A stretch of DNA of 64,000 bases from Microbulbifer elongatus (GTDB lineage Bacteria > Pseudomonadota > Gammaproteobacteria > Pseudomonadales > Cellvibrionaceae), in NCBI RefSeq assembly GCF_021165935.1, contig NZ_CP088953.1, positions 2,589,501 to 2,653,500 of the forward strand. Reading direction: 5' to 3'. This document shows, piece by piece, positions 1 through 64,000 of this stretch. Within the stretch, counting starts at the first letter, position 1, and each line of letters opens with the position of its first letter. The notes beneath the pieces are model-generated. The model was not told the origin of the DNA. It ran no database searches and saw only the letters and a list, made by a program, of their open reading frames with translations. Made by a program: the position numbers and the translations under genes.

Positions 1-1058
1 AGTCCGCGGAGAAAGGTGGTGATAGCAGCGCACCCCGTCTATCGGACGAAGCGCAGATGGTGGCCAACCGCCTGCAGAAAAACCTGCGCACGACCGGCAA
101 GTGGGCCCAGCGCAACGGGGTCACCTGCTACCGCCTGTACGATGCGGATCTGCCCGAATACTCGGCGGCGATTGATGTGTACCACTCGGTGGAGGGAGAA
201 CGCTTCGCACATATTCAGGAGTACCGGGCACCGGCCAGCATCCCCGAGCAGAAAGCGCGTACCCGACTGATGGACCTGGTGCGTGCCACCCGTCAAGTGC
301 TGGGGTTGGCCCCCGGGCATATCTCCATCAAAGAGCGCCGCCGACACAGCCATAAAGACAGTGGCGCGCAGTATCAGAAGCAGACGCAGCGCAGATCCAC
401 GGGCCAGCAACGCGGCGATCAGGGGGCGGACAATACACGCACTTTCTGGGCCGATGAGTACGGTGCGAAACTGGAAATCAATCTATGGGATTACCTGGAT
501 ACCGGCCTGTTTCTGGATCACCGGCCGGTACGCCAGCACCTGCGCAAGCTGGCAACGGGCAAGCGGCTGCTGAACCTTTTCTGCTATACCGCAACCGCCA
601 CTGTGCAGGCGGCCATCGGCGGCTGCAGTGAAAGCACCAGCGTGGATCTGTCGAAAACCTATCAGGCCTGGGGCCAGCGTAACTTCCGTGAAAACGGTAT
701 GGATCCCTATCGCCACCAGCTGATCGAGGCCGACTGTCTGCAGTGGCTGAAGGCTGCCCAGGACAATCGGCGCGGGCACTACGATGTGATTTTTCTTGAT
801 CCGCCGACTTTTTCCAACTCGGCGAAAATGCAGGGGATTCTGGATATCCAGCGGGACCACCCGGACCTGATCCGCCAGTGCATGGCGTTGCTGAACAGCG
901 GCGGTGTGCTGCTGTTTTCCAATAACCTGCGTAGTTTCAAAATGGATGCAGAGATTCAGGCCGCGTTTGCGGTGGAGAACCTGTCGGCAAAACTGCTGGA
1001 CAAGGATTTTCAGCGCAACCCGAAAATTCACAATGTATGGGAAATTCGCGCGCGCTGA
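1..1058 (+). CDS. rlmKL: RlmKL, 23S rRNA methyltransferase, C-terminal part (5' truncated)
   Basis: The frame is open from base 3 of the window, so the gene begins upstream; what is visible is about 350 residues. This is the RlmK half of the fused enzyme, which in the family makes m7G2069 in 23S rRNA, while the missing N-terminal half (THUMP plus RlmL) makes m2G2445. Visible marks are the domain entry MVANRLQKNLR, the SAM-binding segment LLNLFCYTATATVQAA and the catalytic-loop motif FLDPPTFSNSAKM. The sequence ends in a typical VWEIRAR tail. No gene follows on the same strand; the next gene is convergent 55 bases away. Confidence 0.93.
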   Translation, partial: SAEKGGDSSAPRLSDEAQMVANRLQKNLRTTGKWAQRNGVTCYRLYDADLPEYSAAIDVYHSVEGERFAHIQEYRAPASIPEQKARTRLMDLVRATRQVLGLAPGHISIKERRRHSHKDSGAQYQKQTQRRSTGQQRGDQGADNTRTFWADEYGAKLEINLWDYLDTGLFLDHRPVRQHLRKLATGKRLLNLFCYTATATVQAAIGGCSESTSVDLSKTYQAWGQRNFRENGMDPYRHQLIEADCLQWLKAAQDNRRGHYDVIFLDPPTFSNSAKMQGILDIQRDHPDLIRQCMALLNSGGVLLFSNNLRSFKMDAEIQAAFAVENLSAKLLDKDFQRNPKIHNVWEIRAR

Positions 1059-1113
1059 ATACTGAGTTGTGAGGCTTCTTGAGCAGTGGTGGCGCCTGGT
1101 GTCAGCGGGGTAC

Positions 1114-3552
1114 TCAGAGCTCCATAACCAGGCGGAAACCGACCTCTTTGGAACGCGCCTTTTCATTGAGGCCGGTGCGGTAGTCTGAGCTGATGTTACG
1201 CAGTGGCTCGCGCATGGAGCCCCCGCGCACCACGCGCAGGTCGCAGTTTTTCAGCTGTACCGGGCGCGCATCGCTGCGGTGATTGGTGAAATCGCCTAGA
1301 AAGCAATCCTGTACCCATTCACCGGCGTTGCCGGCGGTATCGTATAGGCCAAAGTCATTGGCCTTGTAGTGTCCTACCGGTGCGCTGGAAATAGAGAACA
1401 GGGAGTTGAATTCGCTGGCGCAGCCACGGCGGCAGTTGGCTTTACCCCGTGCGCTGCTGTCTCCCCACCAGAAGGGGGTATCGCTGTCTGCACGGGCGGC
1501 GTACTCCCACTCCGCTTCACTGGCCAGCCGGTATCTATGTCCGGTCTGTTCGCTGAGCCATTGCGCGTATTCCTGCGCTTCCTGCCAGCTGACATTGATC
1601 ACCGGTCGGGTGCCGCGACCCCAGCCCTGGTCGCCCGGTAGGCCCTGGCCACTGGCTTTGGCGTAGCGGTCGTAATCATTGAAAGTGACTTCGTGTACGC
1701 CAATGGCGTACGGGCGGCGGATCGTAATCTTGTGTTCCGGGCTGGTGAATGGGCGAGCGTTATTTCCCATGGTGAAAGAGCCTGGCGACACCACAACCAT
1801 CTCCGGTCCATTGCCGCCATCTTTCAGAGGTGACTGAAAAGATTTACCCGGAAAAAATTTGCGCTCAAGCTGCACGGCCAGATTGACGTCGGCACCGCTG
1901 ACCTCGACCCAGCGCCGCACGGTACTGTAACCCGGTTTGCTCACTTCCACGTCGTAGCGACCGGGCTCCAGGGCAATCCCAGGGGAGTAGCGGGGCACGA
2001 TGTTCATGATCCGGATTCGGGCGTCGGCGGGTACCGCAGAAACCGTGAGTGCGTAGGTGGAAATCACTGGCTGCGCCACTTCGGCAGCGGCGACCTCGGT
2101 GTTGTCCACGGCGGCAGTGTCCGCTGCGGCTTCCGTTTCGACGGACTCCGTCTCCCCGCGGTCGAGCACGGCTGGCGCTGTCGCGACGGCCTCCGCGTCT
2201 TCCCCGCTGCCAGCGGAAGTGGCGGGCTGCCGGAGCACCGGTCGCACCTGATTGGCTACCGACGCGGAATCCGCCAAGGGCGCGGGCTGCAGTGGGCCGG
2301 GCAGGGCATTCGCGGGGGCTATCTGTGCGGCGGCGCTACTGTCATCGCCGGTGGGTAGTAGTGCCTGGGACGTCATGTCCACCGCGTTATTCACCAGTCC
2401 GGACTCTGTTCGCCACTGAAATTTGTTGCTGAACAGGCTGAAGAGTACCCAAGCCAGGCAAAAGCTCACCGCGATCATGCCGGCCAACACCCAAGAGCGC
2501 TTTTTCACCGGTGCGGTGTGCTGCATGACCTGCTGGAATCGCATGATGGTCTGCTGTTCCGAGCGGGTATTCTGCTGGTGCAGTGGTTTGTCTCGCAGGC
2601 GTGCCCAGGCCGCCGAGAGGCGGTCGGTCATAGTGCCGTACAGCGTCATTACCAGAGCGCGCAACAAGCTGGAGACGCGCACGGATGTATTGTTCAGCTT
2701 GGTGGTGGGAGCGGGTGTTTTACCGTCCAGTGCCGCCAGCAGCTGGTCGATGGTATCCACCACGTCCAGCCCCCGTTGGAAGCGCTGCTCCGGATCTTTG
2801 GCAAGAAAGCGGTCGATCAGCCCCTGGTACAGAGAGTGGCGCGCCGGCAGACGCGGGATGGGGTCCGTCAGGTGTTTGATGGCAATGGCGACCGCTTCTT
2901 CTGCCTGGTAGGGCACGGCACTGGTGAGCATTTCGTAAAACACCACACCCAGGCTGTAGAGATCTGCCCGTCCATCCACTGCGGCGCCACGTGCCTGCTC
3001 CGGGCTCATATAGTGCGGGGTTCCCACGACCATACCGGTATTGGTCATGCGCGTGGTACGCGCCACCGCACGCGCGACACCGAAATCGGTGAGCACTGCG
3101 GAGCCGTCTTCACGGAACAGAATATTTTCCGGTTTCAGGTCCCGGTGCACATACCCTTTATTGCTGGCGTGATCCAATGCCATGGCGATCTGCCGGGTTA
3201 TGTGCAGGGCTTCCAGCGGTTCGATCGCGCCCTTGGTCAGTGCATCGGCCACGGAGCCCCCGGGCAGGTAGTCCATGGCGATGTAATTCAGGCTGCGATA
3301 GCGGCCGATATCGTGAATGGCAACGATGTTGGGGTGAGAGAGCTGGCCGACAATATTCGCCTCGCGCTGAAAGCGCTCGCTAAATATCGGGTCGGCATTG
3401 AGCACCGGCGACATGACCTTGAGGGCGACCTGGCGACCCATGCTGCGCTGGGTGGCCAGGTACACGGTAGACATGCCACCCTGATTGATTTTTTTCAGGA
3501 TCTGGTAGCCGGGAATTTCCAGCGAAGCAATGCCGCTGCTGACTACTTCCAT
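1114..3552 (-). CDS. Membrane serine/threonine protein kinase with PEGA and SUMF1-like domains
   Basis: 812 residues. The Hanks-type kinase domain is at about 15-270: glycine loop NQGGMSTVYLA, Lys45, HRDLKPEN at 136-143, DFG at 156-158, APE-like SPE at 183-185. One membrane helix at about 354-375 places the kinase in the cytoplasm and the rest in the periplasm. After a Pro/Ala-rich linker comes a PEGA-type domain (about 498-563) and then a formylglycine-generating-enzyme/SUMF1-like domain (about 583-811, with SEAEWEYAARAD, GNAGEWVQD and VVRGGS). The gene lies 16 bases downstream of the PP2C phosphatase on the same strand, so the pair is probably one operon setting Thr/Ser phosphorylation. The layout resembles PpkA-type kinases of type VI secretion, but no secretion genes are in the window. 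The target is unknown; the SUMF1-like domain is probably a binding module rather than an enzyme. Confidence 0.92.
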   Translation of the reverse strand: MEVVSSGIASLEIPGYQILKKINQGGMSTVYLATQRSMGRQVALKVMSPVLNADPIFSERFQREANIVGQLSHPNIVAIHDIGRYRSLNYIAMDYLPGGSVADALTKGAIEPLEALHITRQIAMALDHASNKGYVHRDLKPENILFREDGSAVLTDFGVARAVARTTRMTNTGMVVGTPHYMSPEQARGAAVDGRADLYSLGVVFYEMLTSAVPYQAEEAVAIAIKHLTDPIPRLPARHSLYQGLIDRFLAKDPEQRFQRGLDVVDTIDQLLAALDGKTPAPTTKLNNTSVRVSSLLRALVMTLYGTMTDRLSAAWARLRDKPLHQQNTRSEQQTIMRFQQVMQHTAPVKKRSWVLAGMIAVSFCLAWVLFSLFSNKFQWRTESGLVNNAVDMTSQALLPTGDDSSAAAQIAPANALPGPLQPAPLADSASVANQVRPVLRQPATSAGSGEDAEAVATAPAVLDRGETESVETEAAADTAAVDNTEVAAAEVAQPVISTYALTVSAVPADARIRIMNIVPRYSPGIALEPGRYDVEVSKPGYSTVRRWVEVSGADVNLAVQLERKFFPGKSFQSPLKDGGNGPEMVVVSPGSFTMGNNARPFTSPEHKITIRRPYAIGVHEVTFNDYDRYAKASGQGLPGDQGWGRGTRPVINVSWQEAQEYAQWLSEQTGHRYRLASEAEWEYAARADSDTPFWWGDSSARGKANCRRGCASEFNSLFSISSAPVGHYKANDFGLYDTAGNAGEWVQDCFLGDFTNHRSDARPVQLKNCDLRVVRGGSMREPLRNISSDYRTGLNEKARSKEVGFRLVMEL

Positions 3553-3568
3553 TCGAGCCTGTTCCTTA

Positions 3569-4585
3569 TTATCCGTTCAGCAGCTGCCAGGCCGCGTAAG
3601 CACTTAGCGAAAAAATTATCGAAAGTGTAGCGATTCTGCGGATCAGTTTGCCGCGTGCAGAACGAAATTTACCGGACACAGGTGGCTGCCGGTGTGTGCG
3701 GGAGTTCCGGTTTTCCGAGGTTGACTGACCATTTTTGTCAACGCTGTATGCATTTTCACCGGGTGCAGCTTCCGCGCCGCTATGCGGCGCACTGATGACC
3801 TGCACCGTGATATTGTCGCGGCCGCCGGCATCCAGTGCGGCCGCAATTAGAAGTTCACTGGCGCGTTGGTTGTTCGGGTTTTCTGTCAGTATCTGGCAGA
3901 TTTCCGCCGCGCTTACGTCATTGCTCAGGCCGTCACTGCACAGCAATAGTTTTTGGCCGCTATTCCAGGAAAAGGACGCGCGATCGATCTCGAGGCTGGG
4001 GTTCGCGGAGCCACCAATGCAGCGAGTAATGACGTGTCGATTCGGGTGGTTGGCAGCTTCTTCCTGATTGATCGCGCCGGAATCCACCAGCATCTGCACG
4101 TAAGAATGATCGACAGTGAGCTGTTTCAGTGAGCCGTGAGGCTCGCTGTCGCAGGCGTTAGATGGGGTGTTGTCGTTGCGCGCTGGGGGGGTCCACAAAT
4201 AGGCGCGGCTGTCGCCTACCCAGTAGATGTGGAAGTAAGGGCCGTCTTCGGCAACCACTACCGCGGTAGTACCCATGGCAGTGGCACTGCTCTCGTCACC
4301 GGCGAGCAGTGCATGCGCGCGGCGCAGCGCCTGTTCGTAATGACGGTCGGTGGCGGAAGAGCGTTGAATTTCTTCGACCACGGTCTGGCTGGCGATTTCC
4401 CCGGCCTGGTGGCCGCCGAGGCCATCGGCCACTACCCAGACTCCGCGAGTCTCGTCGCCCCAGAACGCATCCTCGTTCTGTTCTCGGCGGTATCCGGTGT
4501 GGGTCGCGCCCGCGCTGCGCGTGGTGGCGCGGGCGGCGGGTTGGCTCACACCACTGGGGTGTTCCCGTAGGTTGGCTTCACTCAC
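3569..4585 (-). CDS. PP2C-family serine/threonine protein phosphatase, membrane anchored
   Basis: 338 residues from a GTG start. The PP2C motifs are clear: ATHTGYRREQNEDAF (metal-binding Asp in NEDAF), VVADGLGGHQAGEIAS, VGDSRAYLW, LLLCSDGLSNDV and GGRDNITVQVI. The catalytic domain fills about 25-255; a basic Ser/Arg-rich stretch leads to a C-terminal hydrophobic helix (about 316-336) that should anchor it to the inner membrane. It precedes the membrane kinase by 16 bases, so it most likely reverses that kinase's phosphorylations (PppA/Stp-like role, inference). It is divergent from the FHA gene, so kinase, phosphatase and phosphothreonine reader form one locus. Confidence 0.93.
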   Translation of the reverse strand: MSEANLREHPSGVSQPAARATTRSAGATHTGYRREQNEDAFWGDETRGVWVVADGLGGHQAGEIASQTVVEEIQRSSATDRHYEQALRRAHALLAGDESSATAMGTTAVVVAEDGPYFHIYWVGDSRAYLWTPPARNDNTPSNACDSEPHGSLKQLTVDHSYVQMLVDSGAINQEEAANHPNRHVITRCIGGSANPSLEIDRASFSWNSGQKLLLCSDGLSNDVSAAEICQILTENPNNQRASELLIAAALDAGGRDNITVQVISAPHSGAEAAPGENAYSVDKNGQSTSENRNSRTHRQPPVSGKFRSARGKLIRRIATLSIIFSLSAYAAWQLLNG

Positions 4586-4952
4586 TGGTATGCAACTACC
4601 TGTTACCTGTCGTTATTGTCGAAAGCGCCAAACTTGTGGTTTGCCTCTTTCCTGCCCCTGAAATCCTTTGGGGTAGGGAGTCCTTGAGGGAAATCGCGCT
4701 TCCATACTAGAGCCTGAGGCCATTGTAAGCTGCAAACGGAATCACAGGCCAATGAAATTGGCCGTGATAAACTGCCAGCGATGCTTTCAGACACTTGGAG
4801 TATGAAAAATTTCCGCCAAGGTTCCCAGGTTGGCGGAATTTCAGTGCATCGGCACCGCCAACCTGACGCTGAACAGACCAGCGGGGCAGTGTCGATCATT
4901 TTGATTGGTTAAAAATTGTACGCCTTTTAGCGCCTTCAAGGAAGCCCAAAAC

Positions 4953-5852
4953 ATGTTGAAATTGTGTGACGTGAAAGATGCCAGCCAGAGTGTGTGGCTG
5001 GTTGCACCCAGGGTCACGATCGGACGGGGGAGTCAGTGTGACCTGACACTGGGTGATCCGTCTGTCGCCAAGTTGCATGCGGAGATTCTGGTTGATGGCG
5101 AAGCACTGGAATTGCGCAATCTCTCCGGTGGCGGCCAGGTGGCCGTCAATGGCAAGCAGGTCGACGGTAGCTGTGCCCTGAGTCGCAACGATCGCATTCA
5201 GCTCGGCAATAGCAACCTGGCGGTGATCGACCCGAAGATCACGCGGGTGAAGGCGGCAGGTAATGCGGCAAATGTTTCCTGGGCGTTACGCGCCAATCAC
5301 CCTGCGATTGTTGGCCGGGTCTTCCCGGTGCGGGAGACCAGTGTGGTGGGGCGTTCCGATGAATGCGATCTCACCTTTGCCATGTCCCACCTGTCCCGGC
5401 GTCACGCGCGCCTTGAGGTACGCGAGGGCCTGTTGTTCGTGGTGGACCTGGGGTCTGCCAACGGGACTTACCTGAACAATCAGCGGATTACCGAATCGCG
5501 AGTACGCCGCGGTGATGAACTGCGCTTCGACAGTCTCAGCTTCAGTGTGGTGGGGCCAGCGGATGATCTCGACAAAACCACCGTGCGCCAGGCGGTCACC
5601 ATGCCGGATGCTGCGCGCCAGAGTGCGGCGCTGGATCAGGCGATGCAGCGGGGGCGCCACCCGGAACAGCGTGGAGTGACCCGAGACAATCTGGGCAGCG
5701 ACGACGCGTCTTCGGTGCCCGCCGGTGGCTCCCGGTACGGCGGCGATTCGGCCACCGCGGGTGGCAACATGGGCTGGGTGTGGCTGGGTGTGCTGCTGTC
5801 CTGTGCTGGTATTGCCGGATTTATGTGGGCGAAAGGCCAGGGGCTGGTGTAA
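4953..5852 (+). CDS. Protein with two FHA domains and a C-terminal membrane helix
   Basis: 299 residues from the ATG at 4953, preferred over an in-frame upstream start at 4905 because AAGGA lies 10 bases before it and the FHA fold begins right after it. FHA 1 covers about 1-80 (VTIGRGSQCDLTLGDPSVAKLHAEI); FHA 2 about 105-200 (SVVGRSDECDLTFAMSHLSRRHARL, then DLGSANGTYLNNQRI). FHA 2 keeps the Arg, Ser and His used for phosphothreonine binding; FHA 1 keeps GR but has VAKLHA in place of SRRHA. A linker leads to one C-terminal helix (MGWVWLGVLLSCAGIAGFMW). The gene is divergent from the phosphatase/kinase pair and is the natural reader of their phosphorylation state (inference). Confidence 0.9.
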   Translation: MLKLCDVKDASQSVWLVAPRVTIGRGSQCDLTLGDPSVAKLHAEILVDGEALELRNLSGGGQVAVNGKQVDGSCALSRNDRIQLGNSNLAVIDPKITRVKAAGNAANVSWALRANHPAIVGRVFPVRETSVVGRSDECDLTFAMSHLSRRHARLEVREGLLFVVDLGSANGTYLNNQRITESRVRRGDELRFDSLSFSVVGPADDLDKTTVRQAVTMPDAARQSAALDQAMQRGRHPEQRGVTRDNLGSDDASSVPAGGSRYGGDSATAGGNMGWVWLGVLLSCAGIAGFMWAKGQGLV

Positions 5853-5855
5853 CCG

Positions 5856-6110
5856 GTGGCGACGCAGAACCTGATTCTCTATACCACCCTTGGCTGCAGT
5901 CTGTGTGAGAAGGCGAAAGTGGAAATCTGGCCGCTGCTGGACAAGTACCCCTTGCGGCTGGAGTCCGTGGATATCGCCGAGGACGAAACCCTCACCCGGC
6001 TGTTCGGCTGGAGCATACCGGTGGTTGGTTTAGGGGCGACCGATGACGTGCTCTGCTGGCCCTTCACCAGCGAGGAACTGGATGCCTGGCTGGCGCAACG
6101 GGTCGTCTGA
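5856..6110 (+). CDS. Glutaredoxin-like (DUF836 family) small thiol protein
   Basis: 84 residues from a GTG start, only three bases after the FHA gene stop, so the two are probably co-transcribed. The protein has the thioredoxin-fold start LILYTTLGCSLCEKAK with a C-S-L-C pair at the active-site position, and the cis-Pro motif SIPVVGL. The family (glutaredoxin-like DUF836) is widespread in proteobacteria but its partner is not established. Whether it is functionally linked to the phospho-signalling locus or only shares its transcript cannot be told from sequence. Confidence 0.85.
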   Translation: MATQNLILYTTLGCSLCEKAKVEIWPLLDKYPLRLESVDIAEDETLTRLFGWSIPVVGLGATDDVLCWPFTSEELDAWLAQRVV

Positions 6111-6181
6111 AAGCGCCGCCTGATCGCAACGCTTCTCTCTTTATCCTGTCTGGATAGCGGTCTTTCTTCGGAAAGGCCGCG

Positions 6182-8191
6182 TCACCACTTTGCTTCCGCT
6201 TCGTTCCTGTTCAGCAGAGGAGCCTTGTTGCCGCTGCGGTAGGCGTAGATGACCGAGTAGGAAAGCACGTTCTGCACATACTTACGGGTTTCACTGTAAG
6301 GAATTGTTTCGATCCACACGTCAAACGGCAGCTGCTTGTTGGTGTCTTTGAGCCAGCGCGATACCCGCGTGGGGCCGGCGTTGTATGCGGCGGCGGCAAG
6401 GAACCGGTTGTTGTCGAAGCGATTGAGTAGTGAATTCAGATAATACGCGCCCAGATTGATATTGGTGCTGGGGTTCAGCAGATCCCAGCTGCGCCGATAG
6501 GGAACACCGGCCTTGCGCGCGGTGGCCTGGGCGGTTGAGGGCAGCAACTGCATCAGCCCCATGGCTCCGGCGTGAGACTTGGCATCGTGACTGAAATGGC
6601 TCTCCTGCCGCGCGACCGCGAGCACCAGATAGTCGTTGAGGGCGGTTTTTTTACCCATGCGCTTGGCGACGTCACTGACGATGTCGGAAAACGCCAGTGG
6701 GAAGCGCAGCTCCAGATCGTCCAGATAGTCTGCCGCGAGGATCGACTGGATGGATTTGTGGTACCAGCCCCAGGAGTTGGCGATTTTGCCCGCAGTCATC
6801 AGCTCCTCGGTGGTCATCGGCTCGGTGGCGTAGTTCCACTCCCGGCGCGCGTGGTAGAACTCACCAATAGCCTGCAGTTCGCGAGCCCGCTGCATCCCCG
6901 GTCGCGCCGCCACCTCGTTTACCAGCTTGGGTGTTATCGGCGCAGGGCGGTCCACAAAGCTGTAGTCTGCGCCGATGGTGTCAGACGCGAGAAATCCATA
7001 ATAGCTGCGTTCCGCCGCCGCCTGCTGATAGAGCTTTTTCGCCAGCGCCTGACGCGCCGGATCTTTTTTGCCCGCGCTTGCCAGCTGCTCTTCAATGGCG
7101 CGGGCTTTCCAGTACAGCCAGCGATCCAGCTTCTGATCTTCCGCGGGCAGCTGATCGATCCAGAACTCAATCTGTGCCCAGTCCATTTCGCGCAGGGACT
7201 GGCGGATGAGCCACTCCGAGGTGCGCAAGTCGTAAAACCCGGGGTTGTTTTTAATCAGGGCCTGCAGCCCCTGCTTGTCGTCCTGGCGGGCAAAGCGCAG
7301 GGCCAGATACTGCAGATAGTCGTCGCGTTCTTTGTCGCTGAACAGGTAACTCGCGCTGTATCGATCCCAGGCCTTGCTCGCTTTGGGGGCGTCCTTGATC
7401 GCCAACCGGCGAAGCCCGATATTGACGATATCGCGGTATTCCGGCTCCTCGCGGATAAATTTTTTGTAGTTGAGTATCTGCTCGGGTTTTCGATAAACGG
7501 CTCGCATCAGCTCGGCCCGGGCGGCGCGGCTCTTATCCAGCTGGCGCGCGATATAGGCCGCCAGATCCAGGTTGCCGGATCTGACCGCGAGCGTATGGCG
7601 CTGCCAGGCGCGCTCCTGAGTTAGACCGCCATCTTTCATCCAGCGGGCAAAGGCCGGGTCGCACTCTTTGGGCTGTGAGGCGCCCACCGTCCACAGCTCG
7701 GCGATCAGATCGTAGGCCTTCTGCTTGTCGCCGTGGCGGGTCAGTGCATCCACGTAGTAGCAGCGCAGTTGGGTGCGCTGGATCTTCTCGGTGTCGTAGT
7801 ACTTCAGGTACGCCTTGAAGCGGTCCCTGCCGCCCAGTTCCCGCAGCACACGTACCCGCATCCAGTCGCCGATCGCGGTGCCCTCATACTTCGCCAGAAA
7901 GGCGTCGATATCGTCATAGGGCAGACGGGATAGGCGTTTGCTGAGCGCCCAGTATTCGATATACGGCAGCAGCGGATAGTCTTTGAGCGCTTTCTTGAGT
8001 GCGCGCAACTGGCGCTGGTCGTTGTGGGCGATCGCAAGGCGCGCTTGCTGCAGCTTTTCCCGTTGTGCCACCGCGGCCTTGGCCTCGGCGGTATCTGCCG
8101 ACAGTGCTGCCGGACTTCCGGCGACTGCGACGGCAAGCGCGAACGTGAGGCTGGTTAAGAGAGTGGCGAATCCCTTGCTGCCAATCGACAT
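6182..8191 (-). CDS. slt: Soluble lytic murein transglycosylase Slt70
   Basis: 669 residues with an N-terminal signal peptide (about 1-32, ending SPAALSA), hence periplasmic. A long alpha-helical superhelix occupies about 40-450, and the SLT catalytic domain lies at about 515-650 with catalytic Glu530 in VARQESHFSHDAKSHAGAMGLMQLLP and the AAYNAGPTRV motif. The family cleaves the MurNAc-GlcNAc bond of peptidoglycan, giving 1,6-anhydro-muropeptides, which are then processed in the cytoplasm by enzymes including NagZ, encoded 9.5 kb away. Length matches Slt70. It is divergent from uup with 161 bases between the start codons. Confidence 0.95.
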   Translation of the reverse strand: MSIGSKGFATLLTSLTFALAVAVAGSPAALSADTAEAKAAVAQREKLQQARLAIAHNDQRQLRALKKALKDYPLLPYIEYWALSKRLSRLPYDDIDAFLAKYEGTAIGDWMRVRVLRELGGRDRFKAYLKYYDTEKIQRTQLRCYYVDALTRHGDKQKAYDLIAELWTVGASQPKECDPAFARWMKDGGLTQERAWQRHTLAVRSGNLDLAAYIARQLDKSRAARAELMRAVYRKPEQILNYKKFIREEPEYRDIVNIGLRRLAIKDAPKASKAWDRYSASYLFSDKERDDYLQYLALRFARQDDKQGLQALIKNNPGFYDLRTSEWLIRQSLREMDWAQIEFWIDQLPAEDQKLDRWLYWKARAIEEQLASAGKKDPARQALAKKLYQQAAAERSYYGFLASDTIGADYSFVDRPAPITPKLVNEVAARPGMQRARELQAIGEFYHARREWNYATEPMTTEELMTAGKIANSWGWYHKSIQSILAADYLDDLELRFPLAFSDIVSDVAKRMGKKTALNDYLVLAVARQESHFSHDAKSHAGAMGLMQLLPSTAQATARKAGVPYRRSWDLLNPSTNINLGAYYLNSLLNRFDNNRFLAAAAYNAGPTRVSRWLKDTNKQLPFDVWIETIPYSETRKYVQNVLSYSVIYAYRSGNKAPLLNRNEAEAKW

Positions 8192-8352
8192 ACTGAAAAC
8201 CCGATTGCGAAATCGCTTATTCGATGGGATGAAGAATAATGCGTAAAATGCCCTTTTTACACGGACGCCGACACAAACCGGGCGGACGGGTCATCCAGAT
8301 GTCCCCGATTCCGATTTGTTCCGGCATCTCAAACACATTGTAGTGGTTAATT

Positions 8353-10257
8353 ATGTTGCTTCAGTTGGATGGCGTCGGATTGCGCTATGGCGTGCAGGTT
8401 CTGGCGGATGGTGTGAGCGCCAAGGTGGATCGCGGTGACCGGATTTGTCTGGTGGGCCGCAATGGCGAGGGGAAATCCAGCCTGCTCAGCCTGATTGGTG
8501 GCAAGGGGGATCCGGATGAGGGCGAAATCATTCGTCAGACAGGGATGGTGCTCGCCACCCTCGAGCAGGCGCTGCCAGAGGACTGTGGTCAGACGGTGTA
8601 CCGGTACGTGGCGGAAGGGCTCGGAGATGTGGGTGCTTGGCTCGCCGAGTACCGGGACAACCAGAACCCCGACCTGCAGGCGAAGATCGACAACGCCCAT
8701 GGTTGGGAGCTGCTGGCGAGGATTGACAGTGTCCTCGACCGCCTCGATCTGGATGAAAGCGCACGAGTGCAGGACCTCTCCGGCGGTTGGCAGCGCCGCG
8801 CGGCACTGGCTCGGGCACTGGTGACGGAGCCGGATCTACTGATTCTCGACGAACCCACCAACCACCTCGATATCGCCGCGGTGGAGTGGCTGGAGGATTT
8901 CCTGTCCAGTTACCGTGGCGCACTGCTGTTTGTAAGCCACGACCGCGCGCTGGCCCAGCGTCTCGCCAATACCGTGTGGGACCTCGATCGCGGCATTCTT
9001 CGGGTATTTCATTGCCCGTTTGATCGCTACCAGCAGGAAAAAGAAAAACAGCTCGAAGAAGAGGCCCGCAACGACGCCCTGTTCGACAAAAAGCTCGCGC
9101 AGGAAGAAGTCTGGATTCGCCAGGGGATTAAAGCCCGGCGCACCCGTAACGAAGGCCGGGTACGCGCGCTCAAGGCGTTGCGCAACGAGCGCAAGGCCCG
9201 CCGCGATCGCCAGGGTGTGGCAAAAATGTCTCTGGATGCCGGCGAAAAGTCCGGCAAGCTGGTGGCGGAGATGAAAAACGTCACCTTTGGTTTTGGGGGC
9301 GAGAGTGCCGGCGAACAGGGCGATGGGGCACCGTTGATCCGCAACCTGAATTTCACCCTGATGCGGGGCGACAAGGTCGGTCTGATCGGCCCCAATGGGG
9401 TGGGCAAGAGTACCCTGATCAAGCTGTTACTGGGAGATCTCGAGCCCCAGGAAGGCAGTATCCGGCTCGGTACCAAACAGCAGGTAGCCTATTTCGATCA
9501 GCGTCGGGATGTGCTCGACCCCGACCTCAGTGTGGTGGACAACATTGCCGAGGGCCGTGAAAACATTCAGGTAGGCGGCAGCACCAAGCATGTGATGGGT
9601 TACCTCGCCGACTTCCTGTTTACCGGCGTTAAAGCGCGCACCAAGGTCAGTGCCCTGAGTGGTGGTGAGCGCAACCGCGCACTGCTGGCCAAACTGTTCA
9701 GCCAGCCCGCCAATATCCTGGTACTCGACGAGCCCACCAACGACCTGGATGTGGAAACGCTGGAACTACTGGAACAATTGCTGCTGGATTTCTCCGGGAC
9801 GGTGCTGCTGGTGAGCCACGACCGGGCTTTCCTCGACAACGTGGTGGAGAGTTGTCTGGCATTTGAAGGCAATGGCCTTGTGCGGGAATACGTAGGCGGT
9901 TATGAAGATTTTGTGCGCCAGGGTGGTAAGTTTCTCAGCGCCGAAGAACAGCTGAAAACGCGCAAGCAGGCCGCCGGCAAAGACCGGGCGCCCGCCGCTG
10001 ATTCCCCGGCGGCAGGCAGTACGCCAGCGGCCAAACCGAAGAAGCTCAGTTACAAGCTGCAGCGCGAGCTGGATGCGTTACCGGGCCAGATCGAGAAGCT
10101 GGAAAAAGAGATCGCCGCCATGGAAGCGGAGGTCGGTGCGCCGGATTTCTATCAGCAGGACAGTGGCGTTGTACAGGAACGCCTGAAAGTACTGACAGAC
10201 TTGCAGGCCGCCCTGGAGGAGGCTTTCGAGCGGTGGGCGGAACTCGATAGCCTGTAG
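8353..10257 (+). CDS. uup: ABC-F family ATPase Uup
   Basis: 634 residues with two ATP-binding cassettes and no membrane segments. Cassette 1 has Walker A GRNGEGKSS and signature LSGGWQRR followed by LLILDEPTNHLD; cassette 2 has GPNGVGKST, signature LSGGERNR and ILVLDEPTNDLD. The lysine/glutamate-rich linker at about 230-300 and a C-terminal coiled coil (about 565-634) after a Pro/Ala-rich stretch are typical of Uup rather than EttA or YheS. Uup proteins act on ribosomes and affect transposon excision and DNA-junction processing in E. coli. The ATG at 8353 fits the start of the first cassette. Confidence 0.95.
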   Translation: MLLQLDGVGLRYGVQVLADGVSAKVDRGDRICLVGRNGEGKSSLLSLIGGKGDPDEGEIIRQTGMVLATLEQALPEDCGQTVYRYVAEGLGDVGAWLAEYRDNQNPDLQAKIDNAHGWELLARIDSVLDRLDLDESARVQDLSGGWQRRAALARALVTEPDLLILDEPTNHLDIAAVEWLEDFLSSYRGALLFVSHDRALAQRLANTVWDLDRGILRVFHCPFDRYQQEKEKQLEEEARNDALFDKKLAQEEVWIRQGIKARRTRNEGRVRALKALRNERKARRDRQGVAKMSLDAGEKSGKLVAEMKNVTFGFGGESAGEQGDGAPLIRNLNFTLMRGDKVGLIGPNGVGKSTLIKLLLGDLEPQEGSIRLGTKQQVAYFDQRRDVLDPDLSVVDNIAEGRENIQVGGSTKHVMGYLADFLFTGVKARTKVSALSGGERNRALLAKLFSQPANILVLDEPTNDLDVETLELLEQLLLDFSGTVLLVSHDRAFLDNVVESCLAFEGNGLVREYVGGYEDFVRQGGKFLSAEEQLKTRKQAAGKDRAPAADSPAAGSTPAAKPKKLSYKLQRELDALPGQIEKLEKEIAAMEAEVGAPDFYQQDSGVVQERLKVLTDLQAALEEAFERWAELDSL

Positions 10258-10356
10258 CCGCTAGCGCCAATATCGCCATGGCAGTAGAACCACTCCGTGG
10301 GCCACCGGCTGGCGCCGGGTGGGGGGAATGCGTGGCGGCGCAATTCTGCGCTGATG

Positions 10357-10800
10357 CTATTCGCTCGGGGAGTGGACCCGCACCGCCAGCACATCACAAC
10401 CGGCGCCGTGCAGTACACCGTTGGCCGTGGACCCGAGCAGCAGGGCCAGCCCGTGGCGTCCATGGCTGCCGATCACGATCAGGTCGCAGCCGCTTTCTTC
10501 CGCCAGGCGATGAATTTCTGTGGCCGGTTGCCCGAGTACCACGTATTGCCGCTCCTCAGGAATATTCAGGCCCTGTGAGGCTTTGCGCAGTTGTTCCCTG
10601 GCCTGATTCTGTAGCTGCTCCTGCACTTCCGACAGGTCCATGGGAATATCGCCGCCGTAGGCAAAGGTCAGTGGTTCGATAATGTGCGCAAGGCTCATTT
10701 GTGCGCCCGAGCAGGCGGCAATGTCGCTCGCGCGCGCCAGCACCTGGGAAGATTCTACCGATAGGTCCAGTCCAACCAGTATGTTCTTATAGCCTGACAT
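10357..10800 (-). CDS. Universal stress protein, UspA family
   Basis: 147 residues forming a single Usp domain: start YKNILVGLDLS and the C-terminal nucleotide-binding motif GSHGRHGLALLLGSTANGVL (G-x2-G-x9-GS pattern), so it probably binds ATP. It is convergent with uup. Usp proteins are induced by stress and stationary phase; the particular role is not predictable. No signal peptide, so cytoplasmic. Confidence 0.93.
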   Translation of the reverse strand: MSGYKNILVGLDLSVESSQVLARASDIAACSGAQMSLAHIIEPLTFAYGGDIPMDLSEVQEQLQNQAREQLRKASQGLNIPEERQYVVLGQPATEIHRLAEESGCDLIVIGSHGRHGLALLLGSTANGVLHGAGCDVLAVRVHSPSE

Positions 10801-11032
10801 GGGTTCCTCTCAATCTCCGATGGTATTTCGCATAGATCATGCGTGAATGCGCGGCATTCGGGTAAAAATATCCGGCTGCCGATGGCTTCATTCAGTCTAC
10901 TTTAAAAAAACAGACTTGACACAACCGCCCCGTTGCGGAGAAAAATGCGCGCCTGAAACAGGTGTTGCGACCACGTTCGGCGACGCCAAAGTGCGTACAT
11001 TGCTACTTCTCGACTCTGACAGGAAACACACC

Positions 11033-11557
11033 ATGGCCAGTTGGGTGCCCATCGTTGTCATTATTTTTGCCGTCGTGCTGGTGATCGGCCCGGTCATGTG
11101 GTTGAAGCCCAGCAGCCGCGAGCGTCAGCTTGCCGACCTCCGTCAGAAGGCTGCCAGCGCCGGCCTGAAAGTGCAAATTCAGACATTGCCAGAGGCACTG
11201 GGGGAGGGGTCTGCGGCGACCTATTTTTCCCAGTGGCGCAACCCACGCCGGCTGAATATCGGCTGGGGGTTGGAGGTGCAACGCATGTCCCATGAAATGC
11301 ACTTTCAGGGGCCCTGGGATTGGCGTAAGGGGCGCCCGGCGCCCGAAGCGGCACAGCCGGCGCTGAAAGAGCTGATCGGGGCATTGCCCGCGGACGTCAC
11401 TGCGGTCTATGCCAACGACAGCGGCCTGGGCGTGCAATGGCGTGAGCGCAGTGGTGACGACGGTTTGGGAAAGATTCAGGAGGCACTGGCCGCGCAGCGG
11501 CCAGTAATAGAAGAAGCAATACGTCAGCCGTCCCGGAGCGAGCCTGGCGAGGCCTAG
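11033..11557 (+). CDS. Conserved single-pass membrane protein of unknown function
   Basis: 174 residues from the ATG at 11033, chosen because AGGAAA lies 6 bases upstream and the protein then starts directly with a membrane helix (MASWVPIVVIIFAVVLVIGPVMW written in two parts: about residues 1-23). The remainder is soluble with an Arg-rich start (SSRERQLADLRQKA) and several conserved-looking Trp residues (WRNPRRLNIGWG, GPWDWRKG). I do not recognise a characterised family; such proteins are sometimes mislabelled as YajC-like. A TTGACA hexamer at 10916-10921 may belong to its promoter. It precedes topA by 254 bases on the same strand. Confidence 0.75.
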   Translation: MASWVPIVVIIFAVVLVIGPVMWLKPSSRERQLADLRQKAASAGLKVQIQTLPEALGEGSAATYFSQWRNPRRLNIGWGLEVQRMSHEMHFQGPWDWRKGRPAPEAAQPALKELIGALPADVTAVYANDSGLGVQWRERSGDDGLGKIQEALAAQRPVIEEAIRQPSRSEPGEA

Positions 11558-11811
11558 CCGACGCCTGGTGCTCAAGAAAACTGGCCGCCCCGGAGATCTG
11601 GGCTACTGTTTTAACCGGTTGAACCAACCCCGGAATCATCGGTCACAGGCGCCGGCCGCAGTCAGGAATTGGTAACCAATTTGACTCTGATTTCGCCGAT
11701 TTGCTTGACCACACTGGGGGCGGAGCATATATATTCGCGCAGCGCACCGTCGAAACGGAGGCTGGCGCAAAGTGCGTGAGCAGTAAATTTTCTATTAAAA
11801 ATCAAAAGCTT

Positions 11812-14556
11812 ATGGGTAAATCACTGGTCATCGTCGAGTCACCGGCGAAGGCAAAAACGATCAACAAGTATCTCGGAAAGGACTTCGTGGTTAAGTCCAG
11901 TATTGGTCATATCCGAGATCTTCCTACCGGTGCATCGGCGAAACAGGCCGTGGATCCCAAAGAGCGTGCGCGCCGAGCGGCAGAAACCCGCAAGCTGTCG
12001 CCGGAAGCCAAAGAGATCTACAAGCGCAAGAAAAGCCGTGAGCAGCTGATCAAGCGCATGGGCATTGACCCGGATCACAACTGGGAGGCCCACTACGAAA
12101 TCCTCCCCGGTAAAGAGAAAGTGGTCGATGAGCTGCGCAAGCTCGCCGCGAATGCCGACCATGTCTATCTCGCAACGGACTTGGACCGCGAAGGGGAGGC
12201 CATTGCCTGGCACCTGCGGGAAGCCATTGGTGGGGATGAGCAGCGTTACCGGCGGGTGGTGTTTAACGAAATCACCAAGTCTGCCATTCAGGAGGCGTTT
12301 GAAGATCCGGGCCCTCTGGATATCGACCGGGTGAACGCGCAACAGGCGCGCCGTTTCCTCGACCGCATTGTGGGCTACATGGTTTCGCCGTTGTTGTGGG
12401 AGAAAGTTGCCCGCGGCCTGTCTGCCGGTCGCGTGCAGTCCGTTGCGGTGAAACTGGTGGTGGAGCGCGAGCGTGAGATTCGCGCGTTTATCCCCGAAGA
12501 ATACTGGACCCTGTTTGCGGATACGCAAACCGCCAAGTCCGATCCCCTGCGTCTGGAAGTGAAAAAGCAGGCCGGTGAAGCCTTCAAGCCCACCAATGAA
12601 GAGCAGGCCATGGCGGCGCTGAAGGCGCTGCAGTCCAGCGACTTCACCGTAAGCGCCCGGGACGACAAGCCCACCAGCTCCAAGCCCAGTGCACCATTTA
12701 TTACCTCCACCCTGCAGCAGGCCGCGAGCAACCGCCTCAGCTTCAGCGTGAAGAAAACCATGATGATGGCCCAGCGACTTTATGAAGCGGGTTACATCAC
12801 CTATATGCGTACCGACTCCACCAACCTGAGTGCCGAAGCGGTGTCTTCCGTGCGCGAATTTATTGGTGAGAATTACGGCGAAAAGTACCTGCCGGAAAAC
12901 CCCAACCGCTACAGCAGCAAAGAGGGGGCGCAGGAAGCGCACGAAGCGATTCGACCTTCCGACGTACGGGTGAAACCGAACATGCTGTCCGGTATGGAGC
13001 GCGACGCCGAGCGTCTGTACACCCTGATCTGGCAGCAGTTTGTGGCCTGTCAGATGACGCCGGCCCAGTTTACCTCCACCTCGGTGGTGGTCACCGCTGG
13101 CGATTACGAGCTGCGCACCCGCGGTCGCGTAATCCGCTTCGACGGCTTCCTGAAAGTCGCACCCGCGCAGAGCAAGAAAGACGAAGATCTGGTGCTGCCG
13201 GATATCAAGGTCGGTGAAAAACTGAACCTGAAAAAGCTGGATCCAAAGCAGCATTTTACCAAACCGCCGGCGCGCTTCAGTGAAGCGGCGCTGGTGAAAG
13301 AGCTGGAAAAGCGCGGTATCGGCCGCCCTTCTACCTATGCCTCGATCATCTCCACCATTCAGGATCGCGGATACGTACGCCTGGAAAATCGCCGTTTCTA
13401 CGCGGAAAAAATGGGCGATATCGTCACCGACCGGTTGAGCGAAAGCTTTACCAACCTGATGGATTACGGGTTTACCGCCAGCCTGGAAGAGTCACTGGAT
13501 ACCGTGGCAGAAGGCAGGAAGGGCTGGAAAGACTTGCTGAACGAGTTCTACTCCGACTTCAGCAAGCGCCTGGAAGTGGCCCAGGACAAAGAGGGCGGCA
13601 TGCGCCGCAATACGCCGACGGATACAGACATCGAGTGCGGCAAGTGCGGTCGCCACATGCAGATTCGCACCGGTTCCACCGGCGTATTCCTCGGATGTTC
13701 CGGCTATGCGCTGCCACCCAAGGAGCGTTGTACCAACACCATGAATCTGGTGTCCGGTGAAGAAGCCGTGGATGCCGAGAAAGACGAAGATGCGGAAACC
13801 CGTCAGCTGCGTGAAAAGCGCCGTTGCCCCAAGTGTGGCACCGCCATGGACAACTACCTGGTGGACGAACACCGCAAACTGCATATTTGCGGCAACAATC
13901 CCGATTGCAATGGTTTCGAGGTTGAGAAGGGTACCTTCAAGATCAAGGGTTACGACGGTCCGGTCATCGAGTGCGACAAGTGCGGTGCCGACATGCAGCT
14001 GAAGTCTGGCCGGTTTGGCAAGTACTTCGGTTGTACCAGCGAGACCTGTAAAAACACCCGCAAGCTGCTGAAAAGCGGCCAGCCGGCACCGCCGAAAATG
14101 GATCCGGTGCCCATGCCGGAGCTCGCCTGTGAAAAGGTGGAAGACACCTACATCCTGCGCGACGGTGCGTCCGGGCTGTTCCTTGCGGCCAGTCAGTTCC
14201 CGAAAAATCGTGAAACCCGCGCGCCCCTGGTCAAGGAGCTGCTGCCCCACAAGGATGAGATTGATCCCAAGTACAGTTTCCTGTTCTCGGCGCCTACCGA
14301 AGACAACGAAGGCCGAGATACGGTTGTGCGGTTCAGTCGTAAAACCCAGGAGCAGTACGTTCAGAGTGAAGAGGACGGCAAGGCCACTGGCTGGAAAGCC
14401 TTCTATCGCGATGGCAAATGGCAGATAGACGTTCCTGCGAAAAAAGCACCGGCGAAGAAAAAAGCCGCTGCCAAGAAAGCGCCTGCCAAGAAAGCGGTCG
14501 CCAAAAAAGCGCCGGCGAAGAAAAAGGCAGCCGCCAAAAAGTCCCCGGCCAAGTAA
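11812..14556 (+). CDS. topA: DNA topoisomerase I with lysine/alanine-rich tail
   Basis: 914 residues from the ATG at 11812; the open frame extends 111 bases further up but the family start [17 protein letters not shown] is unmistakable. Toprim motifs include IVESPAKAK and [12 protein letters not shown]. The catalytic tyrosine is about residue 331 in [12 protein letters not shown]-independent relaxation of negative supercoils is the family reaction. Three four-cysteine zinc modules follow (CGKCGRHM..., CPKCGTAM..., CDKCGADM...). The last ~40 residues are repeated PAKK/AAKK units like histone H1 or AlgP tails and should bind DNA non-specifically. It starts the conserved topA-lexA-psrA-nagZ neighbourhood known from pseudomonads. 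Confidence 0.97.
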
Positions 14557-14575
14557 CTGGCCGGGACGCCGCTCT

Positions 14576-14605
14576 CCATCATCCCGGCGCATGCCGGGAT
14601 CCAGG
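14576..14605. repeat. Single dispersed palindromic repeat (REP-like)
   Basis: One copy of the imperfect palindrome ATCCCGGCGCATGCCGGGAT followed by CCAG sits between topA and the next gene. The same core (GTCATCCCGG ... CCGGGATCCAG) recurs at about 15.6, 42.5-43.0, 46.2, 52.0-52.4, 53.5-53.8 and 56.4-56.6 kb. Confidence 0.8.
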
Positions 14606-14638
14606 AAATCTGGGAGAAAGACTAGTGGGTAATGCAGT

Positions 14639-15178
14639 TTGAGTAATCCCTATACCGGAACCGTCGCGTCGGCACTGCGCAAAGCCCAGCTGCTGCTGCA
14701 ATCCAGCGCGCAAGCGGGGGATACTCCACTGCTGGAAGCCTCCCTGCTGGAAGCGGCGGTAGTGCAGCTGTGGCGTGGGTACCGGGGGTTTCTGGCGGAG
14801 CAGGGGCACCAGATGCAGCTGGGCTTTGCCACCGGTGCTGAACCGGAAACCGCCCATGCGCTGGCGCACCTGGTCGCCCAGCGCGGGAAGTTCAGTGCTG
14901 AGGCCAATGAGCTAGTCAGTCTTGCTGAAAACCCCGACAGCTGGTTTGCCGGTCTCTGCGGGGCCTGGCATCGACTGTGGGCCCTGAGTGTTTCCTCGGC
15001 CACCACATCCAGCCCTGCCAGCGGTGTTCAGTCCGTCATCCCGGTGCGTCAGCTTGATGATCTGGGCCGGAGTGTGGCCACTTCGGATCAGCCGCTCACC
15101 CGGGAGCGGGTACAGGAGTGGTATCAGGGGCTGTCCGAGCTGATTCAGCGCCAGCGGGCCCACAGCCAGGAGTGGTGA
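14639..15178 (+). CDS. Conserved protein next to topA (DUF6586-like)
   Basis: 179 residues from a TTG start; the ATG seven bases upstream is out of frame and closes after four codons, so TTG with MSNPYTG is the best start. Helical, no signal or membrane segment. The beginning (ALRKAQLLLQSS ... LLEASLLEAAVVQLWRGYRGFLAE) matches the small protein that follows topA in Pseudomonas, which I recall as DUF6586. Function unknown. The position between topA and the next small gene on the same strand is the conserved arrangement. Confidence 0.82.
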   Translation: MSNPYTGTVASALRKAQLLLQSSAQAGDTPLLEASLLEAAVVQLWRGYRGFLAEQGHQMQLGFATGAEPETAHALAHLVAQRGKFSAEANELVSLAENPDSWFAGLCGAWHRLWALSVSSATTSSPASGVQSVIPVRQLDDLGRSVATSDQPLTRERVQEWYQGLSELIQRQRAHSQEW

Positions 15179-15279
15179 TCCCCCGGGGCAGGAAGGAAAC
15201 CTATCACCCGCTGCCCGCTGATTAATCAGGCGCCGCTGTGTTACACTGCCTCCAAATCACGCGGTTATTGGAGAAGTGA

Positions 15280-15534
15280 ATGTCTACCGAGACTTACGAA
15301 ATCATTGAGTTGTCCAATGGTGATGTGGCGCTGCGACGCGCTGGTCACAAAGGGGAACCGCTGGTGCGTATTCATTTCTCGGACGAGAGCCAGCACTTCC
15401 TGCGGGAACACAAGGTGGCCGTAGCCCGCGCCATGCTGGAAGCTGGGATCGAAGCGGTGCAGGACATCAATGAGATGGAGCCAGAGCCGTTCGAGGATGA
15501 AGAGGTAGACCTCACCGAGCACACCATTCACTGA
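15280..15534 (+). CDS. Small conserved acidic protein (PA3009-like position)
   Basis: 84 residues, ATG start preceded by GGAGAAG. The sequence reads YEIIELSNGDVALRRAGHKGEPLVRIHFS and ends in an acidic tail (EMEPEPFEDEEVDLTEH). A protein of this kind lies between topA and lexA in Pseudomonas; no function is established. It ends 23 bases before a strong terminator hairpin. Confidence 0.82.
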   Translation: MSTETYEIIELSNGDVALRRAGHKGEPLVRIHFSDESQHFLREHKVAVARAMLEAGIEAVQDINEMEPEPFEDEEVDLTEHTIH

Positions 15535-15557
15535 TCATTCTGTGGTTGATTCGTATA

Positions 15558-15592
15558 CATAAAAAAACAGGGCTGAAGCCCTGTTTTTTTAT
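15558..15592. terminator. Bidirectional intrinsic terminator
   Basis: Perfect stem CAGGGC / GCCCTG (15568-15583) with loop TGAA, flanked by seven A on the left and seven T on the right, so it can stop transcription from both sides: the small acidic gene on + and lexA on -. Confidence 0.92.
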
Positions 15593-15627
15593 GTTCGAAA
15601 TACGAGGTTCGGAATGTTTGGCGATTC

Positions 15628-15690
15628 GTCATCCCGGCGAATAGCCTGTGCCGTACTTGATCCGGCAACGGGGGCCGGAAAACCTGAAGG
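15628..15690. repeat. Degenerate dispersed palindromic repeat
   Basis: The stretch begins GTCATCCCGGCGAATAGCC and continues TGTGCCGTACTTGATCCGG. It is a diverged copy of the element seen at 53541 (GTCATTCCGGCGAAGAGCC). It lies between the terminator and the lexA stop. Confidence 0.6.
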
Positions 15691-15712
15691 CTCGCCGCTT
15701 ACACCGCCAACA

Positions 15713-16321
15713 TCAGATCGGATTCTGGCGAATCACACCCACCGCGAGACCTTCAATCGCAAAGCTGCGATCCCGCATATCCACTTCAATCACATCAAAA
15801 TCCTGATTCTCTGGCAGCAGCTGCACCGTCGCCTGGTTCCCGCGGCGCTTGAAGCGTTTTACCGTGACTTCGTCTTCGATACGCGCGACCACAATCTGCC
15901 CATTGCGAATATTGTCGGTGCGCTGCACCGCCAGTAAATCCCCATCGAGAATACCCGCGTCCTTCATGCTCATGCCGTGCACCCGCAACAGGTAATCTGC
16001 CGGCGGATGAAAAAACTCCGCGGGAATCTCACAGTATTCCTCGATATTCTCTTCCGCCAGAATCGGGTTACCCGCTGCAACGCGGCCCACGATCGGCAGG
16101 CCATTGTTGTAGTCGGGGATACGGATGCCGCGGGATGCGCCGGCGACCATTTCAATTGCACCTTTGCGGGCCAGTGCCTTGAGGTGCTCTTCCGCAGCAT
16201 TGGGAGAGCGAAAACCCAGCTCCTGGGCAATTTCGGCTCGGGTGGGCGGGTAGCCCGTATCGTCCAGATAGGATTTGATCAGTTCCAGTACCTGAGCCTG
16301 GCGTGCGGTGAGGTTTGTCAT
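15713..16321 (-). CDS. lexA: LexA, SOS-response repressor
   Basis: 202 residues. The N-terminal winged helix-turn-helix (about 1-65, [21 protein letters not shown]) binds SOS boxes. The C-terminal S24 peptidase-like domain has the self-cleavage site Ala83-Gly84 in GRVAAGNP and the Ser118/Lys155 dyad ([15 protein letters not shown]). RecA filaments trigger cleavage in the family. Two SOS boxes lie directly upstream of the start, so it should repress itself. It is inverted relative to topA and followed by no sulA-like gene here. Confidence 0.98.
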
Positions 16322-16338
16322 GAGCGCCTTCCTGTTGT

Positions 16339-16354
16339 CTGTATTTTTATACAG
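16339..16354 (-). promoter_or_regulatory. SOS box 1 (LexA operator) upstream of lexA
   Basis: CTGTATTTTTATACAG fits the CTGT-N8-ACAG operator exactly and begins 18 bases upstream of the lexA start codon. Together with the second box it should give tight autoregulation. Confidence 0.93.
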
Positions 16355-16357
16355 TTG

Positions 16358-16373
16358 CTGTGATTATATACAG
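16358..16373 (-). promoter_or_regulatory. SOS box 2 (LexA operator) upstream of lexA
   Basis: CTGTGATTATATACAG also fits CTGT-N8-ACAG and is centred 19 bases from box 1, i.e. nearly two helical turns, as in the tandem operators of E. coli lexA. Confidence 0.9.
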
Positions 16374-16478
16374 ATTTCAGGGGCGCGCAATCAAAGCGAC
16401 CTGTGCACTGGTGGCGGCGAATGCCGCGGTCCACTCCGTACTGACAGGCGCAGGGTCATCAGGATTGAGTGCAATGGC

Positions 16479-16811
16479 TCAGAAGCCCTCATCGGTACCG
16501 GGGAAGCTTTCCCCCTCGAGCCGGTCGATCGCACTCTGTGCGGGGGAAAAAATCGGACTGCGATAACCGGCATCTTCGTCATCCTGCATTTCATCCGCCA
16601 CAGTGCCGTACCCGGCGTTGGGGTCTTCGGGAGCCGCAGCGCCGATGACCGGCATTGCCGGCCAGTTCTGGAAGTCGATTTCGTCCAGACTGCCGTCCAG
16701 GTACTGGATTTCAATGGTGCGAGCCGGGTGATCGACGGCAACCACTTCAAACAGATCACCGGTATCGAAGTTTTCAAACCAATTGCCAATTTCCGGAGCG
16801 ATTCGTGCCAT
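16479..16811 (-). CDS. Small acidic conserved protein (DUF6763-like)
   Basis: 110 residues, excellent ribosome-binding site (GAGGAGGAGC, 5-6 bases before ATG). The N-terminal half is a small beta-type domain (GNWFENFDTGDLFEVVAVD, IEIQYLDGSLDEIDFQNWPAM) and the rest is acidic and disordered-looking. I believe this is the DUF6763 family found in gammaproteobacteria near lexA/psrA, with no known function. It is divergent from psrA and reads toward lexA. Confidence 0.8.
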   Translation of the reverse strand: MARIAPEIGNWFENFDTGDLFEVVAVDHPARTIEIQYLDGSLDEIDFQNWPAMPVIGAAAPEDPNAGYGTVADEMQDDEDAGYRSPIFSPAQSAIDRLEGESFPGTDEGF

Positions 16812-17007
16812 GGCGTGCTCCTCCTCTTTTACTGTCGTGGTATCTCCGCCTTCCGTTCCATCCCGGCGCTTTCAGAGCTTGTACACTCGTTCTAACGTGG
16901 GGGAGGTGGGCTTGGTACTTTCGTCGAGGGCTAAAAGCCGTCGCGCGGTAAAGACTGGGATGGGTAGCGCAGGTTTCATCGCCGGCGGACTGTGCTAGTC
17001 TCCCGTT

Positions 17008-17021
17008 GAAACAAGCGTTTT
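17008..17021. promoter_or_regulatory. Candidate PsrA autoregulatory site
   Basis: GAAAC-AAGC-GTTTT lies 32 bases upstream of the psrA start and matches the published PsrA consensus (G/C)AAAC-N2-4-GTTT(G/C) in all but the last base. Autorepression of psrA relieved by long-chain fatty acids is known in Pseudomonas; the assignment here is inference from position and sequence. Confidence 0.6.
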
Positions 17022-17052
17022 AATTGTTGGTTTGAATTGGTGTGAAATCGGC

Positions 17053-17709
17053 ATGAGTCAGTCAGACACGGTCCATCGTATTCTGGACGCCGCGGAAGTC
17101 CTGTTCGCAGAGCGGGGTTTTACGGAGACCTCCCTGCGGACCATAACCAGTACCGCCGGGGTGAACCTGGCAGCGGTCAATTACCATTTTGGTTCTAAAA
17201 AAGAATTGATTCAGGCGGTTTTTGAACGTTTCCTTACACCTTTTACGGATATTCTGAATCGCGAGCTTACCCGGCGGGGTGGTGCGAGCGAGCCGTTGCA
17301 GCTGGATGATCTCCTGCAGAGTCTGTATCGCGTTGCCCTCGCGGGGCTCGCCAGCCAGGGGCGCGACCCCAAGCGCTTTATGCGTCTGCTGGGACTGGCG
17401 TATACGCAGTCTCAGGGGCATCTGCGCCGCTTTATCGTATCCCGCTATGGCGACAGCTACCGGCGCTTTGCCGGCCAGCTGGCGGCCGCGCTGCCGCATG
17501 TGGATCCGGTGACATTTTACTGGCGCCTTTACTTTATGCTCGGTGCGACGGTGTTTTCTCTTTCGAGCTTTGACGCCATCGAAGCTATCCTTCGTGAGGA
17601 TTTTGGCGCCGAGAGCAGCCTGGAAGAGACCCTGGCGCGGTTGGCTCCGGCGGCGGTGGCCATGCTGACTGCGCCCATGCCCGGCGAAAGTGCCGGCGAC
17701 AACCATTAA
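17053..17709 (+). CDS. psrA: PsrA-like TetR-family regulator
   Basis: 218 residues from the ATG at 17053 (an in-frame TTG at 17032 has no support). The N-terminus MSQSDTVHRILDAAEVLFAE leads into the TetR helix-turn-helix (about 28-47, ITSTAGVNLAAVNYHFGSKK), very close to Pseudomonas PsrA. PsrA senses long-chain fatty acids and controls beta-oxidation and, in pseudomonads, rpoS. The C-terminal ligand domain shows the expected RFMRLLGLAYTQSQGHLRRF. A PsrA-like box lies in its own promoter, and nagZ follows after 21 bases, likely in one operon. Confidence 0.88.
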   Translation: MSQSDTVHRILDAAEVLFAERGFTETSLRTITSTAGVNLAAVNYHFGSKKELIQAVFERFLTPFTDILNRELTRRGGASEPLQLDDLLQSLYRVALAGLASQGRDPKRFMRLLGLAYTQSQGHLRRFIVSRYGDSYRRFAGQLAAALPHVDPVTFYWRLYFMLGATVFSLSSFDAIEAILREDFGAESSLEETLARLAPAAVAMLTAPMPGESAGDNH

Positions 17710-17730
17710 TTCATCTTGGAGTTCGTGCCG

Positions 17731-18744
17731 ATGTCTAAACCGATTGGGCCGGTAATGATCGATGTGGAGGGGCACGCCCTCACCGACGAAGATCGCGCGT
17801 TGTTGCAGCATCCTCAGGTTGGCGGATTGATCTTTTTTGCGCGCAACTTTGACAGCCGTCCACAGCTGGAGGCACTGGTGGCAGAGATTCGCTCAGTGCG
17901 GCCCGAAATTCTGCTGGCCGTGGACCAGGAAGGGGGGCGGGTTCAGCGGTTTCGGGACTCTTTTACCCGTATCCCGTCCATGCAGGCGCTGAGCGCCCAC
18001 GCAGATCAACAGCGGCTGGAAGATGTGGGCTGGTTGCTGGCCGCAGAACTGTTGGCTGTGGGGATCGACTTCAGTTTTGCGCCGGTGCTGGACGCGGATG
18101 ACGATTTTTGCCGCATTGTCGGCGATCGCAGTTTTGCCCGGGATCCATTGAAGCTCGCCGACAAGGCGCGCCCATTTATGAGAGGTATGCACGATGCCGG
18201 GATGGCCACCACCGGCAAGCATTTTCCGGGTCACGGACAGGTGCTGGAAGACAGCCACGAAGAGCTGCCTGTAGACCAGCGTCCCCTGGAGGAGGTCTTG
18301 GCTGCGGATTGCACGCCGTTTAGTCAGTGTATTGCGGCCGGTGAGCTGGAAGCCGTCATGCCGGCCCATATTCGTTTCGCCAAGGTCGATGAAAACCCCG
18401 TGGGCTTTTCCCGTTTCTGGCTGCAGGAGATACTGCGCAAGCGCCTCGGCTTCGATGGTGTCATCTTCAGTGATGATCTGACCATGGAAGGCGCCGGTGC
18501 CGCGGGCGGTTATCGTGAGCGGATTCACGCGGCCATGGCGGCGGGGTGTGATATGGGTGTGGTTTGTAATAATCGTGCCGGCGCGGTCGAGGTGCTGGAG
18601 GCTCTGAAAGACTTTACTCCGGATCCCGATTCCAGCCGTCGTCTCGAGCGGATGCGTGGGCGCGCAAAAATGTCATCCTGGGACGCGTTGACTCAGAGTG
18701 AGCGTTGGCAGAAAACCCGCCAGTGGTTAGCCTCCTGGATGTAA
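17731..18744 (+). CDS. nagZ: Beta-N-acetylhexosaminidase NagZ
   Basis: 337 residues from the ATG at 17731 with TTGGAG 10 bases upstream. Glycoside hydrolase family 3: VDQEGGRVQRF, the NagZ-specific loop KHFPGHG (163-169) with DSH (His176, general acid/base) and the nucleophile Asp in IFSDDLTM (about 248). The cytoplasmic enzyme removes GlcNAc from anhydro-muropeptides in cell-wall recycling, downstream of lytic transglycosylases such as Slt in this window. Co-directional with psrA, 21 bases apart, as in Pseudomonas. Confidence 0.96.
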   Translation: MSKPIGPVMIDVEGHALTDEDRALLQHPQVGGLIFFARNFDSRPQLEALVAEIRSVRPEILLAVDQEGGRVQRFRDSFTRIPSMQALSAHADQQRLEDVGWLLAAELLAVGIDFSFAPVLDADDDFCRIVGDRSFARDPLKLADKARPFMRGMHDAGMATTGKHFPGHGQVLEDSHEELPVDQRPLEEVLAADCTPFSQCIAAGELEAVMPAHIRFAKVDENPVGFSRFWLQEILRKRLGFDGVIFSDDLTMEGAGAAGGYRERIHAAMAAGCDMGVVCNNRAGAVEVLEALKDFTPDPDSSRRLERMRGRAKMSSWDALTQSERWQKTRQWLASWM

Positions 18745-18821
18745 AACCTTTTATTCTTTGCGCGCACGCGGTGCGCGTAATACTTGTCAGACAAGTACAG
18801 AAAAATAGTCACTAGCCAATA

Positions 18822-19964
18822 ATGGAGTTATTTGTGGAGTCAGTTACAGCGTTTCTGCGCTCTCTGGTGGGGGATGATCGCTTCTGGATTGCGGAAGTCT
18901 TTGTCGTCGTATTGATAACGGCAATCGCGTCCTGGATTCTTGGGCTGTTTGTGAATCGTATGCGCGAGCGCGCAGAGCGCACCGTCAACCCCTGGGATGA
19001 TGCGCTCGTCAACTCGATCAACCCCCCAGCCTCGATACTGGTGTGGTTGTTGGGGCTCTCGTTTGCCGCCGCGCGCGCCGGAGATGCCACTGGCGCGGAG
19101 CTGCTGCTCTGGCTGGAAGGCAAGCCCAGAGCAATTGGGTTTGTGGTGGTGGTTACCTGGTTTGCCATGCGTTTTGCGAAAGAGGTTGAGCGCAACCTGG
19201 CGGATCCGCGCTATGTGCGCAAGCCCATCGATACCACCACGGTGCGGGCCATCGGAAAGCTGGTCCGTGCATCTATCCTGATCACCGCGGCGATGGTCGT
19301 CATGGAGCGGCTTGGCTATAACCTCAGCGGTATTCTCGCCATGGGAGGTATTGGCGGCCTTGCCATCGGCTTTGCGGCCAAAGACCTGCTTGCCAACTTC
19401 TTCGGTGGCCTGATGATCTACCTGGACCGCCCATTCAAAGTGGGGGACTGGGTGCGTTCGCCCGACAAGGAAATCGAAGGCACGGTAGAGGATATCGGTT
19501 GGCGCCTGACCCGCATTCGCACCTTCGACAAGCGCCCGCTGTACATTCCCAATGGTGTCTTTACCCAGATTTCCGTGGAAAACCCATCGCGCATGCTGAA
19601 CCGTCGGATATACGAAACCATCGGTATTCGTTATGACGATGCGCAATTGATGGCGCCGATCGTGAAAGAGGTGCGCAGCATGCTTGAGGGGCACCCGGAG
19701 ATCGATACCAACCAGACCCTGATCGTCAATTTCAATTCGTTCGCACCTTCGTCACTGGATTTCTTTATCTACACCTTTACCAAGACCACCGATTGGGTGC
19801 GTTATCACGAAATTAAGCAGGATGTGCTGCTGAAAATCCTGAAGATCGTCGAAGACCAGGGCGCTTCCTGTGCCTTCCCGACATCCACCCTGCACATTGC
19901 CGACATCCCGGAGCTGGCGCTGAGTGATCGACGCGCCGAACCGTCGAACTCCGTCGGCGCCTAG
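18822..19964 (+). CDS. MscS-family mechanosensitive channel
   Basis: 380 residues. About three membrane helices lie in the first ~190 residues, the last being the pore helix (LSGILAMGGIGGLAIGFAAKDLLANFFGGLMIYLDRPF, residues about 167-204, in parts). The MscS beta domain follows (VGDWVRSPDKEIEGTVEDIGWRLTRI, with PNGVFTQ) and then a cytoplasmic alpha/beta domain. It should release osmolytes on hypo-osmotic shock. The GTG at 18834, seven bases after TGGAG, is an alternative start giving a protein four residues shorter. Confidence 0.92.
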   Translation: MELFVESVTAFLRSLVGDDRFWIAEVFVVVLITAIASWILGLFVNRMRERAERTVNPWDDALVNSINPPASILVWLLGLSFAAARAGDATGAELLLWLEGKPRAIGFVVVVTWFAMRFAKEVERNLADPRYVRKPIDTTTVRAIGKLVRASILITAAMVVMERLGYNLSGILAMGGIGGLAIGFAAKDLLANFFGGLMIYLDRPFKVGDWVRSPDKEIEGTVEDIGWRLTRIRTFDKRPLYIPNGVFTQISVENPSRMLNRRIYETIGIRYDDAQLMAPIVKEVRSMLEGHPEIDTNQTLIVNFNSFAPSSLDFFIYTFTKTTDWVRYHEIKQDVLLKILKIVEDQGASCAFPTSTLHIADIPELALSDRRAEPSNSVGA

Positions 19965-20315
19965 CCGCTCAGGCGAGTGCCATGTGAAGAATGGCAGGTT
20001 TGTGCGTCAGGACCTGTCGGGGATTTGGGGCGAAAGTGCATGAATTGTCAAAAGTTGTGGCACTTTTGTTACCAATTTGGTGATATGTTGCGCATTGTGC
20101 GTGGGAAGTAACATTAATTTCACGTGCAAACCTAGACACTGGCGCAGTTTTATCTAAGAATCGGTAACGACCTGCGCGCGATGTCGGGCAGGCACTTCGA
20201 GACAGTGGCCGGCCTGGCAATGAAATTGCTTTGTACAGGTGCGGCTACCGCAATTGGGGTAGGCGAGTCGCCCGTAACCGGGGCGAACGCAATAACAATA
20301 AATGAGGTTGGCTTA
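19965..20315 (+). promoter_or_regulatory. Gene-free region with probable long leader of the cold-shock gene
   Basis: 351 bases without a convincing gene. The open frame continues upstream of the cold-shock start to 20181, but that part has no ribosome site and no family similarity. Long leaders are usual for cspA-type mRNAs, where they control translation at low temperature. I see no confident promoter hexamers. Confidence 0.45.
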
Positions 20316-20531
20316 ATGAGTGATCGCGTTACGGGTACCGTGAAGTGGTTTAACAATGCCCGGGGTTATGGCTTTATCACCAGTTCCGAAGGTTCAGAAG
20401 ATATTTTTGTTCACTACCGCAGCATCCGCGGCGATGGCTACAAAACCCTGAATGAAGGGCAGGCGGTAGAGTTCGAAATGCAGCAAGGTGACAAAGGCCT
20501 GCTGGCTGAAGACGTGGTTCCCTGCGAATAA
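20316..20531 (+). CDS. Cold-shock domain protein (CspA family)
   Basis: 71 residues from the ATG at 20316, with TGAGGTT 8-9 bases upstream. It is a complete OB-fold cold-shock domain: [15 protein letters not shown] (RNP1) and DIFVHYRSI (RNP2); the usual FVHFSAI is FVHYRSI here, as in the CspD/CapB-like branch of marine gammaproteobacteria. It binds single-stranded RNA/DNA and melts structure. An intrinsic terminator follows. Confidence 0.94.
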
Positions 20532-20598
20532 ATCGCAACCTCGTTCAGGTAGGTTGTCAGCGTTGCACTGACTGAATGCGTCGCTGGTACCAATCCAA

Positions 20599-20651
20599 TA
20601 AAAAAGCCCACAGGGTAGCAGTACCAATCTGCTATTCCGTGGGCTTTTTTG
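20599..20651 (+). terminator. Intrinsic terminator after the cold-shock gene
   Basis: AAAAAAGCCCAC (20600-20611) pairs with GTGGGCTTTTTT (20639-20650); an inner TAGCAG/CTGCTA stem extends it. The A and T tracts make it potentially bidirectional, serving the csiV-like gene on - as well. Confidence 0.9.
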
Positions 20652-20714
20652 TGTCTGCGCGCAGCCCGATAAGTCAGGCTGGCACAGTATGTCGACGACA
20701 GTGAGTTACTGGCC

Positions 20715-21698
20715 TTAATCGGTGAGGCCGGTCGGCTCCAAAGCGTCTTCCGGTGATGGCTTCACCGTCCGCACCTCGATCAGCACGCCCAGCTTGGGGT
20801 GATCAATATAGTGCAGTTCGCCGCTGCGTAGCCGGCGCTCTTCCTGCAGTACCGCGACACGTTTGGCGATTTTCTCCGCGGGCGGGGCGGGGGCAGTATC
20901 GACGCCTGCCTGCTCACCATGGAACACCGCTCGATCAGCAGTGGTGCTGAATCCACCGCGGCCGGGCTCGCTATAGCCGCTACTCTGCAGGCTGCCCGGG
21001 TTCTCTGTCGAGGTCAGGCCCATGGGTTCATCGGTGAACTCGGCAGCCGGCTTGGGCTGGAGCGCACGGGGGCGCGCGGGTACGGCGATGCCTGTGGGGG
21101 CGGTCAACGGGGTGTCATTATCTGCAGCCTGTGGGCTCCACTGGCGCTGGTCGAATCCACTCTGATCGGCCCATTCGCTCAACCACAGGTCGGTGCTCAG
21201 ATGCAGATAGCGTGCGACGCTGAGAGTGACGCTGCCTTCCAGCTGGTGGTGGTTGCCACTGACATCGCCGCCGTTGATCAGTACCGCAGGTGCGTTGCGT
21301 TCGGTTTGCAGAACCTGGCGCCAGGTCTTGTGAAACAGAACCTCGTAGCCCGGGTCCCGGGTAAGGGCGGCTACCTTGTTGTTCAGTTGATTGGTGGCTG
21401 GTTGCAGGGCCGGCACCAGGGGATCCCCACGGGAAGGTGTATTGAAATCCACCCACTTGCTGTCGTACGCGAGCACGGGGTTGGTCGGCCAGGTCTCCCG
21501 GGAGGCGTTCATGCCCTGCGTGCGGGAAAACACCACCATTTCAATTTCAAACTGTGTGCCCGCGTAGCCGGCCGCCTGAGTGCTGTTTGCGCCCAACAGC
21601 AGGGGGAGGGCGGCAGCCAGGCAGGTAACCGCGGTAGCGGCTTTGGTGGTGATGGAACGGGTCAGTCGCTCGGCGACCTTGGTCTTCAAAGTGGTCAT
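20715..21698 (-). CDS. CsiV-family exported protein
   Basis: 327 residues from the ATG at 21698; a GTG at 21743 would add 15 residues before the signal peptide and is less likely. The signal peptide (about 1-42) contains TAVTCLAAALPLLLGANSTQAA in parts. The start of the mature protein, FEIEMVVFSRTQG, is the hallmark of the CsiV domain, named from a Vibrio peptidoglycan-binding protein. A Pro/Ala-rich middle follows, and a C-terminal block ends in HYIDHPKLGVLIEVRTV. It is downstream of mfd on the same strand, 134 bases away, and that spacer contains a GC-rich hairpin (21753-21772). The role is probably envelope related; not certain. Confidence 0.8.
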   Translation of the reverse strand: MTTLKTKVAERLTRSITTKAATAVTCLAAALPLLLGANSTQAAGYAGTQFEIEMVVFSRTQGMNASRETWPTNPVLAYDSKWVDFNTPSRGDPLVPALQPATNQLNNKVAALTRDPGYEVLFHKTWRQVLQTERNAPAVLINGGDVSGNHHQLEGSVTLSVARYLHLSTDLWLSEWADQSGFDQRQWSPQAADNDTPLTAPTGIAVPARPRALQPKPAAEFTDEPMGLTSTENPGSLQSSGYSEPGRGGFSTTADRAVFHGEQAGVDTAPAPPAEKIAKRVAVLQEERRLRSGELHYIDHPKLGVLIEVRTVKPSPEDALEPTGLTD

Positions 21699-21832
21699 TA
21701 TCGATACCGCGTTTGTTCTAAACCGCTTTCGGGGTTCGCCCACCGAGAGGTTGCCAGGGCTGCCGCCCTGGCGCTGGCGAATAATTCAACCATATTAGCA
21801 CCCTTTGGCGGCAGGATCTGCCATCGCCGCCG

Positions 21833-24800
21833 TTATTGAGACAGCTGTTGCAGCACATCGTTGACCTGCTGCAAACGCTGCTCCGGACCACTTTCATCAA
21901 TGACAAAGTTGAGTTGGTTGGCACCCTGCAAACGGTAGGTGGTGGGGCGGGTCTGTACCAGCTTCACCAGGGTGAGTGGGTCCACATTGGCGTTGTCGGC
22001 AAACTCGATCCGCCCGCCGGTGGCCGAGGCCTCCAGCTTGCGAATGCCCATTTTATTGGCGTTCAGCTTGATTTCAGTAATGCGGAACAGGTGCTTGACC
22101 GGCTCCGGCAGCAGACCGAAACGGTCAATCATCTCTACCTGCAGCTCCTTCAGTGCATCTTTGTTTTCCGCGTTGGCGATGCGTTTGTACATGATCAGGC
22201 GGCTGTGCACGTCGGGCAGATAATCCTCTGGAATGAGCGCCGGTACCCGCAGGTTCACATCCACCGCCGGGGATTCCAGGGGCTCGTCAATATTCGGGGT
22301 GCGGCCTTCGCGAATGGCTTTTACCGCGTGGTCGAGCATTTCCATATACAGGCTGAAGCCGACGCTCTGGATCTGGCCGCTCTGTTCTTCCCCCAGCAGC
22401 TCACCGGCACCGCGGATCTCCAGGTCGTGGGTAGCCAGGGTGAAGCCCGCGCCCAGATCCTGGGCTTCGCTGATGGCTTCGAGGCGCTTGACCGCGTCGC
22501 CGGTCATGGCGCGCTTGTTGGGGGTCAGCAGGTAGGCGTAGGCCTGGTGGTGGGAGCGGCCCACCCGGCCGCGCAACTGGTGCAGCTGCGCCAGGCCAAA
22601 CTTATCCGCGCGCTCGATCAGGATGGTATTGGCGGTGGGTATGTCGATCCCGGTCTCGATGATGGTGGTACACACCAGCACATTGAAGCGCTTGTGATAA
22701 AAGTCGCTCATCACCCCTTCGAGTTCGCGCTCGCGCATCTGCCCGTGCCCGATTCCAATGCGGGCTTCCGGTACCAGCTCCTGAATTTCCCGGGCGATGC
22801 GCTCGATGCTTTTTACCTCATTGTGCAGGAAGTACACCTGACCGCCGCGCAAGATCTCCCGCAGGATCGCTTCTTTGATCAGGGCATCGTCCCGTTCGCG
22901 CACGAAGGTTTTCACCGACAGGCGCCGCGCCGGCGGCGTGGCAATGATCGAGAGGTCGCGGATGCCCGCCATGGCCATATTCAGGGTGCGCGGGATGGGT
23001 GTGGCGGTGAGGTTGAGAATGTCAACCTCGGCGCGCAGGCTCTTCAGCTTTTCCTTCTGGCGTACACCGAGGCGGTGTTCTTCGTCGATGATCAGCAGGC
23101 CCAGGTTTTTGAACTTGAGGTCACTCTGTAGCAGCTTGTGGGTCCCCACCAGAATGTCGACCTTGCCTTCGGCGACGCGCGCTTTGATCGCGTCCACTTC
23201 TTTGTTGCTGCGGAAGCGGGAAATGACTTCAATGGTTACCGGCCAGTCTGCGAACCGGTCCTGCAGGGACTGGAAATGCTGTTGCGCAAGCAGCGTCGTG
23301 GGCACCAGCATGGCTACCTGCTTGCCCCCATGTGCGGCAACAAACGCCGCGCGCATGGCCACTTCCGTTTTACCGAAGCCAACATCACCACACACCAGTC
23401 GGTCCATGGGTTTATCCGACAGCATATCGCCGACAACCGCTTCAATCGCCAGCTGCTGATCCGGTGTCTCTTCAAACGGGAAGCCAGAGGCAAACTCCCG
23501 GTAGGCCATGCCCGGATCGCCAAACGCGTGTCCCACGCGAGCTTCGCGGCGGGCGTAGATATCCAGTAACTCGGCGGCGGCATCGCGGACTTTCTCCGCC
23601 GCCTTGCGCTTGGCCTTCTGCCAGGTTTCGCTGCCAAGTTTGTGCAGTGGGGCCAGCTCTTCGTCGGCGCCGGAATAGCGGCTGATCAGGTGCAGGCTGG
23701 CAACCGGTACATAGAGTTTGGCGCCATCGCCGTATTCCAGGGTGAGGAATTCTGCCTGCTGACCGTCGATATCCAGGCTTTGCAGGCCTTTATAGCGACC
23801 CACGCCGTGATCGATGTGGACCACCGGGGCGCCGATCCGCAACTCCGCCAGGTTTTTGACGGCGTTGTCTGCGTCGTCTTTGGCTTTGCGTCGACGACGT
23901 TGCTGTAATACCCGATCGCCGAACAGCTGAGGTTCTGCGATCAGGTTCAGTGTGGGGTCCGCCAGTACCATGCCCTGATCAATCGGCGATACGGTAATCG
24001 CGAAGGGTTCGTCGCTGTCGAGGAAATCCTGCCAGCTGTGCAGAGTTTTGGGTTTCAGGCGTATACCGTTCAACAGCTCCAGCAGGGCCTCGCGGCGGCC
24101 GCCGCTTTCCGCGCAGAACAGTACCCGGCCTTTGTAGTCCATCAGGTAGGCTTCGAGGGCTTTCAGTGGCTGCTCGGATTTTCCATCCACCGGCAAGCTC
24201 GGTGGCTGGCTGGTGGCGAAGTTGTAGTTACCCTCTGCTTCGGGCAGGGTTTCACTGGAGAAAAAGGCGCGCGGCAGGCTTTTCAGGGCGCCATAGAATT
24301 CGTCGATGTTCAGGAGGACCTGGCGCGGCTCCAGGATTGGCCGGGTCAGGTCGCCGCGGCGGCTTTGATAGCGGTTTTCGGCCTCTCGCCAGAAAGATTC
24401 CACCGGCTGCTGCAGGTCGCCCTGAATGAAGACCTGGCTGTTTTCCGGCAGGTAATCAAACAGGCTCGAGCACTCATCGAAAAACAGCGGCAGATAATAT
24501 TCGATCCCCGCCGGTGCGATACCGGCACTGATGTCCTGATAAATGGAGACTGGCCCCGGGTCGCAGTCGAACTGTTCGTGCCAGCGCTCGAGGAACTTCG
24601 CCAGTGCCAGTTTGTGCATGGGAAATTCCCGTGCGGGGAGCAGGTGAATCTGCGCGACCTTGTCCACGGTGCGCTGGTCTTCCGGGTCGAACGTGCGCAG
24701 TGATTCGATCTCATCGTCGAACAGGTCAATGCGGTAGGGCAGGTTGCTGCCCATGGGAAAGATGTCCATCAGTGCGCCGCGCACCGCAAACTCGCCGTGT

Positions 24801-25318
24801 TCGTAGACGGTATCTACGCAGTGATATCCCGCCTGCTCCAGCAGCTTGCGCTGGGCATCCAGGTCAAATTTCTGCCCTTCGCTGAGAATCAGCGCATTGC
24901 CGGCGACATAGTCTTTCGGTGCCAGTCGGTGGAGCAGGGTGCTGATCGGCACAATCACAATGCCACTGCCCATCTGCGGCAGTTGATACAGCGTGGCCAG
25001 TCGGTCCGAGATGATGTCCTGGTGCGGCGAGAAGGTGTCGTAGGGGAGGATTTCCCAGTCTGGAAACTGGAAAATCTTCAGCGCGTCGCCGTCGCGATCG
25101 GTGTCGTCATCTCGCCGCGGCTTGTTAAAAAATTTCAGCTGCACCTCAAGTTGATGCGCTTCCTGGCTGTTGCGTGCGATCAGCAGTGTGGGTGCGGTGC
25201 TGGCGCGCGCGGCGTTGAGGATGGCCAGTGCGGCGGCGGCGCCATGCAGTTGACCCCAGAATTGTCGGTCATTCTGGCTGCGAAATGCGGGGGGGGACAA
25301 AGGGGGGAACTGACTCAT
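21833..25318 (-). CDS. mfd: Transcription-repair coupling factor Mfd
   Basis: 1161 residues, normal for the family. UvrB-homology region at the N-terminus, RNA-polymerase-interacting (CarD-like) domain around 480-560 (VHIDHGVGRYKGLQ), RecG-like helicase motor with Walker A GDVGFGKTEVA, DEEH box (LLIIDEEHRLG), TATPIPRTL, and GRVGRSHHQAYAYLL; the TRCF domain closes the C-terminus. It removes stalled RNA polymerase and recruits UvrA. It is divergent from gap, with csiV downstream, matching the pseudomonad order. Confidence 0.98.
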   Translation of the reverse strand: MSQFPPLSPPAFRSQNDRQFWGQLHGAAAALAILNAARASTAPTLLIARNSQEAHQLEVQLKFFNKPRRDDDTDRDGDALKIFQFPDWEILPYDTFSPHQDIISDRLATLYQLPQMGSGIVIVPISTLLHRLAPKDYVAGNALILSEGQKFDLDAQRKLLEQAGYHCVDTVYEHGEFAVRGALMDIFPMGSNLPYRIDLFDDEIESLRTFDPEDQRTVDKVAQIHLLPAREFPMHKLALAKFLERWHEQFDCDPGPVSIYQDISAGIAPAGIEYYLPLFFDECSSLFDYLPENSQVFIQGDLQQPVESFWREAENRYQSRRGDLTRPILEPRQVLLNIDEFYGALKSLPRAFFSSETLPEAEGNYNFATSQPPSLPVDGKSEQPLKALEAYLMDYKGRVLFCAESGGRREALLELLNGIRLKPKTLHSWQDFLDSDEPFAITVSPIDQGMVLADPTLNLIAEPQLFGDRVLQQRRRRKAKDDADNAVKNLAELRIGAPVVHIDHGVGRYKGLQSLDIDGQQAEFLTLEYGDGAKLYVPVASLHLISRYSGADEELAPLHKLGSETWQKAKRKAAEKVRDAAAELLDIYARREARVGHAFGDPGMAYREFASGFPFEETPDQQLAIEAVVGDMLSDKPMDRLVCGDVGFGKTEVAMRAAFVAAHGGKQVAMLVPTTLLAQQHFQSLQDRFADWPVTIEVISRFRSNKEVDAIKARVAEGKVDILVGTHKLLQSDLKFKNLGLLIIDEEHRLGVRQKEKLKSLRAEVDILNLTATPIPRTLNMAMAGIRDLSIIATPPARRLSVKTFVRERDDALIKEAILREILRGGQVYFLHNEVKSIERIAREIQELVPEARIGIGHGQMRERELEGVMSDFYHKRFNVLVCTTIIETGIDIPTANTILIERADKFGLAQLHQLRGRVGRSHHQAYAYLLTPNKRAMTGDAVKRLEAISEAQDLGAGFTLATHDLEIRGAGELLGEEQSGQIQSVGFSLYMEMLDHAVKAIREGRTPNIDEPLESPAVDVNLRVPALIPEDYLPDVHSRLIMYKRIANAENKDALKELQVEMIDRFGLLPEPVKHLFRITEIKLNANKMGIRKLEASATGGRIEFADNANVDPLTLVKLVQTRPTTYRLQGANQLNFVIDESGPEQRLQQVNDVLQQLSQ

Positions 25319-25483
25319 CTTTCCTTATAATTCCGTGCTTTCTGACCACTGCCGGCCGGGGGTGGGGCGTATTGTAGCGGTGAACCGTGACCGTTGCAGG
25401 TATGAGGTTCAAAGGGGTGGATTTTGCCCGTTGACCACAGCGCGCTGAGTGCCTGTGAACGAACCTTTTTACCTATCGAAAAA

Positions 25484-25498
25484 TGTAGTTTAACTACA
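25484..25498. promoter_or_regulatory. HexR-type operator upstream of gap
   Basis: TGTAGTTTAACTACA is a perfect 7-bp inverted repeat and fits the HexR consensus TGTARTWWWAYTACA at every position. It lies 165 bases upstream of the gap start within the 344-base mfd-gap spacer, which holds nothing else I can name. HexR is an RpiR-type regulator responding to 2-keto-3-deoxy-6-phosphogluconate and controls gap genes in gammaproteobacteria; the hexR gene itself is not in the window. Confidence 0.78.
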
Positions 25499-25662
25499 GT
25501 TTTTAGGCTGTTTTTTGCGCTGTTGCGCGGCCTCCAGTGAATCCACATAATTCGCCCGCCTTCGAGCCAGAGGCAGATTTTTGAGCCATCCTTGGTGGTG
25601 TGCTCGGTGATTTACTCCGGCCCAGGCAAGCCCCAAATTTTACTTTGCAGAGGTGTCTGACT

Positions 25663-27120
25663 GTGACTCAGAAGCGACCGAAGCCCGCTGACTTTTTCAA
25701 GGACTGGAAAGCGCGTGAAGCGCTGGCGGAATCCATGATTCCGATGATTGGCAAGCTCAACCGGGAAAGCAATGTCGGCATTTATATGTACGGCCAAAAC
25801 CTGGTGAACCGCTCCGTGCTCAGCATCATGAAAGCGCATCGCTTTGTGCGTCAGGTGGAAGAGAACGAGCTGTCCGAGTTTGAGACCTATCCAGTTCTGG
25901 AGGTCATCTGCAAGCTGGACCTGGGTCCGGTGCATATCGACCTGGGTACCCTGACCAACAAATATATGCGCGATGAGCGCGGCCTGCCCATCGAAGACTT
26001 CGTGCGTGAAGAGCTGGCGGACGCTGCCGGCGCCGGCAAGCCGCTGCCGCAATCCCAGGACGTGGTGATCTACGGCTTCGGCCGTATAGGCCGCCTGGTG
26101 GCCCGCCTGCTGATCGAGAAGGCGGGCAGTGGTGATGTGCTGCGCCTGCGCGCCATCGTGCTGCGCAAGGGCAAGGCGGACAACGATCTGGTCAAGCGCG
26201 CTTCTCTGCTGCGTCGCGATTCGGTGCACGGCGCCTTCAATGGCACCATCCGGGTGGACGAAGAGACCAACACCCTGATCTGCAACGGCAATGAGGTGAA
26301 GGTGATCTACGCCAACTCCCCGCAGGAGGTGGATTACACCGAGCACGGTATCAACAATGCTCTGATCGTTGACAGTACCGGTGTGTGGCGCGACGAAGAA
26401 GGCCTGTCCCAGCACCTGGAGAGCAAGGGTGCGGCGAAAGTGCTGCTGACCGCGCCGGGCAAGGGTGACCTGAAGAACATCGTTTACGGCATTAATAACG
26501 GTGATATCACTGCCGACGACAAGATCCTGTCTGCCGCCTCCTGTACCACCAATGCCATTGTGCCGGTGCTGAAAGCGGTGATGGACAAGTACGGCGTGGA
26601 GCATGGCCACGTGGAAACCGTGCATGCCTATACCAACGACCAGAACCTGATCGACAACTACCACAAAGGGGAGCGTCGCGGTCGCTCTGCCGCTCTGAAC
26701 ATGGTGCTGACCGAGACCGGTGCGGCAAAGGCGGTCTCCAAGGCGCTGCCGGAGCTGAAGGGCAAGCTCACCGGCAACGCGATTCGCGTGCCCACCCCGA
26801 ACGTTTCCATGGCGATCCTGAACCTGCGCCTGGGCAAGGAGACCACCAAGGACGAGCTGAACGAGTACATGCGCGATGTCGCGCTGCATTCGCCGCTGCG
26901 TCAGCAGATCGACTTCACCAACTCTCCGGAAGTGGTGTCCAGTGACTTCGTGGGCTCCCGCCGTGCCTGTGTATTCGACTCTATTGCCACCATCGTGGAT
27001 GGGGATAGTGCGGTACTCTACTGCTGGTACGACAACGAATTCGGTTATAGCTGTCAGGTGGTGCGTTGCCTGGAAGATATGGCCGGGGTGCGTTACGAGC
27101 TGTTCCCGAAGAAAGACTGA
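25663..27120 (+). CDS. gap: Glyceraldehyde-3-phosphate dehydrogenase with N-terminal extension
   Basis: 485 residues from the GTG at 25663, preceded by AGAGGT; the open frame continues to 25600 without support. The Rossmann motif GFGRIGR is at 138-144 and the catalytic cysteine is Cys294 in SAASCTTNAIVP, so the first ~130 residues (KPADFFKDWKAREALAESMI ...) are an extension absent from GapA. This is the long type found between mfd and nqrA in Pseudomonas (PA3001 position). The reaction is oxidative phosphorylation of glyceraldehyde-3-phosphate, probably gluconeogenic or glycolytic depending on the state. A HexR box lies upstream, so the gene should respond to Entner-Doudoroff flux. Confidence 0.94.
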   Translation: MTQKRPKPADFFKDWKAREALAESMIPMIGKLNRESNVGIYMYGQNLVNRSVLSIMKAHRFVRQVEENELSEFETYPVLEVICKLDLGPVHIDLGTLTNKYMRDERGLPIEDFVREELADAAGAGKPLPQSQDVVIYGFGRIGRLVARLLIEKAGSGDVLRLRAIVLRKGKADNDLVKRASLLRRDSVHGAFNGTIRVDEETNTLICNGNEVKVIYANSPQEVDYTEHGINNALIVDSTGVWRDEEGLSQHLESKGAAKVLLTAPGKGDLKNIVYGINNGDITADDKILSAASCTTNAIVPVLKAVMDKYGVEHGHVETVHAYTNDQNLIDNYHKGERRGRSAALNMVLTETGAAKAVSKALPELKGKLTGNAIRVPTPNVSMAILNLRLGKETTKDELNEYMRDVALHSPLRQQIDFTNSPEVVSSDFVGSRRACVFDSIATIVDGDSAVLYCWYDNEFGYSCQVVRCLEDMAGVRYELFPKKD

Positions 27121-27194
27121 ACGGGCAATCTGTATCAGTCGGGGTGATCTGCGAGGCCCGTGTTTGGGTCGAAGTGGCCAGGCAGATCAATCCC

Positions 27195-27228
27195 GCGCCA
27201 CCACTGGCGGTCCGGCCAGTGGTGGCGC
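27195..27228. terminator. Strong hairpin downstream of gap (terminator-like, no T tract)
   Basis: A perfect 14-bp stem, GCGCCACCACTGGC (27195-27208) with GCCAGTGGTGGCGC (27215-27228), and a 6-base loop. The following bases are not a clean T run (a T-rich stretch starts about 12 bases later), so it may act as a Rho-assisted terminator or mRNA 3'-end stabiliser. Confidence 0.65.
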
Positions 27229-27320
27229 CTCCAACTAAAGTTGTTGTTTTTTCAGCAAAAATTTCCTCATCTTGAGCCGATTTGGCTCTATCCGCTCTGG
27301 TAAACCCCCCGCCCCATCCT

Positions 27321-27326
27321 TATAAT
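27321..27326 (+). promoter_or_regulatory. Probable -10 box of the nqr operon
   Basis: TATAAT followed by GCGCGC; the base context resembles strong sigma-70 promoters, although the -35 region 17 bases upstream (TGGTAA) is poor. It implies a leader of roughly 310 bases before nqrA. Confidence 0.55.
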
Positions 27327-27354
27327 GCGCGCGATTTTGCGGGGCTGCCGTGCG

Positions 27355-27415
27355 CCGGGAATTTTTGCGCAAAGACTGCGGGTTGCGAAGGCAATTGCGG
27401 ATCTTTGCTTCCCGG
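27355..27415 (+). ncRNA. Structured leader hairpin of the nqr operon (candidate regulatory RNA)
   Basis: Three stacked helices can be drawn by eye: CCGGGAA (27355-27361) with TTCCCGG (27409-27415); GCAAAGA (27369-27375) with TCTTTGC (27402-27408); and GTTGC (27382-27386) with GCAAT (27391-27395) around loop GAAG. The second and first helices abut on the 3' side and are separated by a 7-base bulge on the 5' side. It lies early in the predicted nqr leader. I cannot assign it to a known riboswitch class. Confidence 0.5.
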
Positions 27416-27645
27416 GCTGCGAGTGACTTCTTCTTATACCTATAGGTTAGGTGCCGACCGGCCAGACGCGCCGGGACCAGTGGCTGACGATGTGTGGCTG
27501 CTCTCTTCGCGGTGCACCTCGAGGCTTGTGTCAGGCTCTCCAAGGCTTAAGCCCCCGCTCCGGGTTTCCTATTCTTCCGGGCCCAAAAGGCCCAGAAATT
27601 TTTAAAACCTACTAAATCTACCAACTTAGAACTAGGCACAGGCGT

Positions 27646-28986
27646 ATGAGAAAGATCCGTCGGGGATTGGATTTACCCATATCCGGCGCGCCCGAGCAGG
27701 TCATCCACGATGGCCCTGCAGCCAAAACTGTTGCGGTGATTGGTCCCGATTACAACGGGATGAAGCCCACCATGGCAGTTGCGGAAGGGGATAGCGTCAA
27801 ACTCGGACAATTGCTGTTCACAGACAAGAAGACAGACGGTGTTCGTTACACCGCGCCGGCCGCCGGCCGTGTGGTTGCAGTCAATCGCGGTGTTCGCCGT
27901 GTGCTGCAGTCCGTCGTGATCGAGGTGGAAGGGGATGCAGCCGAGCAGTTTGCCAGCTACAGCGCTGACCAGCTCGCCACCCTGACCGCGGAGCAGGTGC
28001 GTGTGAACCTGGTGGAGTCCGGTCTCTGGACGGCACTGCGCACCCGCCCGTTCAGCAAGGTGCCGGCCCTCGACGCCCAGCCTTCTGCACTCTTTATCAA
28101 CGCCATGGACACCAATCCGCTGGCCGCCGATCCCGTTGTGGTGATCGCCGAGCAGCGCGATGCGTTCGCCCAGGGTGTTGAGATTCTGTCCAAGCTCGCG
28201 GACAAGACCTTTGTCTGCACCGCGCCGGACGCCGACATCCCTGTGCCCAGCGCTGCAAATGTTCAGCGCGAAGCCTTCGCCGGCCCGCACCCCGCCGGTC
28301 TTTCCGGTACCCACATTCACTACCTGCACCCGGTCAAGCCTGGTCGCCAGGTGTGGTCTATCGGTTATCAGGACGTGATTGCCGTGGGCAAGCTGTTCGA
28401 AACCGGCAAACTGTACACCGACCGCGTAGTCGCCCTGGGCGGCCCCCGCGTGACCAACCCACGTCTGCTGCGCACCCGTCTCGGTGCCGATCTGACAGCG
28501 CTGGTTGCCGGTGAAATCGAAGGTGACGACAACCGCGTTATCTCCGGTTCTGTTTTCGGTGGTCGCACCGCAAATGGACCGCTGGCCTACCTCGGCCGTT
28601 ACCACAACCAGGTGAGTGTGCTGGAAGAGGGCCGCGAGCGCCCAATGTTCCACTACTTCACCCCCGGTGCGAACCGCTTCTCCGTGCTGCCGATCTACAT
28701 CAGCCGCTTTATGAAGAGCAAACGGTTCGATTTCACCACCAGCACCAATGGCTCCGAGCGCGCGATGATGCCCATCGGCACTTACGAGCGTGTGATGCCA
28801 TTGGACGTATTGCCGACCCAGCTGCTGCGCGCGCTGGTGGTAGGTGATACCCAGGTTGCCCAGCAGTTGGGTGCTCTCGAACTGGACGAAGAAGATCTGG
28901 CTCTGTGCACCTTTGTGTGCCCGGGCAAGTACGACTTCGGCTCCATTTTGCGGGACAACCTCACCCGTATTGAGAAGGAGGGTTAA
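27646..28986 (+). CDS. nqrA: Na+-translocating NADH:quinone reductase subunit A
   Basis: 446 residues, standard length; starts [20 protein letters not shown], the family signature. NqrA is the peripheral cytoplasmic subunit of the sodium-pumping NADH dehydrogenase and takes part in quinone-site formation. It opens a six-gene operon, with nqrB two bases after its stop. A long leader with a structured hairpin precedes it. Confidence 0.98.
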
Positions 28987-28988
28987 GG

Positions 28989-30200
28989 ATGTTGCGTAAA
29001 CTACTCGACTCCATGGAGCCGCATTTCCATAAGGGCGGCAAATACGAAAAGTTCTACGCGCTGTACGAAGCGATCGACACCGGTCTTTTCCAGCCAGCAG
29101 ACCGCACCAAGGCCACCGCACACGTGCGCGACGGTATCGACCTGAAGCGCATCATGATCACTGTGTGGGCCTGCGCCATGATCCCGATGTTCTACGGTAT
29201 GTGGAACGTGGGCTTCCAGGCCAACACCATCATTGCCGGCATGGAGAGTGTGGACCTGAGTGGATGGCGCCACGCCATCATCGGTGCGCTGTCCAGCTAC
29301 GACGCCAATAGTGCCTGGGATAACCTGATCCACGGTGCCATGTACTTCCTGCCCATTTACGCGGTGACCTTCATCGTCGGTGGTATTTGGGAAGTGCTGT
29401 TCGCGGCGGTTCGCGGCCACGAAGTGAACGAAGGTTTCTTCGTTACCTCCATCCTGTTCGCGCTGACCTGTCCGCCGGATCTGCCCCTGTGGATGGTGGC
29501 GATGGGTATCAGTTTCGGTGTGGTCATCGGTAAGGAAGTGTTCGGTGGTACCGGCAAGAACTTCCTCAACCCCGCACTGACCGGTCGTGCTTTCCTGTTC
29601 TTTGCCTATCCGGCGGCCATGTCTGGTGACACCGTTTGGACTGCGGTCGACGGTTACACCGGTGCGACTGCGCTGTCCGTACTGGCCAGCGAAGGTATCC
29701 AGAATGGCGCGGTGGGCGTACCTGCCGGCCAGCTGACCTGGATGGATGCGTTCCTCGGTAACATGCACGGTTCTATTGGTGAGACCTCGACCCTGGCCAT
29801 GCTGATTGCCGGTGTGATTCTGATCGGCATGAAGATCGCCAGCTGGCGTATTGTTGCCGGCACGCTGCTGGGCATGATGGCCACCGCCACCATGTTCAAC
29901 TTCATCGGCTCTGAAACCAACCCGATGTTCGGTGTGCCCTGGTACTGGCACCTGGTAGTGGGCGGCTTCGCCTTTGGTCTGATCTTCATGACCACTGACC
30001 CGGTATCCGCTGCCATGACCGACGCCGGTCGCTGGTGGTACGGCATCCTCATCGGCGTGATGTGTGTATTGATCCGCGTGGTGAACCCGGCATTCCCGGA
30101 AGGCATGATGCTGGCGATTCTGTTCGCCAACCTGTTCGCGCCGCTGTTTGACCACTTCGTTGTGCAGTCCCATATCAAACGGAGGTTGGCACGTGGCTAA
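28989..30200 (+). CDS. nqrB: Na+-NQR subunit B (covalent FMN, Na+ channel)
   Basis: 403 residues, about ten membrane helices. The flavinylation site [10 protein letters not shown] carries the acceptor Thr227, to which ApbE attaches FMN through a phosphoester bond. NqrB holds riboflavin/FMN and much of the sodium path in the family. The stop overlaps the nqrC start by 8 bases, indicating tight coupling. Confidence 0.98.
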
Positions 30201-30975
30201 TAAAGATTCAGTTAAAGGTACTCTGATTGTTGCGCTGGTACTGTGTATCGTCTGTTCCGTGGTGGTTTCCACCGCGGCGGTGATGCTCAAGCCCACGCAG
30301 GAAGCCAACGCTGCGTTGGACATGAAGAAGAACGTACTGCTGGCCGGTGGCCTGATCGAACCGGATCAGACCAGTGCCAAGGCTATCGAAGAAGCCTTTG
30401 GTAACGTCACCATCAAGTACGTAGATCTGCGTACTGGCAAGTTCACTGATGAAGCGCCGGAAGGCGGCAGCGGTCGCGCAGCCTCCAAAATCGCCAGCGC
30501 CAGTGAAAAACTGCCCGCGGATCAGGACACCGCCAAAATCATCCGCCGCGAGAACACCAAAGAGGTGTATCTGGTGGAAGAGAACGGTGAAATGCAGCGT
30601 ATCATCCTGCCGGTGCGCGGCTACGGTCTGTGGGGGCAGCTGTATGGCTTCCTCGCGCTGGAAAAAGACCTCAACACCGTCGCCGGTCTGGGTTTCTACG
30701 AGCACAAGGAAACCCCGGGACTGGGTGGCGAAGTGGACAACCCCCGCTGGAAATCCCAGTGGGAGGGTAAAGAGGTCTACGACGCAGACGGCAATGTTGA
30801 CCTGACAGTTGTGAAAGGCAGCGTTGACCCCAGCAGCCCGAACGCTGAACACCAGGTAGACGGACTGTCCGGTGCGACCCTGACCAGTAAAGGTGTCGAT
30901 AACCTGATCAAGTTCTGGCTTGGCGCCGACGGTTACGGTCCCTTCCTGAAAAACCTCAAAGCAGGGGATGCATAA
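30193..30975 (+). CDS. nqrC: Na+-NQR subunit C (covalent FMN)
   Basis: 260 residues from the GTG at 30193, with GGAGGTT 5 bases upstream, overlapping the nqrB end. One N-terminal membrane helix ([20 protein letters not shown]) and a periplasmic FMN-binding domain with [10 protein letters not shown]; the acceptor is Thr229. A start at 30148 is open but has no ribosome site. Confidence 0.97.
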
Positions 30976-30977
30976 GC

Positions 30978-31652
30978 ATGAGCAAGAAATTAAAAGACAC
31001 TCTGCTGGAGCCGGTATTCAACAATAACCCCATTGCGCTGCAGATCCTTGGTATCTGTTCTGCACTGGCGGTTACCAGCTCGCTGCAAGTGACGCTGGTA
31101 ATGTGTATCGCACTGACCACGGTGGTGGCTTTCTCCAACACCGCGGTATCCCTGATCCGTAAGCAGATCCCGAACAGCATCCGGATCATCGTACAGATGA
31201 CCGTGATTGCCTCGCTGGTAATTCTGGTTGATCAGGTACTGAAGGCATACGCCTACGACATTTCCAAGCAGCTCTCGGTATTCGTTGGTCTGATTATCAC
31301 CAACTGTATCGTCATGGGGCGCGCGGAAGCCTTCGCCATGAAGCACGGTCCCAAAGACAGCTTCTTCGACGGTGTCGGTAACGGCCTGGGCTACAGTGTG
31401 ATCCTGATCGGCCTCGCGTTCATCCGTGAACTTTTCGGTGCGGGCAAACTGTTCGGCGTGGAAATCCTGCAGACCGTGAACAACGGTGGCTGGTATGTAC
31501 CGAACGGCATGCTGCTGCTGCCGCCGAGTGCCTTCTTCCTGATTGGTCTGTTTATCTGGGCGATTCGCGCCTGGAAACCGGAGCAGGTGGAAGAGGACGA
31601 GTTCAAGATTGCGCCCAACTCCAAAATGCCGTTGGCGCAACAGGAGGCCTGA
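30978..31652 (+). CDS. nqrD: Na+-NQR subunit D
   Basis: 224 residues with six membrane helices, homologous to NqrE and Rnf subunits. The cysteines of the NqrD/NqrE pair hold an intramembrane iron-sulfur centre in the known structures (visible here: IGICS-like [10 protein letters not shown] and [15 protein letters not shown]). It starts 2 bases after nqrC. Confidence 0.98.
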
Positions 31653-31655
31653 TCG

Positions 31656-32264
31656 ATGGAACATTTTATTTCTCTCATCATCCGCGCCGTTTTCGTAGAA
31701 AACATGGCGCTGGCCTTCTTCCTGGGGATGTGTACCTTCCTCGCGGTATCCAAGAAGGTCGAAGCGGCGATAGGTCTCGGTGTTGCGGTAATCGTAGTGC
31801 TGACCATCACCGTCCCTGTAAACAACCTGATTTACACCTACCTGCTGAAAGACGGTGCGCTGGCCTGGGCCGGCTTCCCGGAGGTGGATCTGAGTTTCCT
31901 CGGTCTGCTGTCTTACATCGGCGTAATTGCAGCGCTGGTACAGATCCTGGAAATGTTCCTGGATAAGTATGTACCGGCGCTCTACAACGCCCTGGGTGTA
32001 TTCCTGCCGCTGATTACCGTGAACTGCGCCATCATGGGTGCGTCTCTGTTCATGGTGGAGCGCGAATACAATTTTGGTGAAAGTGTTGCCTACGGCTTCG
32101 GCGCCGGTCTCGGCTGGGCGCTGGCGATTGCGGCTCTGGCGGGTATCCGCGAGCGCATGAAGTACAGCGACGTACCGAACGGCCTGAAAGGCCTGGGTAT
32201 CACCTTCATTACCGTTGGTCTCATGTCGCTGGGCTTCATGTCCTTCGGCGGCATCGACATCTAA
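31656..32264 (+). CDS. nqrE: Na+-NQR subunit E
   Basis: 202 residues, six membrane helices. It carries [14 protein letters not shown] and [12 protein letters not shown], the cysteine segments that pair with those of NqrD across the membrane. NqrM, encoded downstream, is needed in Vibrio to mature this centre. Three bases separate it from nqrD. Confidence 0.98.
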
Positions 32265-32282
32265 GCGGGGAGGTTGAATAAC

Positions 32283-33509
32283 ATGGAATTAACGGATATT
32301 TATTTCGGCGTCGGCATGTTCACCGTGATCGTGATCGCGCTGGTAGCCATCATTCTGGTTGCCCGTTCGCGTCTGGTGAACACCGGTGAAGTCAACATCC
32401 TGGTCAACGATGAGAAAACCCTCACCGTACCGGCTGGTGGCAAACTGCTGCAGACCCTGGCTGCCAACAACCTGTTCCTGGCTTCCGCCTGTGGTGGTGG
32501 TGGCTCCTGTGCGCAGTGTGTATGTGTGGTTGAAGAAGGGGGCGGCGATATGTTGCCCACCGAAGCTGCCCACTTCACCCCCCGCGAAGCGAAGGAAGGC
32601 AAGCGCCTGTCCTGTCAGGTTGCGGTCAAGCAGGACATGAAAATTGAAGTGCCGGAGGAAGTGTTTGGTGTGAAGCAGTGGGAATGCACTGTGGAGTCCA
32701 ACCCGAACGTGGCCACTTTCATTAAAGAGCTGACCCTGAAGCTGCCGGAAGGTGAGAACGTCGACTTCCGTGCAGGTGGATACGTACAGCTGGAGGCGCC
32801 GCCCCACCACGTGAAATTCTCTGACTTCGATATCGAAGAAGAGTACCGCGGTGACTGGGAGCACTTTGGTTTCTTCAAGTTGGAGTCCAAAGTCGACGAG
32901 CCGGTGGTGCGCGCCTACTCCATGGCGAACTACCCGGAAGAGAAGGGCGTTGTTAAATTCAACATCCGTATTGCGACTCCGCCGCCGCGCACCGAAGGTA
33001 TTCCACCGGGCCAGATGTCTTCCTACGTCTTCAATCTGAAGCCGGGTGACAAAATGCGTGTGTACGGTCCCTTTGGTGAGTTCTTCGCCAAAGATACCGA
33101 CAATGAAATGGTGTTCATTGGTGGTGGTGCCGGTATGGCGCCGATGCGTTCGCACATCTTTGATCAGCTGAAGCGCCTGAAAAGCACCCGTAAAATCAGT
33201 TTCTGGTACGGCGCGCGCTCCCTGCGCGAAATGTTCTACGAGGACGATTACAACGGTCTGCAGGAAGAGTTCGACAACTTCCAGTGGCATATCGCCCTGT
33301 CTGATCCGCAACCGGAAGACAACTGGGAAGGCTACACCGGCTTCATCCACAATGTGGTGTATGAAAACTATCTGAAGGACCATCCGGCGCCGGAAGATTG
33401 TGAGTACTACATGTGTGGGCCGCCCATGATGAACGCGGCAGTGATCAACATGCTGAAGAACCTGGGTGTTGAGGATGAAAACATCCTGCTCGACGACTTC
33501 GGTGGCTGA
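32283..33509 (+). CDS. nqrF: Na+-NQR subunit F (NADH dehydrogenase, 2Fe-2S, FAD)
   Basis: 408 residues from the ATG at 32283, with GGGGAGG 9 bases upstream; the TTG at 32274 is too close to that site. One N-terminal membrane helix, then a ferredoxin domain with cysteines in [14 protein letters not shown] and LSCQVAV, then a ferredoxin-NADP-reductase-like module ([11 protein letters not shown] for [14 protein letters not shown] and YYMCGPPMM for NADH). It is the electron entry point. A terminator follows 37 bases after its stop. Confidence 0.98.
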
Positions 33510-33546
33510 TCACCCATGATTGGAAGTGACAACACATCCACGAAAG

Positions 33547-33578
33547 CAGGGCCGATGTATTCGGCCCTGTTTTTGTTT
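33547..33578 (+). terminator. Intrinsic terminator of the nqr operon overlapping the apbE 5' end
   Basis: Perfect 8-bp stem CAGGGCCG (33547-33554) / CGGCCCTG (33562-33569), loop ATGTATT, followed by TTTTTGTTT. The loop holds an in-frame ATG of apbE, so termination and apbE initiation share bases. Confidence 0.85.
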
Positions 33579-34619
33579 GTGCGCCCGGGGTTTTCCAACC
33601 GCGCCACCGTCGCGCTGCTGCTGGCCCTGCTCGTCAGCCTTGCCGGCTGCAGTCAGGAAAATACGGTCTGGAAGCTGACCGGCCCCACCATGGGTACTGC
33701 CTACCACGTCACCGTGGTGGATGCGCCCGCCGGCCTGGCGCGGGCAGAATTGCAGGCCATGATCGACGCGGAGCTGGCGGCGGTGAATCAGGAAATGTCC
33801 ACGTATATTCCGGATTCCGAGCTGATGCAATTCAACGGTGGTCCTGTGTCACAGCCGGTGGCACTGTCGCCGAACCTGGCACTGGTGATCGCGCAGGCGC
33901 TGGAGATTTACCGCAACAGTGGCGGGGCTTTCGATGTCACCGTGGGGCCGCTGGTCAACCTGTGGGGCTTTGGTCCGAATCCGGAGCCGGAAACGGTGCC
34001 GGCTGCAGCGGAGATCGACAAGCTGCGCGCGCAGATCGGTTCCGATGCACTGAGGCTGGATGGTCAGAAACTCATCCGCAGTCGCCCGGTGCAGATTGAC
34101 CTGTCGGCCATCGCCAAGGGTCACGGCGTTGACCGTGTCGCAGATCTGCTGATGGAGCAGGGCGTCGCCAACTATCTGGTGGAAGTGGGTGGTGAGCTGC
34201 GCACTGCGGGAGTCAACCCGGCGGGGCAGACCTGGCGCATCGGCATCGAGCGTCCTTCTGCCGGGCAGGTGGTGCAGAAACCGATTCAGGTGGCGGGCAA
34301 GGGTATTGCCACCTCTGGCGACTACCGCAACTACTACGAGCGCGATGGCAAGCGCTACGCCCACACCATCGATCCGCGTACCGGTCGGCCGGTGGAGCAT
34401 CGCCTGGCATCCGTGACCGTGATCGCGGACACCTGTGCCATGGCCGATGGTTACGCCACCGCGCTCAATGTGATGGGGGCCGAGGCTGCGTTAAAATTGG
34501 CGGAAGAGCTGCAATTGGCGGTTTTCCTGCTGGTAAAGACCGATACCGGGTTCGAAGAGCGCGCCAGTAGTGCTTTTGCGCCCTATCTTGCAAATCAGGC
34601 TGAAAGTCAGGGGAGGTAA
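33555..34619 (+). CDS. apbE: FAD:protein FMN transferase ApbE (lipoprotein)
   Basis: 354 residues as annotated. A lipoprotein signal ends at LVSLAGC, so it is periplasmic and lipid anchored. ApbE motifs: GPTMGTAYHVTV, NLWGFGP, DLSAIAKGHGVDRV, YLVEVGGELRTAG and HTIDPRTGRPVEH. It transfers FMN from FAD to the Thr in NqrB and NqrC, encoded just upstream. The start is uncertain: ATG 33516, ATG 33555 (inside the terminator loop) or GTG 33579, which would give the most usual signal length (Cys at residue 24). A separate promoter or read-through of the terminator is required. Confidence 0.93.
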   Translation: MYSALFLFVRPGFSNRATVALLLALLVSLAGCSQENTVWKLTGPTMGTAYHVTVVDAPAGLARAELQAMIDAELAAVNQEMSTYIPDSELMQFNGGPVSQPVALSPNLALVIAQALEIYRNSGGAFDVTVGPLVNLWGFGPNPEPETVPAAAEIDKLRAQIGSDALRLDGQKLIRSRPVQIDLSAIAKGHGVDRVADLLMEQGVANYLVEVGGELRTAGVNPAGQTWRIGIERPSAGQVVQKPIQVAGKGIATSGDYRNYYERDGKRYAHTIDPRTGRPVEHRLASVTVIADTCAMADGYATALNVMGAEAALKLAEELQLAVFLLVKTDTGFEERASSAFAPYLANQAESQGR

Positions 34620-34621
34620 CC

Positions 34622-34885
34622 GTGACTATTTATATTCTTGCGTTCATTGTTGTACTGTTGGTCATTACCGGCATGGCGCTGGGTGCCATCGTGCAGAACA
34701 AGCCGCTGAAAGGTTCCTGCGGTGGTCTGAACAAGATCGGCATGAAGAAAGACTGCGACATCTGTGGCGGTGACGACGATGAATGTGAAAAAGAACAGGA
34801 GCGTCAACGCCAGGCCGCACTGGCCAAAACTGCCGCCGCCGACCTCGCGTACGATGCTGCCGCGAAAGGTAAGCAGAGGAAGTAA
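34622..34885 (+). CDS. nqrM: Na+-NQR maturation protein NqrM
   Basis: 87 residues from a GTG with GGGGAGG upstream, 2 bases after apbE. One N-terminal membrane helix (IYILAFIVVLLVITGMALGAI) and the four cysteines CGGLNK...CDICGG...CEK of the DUF539/NqrM family, which in Vibrio is needed to assemble the iron centre of NqrD/NqrE. The tail is charged and helical. Placement after apbE is the conserved order. Confidence 0.95.
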   Translation: MTIYILAFIVVLLVITGMALGAIVQNKPLKGSCGGLNKIGMKKDCDICGGDDDECEKEQERQRQAALAKTAAADLAYDAAAKGKQRK

Positions 34886-35002
34886 GCGGCCCTCCTGCGG
34901 CAGCCGCGCACACGTGCGCAACACTATTCGGATGGAGAAAGGCGTCGCCTGCTGGCGGCGCTTCCGATAACAAACGACAATGAAAAACAAGACAGTACTT
35001 CA

Positions 35003-36400
35003 ATGGCAGATTCCAAATACGATCTGGTAGTAATTGGCTCCGGTCCCGCCGGGGAAGCCGCGGCCATGAGTGCCGCCAAAAAAGGCCTGCGTTCTGCGGT
35101 CATCGAGCGTAGTGTGGCGGTCGGTGGTAACTGCACGCACAAGGGCACCATCCCCTCCAAGGCGCTGCGCCATTCCGTAAAGCAGCTGATGCGTTACAAC
35201 ACACAGAGTGTGTTCCGGGCTCTGGGCGAGCCGCGTCGCCTCACCTTTCCGCAGGTGATGCGCACGGTCAACAAGGTCATTAATCAGCAGGTGGAAATGC
35301 ACACCAGTTTCTACGCGCGTAACCGCGTCGATCTGATTATTGGCGATGCCAGATTCATGGATGCAAACCGGGTAGAAGTACAGTTGGCTGATGGTGCCAA
35401 GGAAATTATTACTGCGGAAAAATTTGTGGTGGCCACAGGCTCCCGTCCTTACCGTCCGGCAGATGTGGACTTTGAGCATCCGCGGGTGTACGACAGCGAC
35501 ACCATTCTGGATATGGAGCACACGCCGCAAGCGATCATTATTTATGGCGCCGGTGTGATTGGTTGTGAGTATGCGTCTATATTCGCCGCGCTCGGTATCA
35601 AGGTTGACCTGATCAACAGCCGTGAGCATCTGCTGGAATTCCTTGACGACGAAATCTCCGACGCGCTCAGTTACCACCTGCGCGATATGGGGGTTACCGT
35701 TCGCCACCGGGAAGAGTACGCCAAGGTGACGGGCAGTGATCGCGGCGTGGTGATGGAAATGCAATCCGGCAAGCGGATCTCTGCCGATGCCCTGCTGTGG
35801 TGTAACGGCCGCTCCGGTAACACCTCCAGTCTCGGTCTCGAAAACATAGGCCTGGAAGCCAACCACCGGGGGCAACTCGCTGTCGATGAGCACTACTGCA
35901 CATCCGTGGAGAATATCTTTGCCGTAGGTGATGTGATTGGCTGGCCTAGCCTGGCGTCGGCTTCTTACGACCAGGGGCGTGCGGTTGCGGCGGCGATTGT
36001 CGGCCGCGGCCACCGAGTGATCGAAGATGCCCCCACCGGTATTTATACGTTGCCGGAAATTTCCTCGGTGGGTAAAACCGAATCAGAACTGACCAGCGCC
36101 AAGGTGCCCTACGAAGTCGGGCGTGCTCTGTTCAAGCACACGGCGCGGGCGCAGATTTCCGGTGAGCGTGTGGGCATGCTGAAGATCCTGTTCCACATCG
36201 AGACACACGAAATTCTCGGTATCCACTGTTTCGGCGCCGAGGCCGCAGAAATCGTCCACATCGGGCAGGCGATCATGAAACAGCCGGCGCCGAACAATAC
36301 CATCGATTTCTTCGTCAATACCACGTTCAACTATCCCACCATGGCGGAAGCCTACCGCAGTGCCGCCCTGGACGGACTGAATCGGGTGATGCGACTGTGA
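35003..36400 (+). CDS. sthA: Soluble pyridine nucleotide transhydrogenase
   Basis: 465 residues, a flavoprotein of the disulfide-reductase fold. FAD motif [15 protein letters not shown]; the redox-cysteine position reads [17 protein letters not shown], i.e. without the CxxxxC pair, as in all SthA proteins. NAD(P) motif [16 protein letters not shown]-terminal interface [14 protein letters not shown]. It re-equilibrates NADPH and NADH in the cytoplasm. The thioesterase gene overlaps its stop by 4 bases. Confidence 0.97.
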
Positions 36401-36864
36401 CCGAGCCTTCGGCCGACGAGTTTCGCAAGCTGATGGAGGGCGTCTTTGAACAGGTGCCCTTCGTACGGGAAATTGGCCTCAAACTGCACGACTTCAATTT
36501 CGCCGAACAGACGCTGTCGGCCAAATTCGCTCGCACGCCCAAACTGATCGGCAATCACTTCCACAATATTCTGCACGGTGGTGTCATTGCCACTGCGCTG
36601 GATACGGTGGGAGGTTTCACCGCGATGGTGGCGGCCTATCAGCGGATGGGTGGCGCCATCGACTGGGAAGAGAAGGTTCAGCGTCTCACCCGTCTGGGGA
36701 CCGTCGATATGCGGGTGGACTACTTAAAGCCCGGGCGCGGCGAGGAGTTTATCTGCGGCGGCTCAATTTTGCGGGTGGGGAACAAGCTCGTGGTGAGCCG
36801 AATGGAGTTGCACAACGAAAAGCAGGAGCTAATTTCCACCGGAACCGCTACTTTCCTGTATTGA
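36397..36864 (+). CDS. Hotdog-fold thioesterase (YigI/PaaI-like)
   Basis: 155 residues from a GTG overlapping the sthA stop (GTGA), so the two are translationally coupled. A single 4HBT hotdog domain is visible: [23 protein letters not shown] (in parts) holds the HGG motif with Asp in the helix, and [13 protein letters not shown] the second strand region. The substrate is probably an acyl-CoA or aryl-CoA; it cannot be named. An intrinsic terminator follows 26 bases after the stop. Confidence 0.9.
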
Positions 36865-36889
36865 ATCCGCGCACTGGAAAGCCGGGCAT

Positions 36890-36928
36890 AAAAAAACGCG
36901 CTCACTTTTCAGTCAGCGCGTTTTTTTA
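36890..36928. terminator. Bidirectional intrinsic terminator
   Basis: AAAAAACGCGCT (36891-36902) pairs with AGCGCGTTTTTTT (36915-36927). It serves the sthA-thioesterase transcript on + and the small exported-protein gene on -. Confidence 0.92.
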
Positions 36929-36951
36929 TGGTGAACAGGCGTGTCCCTGTA

Positions 36952-37254
36952 TCAGCCCCGGTGTTTGGCGACGGTATGAAGTACCCGGTCGTACTCGAAA
37001 TAGACAAAAAAGTCGGCATATTCCCAGCGGGTAATGGCTGGCTCACCTACCGGGCCCTGAATACTCATTGGCTCACCGAATTCCTCAGTGACCTTTTCCT
37101 GCTTCTTGCCGCGCAGGTGATTGGCCTCCACCGCGTAACCCTGTTCGCCAACGGGGACTTCGACAGTGTCTGCCTGAGAGAGTGCGGTGCCGAACAGAGT
37201 GGCGCAGGTCAGGCTGGCGAGTGTCAGGTTGCGCATGGATTTTCTTGAGAACAT
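36952..37254 (-). CDS. Small exported protein, BamE/OmlA-like fold (hypothetical)
   Basis: 100 residues, GGAGAG 6-7 bases before ATG; an internal ATG at 37236 would shorten the N-region. Signal peptide about 1-28 (ASLTCATLFGTALSQAD). The mature part, VTEEFGEPMSIQGPVGEPAITRWEYADFFVYFEYDRVLHTV, has the pattern of SmpA/OmlA (BamE-like) folds but no lipobox. Function unknown; homologous small genes lie between sthA and lolCDE in pseudomonads. The outward-facing spacer to the + strand hydrolase (184 bases) holds both promoters. Confidence 0.75.
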   Translation of the reverse strand: MFSRKSMRNLTLASLTCATLFGTALSQADTVEVPVGEQGYAVEANHLRGKKQEKVTEEFGEPMSIQGPVGEPAITRWEYADFFVYFEYDRVLHTVAKHRG

Positions 37255-37438
37255 TGGGGCTCTCCGGTCTGATTATTGGGGTCTTATCAACGACGTTGTG
37301 ACGATTAAAGCAGATATTCTGCCTAAACACGCGGCATTCTTCACGTTTTTCGTGCGCGAGGCCGCGCGGCGTCCTTTCCCGCCCGTTGCCGCCCTGTGCT
37401 AGGCTGAATCTCGAACAGGGATAACCGGACAGTCACGG

Positions 37439-39070
37439 ATGAGGCTTGCTCACTTCTTCGCCAGTGGTGGTCTGCTGGTCGGCACCATATTTTTTGCGCT
37501 CTCGCTGACCCCTTCGCTGATTCCACGGGAGGGGGTTACCCAGGGAATGATTTCCGGTGCCGCTCTGGCGGCGGGTTACGGAGTGGGTGTCTTCCTGACC
37601 TGGTTGTGGCGATACCTCGAACTTCCGGCCCTGAGTGAGCGGACCCGCCGGCGCCTGCGCTGGGTCGTCAGTGCCGGTTGCGTGCTGCTCGCGCTGATCT
37701 TTCTGTGGCGTGCCGCGCACTGGCAGAACGCCGTGCGCGCACTCATGGGAATGGAGGAGGCCCCCGGCGTCCGGCCCATGGTGATCGCCCTGGTGGCGGC
37801 GCTGGTGTTTCTGGTGCTGCTGGTGATCGCCAAGCTGTTCCGGCGCCTGTTTTATTTTCTTGCCGGGCGTCTGCAGAATCGGGTGCCCCGTCGAATTGCC
37901 GGATTGCTTGCCCTGTGCGGCGCCTTTGTCCTGTTCTGGGCGGTGTTCAACAAACTGTTGATCAGGGAAGCGCTACACCAGGTCGACGGTATCTATCAGC
38001 GTCTGGACGCCAGCGAGGCCCCGGATCTGCCGGCGCCCACCGGCAAGCTGGACCCGGGTGGTCCGGATTCCCTGATACGCTGGCAGGACATGGGCCATCA
38101 GGGCCGGCGCTATCTGTCCCTCCGCCCCCGGGCCGACGACATTGCTGAGGTCACCGGAGACGCCCGCGACCCAATCCGTGTGTACGTGGGCCTGAATGCC
38201 GCGGATACGCCGGCACAGCGCGCCAAGCTCGCTCTGGACGAGCTCAAGCGGGTAGGGGGCTTTGAGCGTTCTTACCTGATTCTGATTACCCCCACGGGTA
38301 CCGGTTGGGTTGATCCCGGTGCCATCAATTCGGTGGAGTATCTGTTAGGGGGAGATGTTGCCAGCGTGGCGGCGCAATACTCCTATCTGCCCAGCCCGAT
38401 AGCGCTGCTCACCCAGGATGCCTACGGCCGTGAGACCGCACGGGCGGCGTTTGGGGAAGTCTACCGCTACTGGCGGCAGCTGCCGCACAGTTCGCGCCCC
38501 AAACTCTATCTGTTCGGCCTGAGCCTCGGTGCGCTGAACTCCGACCGTTCCTTTGATTTCTACGACATTATCGATGACCCCTTCCATGGTGCCCTGTGGG
38601 TGGGGCCACCGTTTCGCAGTGATACCTGGCGCATGGTGACGGCCGAGCGCGACCAGGGGTCCCCCGCCTGGTTACCGGAGTTTCGGGGCGGGGCCGTGGT
38701 ACGTTTCGGCAATCATTTTGAAGGCTATAACCGTGGGGACGCGCACTGGGGACACTTCCGCATTGCGTATCTGCAGCATGGCAGCGACCCCATCGTATTT
38801 TTCGACCCCAACGCCGCCTACCGTGAACCAGACTGGATGAAAGGTACCCGGGCACGGGATGTATCACCGGATCTGCACTGGTACCCCATTGTCACCATGC
38901 TACAACTGGCCATGGATATGCACGCCGGTCTGGCACCCATGGGGTATGGACACAGTTACGCACCCCAGGACTATGTCCGGGCGTGGCATCAACTCCTGGC
39001 GCTACCAGGCTGGGAGAAGACAAAAATCGAACAACTCAATAAACACCTGTTGAAATGGAATCCTCGCTGA
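37439..39070 (+). CDS. Membrane alpha/beta hydrolase (Abhydrolase_9 type)
   Basis: 543 residues. The N-terminal ~180 residues carry about four membrane helices (FASGGLLVGTIFFALSL, LLALIFLW, ALVFLVLLVIAKLFRRLFYFLA, LLALCGAFVLFWAVF), matching the Abhydrolase_9 N domain. The C-terminal hydrolase domain shows the nucleophile elbow LFGLSLGALNS and a late His in MGYGHSYAPQDYVRAW. Substrate unknown; a lipid or ester at the membrane is likely. It lies just before lolCDE on the same strand. Confidence 0.87.
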   Translation: MRLAHFFASGGLLVGTIFFALSLTPSLIPREGVTQGMISGAALAAGYGVGVFLTWLWRYLELPALSERTRRRLRWVVSAGCVLLALIFLWRAAHWQNAVRALMGMEEAPGVRPMVIALVAALVFLVLLVIAKLFRRLFYFLAGRLQNRVPRRIAGLLALCGAFVLFWAVFNKLLIREALHQVDGIYQRLDASEAPDLPAPTGKLDPGGPDSLIRWQDMGHQGRRYLSLRPRADDIAEVTGDARDPIRVYVGLNAADTPAQRAKLALDELKRVGGFERSYLILITPTGTGWVDPGAINSVEYLLGGDVASVAAQYSYLPSPIALLTQDAYGRETARAAFGEVYRYWRQLPHSSRPKLYLFGLSLGALNSDRSFDFYDIIDDPFHGALWVGPPFRSDTWRMVTAERDQGSPAWLPEFRGGAVVRFGNHFEGYNRGDAHWGHFRIAYLQHGSDPIVFFDPNAAYREPDWMKGTRARDVSPDLHWYPIVTMLQLAMDMHAGLAPMGYGHSYAPQDYVRAWHQLLALPGWEKTKIEQLNKHLLKWNPR

Positions 39071-39171
39071 GATTTGCCATCCAAACCTGAGTGTCCGCAG
39101 TGCCGGTGTTTTGTGGTGTGGCCGGGCTAAATACTTGGATTTCTTGGCGTTTTTCCGCTTAAATCACCGAC

Positions 39172-40413
39172 ATGATAAAACCAGTTCCTCTTTACATCGG
39201 CCTGCGCTACGTGGCCGCCCGCCGGCGCCAGCAGTTTATTTCCTTTATTAACGGTTTCTCCCTGCTGGGCATGGCGCTCGGGGTCTTCGCGCTGATCGTG
39301 GTGACGTCGGTCATGAACGGATTCGATCGAGAGCTGAAAACCCGCATCCTGTCGGTGGTTCCCCACGGTTTTGTGGAGCAGAAGGGCGGGCTCGAGGATT
39401 GGCCGGCCATTGCCACACAGCTGCGCGCACAGCCACATGTGCAGGCCGCGAGCCCGTTTGTTCGCGGCTTCGCCTTGCTGGGGGCCAATAACCAGTCCCA
39501 GGGCGTTGAATTTCAGGGCGTGGATCCGGAGGCGCTGCGACAGGTGTCCGCGGTGGGGGAACACATGCTGGTGGGCAGCCTGGATGGGCTCGAATCGCGC
39601 AGTTACAACATTGTGCTCGGGCGCATACTCGCGCGTCAGCTCGGTGTAATGCCCGGTGACAGTGTCATTCTTACCCTGCCGGATGTGATGATCACCCCCG
39701 CCGGCATCTTTCCCCGCACCAAGCGTTTCACCGTTGCCGGTGTTTTTTCCGTGGGCGCACAGGTGGATCAGAATATGGCACTGATGCACCTCGACGATGC
39801 CGCGCGCCTGTTGCGCATGCCCGGCAAGGTACAGGGGCTGCAACTGAAGTTCGATGATATGAACAATGCACTCGGGCGGGTCGAAGGCTACGCCGAAAAC
39901 CTGGGGGAGGGCTTTACCGGAGAAGACTGGAGTCACTCCCAGGGCAGTCTGTTTCAGGCGGTCAAGATGGAAAAGACGGTGGTTACGCTGATGCTGATGA
40001 TCATCGTCGCCGTGGCCGCGTTCAATATCGTTTCCGCGCTGGTATTGATGGTTGCCGACAAACGCTCGGATATCGCGGTGCTGCGCACCCTCGGGTTGAC
40101 CTCCCGTCAGATCATGACGGTGTTTGTTGTACAGGGCAGTGCTATTGGCATTATCGGCGCGCTGGCGGGCGGACTGCTTGGCACCCTGATGGCGCTCAAC
40201 CTGACAGATATCGTTTCCTGGGTGGAACAGGTGATTGGTGCCCAGATATTCGACCCACGGGTATTTTTCGTGAGTTTCCTGCCATCGGAATTCCGCCCGG
40301 GGGATGCCATCATGGTTTTGAGTGCCGCGGTGCTGATGAGTCTGCTGGCCACCCTGTTCCCGGCCTGGCGCGCGGCACAGATCGCCCCGGCGGAAGCGCT
40401 GCGCTACGAGTAA
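39172..40413 (+). CDS. lolC: Lipoprotein-releasing ABC transporter permease LolC
   Basis: 413 residues with the LolC/E layout: membrane helix after FISFINGFSLLGMALGVFALIVVTSVMNGFDRELK (in parts), a large periplasmic domain, then three helices of the FtsX type. With LolD and LolE it extracts outer-membrane lipoproteins from the inner membrane and hands them to LolA. It is the first gene of the lolCDE operon, 34 bases before lolD. Confidence 0.96.
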   Translation: MIKPVPLYIGLRYVAARRRQQFISFINGFSLLGMALGVFALIVVTSVMNGFDRELKTRILSVVPHGFVEQKGGLEDWPAIATQLRAQPHVQAASPFVRGFALLGANNQSQGVEFQGVDPEALRQVSAVGEHMLVGSLDGLESRSYNIVLGRILARQLGVMPGDSVILTLPDVMITPAGIFPRTKRFTVAGVFSVGAQVDQNMALMHLDDAARLLRMPGKVQGLQLKFDDMNNALGRVEGYAENLGEGFTGEDWSHSQGSLFQAVKMEKTVVTLMLMIIVAVAAFNIVSALVLMVADKRSDIAVLRTLGLTSRQIMTVFVVQGSAIGIIGALAGGLLGTLMALNLTDIVSWVEQVIGAQIFDPRVFFVSFLPSEFRPGDAIMVLSAAVLMSLLATLFPAWRAAQIAPAEALRYE

Positions 40414-40447
40414 TTGTTGTGCGCCCACAAACTGGATTAGATAGAAG

Positions 40448-41197
40448 ATGAATAGCCAAGTGGAAATACACCCGGAAGAATCGACCCCGTACCCGGCCGC
40501 CGATGTGGTGTTGGCCTGCCGTCAACTTTCCAAGACCTATCGTCAGGGCGCCAATGAGCTGGCGGTACTGCGCGGTGTGGAACTGCAGGTGCCCAAAGGT
40601 GAACGTCTCGCCATTGTCGGTGCGTCCGGCTCCGGTAAATCGACCCTGCTCAATCTACTCGGTGGGCTGGACACGCCGACCTCCGGAGAGGTCTGGGTGG
40701 GCGGTAAAAACCTGGCGGCACTCAATGCCAACGAGCGTGGCTGGCTGCGCAACAGCAGCCTTGGTTTTGTCTATCAGTTCCACCACCTGCTGAATGAATT
40801 CAATGCCCTGGAAAATGTGGCCATGCCGCTGCTGATCGGCAAGCAGCCGGTTGCCGAAGCTCGTGCAGCGGCCACGGAAATGCTGCAGGCGGTGGGGCTT
40901 GGCGAACGGCTGGATCACAAACCAGCACAACTGTCTGGTGGTGAGCGTCAGCGGGTAGCCATTGCCCGTGCACTGGTGGCGCGCCCCGCCTGCGTATTGA
41001 TGGACGAACCCACCGGAAATCTGGACCGCGCTACCGCCCAGGAAATTCACAAATTGATGGATCGCCTGAACCGCGAAACCGGCATCAGTTTTGTAATCGT
41101 GACCCACGACCCGGATCTGGCGGGTGCGCTGGACCGCTGTCTGCATCTGGTGGATGGCGAGCTGGTAGAAGACTGGAAACCGGGCGACGGTGTTTAA
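40448..41197 (+). CDS. lolD: Lipoprotein-releasing ABC transporter ATPase LolD
   Basis: 249 residues. Walker [10 protein letters not shown] (58-66), signature LSGGERQR (162-169), Walker [12 protein letters not shown] (183-193). The first ~20 residues are a short extension beyond usual LolD. It powers LolC/LolE. Eight bases separate it from lolE. Confidence 0.97.
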
Positions 41198-41205
41198 GGA
41201 AAGTC

Positions 41206-42483
41206 ATGTTTAAGCCTTTACCCGCCTTTATCGGCCTGCGTTACGCCGGGGCCCAGCGCAGCGACGAGGACTCCGCCGGGCTGGTGTCGTTTATTTCCGG
41301 TCTCTCCATGATCGGCTTGATTCTCGGTGTGGCGCTGATGGTGATTGTCATGTCGGTAATGAATGGTTTTGACCGAGAGTTGCGCGAGCGCATTCTCGGC
41401 ATCATGCCCCACGCCACCGTCTACAACACCAACCCCGACATCAACTGGACCGCAGTGCGCGATCAGGTGGCCGCAGCGGAAGGGATTACGGCCGCTGCGG
41501 AAGTGTGGCAGGTGAACGGCCTCGCCAAAAACGGACTGGAAGTTACACCGCTGCTGGTGCAGGGGGTAAACCCCGAAACCATCGTCAACGTGTCTACCAT
41601 TGGTGACTTCCTGCAGCCCGGTAGCTTCGATGCGCTGACGGATAACCCCGCCGAGCCGGGCATTATTCTCGGCAAGGGCATTGCCGATAAACTGGAAATC
41701 GGTGTGGGTGAGCAGCTTTCGGTGATCGTCCCGCAGAGTGCCAGTGCCAGTGGCAGCGGCGGCGGCGGACGCAGCGCGGCGCAGCTTGCCGGGTTCAAGG
41801 TGGTCGATGTTTTTCACTCCGGAACCGCGCTAGACCATTCCCTGGCGATTGTGGACTGGGCACAGGCCAGAACCCTGGCCGGTGGGGCAGGGGGTGCCGG
41901 AGTGCAGATGCGCATGCAAGATATGCTGCGTTCTTTCTCCGTGTTTCAGAGCCTGTTGCAGCAGCTTCCGGTCGAAGGCTACTACGGCAACGACTGGACC
42001 GGTACCCACGGCAATCTGTATCAGGCCATTCAGATGTCGCGCAATCTGGTGAGTCTGTTGGTGTTTCTGATCATCGCCATTGCCGCCTTCAATGTGGTTT
42101 CCACCCTGGTCATGGTCGTGATCGACAAGCACGGGGATATCGCGATTTTGCGCACAATGGGGGCCAGCACCAAAGAAATTTTGCTGACCTTTGTCAGTCA
42201 GGGTGCGCTGGTGGGGTTGATTGGCGTACTGGTGGGCGGTGTGCTGGGTGTGCTCGGCTCACTGGTGGTGACCGATGCGGTGGCCGGGCTGGAATCGTTA
42301 TTCGGTATCCAGTTTCTGAAGTCGGATGTGTATCCGGTGGACTATCTGCCGTCGGAATTACATTGGGGTGATGTCGCACTGGTGGTGGGCGCCGGCTTCC
42401 TGCTGAGCCTGATCGCCACTCTCTATCCCGCGCTTCAGGCAAGTCGCGTGCAGCCAGCGGCGGCACTGCGACAGGACTTCTAA
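41206..42483 (+). CDS. lolE: Lipoprotein-releasing ABC transporter permease LolE
   Basis: 425 residues, paralogous to LolC: LVSFISGLSMIGLILGVALM, VMSVMNGFDRELRERIL, and the three C-terminal helices. The periplasmic domain carries a short Gly/Ser insertion (ASASGSGGGGRSA). It ends the operon; a repeat array begins four bases after the stop. Confidence 0.96.
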   Translation: MFKPLPAFIGLRYAGAQRSDEDSAGLVSFISGLSMIGLILGVALMVIVMSVMNGFDRELRERILGIMPHATVYNTNPDINWTAVRDQVAAAEGITAAAEVWQVNGLAKNGLEVTPLLVQGVNPETIVNVSTIGDFLQPGSFDALTDNPAEPGIILGKGIADKLEIGVGEQLSVIVPQSASASGSGGGGRSAAQLAGFKVVDVFHSGTALDHSLAIVDWAQARTLAGGAGGAGVQMRMQDMLRSFSVFQSLLQQLPVEGYYGNDWTGTHGNLYQAIQMSRNLVSLLVFLIIAIAAFNVVSTLVMVVIDKHGDIAILRTMGASTKEILLTFVSQGALVGLIGVLVGGVLGVLGSLVVTDAVAGLESLFGIQFLKSDVYPVDYLPSELHWGDVALVVGAGFLLSLIATLYPALQASRVQPAAALRQDF

Positions 42484-42486
42484 CAT

Positions 42487-42971
42487 GTCATGCTGGACGA
42501 GGTCCGGCATCCAGAGAATCGGAGTACTGGATCCCGGGACAAGCCCGGGATGACGAAGCGGGTATACCCGTCATGCCGGACTGGATCCGGCATCCAGCGA
42601 ACCGGAGTACTGGATCCCGGGACAAGCCCGGGATGACGAAGCGGGTATACCCGTCATGCCGGACTGGATCCGGCATCCAGCGAACCGGAGTACTGGATCC
42701 CGGGACAAGCCCGGGATGACGAAGCGGGTATACCCGTCATGCCGGTCTGGATCCGGCATCCAGTGAACCGAAGTACTGGATCCCGGGACAAGCCCGGGAT
42801 GACGAAGCGGGTATACCCGTCATGCCGGACTGGATCCGGCATCCAGCGAACCGGAGTACTGGATCCCGGGACAAGCCCGGGATGACGAAGCGGGTATACC
42901 CGTCATGCCGGACTGGATCCGGCATCCAGAGAATCGGAGTACTGGATCCTGGGACAAGCTCGGGATGACGA
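42487..42971. repeat. Six-copy 83-bp tandem repeat of paired palindromes
   Basis: Units begin at 42487, 42570, 42653, 42736, 42819 and 42902 (exact 83-base spacing; the last lacks its tail). Each unit holds two different inverted repeats: GTCATGCCGG...CCGGCATCCAG and CTGGATCCCGGG...CCCGGGATGAC, then GAAGCGGGTATACCC. The four middle copies are nearly identical; the outer ones diverge slightly. It fills the lolE to lyase spacer. Open frames of 62 codons inside it repeat with the unit and are not genes. Confidence 0.95.
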
Positions 42972-42999
42972 GAACGCCCCCGTGGCCGGGGGCACTTTA
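42972..42999 (-). terminator. GC hairpin after the first alginate lyase gene
   Basis: GCCCCC / GGGGGC stem with loop GTGGCC directly downstream of the lyase stop (reading the minus strand). The T tract beyond it is weak (GTTCT), so a terminator is likely but not certain. Confidence 0.55.
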
Positions 43000-43000
43000 G

Positions 43001-45748
43001 TTACTGATGATCCACCCAAAAATCGTAAACAACCACTTCACCGTAGTTGTCCGGATGATCGGTGTAGTCACCTTCTTCATCAGGGTTACTCTGGGTGTAG
43101 TTGCCAATCTTGAAGTAGGCTTCTCCGTAGTCCAGATCCATCACATAATCGTTGGAACCGTCTTTTACAAGATACTGGCTCGCATTACCTGACAGGAATG
43201 CTTCATTCAGATTGCCATCTTCGCTGTAATAGACATAGTGCTTCCCATCTACAACCTCAAAGATCACCTCGTGGCGGGTGCCGAGTTTGTAGTCGTCCTT
43301 GATGGTGACATTACTTCTCAGTTTTCCGCCATTGAAGCTGAGGAAAAGATGCTCGTCTTCCAGACGTACGACCAGCGCATCGTCGATACCCTCGTCTTTA
43401 TTGCCGTGAATCTGCGTGGCAACCAGCTCATCCTTCACGATTGGCAGATGCGTAATAGCCTGGTCGACATAGACAATGTGCTGGCCATCGGTGGTCCAGT
43501 AAATATCTTTGCTACCATCGGCCACACGCTCCCGGAGTTCTGAGCGAATGTTGTCCGAGTTGGGCGTAGTACCGTTATTGCTGCGGATCGGTGCGCGGAA
43601 CACCATGCCGTCGCCGGTCTCGTTCACAAAGAAGTACTCATTGTTGGACTCACCACACAGTGTCTTGTCTTCTTCTCCATCCGGGTAGGTAATCTTCCAT
43701 TGATCACAATTTTCCATCAGGTCAGACGGAATGGACGCAGAGCCGGAAGAGCCACCGCTGCTGCCGCCGGAAGAACTGCCGGAAGAGCTGCTCGAGGAAC
43801 CACCGGAAGAGCTGCTGGACGAACTGCCGCCAGAGCTGGAGCCGGAATCATTGTCTCCGTTGTGTGAAACGTCCAGGTTGTAGAAAGAGACCTGTGCGTA
43901 GTCGTCGCTGTCACCACCGTTATTCTGGTTGTAATTACCGGCTTTAAAATAGAACCAGTCATCGTTGTATTCTTCTGCCCAGAATACGGTTTGACGCGCC
44001 CAGGTACCGTCGGACTTGGTCACGGTAACCGTCATCTCACGGCCTTCCACATTGACCTCGTAGCCAAATTTCTCACCCAGGGCGATACCGTCTTCCACTG
44101 GCTCAACGGTAGATGTCAGGCCGTACTCGTCGGTACCGGAATCACCAAACAGGGGAATGAATACTTCGGTATCGGAGTCTTCATACGCCATGTACACCCA
44201 GCCTTTGGTATGGCCCGGAAGCTTGCGGTAGTAGAGCTTGAATGGCTCGTGATCGGACGCGTGAATCTGGCCGACAATCACACGGCCCACACGCCACTCA
44301 GAGCCGGAGTCGTAGGTATCGGAAACGCGGTCCACCGACACGGTGGCTTTCATATTGCCATCCACTGCACCTGCGGCATTGCGGTCTGAGCTGGAAGCGG
44401 TGGAGATCACCCAGTTATTACCCAGGCTGGTCGTGCCCGCGCTTTCGTTCAGCATTTCGCGCAACTCGGTGCGCGAGTACGAAGAGTTGGATGTAGAGCC
44501 GCCGTTGTTCGGACACTGGAATACCATGGCACCAGTATCACGGTCGGTGTAGAACTCATCGTCACTGACTTGGGGCGGGAACTTTTCGTCCGCATCTGGA
44601 TAGGTGATTTTCCAGGTGCTGAGATCAAAGTTTTCATCCGGGTCCGCAGACGGATCGAGATTGGCCAACGGCAGAGTGCCATCGGTGCCGTACACGAGGC
44701 AGCCGACCGTTACACTGTCGCCGGTGCTTGACGTATCACAATCGGAAGAGCCGCCACTGCTGCTGCCGCCACTACTGCTGCTTCCGCTGCTGCTACCACC
44801 ACCGCTGCTACTGCTGCCACCGTCCACCGGGTCGGTGTGGCCGTTGTCTTCACTGACCCGAATTTCGGACAGAGAATTCCAGGCGCTGCTGCTGTTCCCG
44901 TAGCCGATATAGCGCACGTAGCGCGCTTCGGTTTCAAACAGCGAAAAACTTTCCCAGGAGGAAGTGTCGCCACTGCTTACCGCTCCGGACAGAACAGTTT
45001 CCCAGGCAGACATGTCTTCGCTGGTCTGGATATCGAATGAGAAACTGCGTTCGTCACCTTTATGAAAAGCGATGTCCACGCTACCTACCACCTGGCTTGC
45101 GCCGAGGTCCAGTTGCAGCCATTGGCCACTCCCTTCCGCGGACCAGCGGGTATCGAGGTCATCATCCAGTACATTGGCAGCGACGTTTTCCCCTTCATCA
45201 TCACTTGCTGTAGCGACAATCTCAGGTACGCAGGCAGTACAGCCCGGATCTTCAATTTCCTCACCCGGGTCATCAGAACCGCTGCCACCGGTGGTGAGAA
45301 TGTCGACTTCGCTGATACTGTTCCAGTCGTTGGCGGAATTGCCGTAACCAACAATCCGCACATAGCGCGCGTAGGAGTCGGCAACTTCGACACCTTGCAG
45401 TTCGTCAGAGCTGTAAGGCTGTTCGTCGTCGTACACGGTTTTCCAGTTGCTTGCATCAAGAGAGGTCTGGACTTTCAGGGTATTTGTACGCTCATCGCCT
45501 TTGAAAAAGGCCATTTCCAGCGAGTCAACGGTGTAGTACTTGCCCAGATCATACTGGATCCACTCACCTTCACCTTCGGCTGACCAGCGTGTGGATAGGT
45601 TATTGTCGAGCGTATTTTCGGGCTTGTTCCCGTCATGGCTCGAGGCAGTAACGCCTACTGGTTCTACGATCTGGCTCATGGCTGCTTGTGAAGCAAAAAC
45701 CAGAACCGCTGTTGCCAATTTTGTTGGCAACCATTTTCGCGCGTTCAT
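43001..45748 (-). CDS. Secreted alginate lyase, CBM32-CBM32-PL7-PL7 (paralog A)
   Basis: 915 residues; AAGGGAA before ATG. Signal peptide about 1-25. Two F5/8-type-C (CBM32) domains at about 28-152 and 172-302, each with DNNLSTRWSAEG-like and ARYVRIVGYGNS motifs. A Ser/Gly linker (about 310-336), PL7 domain 1 (about 375-630) with RTELRE (426-431), GQIHAS (493-498) and FYFKAGNYNQ; a second polyserine linker (about 635-672); PL7 domain 2 (about 675-915) with RSELRE (735-740), TQIHGN (778-783) and AYFKIGNYTQ. Both catalytic domains keep the Arg/Gln/His/Tyr positions of PL7, which cleaves alginate by beta-elimination. Its near twin lies 482 bases upstream. Probably an endolyase; substrate block preference (M or G) is not readable here. 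Confidence 0.94.
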   Translation of the reverse strand: MNARKWLPTKLATAVLVFASQAAMSQIVEPVGVTASSHDGNKPENTLDNNLSTRWSAEGEGEWIQYDLGKYYTVDSLEMAFFKGDERTNTLKVQTSLDASNWKTVYDDEQPYSSDELQGVEVADSYARYVRIVGYGNSANDWNSISEVDILTTGGSGSDDPGEEIEDPGCTACVPEIVATASDDEGENVAANVLDDDLDTRWSAEGSGQWLQLDLGASQVVGSVDIAFHKGDERSFSFDIQTSEDMSAWETVLSGAVSSGDTSSWESFSLFETEARYVRYIGYGNSSSAWNSLSEIRVSEDNGHTDPVDGGSSSSGGGSSSGSSSSGGSSSGGSSDCDTSSTGDSVTVGCLVYGTDGTLPLANLDPSADPDENFDLSTWKITYPDADEKFPPQVSDDEFYTDRDTGAMVFQCPNNGGSTSNSSYSRTELREMLNESAGTTSLGNNWVISTASSSDRNAAGAVDGNMKATVSVDRVSDTYDSGSEWRVGRVIVGQIHASDHEPFKLYYRKLPGHTKGWVYMAYEDSDTEVFIPLFGDSGTDEYGLTSTVEPVEDGIALGEKFGYEVNVEGREMTVTVTKSDGTWARQTVFWAEEYNDDWFYFKAGNYNQNNGGDSDDYAQVSFYNLDVSHNGDNDSGSSSGGSSSSSSSGGSSSSSSGSSSGGSSGGSSGSASIPSDLMENCDQWKITYPDGEEDKTLCGESNNEYFFVNETGDGMVFRAPIRSNNGTTPNSDNIRSELRERVADGSKDIYWTTDGQHIVYVDQAITHLPIVKDELVATQIHGNKDEGIDDALVVRLEDEHLFLSFNGGKLRSNVTIKDDYKLGTRHEVIFEVVDGKHYVYYSEDGNLNEAFLSGNASQYLVKDGSNDYVMDLDYGEAYFKIGNYTQSNPDEEGDYTDHPDNYGEVVVYDFWVDHQ

Positions 45749-45842
45749 TTTTGATTCCCTTTGGGTTTTTTAGCGCGCACAGTCCCACCGATGAACGCTC
45801 AGGTTCACCTATGAAATGTGACGCGGTTGTTTCTTTGAGAAA

Positions 45843-45884
45843 TTTTTACAAACTGCGAAACCACATCTGTGGTTTTTGTAAAAA
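45843..45884 (-). promoter_or_regulatory. Leader hairpin of lyase A
   Basis: Outer stem TTTTTACAA (45843-45851) with TTGTAAAAA (45876-45884), bulge ACTGCG, inner stem AAACCAC (45858-45864) with GTGGTTT (45869-45875). It lies about 40-80 bases into the predicted transcript and has a counterpart at 49024-49065. Confidence 0.6.
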
Positions 45885-45930
45885 CGATTAAGTCAGCACA
45901 GGATGGATTCGAGTGACTTAATCGCTGGCT

Positions 45931-45960
45931 ACATTAGTGAAGTGAAAAAACCTTCGTCAA
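45931..45960 (-). promoter_or_regulatory. Sigma-70 promoter of lyase A
   Basis: On the minus strand TTGACG (-35, 45955-45960), 18-base spacer, TAATGT (-10, 45931-45936). The same elements with the same spacing precede the paralog. Confidence 0.7.
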
Positions 45961-45983
45961 TGAAAATTCTGACAAATTCTCTG

Positions 45984-45999
45984 AATTGGTTGACCAGTT
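45984..45999. promoter_or_regulatory. Operator-like palindrome upstream of lyase A
   Basis: AATTGGTTGACCAGTT contains the palindrome TGGT-TG-ACCA, a FadR/GntR-type shape, 23 bases upstream of the -35 box. An identical 16-mer sits at the same place upstream of lyase B. The rest of the 482-base spacer shows no gene. Confidence 0.65.
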
Positions 46000-46196
46000 G
46001 GTAAGAAAGGTGACTCGCGTCTAATAAATGGTTTTTTTCGAGGAAATACATCAAATATTAATTGGGGGGTTAGTACCAAGTGGGGGCGTGGGACTGGCGG
46101 TTCACAGGTAGAGACAAAAGGGCGGGGGCTCAAAAGATTGGGACGTAGATCATAAAACCGGAGAGTAGGGGGATCCCGGGCCGGGCCCGGGATCGA

Positions 46197-46227
46197 GAAA
46201 AGTGCCCTCGCTACGCGAGGGACACTT
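46197..46227 (-). terminator. Intrinsic terminator of lyase B
   Basis: On the minus strand GTGTCCCTCGC-GTA-GCGAGGGCAC followed by TTTTC. A dispersed repeat core (GATCCCGGGCCGGGCCCGGGATC split at 46171-46193) lies just beyond it. Confidence 0.8.
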
Positions 46228-46230
46228 CAG

Positions 46231-48915
46231 TTACTGGTGGTCAATCCAGTAATCATAAACAACGACTTCACCGTAGTTGTCCGGATGGTCCGCCAGGTCT
46301 CCTTCGCGATCAGCATTACTCTGCGTGTAATTACCAATCTTGAAGTAGGCGTCTCCGTAACTACGGTCCATCACGTAGTCGTTGGAGCCGTCACGCACCA
46401 GATACTGATCCGCATTGCCGGACAGGAAGGCGTTGGCAAGGTTGCCGTCTTCGCTGTAGTAGGCGTAGTGCCGGCCGTCCACTACTTCGAAAATAATTTC
46501 GTGAGTAGTGCCCAGCTGGTAGCCGGTCTTGATGGTGAGGTCATCCCGCAGCTTGCCGCCGTTGAAGCTCAGGAACAGGTGATCGCCTTCCAGGCGCAGA
46601 ACCATGGCATCATCAATGCCTTCACTTTTGTTGCCGTGAATCTGCGTTGCTACCAGGTGATCTTTTACCATGGGCAGGTGGGTAATCGCCTGCTTCACGT
46701 ACACGATGTGTTGGCCATCGGTGGTCCAGTAAACATCCTTGCTGCCGTCCGGCTCACGCTCACGCAGCTCGGAACGGATATAGCTGGAGTTTGGCGTGGT
46801 ACCGTTGTCGGTGCGAATTGGTGCATAAAACACCATGCCATCGCCCGCATCGTTTACGTAGAAGTACTCGTTATTGGCCTCGCCACACAGGGTTTTATCT
46901 TCTTCACCGGTGGGGTAGGTGATCTTCCACTGGTTGCAGTTTTCCATCAGGTCTGAAGGTACACTGCCGGAACCGGAAGAAGAACCACCTGAAGAGCCGC
47001 CGGAAGAACTACCCGAAGAGCTGCTGGAAGAACCGCCGCCAGAACTGGAGCTGGAAGAGCCGCTATCGCCGTCGTGGGTAACCTCAAAGTTGTAGAAGGA
47101 AACTTGGGCGTAATCGTCGCTGTCGCCACCATTGTTCTGGTTGTAGGAACCGGCTTTAAAGTAGAACCAGTCATCGTTGTACTCTTCAGCCCAGAAAATG
47201 GTCTGACGTGCCCAGGTGCCATCGGCCTTGGTCACTGTCACGGTCATTTCACGGCCTTCGACGTTGACTTCGTAGCCCCACTTCTCGCCGAGCTCGATAC
47301 CGTCTTCTACCGGTTCAACGGTAGAGGTCAGGCCGTACTCGTTGGTGTCGGAATCACCAAACAGCGGAATGAAGATCTCGGTATCGGAATCCTCATAGGC
47401 CATATAGACCCAGCCTTTGGTATGTCCTGGCAGTTTACGATAGTAGACCTTGAACGGCTCGTTATCAGACGCGTGAATCTGTCCTACAACAACGCGGCCA
47501 ACGCGCCATTCAGAACCAGAATCGTAGGTGTCGGATACACGATCCACAGAAATGGTGGCTTTCATATTGCCATTCACGCCCGCCGCTGCGCTCTGGTCAG
47601 AGCTGGAGGCAGTGGAAATGACCCAGTTGTTGCCGAGGCTGGTGGTACCCGCACTCTCGTTCAGCATCTCGCGCAGTTCGCTGCGGGAGTAGGACGAGTT
47701 GGAGGTGGAGCCACCGGTGTTGGGGCACTGGAACACCATGGCGCCTGTGGCGCTGTCGGTGTAGAACTCATTCGCGCTGACCTGCGGAGGATATTCTTCG
47801 CTGGCATCCGGATAAGTGATTTTCCATTTGCTCAGATCAAAGTTTTCATCGGGGTCCGCGGAAGGATCGAGATTGGCCATTGGCAGGGTGCCACCGGTAC
47901 CGTACTCCAGGCAGCCAACGGTCACGCTGCTGCCGGTGCTGGAAGTGTCGCAGTTCCCGGAGCCGCCACTGCTGCTGCCACCACTGCTACTACTACTGCT
48001 GCTTCCACCACCGATCGGATCGGTGTTGCCGTTTTCTTCACTGACGCTCATTTCGGTCAGCGAGTTCCAGGAGTTGGAGCTGTTGCCGTAGCCAACATAG
48101 CGCACGTAGCGCGCTTCGGTCTCAAATAGGGAGAAGTTTTCCTGCGCGGTAGTGTTACCGCTGCTGACACCACCGTACAGTACGGTCTCCCAAGCGGAGC
48201 CGTCATCACTGGTCTGGATGTCGAACGAGGAAGTGCGCTGATCGCCCTTGTAGAACGCGATGTTCGCGCTGCCTACAACCTGCGATTGCCCGAGATCCAG
48301 CTGCAGCCATTGGCCACTGCCGTCGGCGGACCAGCGGGTGCCGAGATCATCATCCAGAACATTTTCCGGGCCATTGCCATCGTCGCTGCTTGCGGTCGCG
48401 ACCACAGCTGGTTCACAGGCCGGACAGCCAGGATCGCCGGGGTCACCGGGATCATCAGACGAAGTAGTAATGTCGACTTCACTGATGCTGTTCCAGTCGT
48501 TGGAGGAGTTGCCGTAGCCCACAATACGCACGTAGCGCGCGCTGGTGTCGGTCACATCAAACGTCTGCAGGTTGGCGGTGCTGGAAGGCTGGTCTCCGGA
48601 GAATACGGTCTGCCAACTGCTGCCGTCGGTGGACGTCTGAATGTCCAGGGTCGCGGTTCTCTGGTCGCCTTTGTGCAGGGCGATTTCCAGTGCCTCGACC
48701 GTGTAACTGGTTCCAAGATCGTAGCGGATCCATTGTCCATCACCCTGGGCAGACCAGCGCGTGGATAGGTTATTGTCCAGAGTATTTTCAGGTGTGTTGC
48801 CATCATCGCTAGACGCAGTGACACCCACAGGATCAGCGGCAAAACACACTGTCGCTTGCGAAGCAAGCAACAGCGCAGCCGCCAATTTCATAGGCGAGTA
48901 TTTCTGCACATTCAT
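46231..48915 (-). CDS. Secreted alginate lyase, CBM32-CBM32-PL7-PL7 (paralog B)
   Basis: 894 residues from the ATG at 48915 (AAGGAA 9 bases upstream); the frame is open to 48954 but that would put 13 residues before the signal peptide. Same domain order as paralog A: signal peptide (to ATVCFA), two CBM32 domains joined by a Pro/Gly/Asp linker with a C-P-A-C pair, polyserine linker, PL7-1 (RSELREML, GQIHAS, FYFKAGSYNQ), polyserine linker, PL7-2 (RSELRERE, TQIHGN, AYFKIGNYTQ). The two proteins align end to end by eye with most residues identical, so this is a gene duplication. The polyserine linkers are typical of polysaccharide degraders of the Saccharophagus/Microbulbifer type. Confidence 0.94.
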   Translation of the reverse strand: MNVQKYSPMKLAAALLLASQATVCFAADPVGVTASSDDGNTPENTLDNNLSTRWSAQGDGQWIRYDLGTSYTVEALEIALHKGDQRTATLDIQTSTDGSSWQTVFSGDQPSSTANLQTFDVTDTSARYVRIVGYGNSSNDWNSISEVDITTSSDDPGDPGDPGCPACEPAVVATASSDDGNGPENVLDDDLGTRWSADGSGQWLQLDLGQSQVVGSANIAFYKGDQRTSSFDIQTSDDGSAWETVLYGGVSSGNTTAQENFSLFETEARYVRYVGYGNSSNSWNSLTEMSVSEENGNTDPIGGGSSSSSSSGGSSSGGSGNCDTSSTGSSVTVGCLEYGTGGTLPMANLDPSADPDENFDLSKWKITYPDASEEYPPQVSANEFYTDSATGAMVFQCPNTGGSTSNSSYSRSELREMLNESAGTTSLGNNWVISTASSSDQSAAAGVNGNMKATISVDRVSDTYDSGSEWRVGRVVVGQIHASDNEPFKVYYRKLPGHTKGWVYMAYEDSDTEIFIPLFGDSDTNEYGLTSTVEPVEDGIELGEKWGYEVNVEGREMTVTVTKADGTWARQTIFWAEEYNDDWFYFKAGSYNQNNGGDSDDYAQVSFYNFEVTHDGDSGSSSSSSGGGSSSSSSGSSSGGSSGGSSSGSGSVPSDLMENCNQWKITYPTGEEDKTLCGEANNEYFYVNDAGDGMVFYAPIRTDNGTTPNSSYIRSELREREPDGSKDVYWTTDGQHIVYVKQAITHLPMVKDHLVATQIHGNKSEGIDDAMVLRLEGDHLFLSFNGGKLRDDLTIKTGYQLGTTHEIIFEVVDGRHYAYYSEDGNLANAFLSGNADQYLVRDGSNDYVMDRSYGDAYFKIGNYTQSNADREGDLADHPDNYGEVVVYDYWIDHQ

Positions 48916-49023
48916 TACATAATTCCTTGCATTATTGTTTTTCACAGCGCGCACGAACCCACCGACAAGCTTTTGGAGGAAGCTCGCCTAGAGAGTGCCG
49001 CGCGATGAAATTCATTAAAGAAA

Positions 49024-49065
49024 TTATTACAAACTACGAAACCACGAATGTGGTCATTGCAATAA
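49024..49065 (-). promoter_or_regulatory. Leader hairpin of lyase B
   Basis: Outer stem TTATTACAA (49024-49032) with TTGCAATAA (49057-49065), inner stem ACCAC (49041-49045) with GTGGT (49050-49054). Same geometry as the element of lyase A, with one compensatory base-pair change in the outer stem and one A-C mismatch. Confidence 0.55.
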
Positions 49066-49111
49066 CAATCAAGCCAATAATTATTATGTGGATAAGGCTT
49101 GATCGATATTT

Positions 49112-49141
49112 ACATTACTGAAACGAAAAAACGTTCGTCAA
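49112..49141 (-). promoter_or_regulatory. Sigma-70 promoter of lyase B
   Basis: Minus strand TTGACG (49136-49141), 18-base spacer, TAATGT (49112-49117), the same arrangement as for lyase A. Confidence 0.7.
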
Positions 49142-49164
49142 TTAAAATCCGGAAAAATTGAAAC

Positions 49165-49180
49165 AATTGGTTGACCAGTT
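49165..49180. promoter_or_regulatory. Operator-like palindrome upstream of lyase B
   Basis: AATTGGTTGACCAGTT, identical to the copy at 45984-45999, 23 bases upstream of the -35 box. Between it and the DUF2062 gene (about 190 bases) I see nothing further. Confidence 0.65.
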
Positions 49181-49374
49181 CGAGTTTTTCGAGAACTACG
49201 TCAAAATCATGGTACTTTTTCCGAAGATAATCCTGTTTCACTGGAAATGAATATTTTTCTGAAACAGGTCAGAAGATAGCGCGCTCGCGTATGCGAAAAG
49301 GTGAAGCGCAGCGTGGAAAGAAATAAAAAATTATAAAACGGCGAGGGGAGGTGGACGGGCAAACGAGTGACCGG

Positions 49375-49911
49375 TTACTGGCTCTGGTCGAGTTGGGATT
49401 TGCGTTGCGCCAGGCGCGCTTTCCATCGCTTCACCACCTGCCAGCGCCAGATCGCCTGCATGGCAAAGTAGGCAGCGGTCGCAAAGAAGATCGCGAAAAT
49501 CAGAGAGCCGGAAAACAGCGGCAGCCAGATACGCCCGACTTCCTCGGTCAGCCACTCCCAAGACAGCTCGATCTTGAATGGCATGGGCGGAGTGCCGAGT
49601 ATCCAGGCGCCAAGCTTGTAGGCGCTGTAAAAAATCGCCGGCATGGTCACCGGGTTGCTGATCCAAACCAGAGCCATCGACAGGGGCAGATTGCAGCGGA
49701 ACCACAGTGCCAGCAGTGCCGCAATCAACATCTGGCCGGGCAGGGGAAGAAAGCTGGTGAAGATACCCACCGCGAAGGCCACAGAGACCGAATGGCGGTT
49801 CAGGTGAAACAGGTTGGGGTCGTGCAGCAGGGTGCCCAGAAACTTCAGGCCATTATTTGCGCGCACTTGCTCGGGAGTTGGCAGCCAGCGCCTGATAACA
49901 CTCTTAGGCAT
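49375..49911 (-). CDS. DUF2062 membrane protein
   Basis: 178 residues. The DUF2062 core is plain: LHDPNLFHLNRHSVSVAFAVGIFTSFLPLPGQM (in parts), then WISNPVTMPAIFYSAYKLG, with three to four membrane helices and a final helix at about 135-160 (LFSGSLIFAIFFATAAYFAM). Family function is unknown; members sit in the inner membrane. No evident link to the lyase genes or to the prp operon. Confidence 0.9.
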   Translation of the reverse strand: MPKSVIRRWLPTPEQVRANNGLKFLGTLLHDPNLFHLNRHSVSVAFAVGIFTSFLPLPGQMLIAALLALWFRCNLPLSMALVWISNPVTMPAIFYSAYKLGAWILGTPPMPFKIELSWEWLTEEVGRIWLPLFSGSLIFAIFFATAAYFAMQAIWRWQVVKRWKARLAQRKSQLDQSQ

Positions 49912-50217
49912 GATGTTGTTCTGCTCGGTACTCTCGAAATTGGTTCCGGTCCGGTCACCGGTACTACATTAACGGGAATCTGGGTGTCCTGTAGTCGGCA
50001 TCTATCCTAAGAATAGAGTGCCCAACACACATTCCGCCGGCGCGAGCCTGGGCCGGCGCGGCGCTATTATGCCCATATCACTATTTCAAGACTACCATTC
50101 TGGGCGCGAACCACCGGAACTGCCCCGATTCCAGCCCATTTCCCCGGTTTACAGGCCCCTGGCAGCCGTACCGCTCGTAGTTTCCGTGACTTTCTAGTCA
50201 GTCGCTAAATGACAAAA

Positions 50218-50225
50218 TGTTGACA
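50218..50225. promoter_or_regulatory. Candidate GntR operator 1 upstream of the prp regulator
   Basis: TGTTGACA, a TGT-N2-ACA half-symmetric site 112 bases upstream of the GntR-type gene. A related perfect palindrome lies 63 bases downstream. The remainder of the 418-base spacer from 49912 shows only a TATTAT-like -10 near 50063. Confidence 0.35.
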
Positions 50226-50280
50226 TATTTTGCGGTTGACGTGGAAAAGGTGGGCAAATATCCTGACTCAAACTAAAAAG

Positions 50281-50288
50281 TGTCGACA
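50281..50288. promoter_or_regulatory. Candidate GntR operator 2 upstream of the prp regulator
   Basis: TGTCGACA is a perfect palindrome 42 bases before the regulator start, where autoregulation would act. Its similarity to the upstream TGTTGACA supports a pair of sites about six helical turns apart; the binding protein is inferred to be the adjacent GntR protein. Confidence 0.4.
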
Positions 50289-50329
50289 ATCTTGGTTGGC
50301 ACAATCCGGTATAGAGAATCGGGATAGCG

Positions 50330-51088
50330 ATGACGATGGAATCCGCCAAAGACCAGTCGACGGAAGCGCCAGCCACGATGAGCGAGGTGCCGCCGGCGAA
50401 TGCGCCCACGGCCACTGCCGGTAAACCTGCCCGTGGCTCCCAGAGCCTGGCTGACCGGCTGTTTCTGTCCCTGCGCAAAGATATCGTGGAAGGGCGAATC
50501 GCCGCCGGCAGCAAGATCAGCGAGCCGGAACTGGCCCGTCGCTTCGACGCCAGCCGCGGCAGCCTGCGCGAAGCTCTGATGCGGCTGGAATCCCTCAGTC
50601 TGATCGAGCGCCGGGTCAACGTAGGCGCCCGCGTGGTCGATCTCACCGAGCGCGGCCTGCTGGAAATTTACGACGTGCGCGAGGCGCTGGAAGGCATGGC
50701 CTGCCGCCTGGCCGCCGAGAACCGCAGCGAAGACGACCTGCTGGAGCTGCGCCGGATGCTGGTGCGCCATGAGCAGCAGGAAGAACTGAAGCAGGGCACC
50801 GCCTACTACCAGCCGGAAGGGGACTTCGACTTTCACTTCCGCATTGTGCAGGCGTCCCACAACGACCTGCTGATCGACACCCTGTGCAACAAGCTCTATT
50901 ACCGCGTGCGCATGTACCGCTACCAGCTGGGTATGGCCAGCCCCCGCGCGCACCGCGCCTTCCGCGAACACAGCCACATTATCGAGGCCATCGAGGCCGG
51001 CGATGGTGAACTGGCAGAAATCCTGATGCGTCGCCATATCCGCGCGTCGCGCAGCAATATCGAAAACAAGCTTTCCCAGCAGAATTGA
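50330..51088 (+). CDS. GntR-family (FCD) regulator of the propionate operon
   Basis: 252 residues. After a Pro/Ala-rich N-terminus the winged helix is at about 38-105 ([40 protein letters not shown] in parts), followed by an all-helical FCD ligand domain with the metal-type residues of [20 protein letters not shown] and RAHREH-like [15 protein letters not shown] GntR protein directly before prpB is the usual propionate regulator in Shewanella, Pseudomonas and relatives; the ligand is presumably 2-methylcitrate or a related acid. Two ATGs (50330, 50336) are possible. Its stop is 17 bases before prpB. Confidence 0.9.
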
Positions 51089-51105
51089 ACAGAAAAGAGG
51101 CAGTT

Positions 51106-51984
51106 ATGAGCAGACCAGAATCCGCCGGCGCACGCTTTCGCCAGGCCCTGAGCGACAATCAGCCCCTGCAGGTTGTCGGTACCATCAACGCCTACACCGC
51201 GATCATGGCCGAGCGCATCGGTCACCAGGCCATCTACCTGTCCGGCGGCGGCGTGGCCAATGCTTCCTACGGCCTGCCGGACCTGGGTATGACCAGCATG
51301 AACGACGTACTGGAAGACGTGCGCCGCATCACCGCCGCCTCCAGCCTGCCGCTGCTAGTGGATATCGATACCGGCTGGGGTGGCGCTTTCAATATCGCCC
51401 GCACCATCAAAGAAATGATCCGTGCCGGCGCCGCGGCGGTACATATCGAAGACCAGGTCGCCCAGAAACGCTGCGGCCACCGCCCGAACAAAGAGATCGT
51501 CTCTAAAGAGGAAATGGTTGACCGCATCAAGGCCGCTGTGGACGCCCGCGATGACGACGACTTCTTCATCATGGCCCGTACCGATGCCTTCGCACAGGAA
51601 GGCCTGGAAGCCGCCATCGACCGCGCCCAGGCATGTATCGAAGCCGGTGCCGACGGTATCTTCGCCGAAGCCGTCACCGAACTCGAACACTACCGCGCCT
51701 TTAAAGATGCATTGAACGTCCCGATCCTCGCCAACATCACCGAATTTGGTAAAACCAAGCTGTACAACAAAGCCGAGCTGGGCGAGTCCGGCGCCGACAT
51801 GGTCCTCTATCCACTGTCCGCCTTCCGTGCCATGAACAAAGCCGCGGAAAACGTCTACAGCAGCATCCTGCAAAACGGCGACCAGCAGGCCGTAGTCGAC
51901 ACCATGCAGACCCGCGCGGAGCTCTACGACTACCTGAACTACCACGAGTTCGAAGACAAGCTCGATAACCTGTTCAAGAAGTAA
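51106..51984 (+). CDS. prpB: 2-Methylisocitrate lyase
   Basis: 292 residues from the ATG at 51106 with AAAGAGG 5 bases upstream. Motifs: [26 protein letters not shown] in parts, metal site [11 protein letters not shown] (86-95), catalytic KRCGH (121-125). It splits 2-methylisocitrate into pyruvate and succinate in the cytoplasm, the last step of the methylcitrate cycle. It follows the regulator by 17 bases; a repeat array separates it from prpC. Confidence 0.97.
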
Positions 51985-51996
51985 TTCATCAACCCA

Positions 51997-52380
51997 GCGT
52001 CATCCCGGACTCGATCCGGGATCCAGCCAGAGGTTGTCGACAGGCACCGAACTGGATACCGGCCTACGCCGGCATGACGAACAATAAACCCAGCGTCATC
52101 CCGGGCTCGATCCGGGATCCAGCCAGAGGTTGTCTACAGGCACCGAACTGGATACCGGCATACGCCGGCATGACGAACAACAAACCCAGCGTCATCCCGG
52201 GCTCGATCCGGGATCCAGCCAGAGGTCGTTGACAGGCACCGAAATGGATACCGGCATACGCCGGCATGACGAACAACAAACCCAGCGTCATCCCGGGCTC
52301 GACCCGGGATCCAGTCAGAGGTCGTCGACAGGCACCGAAATGGATACCGGCATACGCTGGCATGACGAACCAAAAACGCA
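51997..52380. repeat. Four-copy 96-bp tandem repeat between prpB and prpC
   Basis: Units start at 51999, 52095, 52191 and 52287 (exact 96-base spacing). Each holds GTCATCCCGG...CCGGGATCCAG, a spacer AGAGGTTGTCGACAGGCACC (varying in three bases), and GGATACCGGCATACGCCGG-CATGACG. The array fills the 416-base spacer inside the prp operon and ends about 20 bases before prpC. The frame that runs through it into prpC is an artefact of the repeat. Confidence 0.95.
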
Positions 52381-52400
52381 AACTGATAGGGGAATTAGAG

Positions 52401-53525
52401 ATGGCAGAGAAAAAAGTTGGCGGAGCAGGCCTGCGCGGCCAGGTCGCGGGCAAGACCGCACTTTCCACCGTAGGCGTATCCGGCTCCGGCCTGACCTACC
52501 GCGGCTACGACGTAAAAGACCTGGCAGAAAACTGCGAGTTCGAAGAAGTCGCCTACCTGATCTTCAACGGTGAACTGCCCACTCAGGCCCAATTGAACGA
52601 CTACAAGGGCACCCTGAAAACCATGCGTGGTCTGCCAGTGGCCCTGCGCGAAGTACTGGAGCGCATCCCCGCCGACGCCCACCCCATGGACGTCATGCGC
52701 ACCGGTTGCTCCATGCTGGGCAACCTGGAAGGCGAAGAGTCCTTCGATCAGCAGCAGGAAAAAGCCAACCGCCTGCTGGCCGCGTTCCCCTCCATCATTT
52801 GTTACTGGTACCGCTACAGCCACGACGGCGTGCGCATCGAGACCGAAACCGATGATGACTCCATCGGCGGCCACTTCCTGCACATGCTGCGCGGCGAAAA
52901 GCCCAACGCACTGCACGAGCAGGTCATGAACGTCTCCCTGATCCTGTACGCGGAGCACGAGTTCAACGCGTCCACCTTCACCGCGCGCGTCTGTGCCTCC
53001 ACCCTGTCTGACCTGTTCAGCTGCATCACCGGCGCCATCGGCTCCCTGCGCGGCCCGCTGCACGGCGGCGCCAACGAAGCCGCGATGGAACTGATCGAGA
53101 AGTTCTCCTCCGCCGACGAAGCAGAAAAAGAACTGCTGGGCATGCTCGAGCGCAAAGAAAAGATCATGGGCTTCGGCCACGCGGTTTACACCGAATCCGA
53201 CCCGCGCAACGCCATCATCAAACAGTGGTCGGAAAAACTGGCCGCGGACGTGGGCGACGACGTGCTCTACCCGGTATCCGTACGCTGCGAAGAAGTCATG
53301 TGGCGCGAGAAGAAGCTGTTCTGTAACGCCGACTTCTTCCACGCCTCCGCGTACCACTTCATGGGTATTCCCACCAAATTGTTTACGCCGATCTTCGTGA
53401 TGAGCCGTGTAACCGGCTGGGCCGCCCACGTATTCGAACAGCGCGCCGACAACCGCATCATCCGCCCAAGCGCGGAATACACCGGCCCGGAGCTGCGCAA
53501 AGTAACCCCAATCGCAGACCGCTAA
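52401..53525 (+). CDS. prpC: 2-Methylcitrate synthase
   Basis: 374 residues from the ATG at 52401, with GGGGA 11 bases upstream; the frame is open upstream to 52266 but only through the repeat array. Citrate-synthase-fold motifs: GLTYRGYDVKDLAE, LHGGANEAAM (catalytic His), GFGHAVYTESDPR (second His) and a late Asp region. It condenses propionyl-CoA with oxaloacetate. Short length and operon context favour methylcitrate synthase over GltA. Confidence 0.96.
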   Translation: MAEKKVGGAGLRGQVAGKTALSTVGVSGSGLTYRGYDVKDLAENCEFEEVAYLIFNGELPTQAQLNDYKGTLKTMRGLPVALREVLERIPADAHPMDVMRTGCSMLGNLEGEESFDQQQEKANRLLAAFPSIICYWYRYSHDGVRIETETDDDSIGGHFLHMLRGEKPNALHEQVMNVSLILYAEHEFNASTFTARVCASTLSDLFSCITGAIGSLRGPLHGGANEAAMELIEKFSSADEAEKELLGMLERKEKIMGFGHAVYTESDPRNAIIKQWSEKLAADVGDDVLYPVSVRCEEVMWREKKLFCNADFFHASAYHFMGIPTKLFTPIFVMSRVTGWAAHVFEQRADNRIIRPSAEYTGPELRKVTPIADR

Positions 53526-53540
53526 ACACTTTCTATATCG

Positions 53541-53750
53541 TCATTCCGGCGAAGAGCCTGTGCCGGACTTGATCCGGTATCGGAATCCAGCTCCCCTGAA
53601 CCACCAGCGAGCACTGGATCCCGGATCAAGTCCGGGATGACGAAAGAGGTGCCCATCACTCCGCCCCGTCGTCAATCCGGCGACGGCTGGAATCCAGCTC
53701 CCCCAAACCACCCGCGGGCACTGGATCCCGGATCAAGTCCGGGGTGACGG
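53541..53750. repeat. Dispersed palindromic repeats between prpC and acnD
   Basis: Two imperfect copies of a composite unit: CGGCGAAGAGCC...GATCCGG, GGAATCCAGCTCCCC-AA-CCACC and CACTGGATCCCGGATCAAG-TCCGGGATGACG. The second copy begins near 53662. They occupy nearly all of the 269-base spacer. Confidence 0.85.
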
Positions 53751-53794
53751 GTAAAGAACATCAAGCACCAATCAACCCGAACGGGTGATATACG

Positions 53795-56404
53795 ATGAAC
53801 ACCGAATACCGCAAAAAACTCCCCGGCACAGACCTCGATTATTTCGACACCCGCGAGGCCGTCGAAAACATCCAGCCGGGCAGCTATGAAAAACTCCCGT
53901 ACACATCCCGCATCCTCGCGGAGAACCTGGTACGCCGCTGCGAACCCGAAAACCTCACCGCAGCCCTGAAACAAATCATCGAGCGCAAACGCGACCTCGA
54001 CTTCCCCTGGTTCCCCGCGCGCGTCGTCTGCCACGATATTCTCGGCCAGACCGCACTGGTGGACCTCGCCGGCCTGCGCGACGCCATCGCAGAGAAGGGC
54101 GGTGACCCCGCCAAAGTAAACCCGGTCGTGCCCACCCAGCTGATCGTCGACCACTCCCTGGCCGTCGAGTACCCCGGTTTTGAAAAAGACGCGTTCGAAA
54201 AGAACCGCGCTGTGGAAGAGCGCCGCAACGAAGACCGCTTCCACTTCATCAACTGGACCAAGACCGCGTTTGAAAACGTCGACGTCATCCCGCCCGGCAA
54301 CGGCATCATGCACCAGATCAACCTGGAGAAAATGTCTCCGGTTGTGCAGGTCAAAGATGGCGTCGCCTTTCCGGATACCTGCGTCGGCACCGACAGCCAC
54401 ACACCCATGGTGGATGCACTCGGCGTAATTTCCGTGGGCGTGGGCGGTTTAGAGGCCGAAAGCGTCATGCTCGGTCGCGCCTCCTATATGCGCCTGCCCG
54501 ACATCGTCGGCGTCGAACTGACCGGCAAACTGCAGCCCGGCATCACCGGTACCGACATGGTATTGGCATTGACCGAGTTCCTGCGCCGCGAGCGCGTAGT
54601 GGGTGCCTACCTCGAATTCTTCGGCGCAGGCGCGTCCAGCCTGAGCCTCGGCGACCGCGCCACCATCGCCAACATGACGCCCGAATACGGCGCAACCGCC
54701 GGCATGTTCGCCATCGATGAGCAGACCATCGACTACCTGAAGCTCACCGGCCGCGACGACGAGCAGGTAGCCCTGGTAGAAAAGTTTGCGAAAGAAACCG
54801 GCCTCTGGGTAGACAGCCTCAAAAATGCCGAATACGAGCGCGTACTCAAGTTCGATCTCTCTTCTGTCGGCCGCAACCTCGCCGGCCCCTCCAACCCGCA
54901 CGCACTGCTGCCGGTATCGGAACTGGCGAATCGCGGTATTGCCAAAGACTGGGAGGACGGTTGGAATAAAGAGAAAGGCGAGATGCCGGACGGCGCGGTG
55001 ATCATCGCCGCAATCACCAGCTGCACCAACACCAGCAACCCGCGGAACATGATTGCCGCGGGCCTGATCGCACGCAACGCCAACAAGCTCGGTCTGACCC
55101 GCAAGCCCTGGGTAAAAACCTCCCTGGCACCGGGTTCCAAAACCGTAAAAATGTACCTGGAAGAAGCCGACCTGCTGCCGGAACTGCAACAGCAGGGCTT
55201 CGACGTGGTCGCGTTTGCCTGCACCACCTGTAACGGAATGAGCGGCGCGCTGGATCCGAAAATCCAGAAAGAAGTCATCGACCGCGACCTCTACGCCACC
55301 GCCGTACTGTCCGGCAACCGTAACTTCGACGGCCGTATCCACCCCTACGCCAAGCAGGCCTTCCTGGCTTCACCGCCCTTGGTGGTCGCCTACGCCATCG
55401 CCGGCACCATCCGCTTCGATATTGAAAAAGATGTACTGGGCCACGACAAAGACGGCAACCCGGTAACCCTGAAAGATATCTGGCCGAGCGACGAAGAGAT
55501 CGACGCGATCGTCAAACAGAGCGTGAAGCCCGAGCAGTTCCGCCAGGTCTACATCCCGATGTTTGACCTGAACAAAGCGGAAGCAGAGAAGGGCGAGCCG
55601 CTGTACCACTGGCGCCCGCAAAGCACCTACATCCGCCGCCCACCGTACTGGGAAGGCGCACTTGCAGGCGAGCGCAGCCTCAAAGGCATGCGCCCGCTGG
55701 CGGTACTCGGTGACAACATCACCACCGACCACCTGTCGCCGTCCAATGCCATCCTGGCCAGCAGTGCGGCCGGTGAATACCTGGCGAAAATGGGCCTGCC
55801 GGAAGAGGACTTCAACTCCTACGCCACCCACAGGGGTGATCACCTCACCGCCCAACGCGCCACCTTCGCCAACCCGAAACTGTTGAACGAAATGGTGCGC
55901 GACGACAACGGTGCAGTGAAGCAGGGCTCCCTTGCCCGCGTGGAGCCGGAAGGCAAGGTCACCCGTATGTGGGAAGCCATCGAAACCTACATGGACCGCA
56001 AGCAGCCGCTGATCATTATCGCCGGCGCCGACTACGGCCAGGGCTCCTCCCGCGACTGGGCCGCCAAGGGCGTGCGCCTCGCCGGTGTCGAAGCCATCGT
56101 GGCCGAAGGCTTCGAACGCATTCACCGCACCAACCTGATCGGCATGGGCGTACTGCCCCTGGAATTCCAGCCCGGCACAACCCGTGAGACGCTGGGCATC
56201 GACGGCACCGAAACCTTCGACGTTCTCGGCGAACACACCCCAGGCGCAACCCTGACCCTGCTGATCCACCGCAAAGACGGTGAGACGGTGGAGGTCCCGG
56301 TCAAATGCCGCTTGGACACCCAGGAAGAAGTCTCCATCTACAGCGCCGGCGGCGTCCTCCAACGCTTCGCCAACGACTTCCTCGAAGCCGAAGCCAGCGC
56401 CTAA
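53795..56404 (+). CDS. acnD: Fe/S-dependent 2-methylcitrate dehydratase AcnD
   Basis: 869 residues of the aconitase superfamily. Cluster-binding cysteines are in IAAITSCTNTSNPRN and FACTTCNGMSG; DTCVGTDSHTPMVDALG and the C-terminal swivel domain GADYGQGSSRDWAAKG are intact. In the prp context it dehydrates 2-methylcitrate to an aconitate-type product; with PrpF it replaces PrpD, and no prpD is present in this operon. It could also show aconitase activity. Confidence 0.95.
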   Translation: MNTEYRKKLPGTDLDYFDTREAVENIQPGSYEKLPYTSRILAENLVRRCEPENLTAALKQIIERKRDLDFPWFPARVVCHDILGQTALVDLAGLRDAIAEKGGDPAKVNPVVPTQLIVDHSLAVEYPGFEKDAFEKNRAVEERRNEDRFHFINWTKTAFENVDVIPPGNGIMHQINLEKMSPVVQVKDGVAFPDTCVGTDSHTPMVDALGVISVGVGGLEAESVMLGRASYMRLPDIVGVELTGKLQPGITGTDMVLALTEFLRRERVVGAYLEFFGAGASSLSLGDRATIANMTPEYGATAGMFAIDEQTIDYLKLTGRDDEQVALVEKFAKETGLWVDSLKNAEYERVLKFDLSSVGRNLAGPSNPHALLPVSELANRGIAKDWEDGWNKEKGEMPDGAVIIAAITSCTNTSNPRNMIAAGLIARNANKLGLTRKPWVKTSLAPGSKTVKMYLEEADLLPELQQQGFDVVAFACTTCNGMSGALDPKIQKEVIDRDLYATAVLSGNRNFDGRIHPYAKQAFLASPPLVVAYAIAGTIRFDIEKDVLGHDKDGNPVTLKDIWPSDEEIDAIVKQSVKPEQFRQVYIPMFDLNKAEAEKGEPLYHWRPQSTYIRRPPYWEGALAGERSLKGMRPLAVLGDNITTDHLSPSNAILASSAAGEYLAKMGLPEEDFNSYATHRGDHLTAQRATFANPKLLNEMVRDDNGAVKQGSLARVEPEGKVTRMWEAIETYMDRKQPLIIIAGADYGQGSSRDWAAKGVRLAGVEAIVAEGFERIHRTNLIGMGVLPLEFQPGTTRETLGIDGTETFDVLGEHTPGATLTLLIHRKDGETVEVPVKCRLDTQEEVSIYSAGGVLQRFANDFLEAEASA

Positions 56405-56414
56405 GCCTGTTTAA

Positions 56415-56562
56415 ATCGTCATCCCGGACTCGATCCGGGATCCAGAGATAACCTCGTCATGCCGGACTTGATACGGCATCCAGCTAGTGCCTCGTCATCC
56501 CGGCGCAGGCCGGGATCCAGCTCCGAGGCCCTGGATCCCGGATCAAGTCCGGGATGACGCAA
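56415..56562. repeat. Dispersed palindromic repeats between acnD and prpF
   Basis: Four partial palindromes in a row: GTCATCCCGGACTCGATCCG, GTCATGCCGGACTTGATACG, GTCATCCCGGCGCAGGCCGG and CTGGATCCCGGATCAAGTCC, each with its CAG or GATGACG end. They stop 16 bases before the prpF ATG, leaving little room for a normal ribosome-binding site. Confidence 0.88.
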
Positions 56563-56577
56563 TAAGTGATTAAACCC

Positions 56578-57771
56578 ATGACTCATACTCCCCAAAACTT
56601 CCCCCCACAAATCCGGGTCCCCGCCACCTACATGCGAGGCGGCACCAGCAAAGGCGTCTTCTTCCGCCTACAAGACCTCCCAGAACCCGCCCAGGTCCCA
56701 GGCCAAGCCCGAGACAACCTGCTACTCCGAGTAATCGGCAGCCCCGACCCCTACGGCAAACAAACCGACGGCATGGGCGGCGCCACCTCCAGCACCAGCA
56801 AAACGGTGATCGTCTCCAAGAGCGAACAGCCCGAACACGACGTCGATTACCTGTTCGGCCAGGTCGCCATCGACAAACCGTTCGTAGACTGGTCCGGCAA
56901 CTGCGGCAACCTAACCGCCGCCGTCGGCGCCTTCGCCATCAACAGCGGTTTTGTCGATGCAGCGCGTGTTCCAGAGAACGGCATCTGCACCGTGCGCATC
57001 TGGCAGGCCAATATCAAAAAAACCATCATTGCCCAGGTCCCCATCACCAATGGGGAAGTGCAGGAGACCGGTGATTTCGAACTGGACGGCGTCACTTTCC
57101 CCGCGGCAGAGGTCCAGATCGAATTTATGGATCCGGCCGACGGGGAAGGAGCCATGTTCCCCACCGGCAACCTGGTGGACGACCTGGAAGTACCAGGCGT
57201 CGGTACGCTAAAGGCCACCATGATCAATGCCGGCATCCCCACCATCTTCATCAATGCCGCGGATATCGGTTATACCGGCAGCGAACTGCAGGAAGCCATC
57301 AACGGTGACGACAAGGCCCTCGCCATGTTCGAAACCATCCGCGCCCACGGGGCGGTGAAGATGGGGCTGATCGCAAAGGTGGAAGAGGCCGCCGCTCGCC
57401 AGCATACGCCCAAAGTTGCTTTCGTAGCCGCCCCAAAGGGCTATATCGCCTCTAGTGGTAAAGAAGTAGGATCAGGAAGTATCGATCTGCTGGTGCGCGC
57501 CCTGTCCATGGGCAAACTGCACCACGCCATGATGGGCACCGCTGCGGTGGCCATCGGCACCGCAGCCGCCATTCCCGGCACCCTGGTCAATCTGGCCGCT
57601 GGGGGAGGGGAGCGCAATGCCGTTACCTTCGGCCATCCGTCTGGCACCCTGCGGGTTGGTGCGGAGGTGGAAATTGCCAATGGGCAGTGGACTGCTACCA
57701 AAGCCATTATGAGTCGCAGTGCGCGGGTTTTGATGGAGGGTTGGGTGCGGGTGCCCGGGAACACTTTTTAG
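56578..57771 (+). CDS. prpF: PrpF, AcnD-accessory isomerase
   Basis: 397 residues from the ATG at 56578; a GTG at 56566 is the alternative, and neither has a clear Shine-Dalgarno because repeats run to 56562. PrpF motifs: VPATYMRGGTSKGVFF (catalytic Lys in TSKG), GSPDPYGKQTDGMGGATSSTSK, DWSGNCGNLTAAVG (Cys). The family isomerises the trans/cis methylaconitate double bond made by AcnD. Its last third exists again as a frameshifted copy at 62890-63364. Confidence 0.96.
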   Translation: MTHTPQNFPPQIRVPATYMRGGTSKGVFFRLQDLPEPAQVPGQARDNLLLRVIGSPDPYGKQTDGMGGATSSTSKTVIVSKSEQPEHDVDYLFGQVAIDKPFVDWSGNCGNLTAAVGAFAINSGFVDAARVPENGICTVRIWQANIKKTIIAQVPITNGEVQETGDFELDGVTFPAAEVQIEFMDPADGEGAMFPTGNLVDDLEVPGVGTLKATMINAGIPTIFINAADIGYTGSELQEAINGDDKALAMFETIRAHGAVKMGLIAKVEEAAARQHTPKVAFVAAPKGYIASSGKEVGSGSIDLLVRALSMGKLHHAMMGTAAVAIGTAAAIPGTLVNLAAGGGERNAVTFGHPSGTLRVGAEVEIANGQWTATKAIMSRSARVLMEGWVRVPGNTF

Positions 57772-57831
57772 TACTGGTCCAGGAGGCTCCGCAAAACGGT
57801 GCACGCTGTTTGAACAAGCACTGAAATTCGG

Positions 57832-57865
57832 AAAAGCGAGTCCAAAATTGGGCGCGCTTTTTTTG
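57832..57865 (+). terminator. Imperfect intrinsic terminator after prpF
   Basis: AAAAGCG (57832-57838) ... CGCTTTT (57855-57861) with inner CCAA/TTGG, then a T run. Very similar in sequence to the terminators at 60584 and 63416. Confidence 0.75.
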
Positions 57866-58432
57866 TGCCAAATTTCTAATTATTCCTTAGCTATAAAGGG
57901 CTATGTGCACACTCAATTCGACAAAATCTGGCGTGAAAATCACCCGGCTAAAGATAAGTGATTGACTCAATTCGTATTTGAAATACGATCGAATACGGCT
58001 CTACGAAAAATCTAAACACCTTGTAGAGCATGATATGTGAATGTATTAATGATTAGTTTGGCGAGTATTTCGGTGGTAGTTCGAGGTGTATGGCAGGGGC
58101 CTCTTTGCCCTTGCATCGAACAATCAAAAAACCTAAAAGCGTAAGGAGAGATCGCGGATTTACAATGTTCAGATAGAGCGAGCTACCAGTCGGGCTCGCT
58201 TTTTTGTTTCTCCAGTCTACTCCGCGAAACTTGAATAATTTGATATTGGCTGCTGTTCGATCAGAAGATGCCAGCGCTTAGAAGATCAAATAGTAAAAAT
58301 ACAGCTGATCTTACTCACTGTGATTAATAGACCCGTTCTTTGCAATATTGAAAAGGTGCTCTCGTGATGGGTGGTACGAGGTGAGATCGGCCGCTAGTAA
58401 TAGACTCATAGTAATTTTCTCTGGGGGATATA
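57866..58432. other. AT-rich gene-free region with an orphan terminator
   Basis: No open frame here looks like a gene. At 58079-58120 GTTCGA and TCGAAC can close a stem around a GGCA/TGCC helix, and at 58177-58205 AGCGAGC / GCTCGCT plus five T forms a good terminator with no gene ending before it. A small RNA or an eroded cassette is possible. Confidence 0.4.
58177..58205 (+). terminator. Orphan intrinsic terminator
   Basis: Perfect 7-bp stem AGCGAGC (58177-58183) / GCTCGCT (58194-58200), loop of 10, then TTTTT. The nearest upstream gene, prpF, already has its own terminator 340 bases earlier. Confidence 0.8.
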
Positions 58433-60154
58433 GTGATCAATATTAGAATATGGGCATCCAAGGTTGTGGTGGGGTTACTTTTTTGTTTCTGGGTTGGCGA
58501 AATTTTTGCGCAGATTCCACCCAATTCTCGGCGCTTTCAGATCAATGATTATTACGGCCCCGACGGAAGCGGTGGATACGAACTCTATCGAGCGCATGGG
58601 TTTGCCTTACAGAGCGCAGACAATATAAAAACGAAAATATTTCTACTGCCATTGGTTGAGGCGCGAACCAACGCGATTGAATTCTACGACGAGGATGGCT
58701 TTCTATATGACCCGGCCGATAGCCCGAGGCAGCTCGCACGGTCCATTAGTATTCCGTTGGCGTTGCACCAGAAACTACCAAGTAAGGAACATACGCCAGC
58801 GTTTGTTAGCGCACTAAGCGACGGAATCTCTGTGACCAATTATATGTACCCGAGTGCGAAAGCACCTAACGGTATGCCTCTGATTTACCCGCCTGCGCAA
58901 GGCCTGGCTCCCCAGTTGCATCAAGCAAACATGGAAAGAGACAGACTCTTCGCCGAACAACAAAAAATGATCGAGCAGTTTGAGAACTATGCACCGGAGC
59001 TGGTAAACCTCTTGGAGCTAGAAATTTCCGTGCGAATTGGGTCTGAGCAAATTGCCGTTGTGTCGTACCCACATAGCTTTATAACGATGGGTGACACGCT
59101 GTCTGTCGCGGTTGAAAACCCCACTATGTATGAGCAGAACAGAATCCGCCAAGGCAAAATGGACGTGCTGGTTTCCTACAAATTCCGTGATGCTAAGACC
59201 TCCACGATTTCAGCGCGCTTCGATGCGAAGCGGATTGTCAATAGATTTCTTCGCGAGGTTCAACAATCTTCGGTGAAAAAGAAGTCGTCTGGTTGGCAGT
59301 TTCTCGGATTTGGATCCCGACGCAGTACCCTAAAAACAGCCTTCAATCAGAGTGTGGATAGTCAGTTTAAGGGCTCAACATCCGAGTCGACTACGATTGA
59401 AATGTTTGATGCTGACGACAGTATGATTGAACAGTTCGAGGCGGACTTCTTCCCCGAGCTAAGTCGCCAATCTGTGATAGAGAACCATCTCGAAGCGGCC
59501 CGTATTGCTGCGGCGTCTGGAAATGAAAAGCTGCGCGATCTGCACCTGAAGTACGCCGATGCGGTTGAAAATAGTAACCCCGATCTGGAAGTGGATGTGG
59601 CGGATGCCGTGGCTTCTCTCTCCGCCGGTGACTACGCAGGGTTTTTAGCAAAAGGAGTTCGTTGGGGTGACCACCGGGCCACCGGTAATAGTTCGTTCCG
59701 TCGAGTGATAAATGAGCAAGCGGCGATTGACAAAAACAAAGCCTGGAGTCAAAGCCGGACGGTGTCGGTCCAACGCTCATTGACGATGAAGGCTGATCGC
59801 CTGAATACTTGGGAGCAGTGGCCTGACATGGGCATTTGTGGAGTGGTCTCGTATAACTATCAGGTGCCGATCGAACGCTGGAATGGATGGCAATGGGTGC
59901 AGAAGGTAGGCGTCATGCCCACATGTGTAACTGAGAATGGTCCAGCTCGCTCAGCAGGTATTATTCCTGGCATGATCGTGGCTGATTTTGATGGTGAGCT
60001 GTTCACCTCATCGTTGGAGGCGGAGGACTTTCTACGTCGCTATAGACCCGGCGATCGTGTTACGGCAAGAGTGGTGGATTTCCCGCCGGGTCGACCACCG
60101 CAGTACACAGATTACGACATCCAATTATCTGCAGGGAAACCAATCAAACTATGA
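58433..60154 (+). CDS. Exported protein of unknown function with C-terminal PDZ-like domain
   Basis: 573 residues from a GTG with TGGGGGA upstream. Signal peptide about 1-27 (VVVGLLFCFWVGEIFAQ). I do not recognise the main body (about 30-480); it contains a charged helical stretch (HQANMERDRLFAEQQKMIEQ, about 164-183), a predicted beta-rich part, and DADDSMIEQFEADFFPEL. The last ~75 residues look like a PDZ domain: GVMPTCVTENGPARSAGIIP then GMIVADFDGEL, with the usual GI-x-PGD-like turn. No catalytic triad is evident. Its stop overlaps the start of the next gene (ATGA), so the two are made together. AT-richer than the prp genes, consistent with transfer. Confidence 0.72.
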   Translation: MINIRIWASKVVVGLLFCFWVGEIFAQIPPNSRRFQINDYYGPDGSGGYELYRAHGFALQSADNIKTKIFLLPLVEARTNAIEFYDEDGFLYDPADSPRQLARSISIPLALHQKLPSKEHTPAFVSALSDGISVTNYMYPSAKAPNGMPLIYPPAQGLAPQLHQANMERDRLFAEQQKMIEQFENYAPELVNLLELEISVRIGSEQIAVVSYPHSFITMGDTLSVAVENPTMYEQNRIRQGKMDVLVSYKFRDAKTSTISARFDAKRIVNRFLREVQQSSVKKKSSGWQFLGFGSRRSTLKTAFNQSVDSQFKGSTSESTTIEMFDADDSMIEQFEADFFPELSRQSVIENHLEAARIAAASGNEKLRDLHLKYADAVENSNPDLEVDVADAVASLSAGDYAGFLAKGVRWGDHRATGNSSFRRVINEQAAIDKNKAWSQSRTVSVQRSLTMKADRLNTWEQWPDMGICGVVSYNYQVPIERWNGWQWVQKVGVMPTCVTENGPARSAGIIPGMIVADFDGELFTSSLEAEDFLRRYRPGDRVTARVVDFPPGRPPQYTDYDIQLSAGKPIKL

Positions 60155-60447
60155 ATACCTTACGGATTACCGTTCTTACCATTTGCGCTTCGATGTCCTC
60201 TTACGCAGCCACAGCCCAGGAGGTACCTCGGTGTCACGTGTATGTGGATCGCGCAGGATGGGTGGCGAGTGACGTTTCAAAAGTAGTCAAAGTGCGCTAC
60301 GACAGTGCCCGTCTGTGTGATACGACACTCAAACACTATGTCTGTTACACCTATTTTGAGAGTCGAGAGGGCTGTAATAAGAATGACGCTAGCCTGGTCG
60401 ACCTTTTCTTGAAGGATGCACGCGCTGCAGGAGAAGTCATTGATTGA
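60151..60447 (+). CDS. Small exported four-cysteine protein, coupled to the PDZ-like protein
   Basis: 98 residues starting in the ATGA overlap with the preceding stop. Signal peptide about 1-23 (TVLTICASMSSYAATAQ), then about 75 residues with four cysteines (VPRCHVY, ARLCDTT, HYVCYTY, EGCNKND), which could form two disulfides in the periplasm or outside. No known family recognised. Translational coupling suggests a complex or common pathway with the larger exported protein. Confidence 0.65.
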   Translation: MNTLRITVLTICASMSSYAATAQEVPRCHVYVDRAGWVASDVSKVVKVRYDSARLCDTTLKHYVCYTYFESREGCNKNDASLVDLFLKDARAAGEVID

Positions 60448-60948
60448 TGCATTGACGGTTACGCGAGTTCTCTGGCTCTGAGTAGGATATCCGTAAGTGG
60501 GTGCGTACAGGTGCCCGGTGACTGCATTTGGTTTGGACGCCAATATTAGAGGTCGGTACAAAATAGCGAATTTTCACAAGGCGAAAAAGCGAGCCTCATT
60601 TGAAGCTCGCTTTTCTATATGCGTCAGTCGCTGATTAAATCTTAGCCGAATTACATGTTGAAACCACGATGACGGATTACTTAATCACGACTTGAGTGGG
60701 CAAACCTGTGTCATTGACTTAAAACATAATTCAAATACTATCTAGATCAGAAAAATTTAACGGGCATATAGGAAATGCCCGTCGAAACATGGCGTCCCAT
60801 TGAGTATGGATAGAAGGCTCCGTCCTTTTTGGCAATCAATTGCCGGCGCTGATATGCCCCAGCGCTCTGTAATCGAGTTGGATATGCAAATATCAATCAA
60901 GGACGTTCGCTTACCTACCGCCCTAACGCACCATGCGCAGAGGGCGTT
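60448..60948. other. Gene-free spacer with terminator and promoter region of the NERD-helicase
   Basis: 501 bases, AT-rich. It holds the terminator at 60584-60614 and presumably the promoter of the following gene; no open frame with a ribosome site is seen. Confidence 0.5.
60584..60614 (+). terminator. Intrinsic terminator after the exported pair
   Basis: AAAAAGCGAGC (60584-60594) with GCTCGCTTTT (60605-60614), 10-base loop. Nearly identical to the terminator after the prpF remnant at 63416. Confidence 0.88.
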
Positions 60949-62832
60949 ATGGCTAAACTGATTCCATCCCTCAGTTCCTGTCTGTCCAGAATGACCTCCG
61001 GCGAGAAACGCTTTGCTCGGCGCCTCGAAGCACTGCTGGAAGATGATTACCTCTGTTGGTTTGATATTCCCTTAGGGAGAAAGCGTCGCTACCCGGATTT
61101 TATAATTCTGCATCCCGCTAGAGGTATTCTTTTTTTAGAGGTCAAGGATTGGAAGGCATCCAGCATCAAACGTGTAAGCCATGCTGAAGTTGATCTTGAA
61201 ACCTCCAGCGGTCGTAAAACGGTAAGTAATCCGATTGAACAGGCCAGACAGTGCAGTTATCAGGTTTTGCAGGTACTTGAGCGCGACCCTCAGTTAAAGC
61301 AGCTGATGGGAAAATACAAGGGGAAACTATGTTTTCCCTACGGGTATGGTGCAGTATTTTCCAATATCACTCGCAATCAAATTGAAAAAGGTATCCCAGA
61401 AGAATATCGCCAAAAGCTGCTACCTGGGCACCTATTAATCTGCCAGGATGAAATGTCCGAAAGCGTTATGGCTGACGAGTTCCAGGAGCGGCTATGGGGA
61501 ATGTTCAATTATAAGTTTGGCAATAAACTGACATTACCTCAGATAGATAGAGTTCGCTGGCATTTATTTCCTGAAATCCGTATTGAGGCGGCCCAGGATG
61601 ATTTGTTTGGTGCGGAGGAGGCCGGTGAAGGTATGCCCGAGGCGTCGTTGGCCGAAAACATGCCAGACATTGTGAAGATCATGGATATCCAGCAAGAGCA
61701 ACTGGCCCGCAGTTTGGGGGATGGTCATCGCGTTGTTCACGGTGTTGCTGGTTCTGGCAAAACACTGATTTTGGGGTATAGATGCCTCTATCTAGCCGAG
61801 GCGTTAAATAAGCCTATCTTGGTACTTTGTTTCAACATTACCTTGGCTGCTCGCTTACGTAGCTTTATCGCCGAAAAGGGGATAAACAATAAAGTCCAAG
61901 TTTATCATTTTCACGATTGGTGTGGCGAGCAGCTGCGAGCTTACCACGTTGATCTGATCGATATAGATGCTCCGGTTTGGGAGCGTCAAGTGCTTTCCGT
62001 GATTAAAGCCGTTGAGAAGGGGCGTATTCCCAAAGGCCAGTACGGGGCGGTGTTGATTGATGAAGGGCACGATTTTGAAGCTGAGTGGTTGACTTTGATT
62101 TCTCAAATGGTTGACCCAGAGACGGATTCACTTCTTTTGCTGTATGACGATGCGCAGTCTATCTACAAACGGAAATCAAGCCTTGGGTTTAGCTTGTCGA
62201 GCGTGGGAATCAAGGCCCAGGGGCGGACCACGATACTTCGATTGAATTACCGTAATACCCGAGAAATTCTTGCCTTCGCGTATCAATTCGCCAAGGACTA
62301 CTTTTCTCAAAATTCTGATTCCGAAATCCCTCTCGTTGAGCCTGAGGCAGCGGGCAAGAGTGGTGTTGAACCTTATGTAAAATGCGTTGAAACGCTGGAG
62401 GAGGAAATTGAGTATGCGGTACGCTGTTTGAAGGTCTGGAATAGTAAAGGGAAGGCTTGGAAGGATATGGCAGTGCTGTACCCGGGGGGCACTGCTGGGA
62501 AGCGGATGGCTGCCGCCTTGAAAAGGGAGCGCATACCGTGCGCATGGCTCGCCTCCAGCGAGTATAAAAAGCGCTATGACCCAAATTCTGAAAGTGTCTG
62601 CATCATGCCGATTCCGAGTAGTAAGGGGCTGGAGTTCGATACTGTAATTATTCTCGATTCCAGCTATCGATCCAGCCACGAGGGACATGTTGATTTGGCT
62701 GGTGATGTGCGTCGAATGTATGTTGGTTTGACACGAGCGCAGGAGCATTTACTGGTGAGCCACCACCGACGGAATGAATTGAGCGCAATGCTGTCTAGCC
62801 GAGATCGGGTCGGGAATGAGTCATTTGTGTAA
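60949..62832 (+). CDS. NERD-domain nuclease fused to a superfamily-1 (UvrD-like) helicase
   Basis: 627 residues; GAGGG 6 bases before ATG. The N-terminal NERD domain (about 15-130) has the PD-ExK-type residues Asp50 (RRYPDFII), Glu64 and Lys66 (LEVKDWK). The helicase part has Walker A GVAGSGKT (265-272), motif II LIDEGHDF (DEGH at 371-374), motif III LLYDDAQSIY, motif IV LRLNYRNT, motif V PSSKGLEFDTVII and motif VI RRMYVGLTRAQEHLLV. NERD-helicase fusions occur in accessory regions and several anti-phage systems use such combinations; here it stands alone between an orphan module and a prpF remnant. A role in DNA repair is the alternative. No membrane or export signals. Confidence 0.9.
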   Translation: MAKLIPSLSSCLSRMTSGEKRFARRLEALLEDDYLCWFDIPLGRKRRYPDFIILHPARGILFLEVKDWKASSIKRVSHAEVDLETSSGRKTVSNPIEQARQCSYQVLQVLERDPQLKQLMGKYKGKLCFPYGYGAVFSNITRNQIEKGIPEEYRQKLLPGHLLICQDEMSESVMADEFQERLWGMFNYKFGNKLTLPQIDRVRWHLFPEIRIEAAQDDLFGAEEAGEGMPEASLAENMPDIVKIMDIQQEQLARSLGDGHRVVHGVAGSGKTLILGYRCLYLAEALNKPILVLCFNITLAARLRSFIAEKGINNKVQVYHFHDWCGEQLRAYHVDLIDIDAPVWERQVLSVIKAVEKGRIPKGQYGAVLIDEGHDFEAEWLTLISQMVDPETDSLLLLYDDAQSIYKRKSSLGFSLSSVGIKAQGRTTILRLNYRNTREILAFAYQFAKDYFSQNSDSEIPLVEPEAAGKSGVEPYVKCVETLEEEIEYAVRCLKVWNSKGKAWKDMAVLYPGGTAGKRMAAALKRERIPCAWLASSEYKKRYDPNSESVCIMPIPSSKGLEFDTVIILDSSYRSSHEGHVDLAGDVRRMYVGLTRAQEHLLVSHHRRNELSAMLSSRDRVGNESFV

Positions 62833-62889
62833 GGTCGATTTGACTGGGTGAATCAGGTGCCGAAATAGTGACCTGGCCCCATCTATTCA

Positions 62890-63364
62890 CCTGCACCGAG
62901 CTGCAGGAAGCCGTCAACGGTGACGACAAGGCGCTCGCCATGTTCGAGACCATCCGCGCCCACGGCGCGGTGAAGATGGGGCGATCGCAAAGGTGGAAGA
63001 GGCAGCCGCCCGCCAGCATACCCCCAAGGTTGCGTTCGTCGCGCCACCCAAGGGCTATACGGCCTCCAGTGGCAAACATGTGGACTCGGGCGATATCCAC
63101 CTACTGGTGCGCGCCCTCTCCATGGGCAAACTGCACCACGCCATGAAGGGCACCGCTGCCGCGATTCCCGGCACCCTGGTCAATCTGGCCGCTGGGGGCG
63201 GGGAGCGCAATGCGGTGACTTTCGGGCAACCGTCTGGCACCTTGAGGGTGGGTGCGGAAGCGGAAATTGGCAACGGGCAGTGGACTGCGACTAAGGCCAT
63301 TATGAGCCGTAGTGCGCGGATTCGGATGGAAGGGTGGGTGCGGGTGCCCGGAGGCAGCTTCTAG
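62890..63364 (+). pseudogene. prpF: prpF 3'-end remnant (duplicate, frameshifted)
   Basis: From ELQEAVNGDDKALAMFETIR to the end this repeats the last ~165 residues of prpF (compare 57285-57771). Three differences are visible: no start or 5' two thirds; a one-base deletion after GTGAAGATGGGGC that shifts the frame near 62982; and a 21-base deletion (VAIGTAA missing) between two GGCACCGC repeats. Other substitutions are scattered, so the copy is not recent. The first part is read in the frame of 62868 and the second in the frame of 62993. It cannot encode an active PrpF. Confidence 0.9.
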
Positions 63365-63415
63365 CAAGGTGCCGTGAATAGCGGCAGACACTGTTCAAGC
63401 TGACTTCGGAAGTCG

Positions 63416-63448
63416 AAAAAGCGAGCTTCAATTGAGGCTCGCTTTTTT
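63416..63448 (+). terminator. Intrinsic terminator after the prpF remnant
   Basis: AAAAAGCGAGC (63416-63426) with GCTCGCTTTTTT (63437-63448). The sequence between the remnant stop and this hairpin also resembles the prpF downstream region, so the duplication includes the terminator. Confidence 0.88.
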
Positions 63449-63779
63449 ATGCCCCTGAACCAGGGCATGTGAGTATACCAGGGCATATCTCCTCGAATTA
63501 TACGGTTAGCCTCGGATATAATCTGATATGGTCGCGCTTAATGTTAATAATATGCATAATTATATAAGTGCGCTTTCGAGTGGTTGCCAGAATTCAACGT
63601 TTCATATATCGATTTGAACGGTCTGTCCTTTAACATGTGGTGAATAATCCATAATCATAGTGGATGATTTTTACTCTCGACATGTATACCAACAGGTTGC
63701 GGTGGGAACGATAAATATTTTCCGTTTAGTCCCGGTCCGGCCGGGTATCATTTTCAACACGTTCGGATAGTGTAAATTG
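63449..63779. other. AT-rich upstream region of the TIR-like gene
   Basis: 330 bases without a gene. CCCGG-TCCGG-CCGGG at 63731-63745 can form a short hairpin. Base composition is clearly lower in GC than the core genes. Confidence 0.4.
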
Positions 63780-63788
63780 GTGGGTCCA

Positions 63789-64000
63789 GTGAAAGAAAAA
63801 ATAAAGAATGTATTTGTTAGCCATCACCACAAAGATGATGCAAGTGTAGATGGGCTTGCATCAATAGTAAGTGGGAAAAACTACCAATTAAGGAATAGCT
63901 CGATTAGGGTCAAACCTGAAAACCAGAAACGTGTTGAACAAAAAAAGGTCAGTGATCGAACCATTGCCAGGCTGCTGCGAATGAAAATGAGGTGGGCAAG
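63789..64000 (+). CDS. TIR-like (DUF1863/MTH538-type) protein, N-terminal part, cut by the window end
   Basis: About 70 residues are visible from the GTG at 63789 (GTG 63780 or TTG 63777 are alternatives; a stop at 63768 closes the frame upstream). The sequence KNVFVSHHHKDDASVDGLASI begins with the strand and His/Asp cluster of TIR-like folds (xVFVSH-x-xDD), continues with LRNSSIRVKPENQKR and ends at RLLRMKMRWA at the edge, the pattern of the DUF1863/MTH538 family to which Thoeris ThsB proteins belong. It is probably an NAD-related or cyclic-ADP-ribose-signalling immune component, but the catalytic region and partner genes lie outside the window. Confidence 0.72.
   Translation, partial: MKEKIKNVFVSHHHKDDASVDGLASIVSGKNYQLRNSSIRVKPENQKRVEQKKVSDRTIARLLRMKMRWA

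Follow-up and report, generated by a model that had tools for sequence, protein, structure and literature searches.

How did the 3' end of prpF come to stand twice in the same orientation in the genome of Microbulbifer elongatus, with accessory genes between the two copies? The stretch of DNA analyzed here (the window; 64,000 nt) lies in a genome of one 4.2-Mb contig (G000). A reading made from the sequence alone had proposed that foreign DNA carrying a homologous prpF end from another strain entered at this point, or that prpF alleles recombined, and that prpF is a likely hotspot. We compared the locus with its counterparts across the genus and in samples from outside it.

Duplicated 3' end of prpF

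An aconitase-family gene (called acnD in the sequence-only reading) is followed by prpF, upstream of whose start there is also an in-frame GTG at 56566. The features of the locus are as follows.

56581-57771, + strand: intact prpF, the anchor gene (PF04303, E 1.6e-172)
57830-57863, + strand: terminator-like hairpin downstream of prpF
58172-58205, + strand: second similar hairpin, upstream of module A, with no prpF sequence recognized alongside
58433-60447, + strand: module A, encoding a 573-aa protein (58433-60154) and a 98-aa protein (60151-60447)
60499-60616, + strand: prpF scar 1, the final ~33 nt of a prpF and then a terminator (60583-60616)
60949-62832, + strand: module B, a 627-aa NERD and UvrD-like helicase (PADLOC candidate family C3a187)
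62856-62888, - strand: repeat-end-like motif on the right edge of module B, directly adjoining scar 2
62889-63364, + strand: prpF scar 2, the 3' part of prpF from nt 694, with 1-nt and 21-nt deletions
63415-63448, + strand: terminator-like hairpin downstream of scar 2
63777-64000, + strand: start of module C, a ThsB-like TIR protein, running on beyond the window

Alignment of the two stretches confirmed that the prpF end and its hairpin are present twice in direct orientation. Positions 57274-57771 match 62889-63364 in three ungapped blocks with 93, 81, and 86% identity, at a start-to-start offset of 5593-5615 nt (~5.6 kb), and a gapped alignment gives 83.3% identity over 485 positions (E 1e-149). 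The duplicated portion, first described as the last third of prpF, amounts to ~41% of the gene plus the terminator. The distal copy, which PF04303 also matches (E 5.1e-38), is truncated and carries the one-base frameshift and the 21-base deletion that had been reported for it (alignment columns 119 and 295-315, respectively). It falls inside the Microbulbifer prpF clade, which rules out a prpF paralogue or an unrelated PrpF-family gene as its source.

The hairpins behind the intact gene and behind scar 2 are alike, and many of the 47 Microbulbifer loci have one similar to that at 57830-57863 after prpF. The exact stem, AAAGCGAGC-N(4-14)-GCTCGCTTT, occurs at four sites in the 4.2-Mb genome, two of them within this interval. 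We considered and rejected the hairpin as an integron-like recombination site, given its presence after prpF in many relatives, its travel with the scar, and the absence of a tyrosine integrase at the locus in the 10 genomes searched.

Modules behind prpF in the window genome

The DNA between the two copies had been taken for a single 5-kb insertion of AT-rich cargo. The interval itself stands, but it holds two modules with scar 1 between them, and it was filled in at least two steps. Scar 1 is recognized by the prpF-end profile (E 6.3e-6) and has 82.7% identity over 196 nt to the prpF end and downstream DNA of genome G039. Modules A and B (GC contents of 48.5% and 48.0%) are GC poorer than the window up to prpF (58.4%) but are not AT rich in an absolute sense; the GC content is 42.2% in module C and 64.9% in the scar 2 remnant. 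The two prpF copies do bracket cargo, but not all of it, because the cargo runs on ~7 kb past the window to a right end at ~70.6-70.9 kb on the window scale. Module C, mostly beyond the window, encodes ThsB-like TIR, Nmad2, TIR-SLOG, MazG_C, UDG-like, and CoiA_N proteins.

The module B helicase matches its PADLOC candidate defense family with an E value of 8.5e-164. Neither module A protein has a Pfam or PADLOC match; the 573-aa protein is a candidate for a defense role. A plasmid or phage vehicle for the insert was discarded, as none of the plasmid or phage records spans 80% of it. Among the 10 of 54 plasmid matches that were listed, four fall on prpF, two on the NERD helicase, and four, without annotation, over the scar part, and both phage records match only over the scar part.

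Other repeats lie upstream of prpF in the window. Two neighboring 3-kb stretches (42944-45999 and 46171-49180) contain large paralogous ORFs on the minus strand and share ~74% identity, and an 83-nt tandem repeat (42487-42971) lies ahead of this pair. An imperfect palindromic repeat, GTCATCCCGGACT...ATCCGGGATCCAG, has clustered intergenic copies at 51988-52380 and 56417-56559.

A hypervariable locus across Microbulbifer

The prpF gene was found in 47 of 48 genus genomes, the remaining genome being 88% complete, and up to 20 kb downstream of it was collected from all 47. We called a locus closed when a gene from a cluster present at six or more loci ended the interval, which was the case for 41 of the 47; the c3 cluster (DUF998) was dropped as a fixed right flank because it occurs twice in some loci. 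The closed loci have a median interval of 6.2 kb and contain 240 ORFs, 186 of them on the prpF strand, and 171 of the 240 have a relative at no other locus. Only 0 to 3 ORFs are present in 12 closed loci, nine of which belong to one branch of the prpF tree. The cargo directly after prpF thus differs at most loci, as the proposed hotspot predicts, and relatives do not all carry the same cargo and remnant.

The cargo listing comprised 184 proteins of at least 110 aa from 34 of the 47 loci, of which 157 were scanned and 27 were left out. Among the matches listed, the PADLOC families include Gabija, Lamassu, Septu, SIR2, HerA, Nsn, and PD-T4-2, and the Pfam domains include restriction, Schlafen, TIR, and ABC-3C domains. 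When 10 cargo proteins were chosen, six matched PADLOC families at E values up to 1e-50, with GajA, LmuB, and ThsA among them, and the remaining four had no match. Variable defense genes between conserved genes, the hallmark of a core defense hotspot, are therefore found here in the 41 closed loci and their PADLOC matches, and we judge the DNA behind prpF to be an accessory hotspot enriched in antiphage defense genes.

prpF scars and their controls

A profile of the prpF end was used to survey the DNA downstream of prpF in the 47 loci (E < 1e-5). It gave 12 hits at nine loci: three in G035, two in G000, and one each in G007, G014, G015, G016, G023, G026, and G041. Every one of the 12 is in direct orientation, and 10 reach the gene end; the pieces in G015 and G041 are internal and lie 14 to 16 kb away, and the weaker matches immediately after prpF at these two loci are prpF's own terminator. 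An intact prpF stands ahead of the cargo at every scar-bearing locus. Left ends of the scars range from about nt 450 to nt 1160 of prpF, a spread of ~700 nt. At the other 38 loci, no scar was found at this threshold.

The bias toward the 3' end also appeared when 300-nt segments of prpF were sought downstream in the 47 Microbulbifer loci and in 78 of 80 named loci, the other two having too little downstream DNA. The last 300 nt have a downstream copy in 5/47 Microbulbifer and 4/78 named loci, the middle 300 nt in 5/47 and 0/78, and the first 300 nt in none of the 125. Short prpF-end scars outside Microbulbifer were seen in Marinobacter (L072 [12292] and L080 [12713]) and Alcanivorax (L106 and L122 [12446]), and an AbiEii-type protein is encoded between prpF and the scar in L122. 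A family sample gave no further 3' scar among 31 matching genomes outside the genus. An order sample, in which 59 of 115 genomes had any PrpF-family match, gave one, in G201, which we rejected as a new case because its coordinates are those of L072. Placed on the best prpF tree, the six longer scars require six changes, at least three of them forced by well-supported branches; six changes is what scattered labels give.

As a control, partial copies were sought for 1,590 genes in 127 sequences. Downstream 3'-partial copies gave 17 rows, seven at prpF and 10 for eight other genes (odds ratio = 8.5, P value = 1.7e-4 by a Fisher test, which is approximate because rows rather than genes were counted and some named records are also genomes of our set). 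The prpF gene of G035 is absent from these rows because an ORF of the opposite strand was picked there. The rows for other genes include cluster c11 four times, polB once, and three strays. Upstream 5'-partial copies gave 19 rows, two of which represent the prpF locus of G035 as read on the opposite strand. The copies of c11 (AstE/AspA-like) in G021, G025, G046, and G047 and that of polB in G039 all lie within 25 kb of prpF, and in G025, G046, and G047 the c11 copy lies at the same distance (714 nt), suggesting a single event common to the three. The process is thus not confined to prpF, although this gene accounts for the most rows (7 of 17).

Order and direction of the additions

Sister comparisons bear on the order in which modules arrived. 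G023 and G035 are close: stretches aligned around the locus have 91.6 to 96.2% identity, and 400-nt windows range from 80 to 99.5%. The layout in G023 is prpF, module, scar; in G035 it is prpF, module, scar 1, module, scar 2, and then the G023-type module with its scar. Scar 2 of G035 and the DNA downstream of it match the functional prpF end of G023 and its downstream DNA at 96.5% identity over 1,203 nt. The two intact genes share 89.3% identity, a value that alone is not decisive given the variation among windows. Over the last 107 to 108 nt, scar 2 has 94.4% identity to G023 prpF and 86.9% to the intact gene of its own genome, and the two intact genes share 84.1%. The 200 nt behind the G023 prpF end have 97.0% identity to the DNA behind G035 scar 2 and 67.2% in the other comparison, which is the level of shuffled sequences (mean of 68.4% in a like test). 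DNA that follows a working prpF in G023 now follows a scar in G035, indicating that a resident end was displaced and, for G035 against G023, that the displaced copy is the resident allele.

A second comparison concerns module B, which is directly downstream of prpF in G039 and stands behind module A and the 33-nt scar with its terminator in G000 and G026; the stretch of scar 1 and module B has 87.0% identity to G039 over 2,306 nt. Both comparisons show last-in-first-out stacking. A third module (c58-c59) comes first in G014 and is 8 kb off in G007, with prpF scars behind both whose left ends differ.

G000 and G026 have prpF, module A, and module B in common. In 500-nt windows, the modules are mostly 93 to 98% identical and prpF is 86 to 90% identical; the flanks have 78 to 95% identity at 36-56.5 kb, up to 85-98% at 71-74.5 kb, and 66 to 87% beyond 75 kb. 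The shared stretch stops at the first base of scar 2, past which G026 continues into DNA that resembles, by eye, the end of an IS3-type transposase gene. Either scar 2 and module C were lost in G026 or the block was acquired separately by G000 and G026.

The proposal of foreign DNA with a homologous prpF end gains support from scar 2 of the window, which is a Microbulbifer prpF allele different from the intact copy: a supported tree group (95/83) holds the scar and excludes the intact G000 gene. It also needs refining, in that the broken copy would be the displaced resident end and the intact end the incoming one, as G035 and G023 indicate. Scar 2 groups weakly with G018 (94/24), and we thus did not accept it as a proven resident allele in G000; we infer the same direction of displacement for the window's own scars.

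How the modules were added

The hotspot, the scars, and the 3'-end bias and direct orientation of the scars can be read directly from the genomes compared. To explain them, we think it probable that the defense-rich DNA behind prpF was built in part by successive one-sided homologous insertions that displaced the resident prpF 3' end. Donor DNA from another Microbulbifer would bring a gene module preceded by a prpF end, and the prpF part would pair and cross over with the resident gene, which would stay complete with wholly or partly donor sequence. The far end of the donor DNA, having no homology, would be joined illegitimately inside the 3' part of the resident prpF, and the resident stub, its terminator, and older cargo would be displaced downstream. 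Each round could leave one scar, with the newest module adjoining prpF and with prpF and its operon remaining intact. The joining step would be homology-facilitated illegitimate recombination, on which De Vries and Meier and Wackernagel reportedly worked, and the DNA may have entered by transformation, transduction, or conjugation.

The scars have the features of such joining, with a homologous intact anchor on one side and a right joint at variable, nonhomologous positions. Of 79 PF00589 (tyrosine integrase) matches in 10 genomes, none maps to the locus, and this absence, the variable left ends, and a right side that usually has the gene end and terminator are what one-sided insertion predicts. 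ComEC is present in all 48 genomes, yet also in 10 of 14 controls, and transposase domains occur among the cargo. Some observations count against the model. Random joining would not predict that, in the pairs G000/G026 and G014/G007, about the same module end meets a different partner; the pieces in G015 and G041, 2 of the 12, come from inside the gene rather than from its end; and 5'-partial upstream copies are generally as frequent as 3'-partial downstream ones (19 versus 17 rows). The many loci with no scar imply that clean double crossover or replacement, or decay, is probably commoner.

The alternative that fares best, which we regard as rather unlikely, is ordinary homologous recombination, by a single crossover of a circle or a double crossover of linear DNA, between prpF and scars already flanking a module, so that the scar serves as a ready-made right arm and the whole module is transferred together. 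The joint of module and scar common to G023 and the third scar of G035 would fit, as would the greater similarity of modules A and B between G000 and G026 compared with that of prpF or most of the surroundings. However, the first scar must then come from elsewhere, and its origin is left unexplained; the joint common to G023 and G035 may be plain inheritance, and the same module has different joints in G014 and G007.

Integrative elements whose site-specific recombinase targeted the prpF 3' end, with the integrase genes since lost, would account for cargo flanked by directly repeated gene 3' ends, an arrangement typical of such elements, and for the short scars of L080 and L122 starting within 2 to 3 nt of each other. 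We hold this to be improbable, given the lack of tyrosine-integrase matches at the locus in 10 genomes, the ~700-nt spread of scar left ends where a constant attachment core would be expected, and the partial 3' copies at c11 and polB.

The repeat-end motif that abuts scar 2 raises the question of whether it and its IS200-like (Y1) transposase drive joining or breakage. Its consensus, AATAAATGGGGTCAGATCAAC, has 35 of its 88 copies in the 48 genomes within 20 kb behind prpF, and it lies ahead of an IS200-like (Y1_Tnp) gene in the G010 hotspot. The G000 genome has just two copies (up to 3 mismatches), both in the hotspot; the positions listed for G000:C1 are 2658522 and 2660136. When relaxed to 15 bases, the motif matches 68 times in the loci, and 57 of these matches are outside ORFs of at least 100 aa. 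By eye, however, the motif is absent at the other scar joints listed, and it clusters at further places too, perhaps other hotspots; such a role for the motif seems less plausible again. Duplication of prpF within one genome followed by decay, which two direct copies in one genome might bring to mind, can be dismissed, since the tree group holding the G000 scar excludes the G000 intact copy and scar 2 of G035 is nearer to G023 than to its own intact gene.

Relation to known systems and significance

The one-sided insertions that we favor resemble a process described for type VI secretion system (T6SS) effectors of Vibrio cholerae, whose sequential displacement yields orphan immunity arrays and for which homology-facilitated illegitimate recombination was proposed (Kirchberger et al. 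2017, PMC5361080). Both would involve a homologous left anchor, an illegitimate right joint, an old gene end displaced downstream, and arrays formed by repetition. Unlike the arrays as presented in that paper, the prpF anchor belongs to core metabolism and lies apart from any secretion locus, its cargo is antiphage defense and other accessory genes, and its residue is a dead gene end instead of a useful immunity gene. For the core defense hotspots of Pseudomonas aeruginosa, transfer by recombination in the flanks was suggested, and that study leaves the construction of the loci open (Johnson et al. 2023, PMC10250203). These also have defense systems between fixed core genes with no single obvious mobilizer, whereas the prpF scars appear to record stepwise addition. 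Hotspots without integrases have been explained by homologous recombination at flanking genes in a double-crossover model (Oliveira et al. 2017, PMC5635113). The prpF locus likewise has no tyrosine-integrase match in 10 genomes and would recombine at a flanking core gene, but its scars point to one-sided additions with older cargo kept. The type of process, core defense hotspots without a single mobilizer, and recombination at flanking core genes are thus already known. Our literature search found no prpF hotspot and no prpF integration site with a genomic island, and as far as the literature was searched, the prpF hotspot in Microbulbifer and a scar record that orders the additions are new.

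In an integron, the newest cassette enters beside a fixed anchor and older cassettes move away. The newest prpF module is likewise next to the anchor, with older ones farther off; unlike an integron, the prpF locus has no tyrosine integrase among the matches above and no constant recombination site was seen there, its boundaries being pieces of the anchor gene. The integron parallel was drawn for the T6SS arrays too (PMC5361080).

We speculate, with considerable reserve, that the prpF tail may be an integrase-free stacking site, at which each stub and terminator would insulate the next module and provide a new homology arm, so that the cell's ordinary recombination alone could add defense modules flanked by prpF pieces, keep their order, and exchange them between species. 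That short scars also lie downstream of prpF in Marinobacter and Alcanivorax suggests that other genera share this process. Scars of an anchor gene make the number, the order, and, in favorable cases, the direction of additions readable from genomes, and the stacking process is open to test by transformation. For Microbulbifer, the DNA right behind prpF is a place to seek new defense genes.
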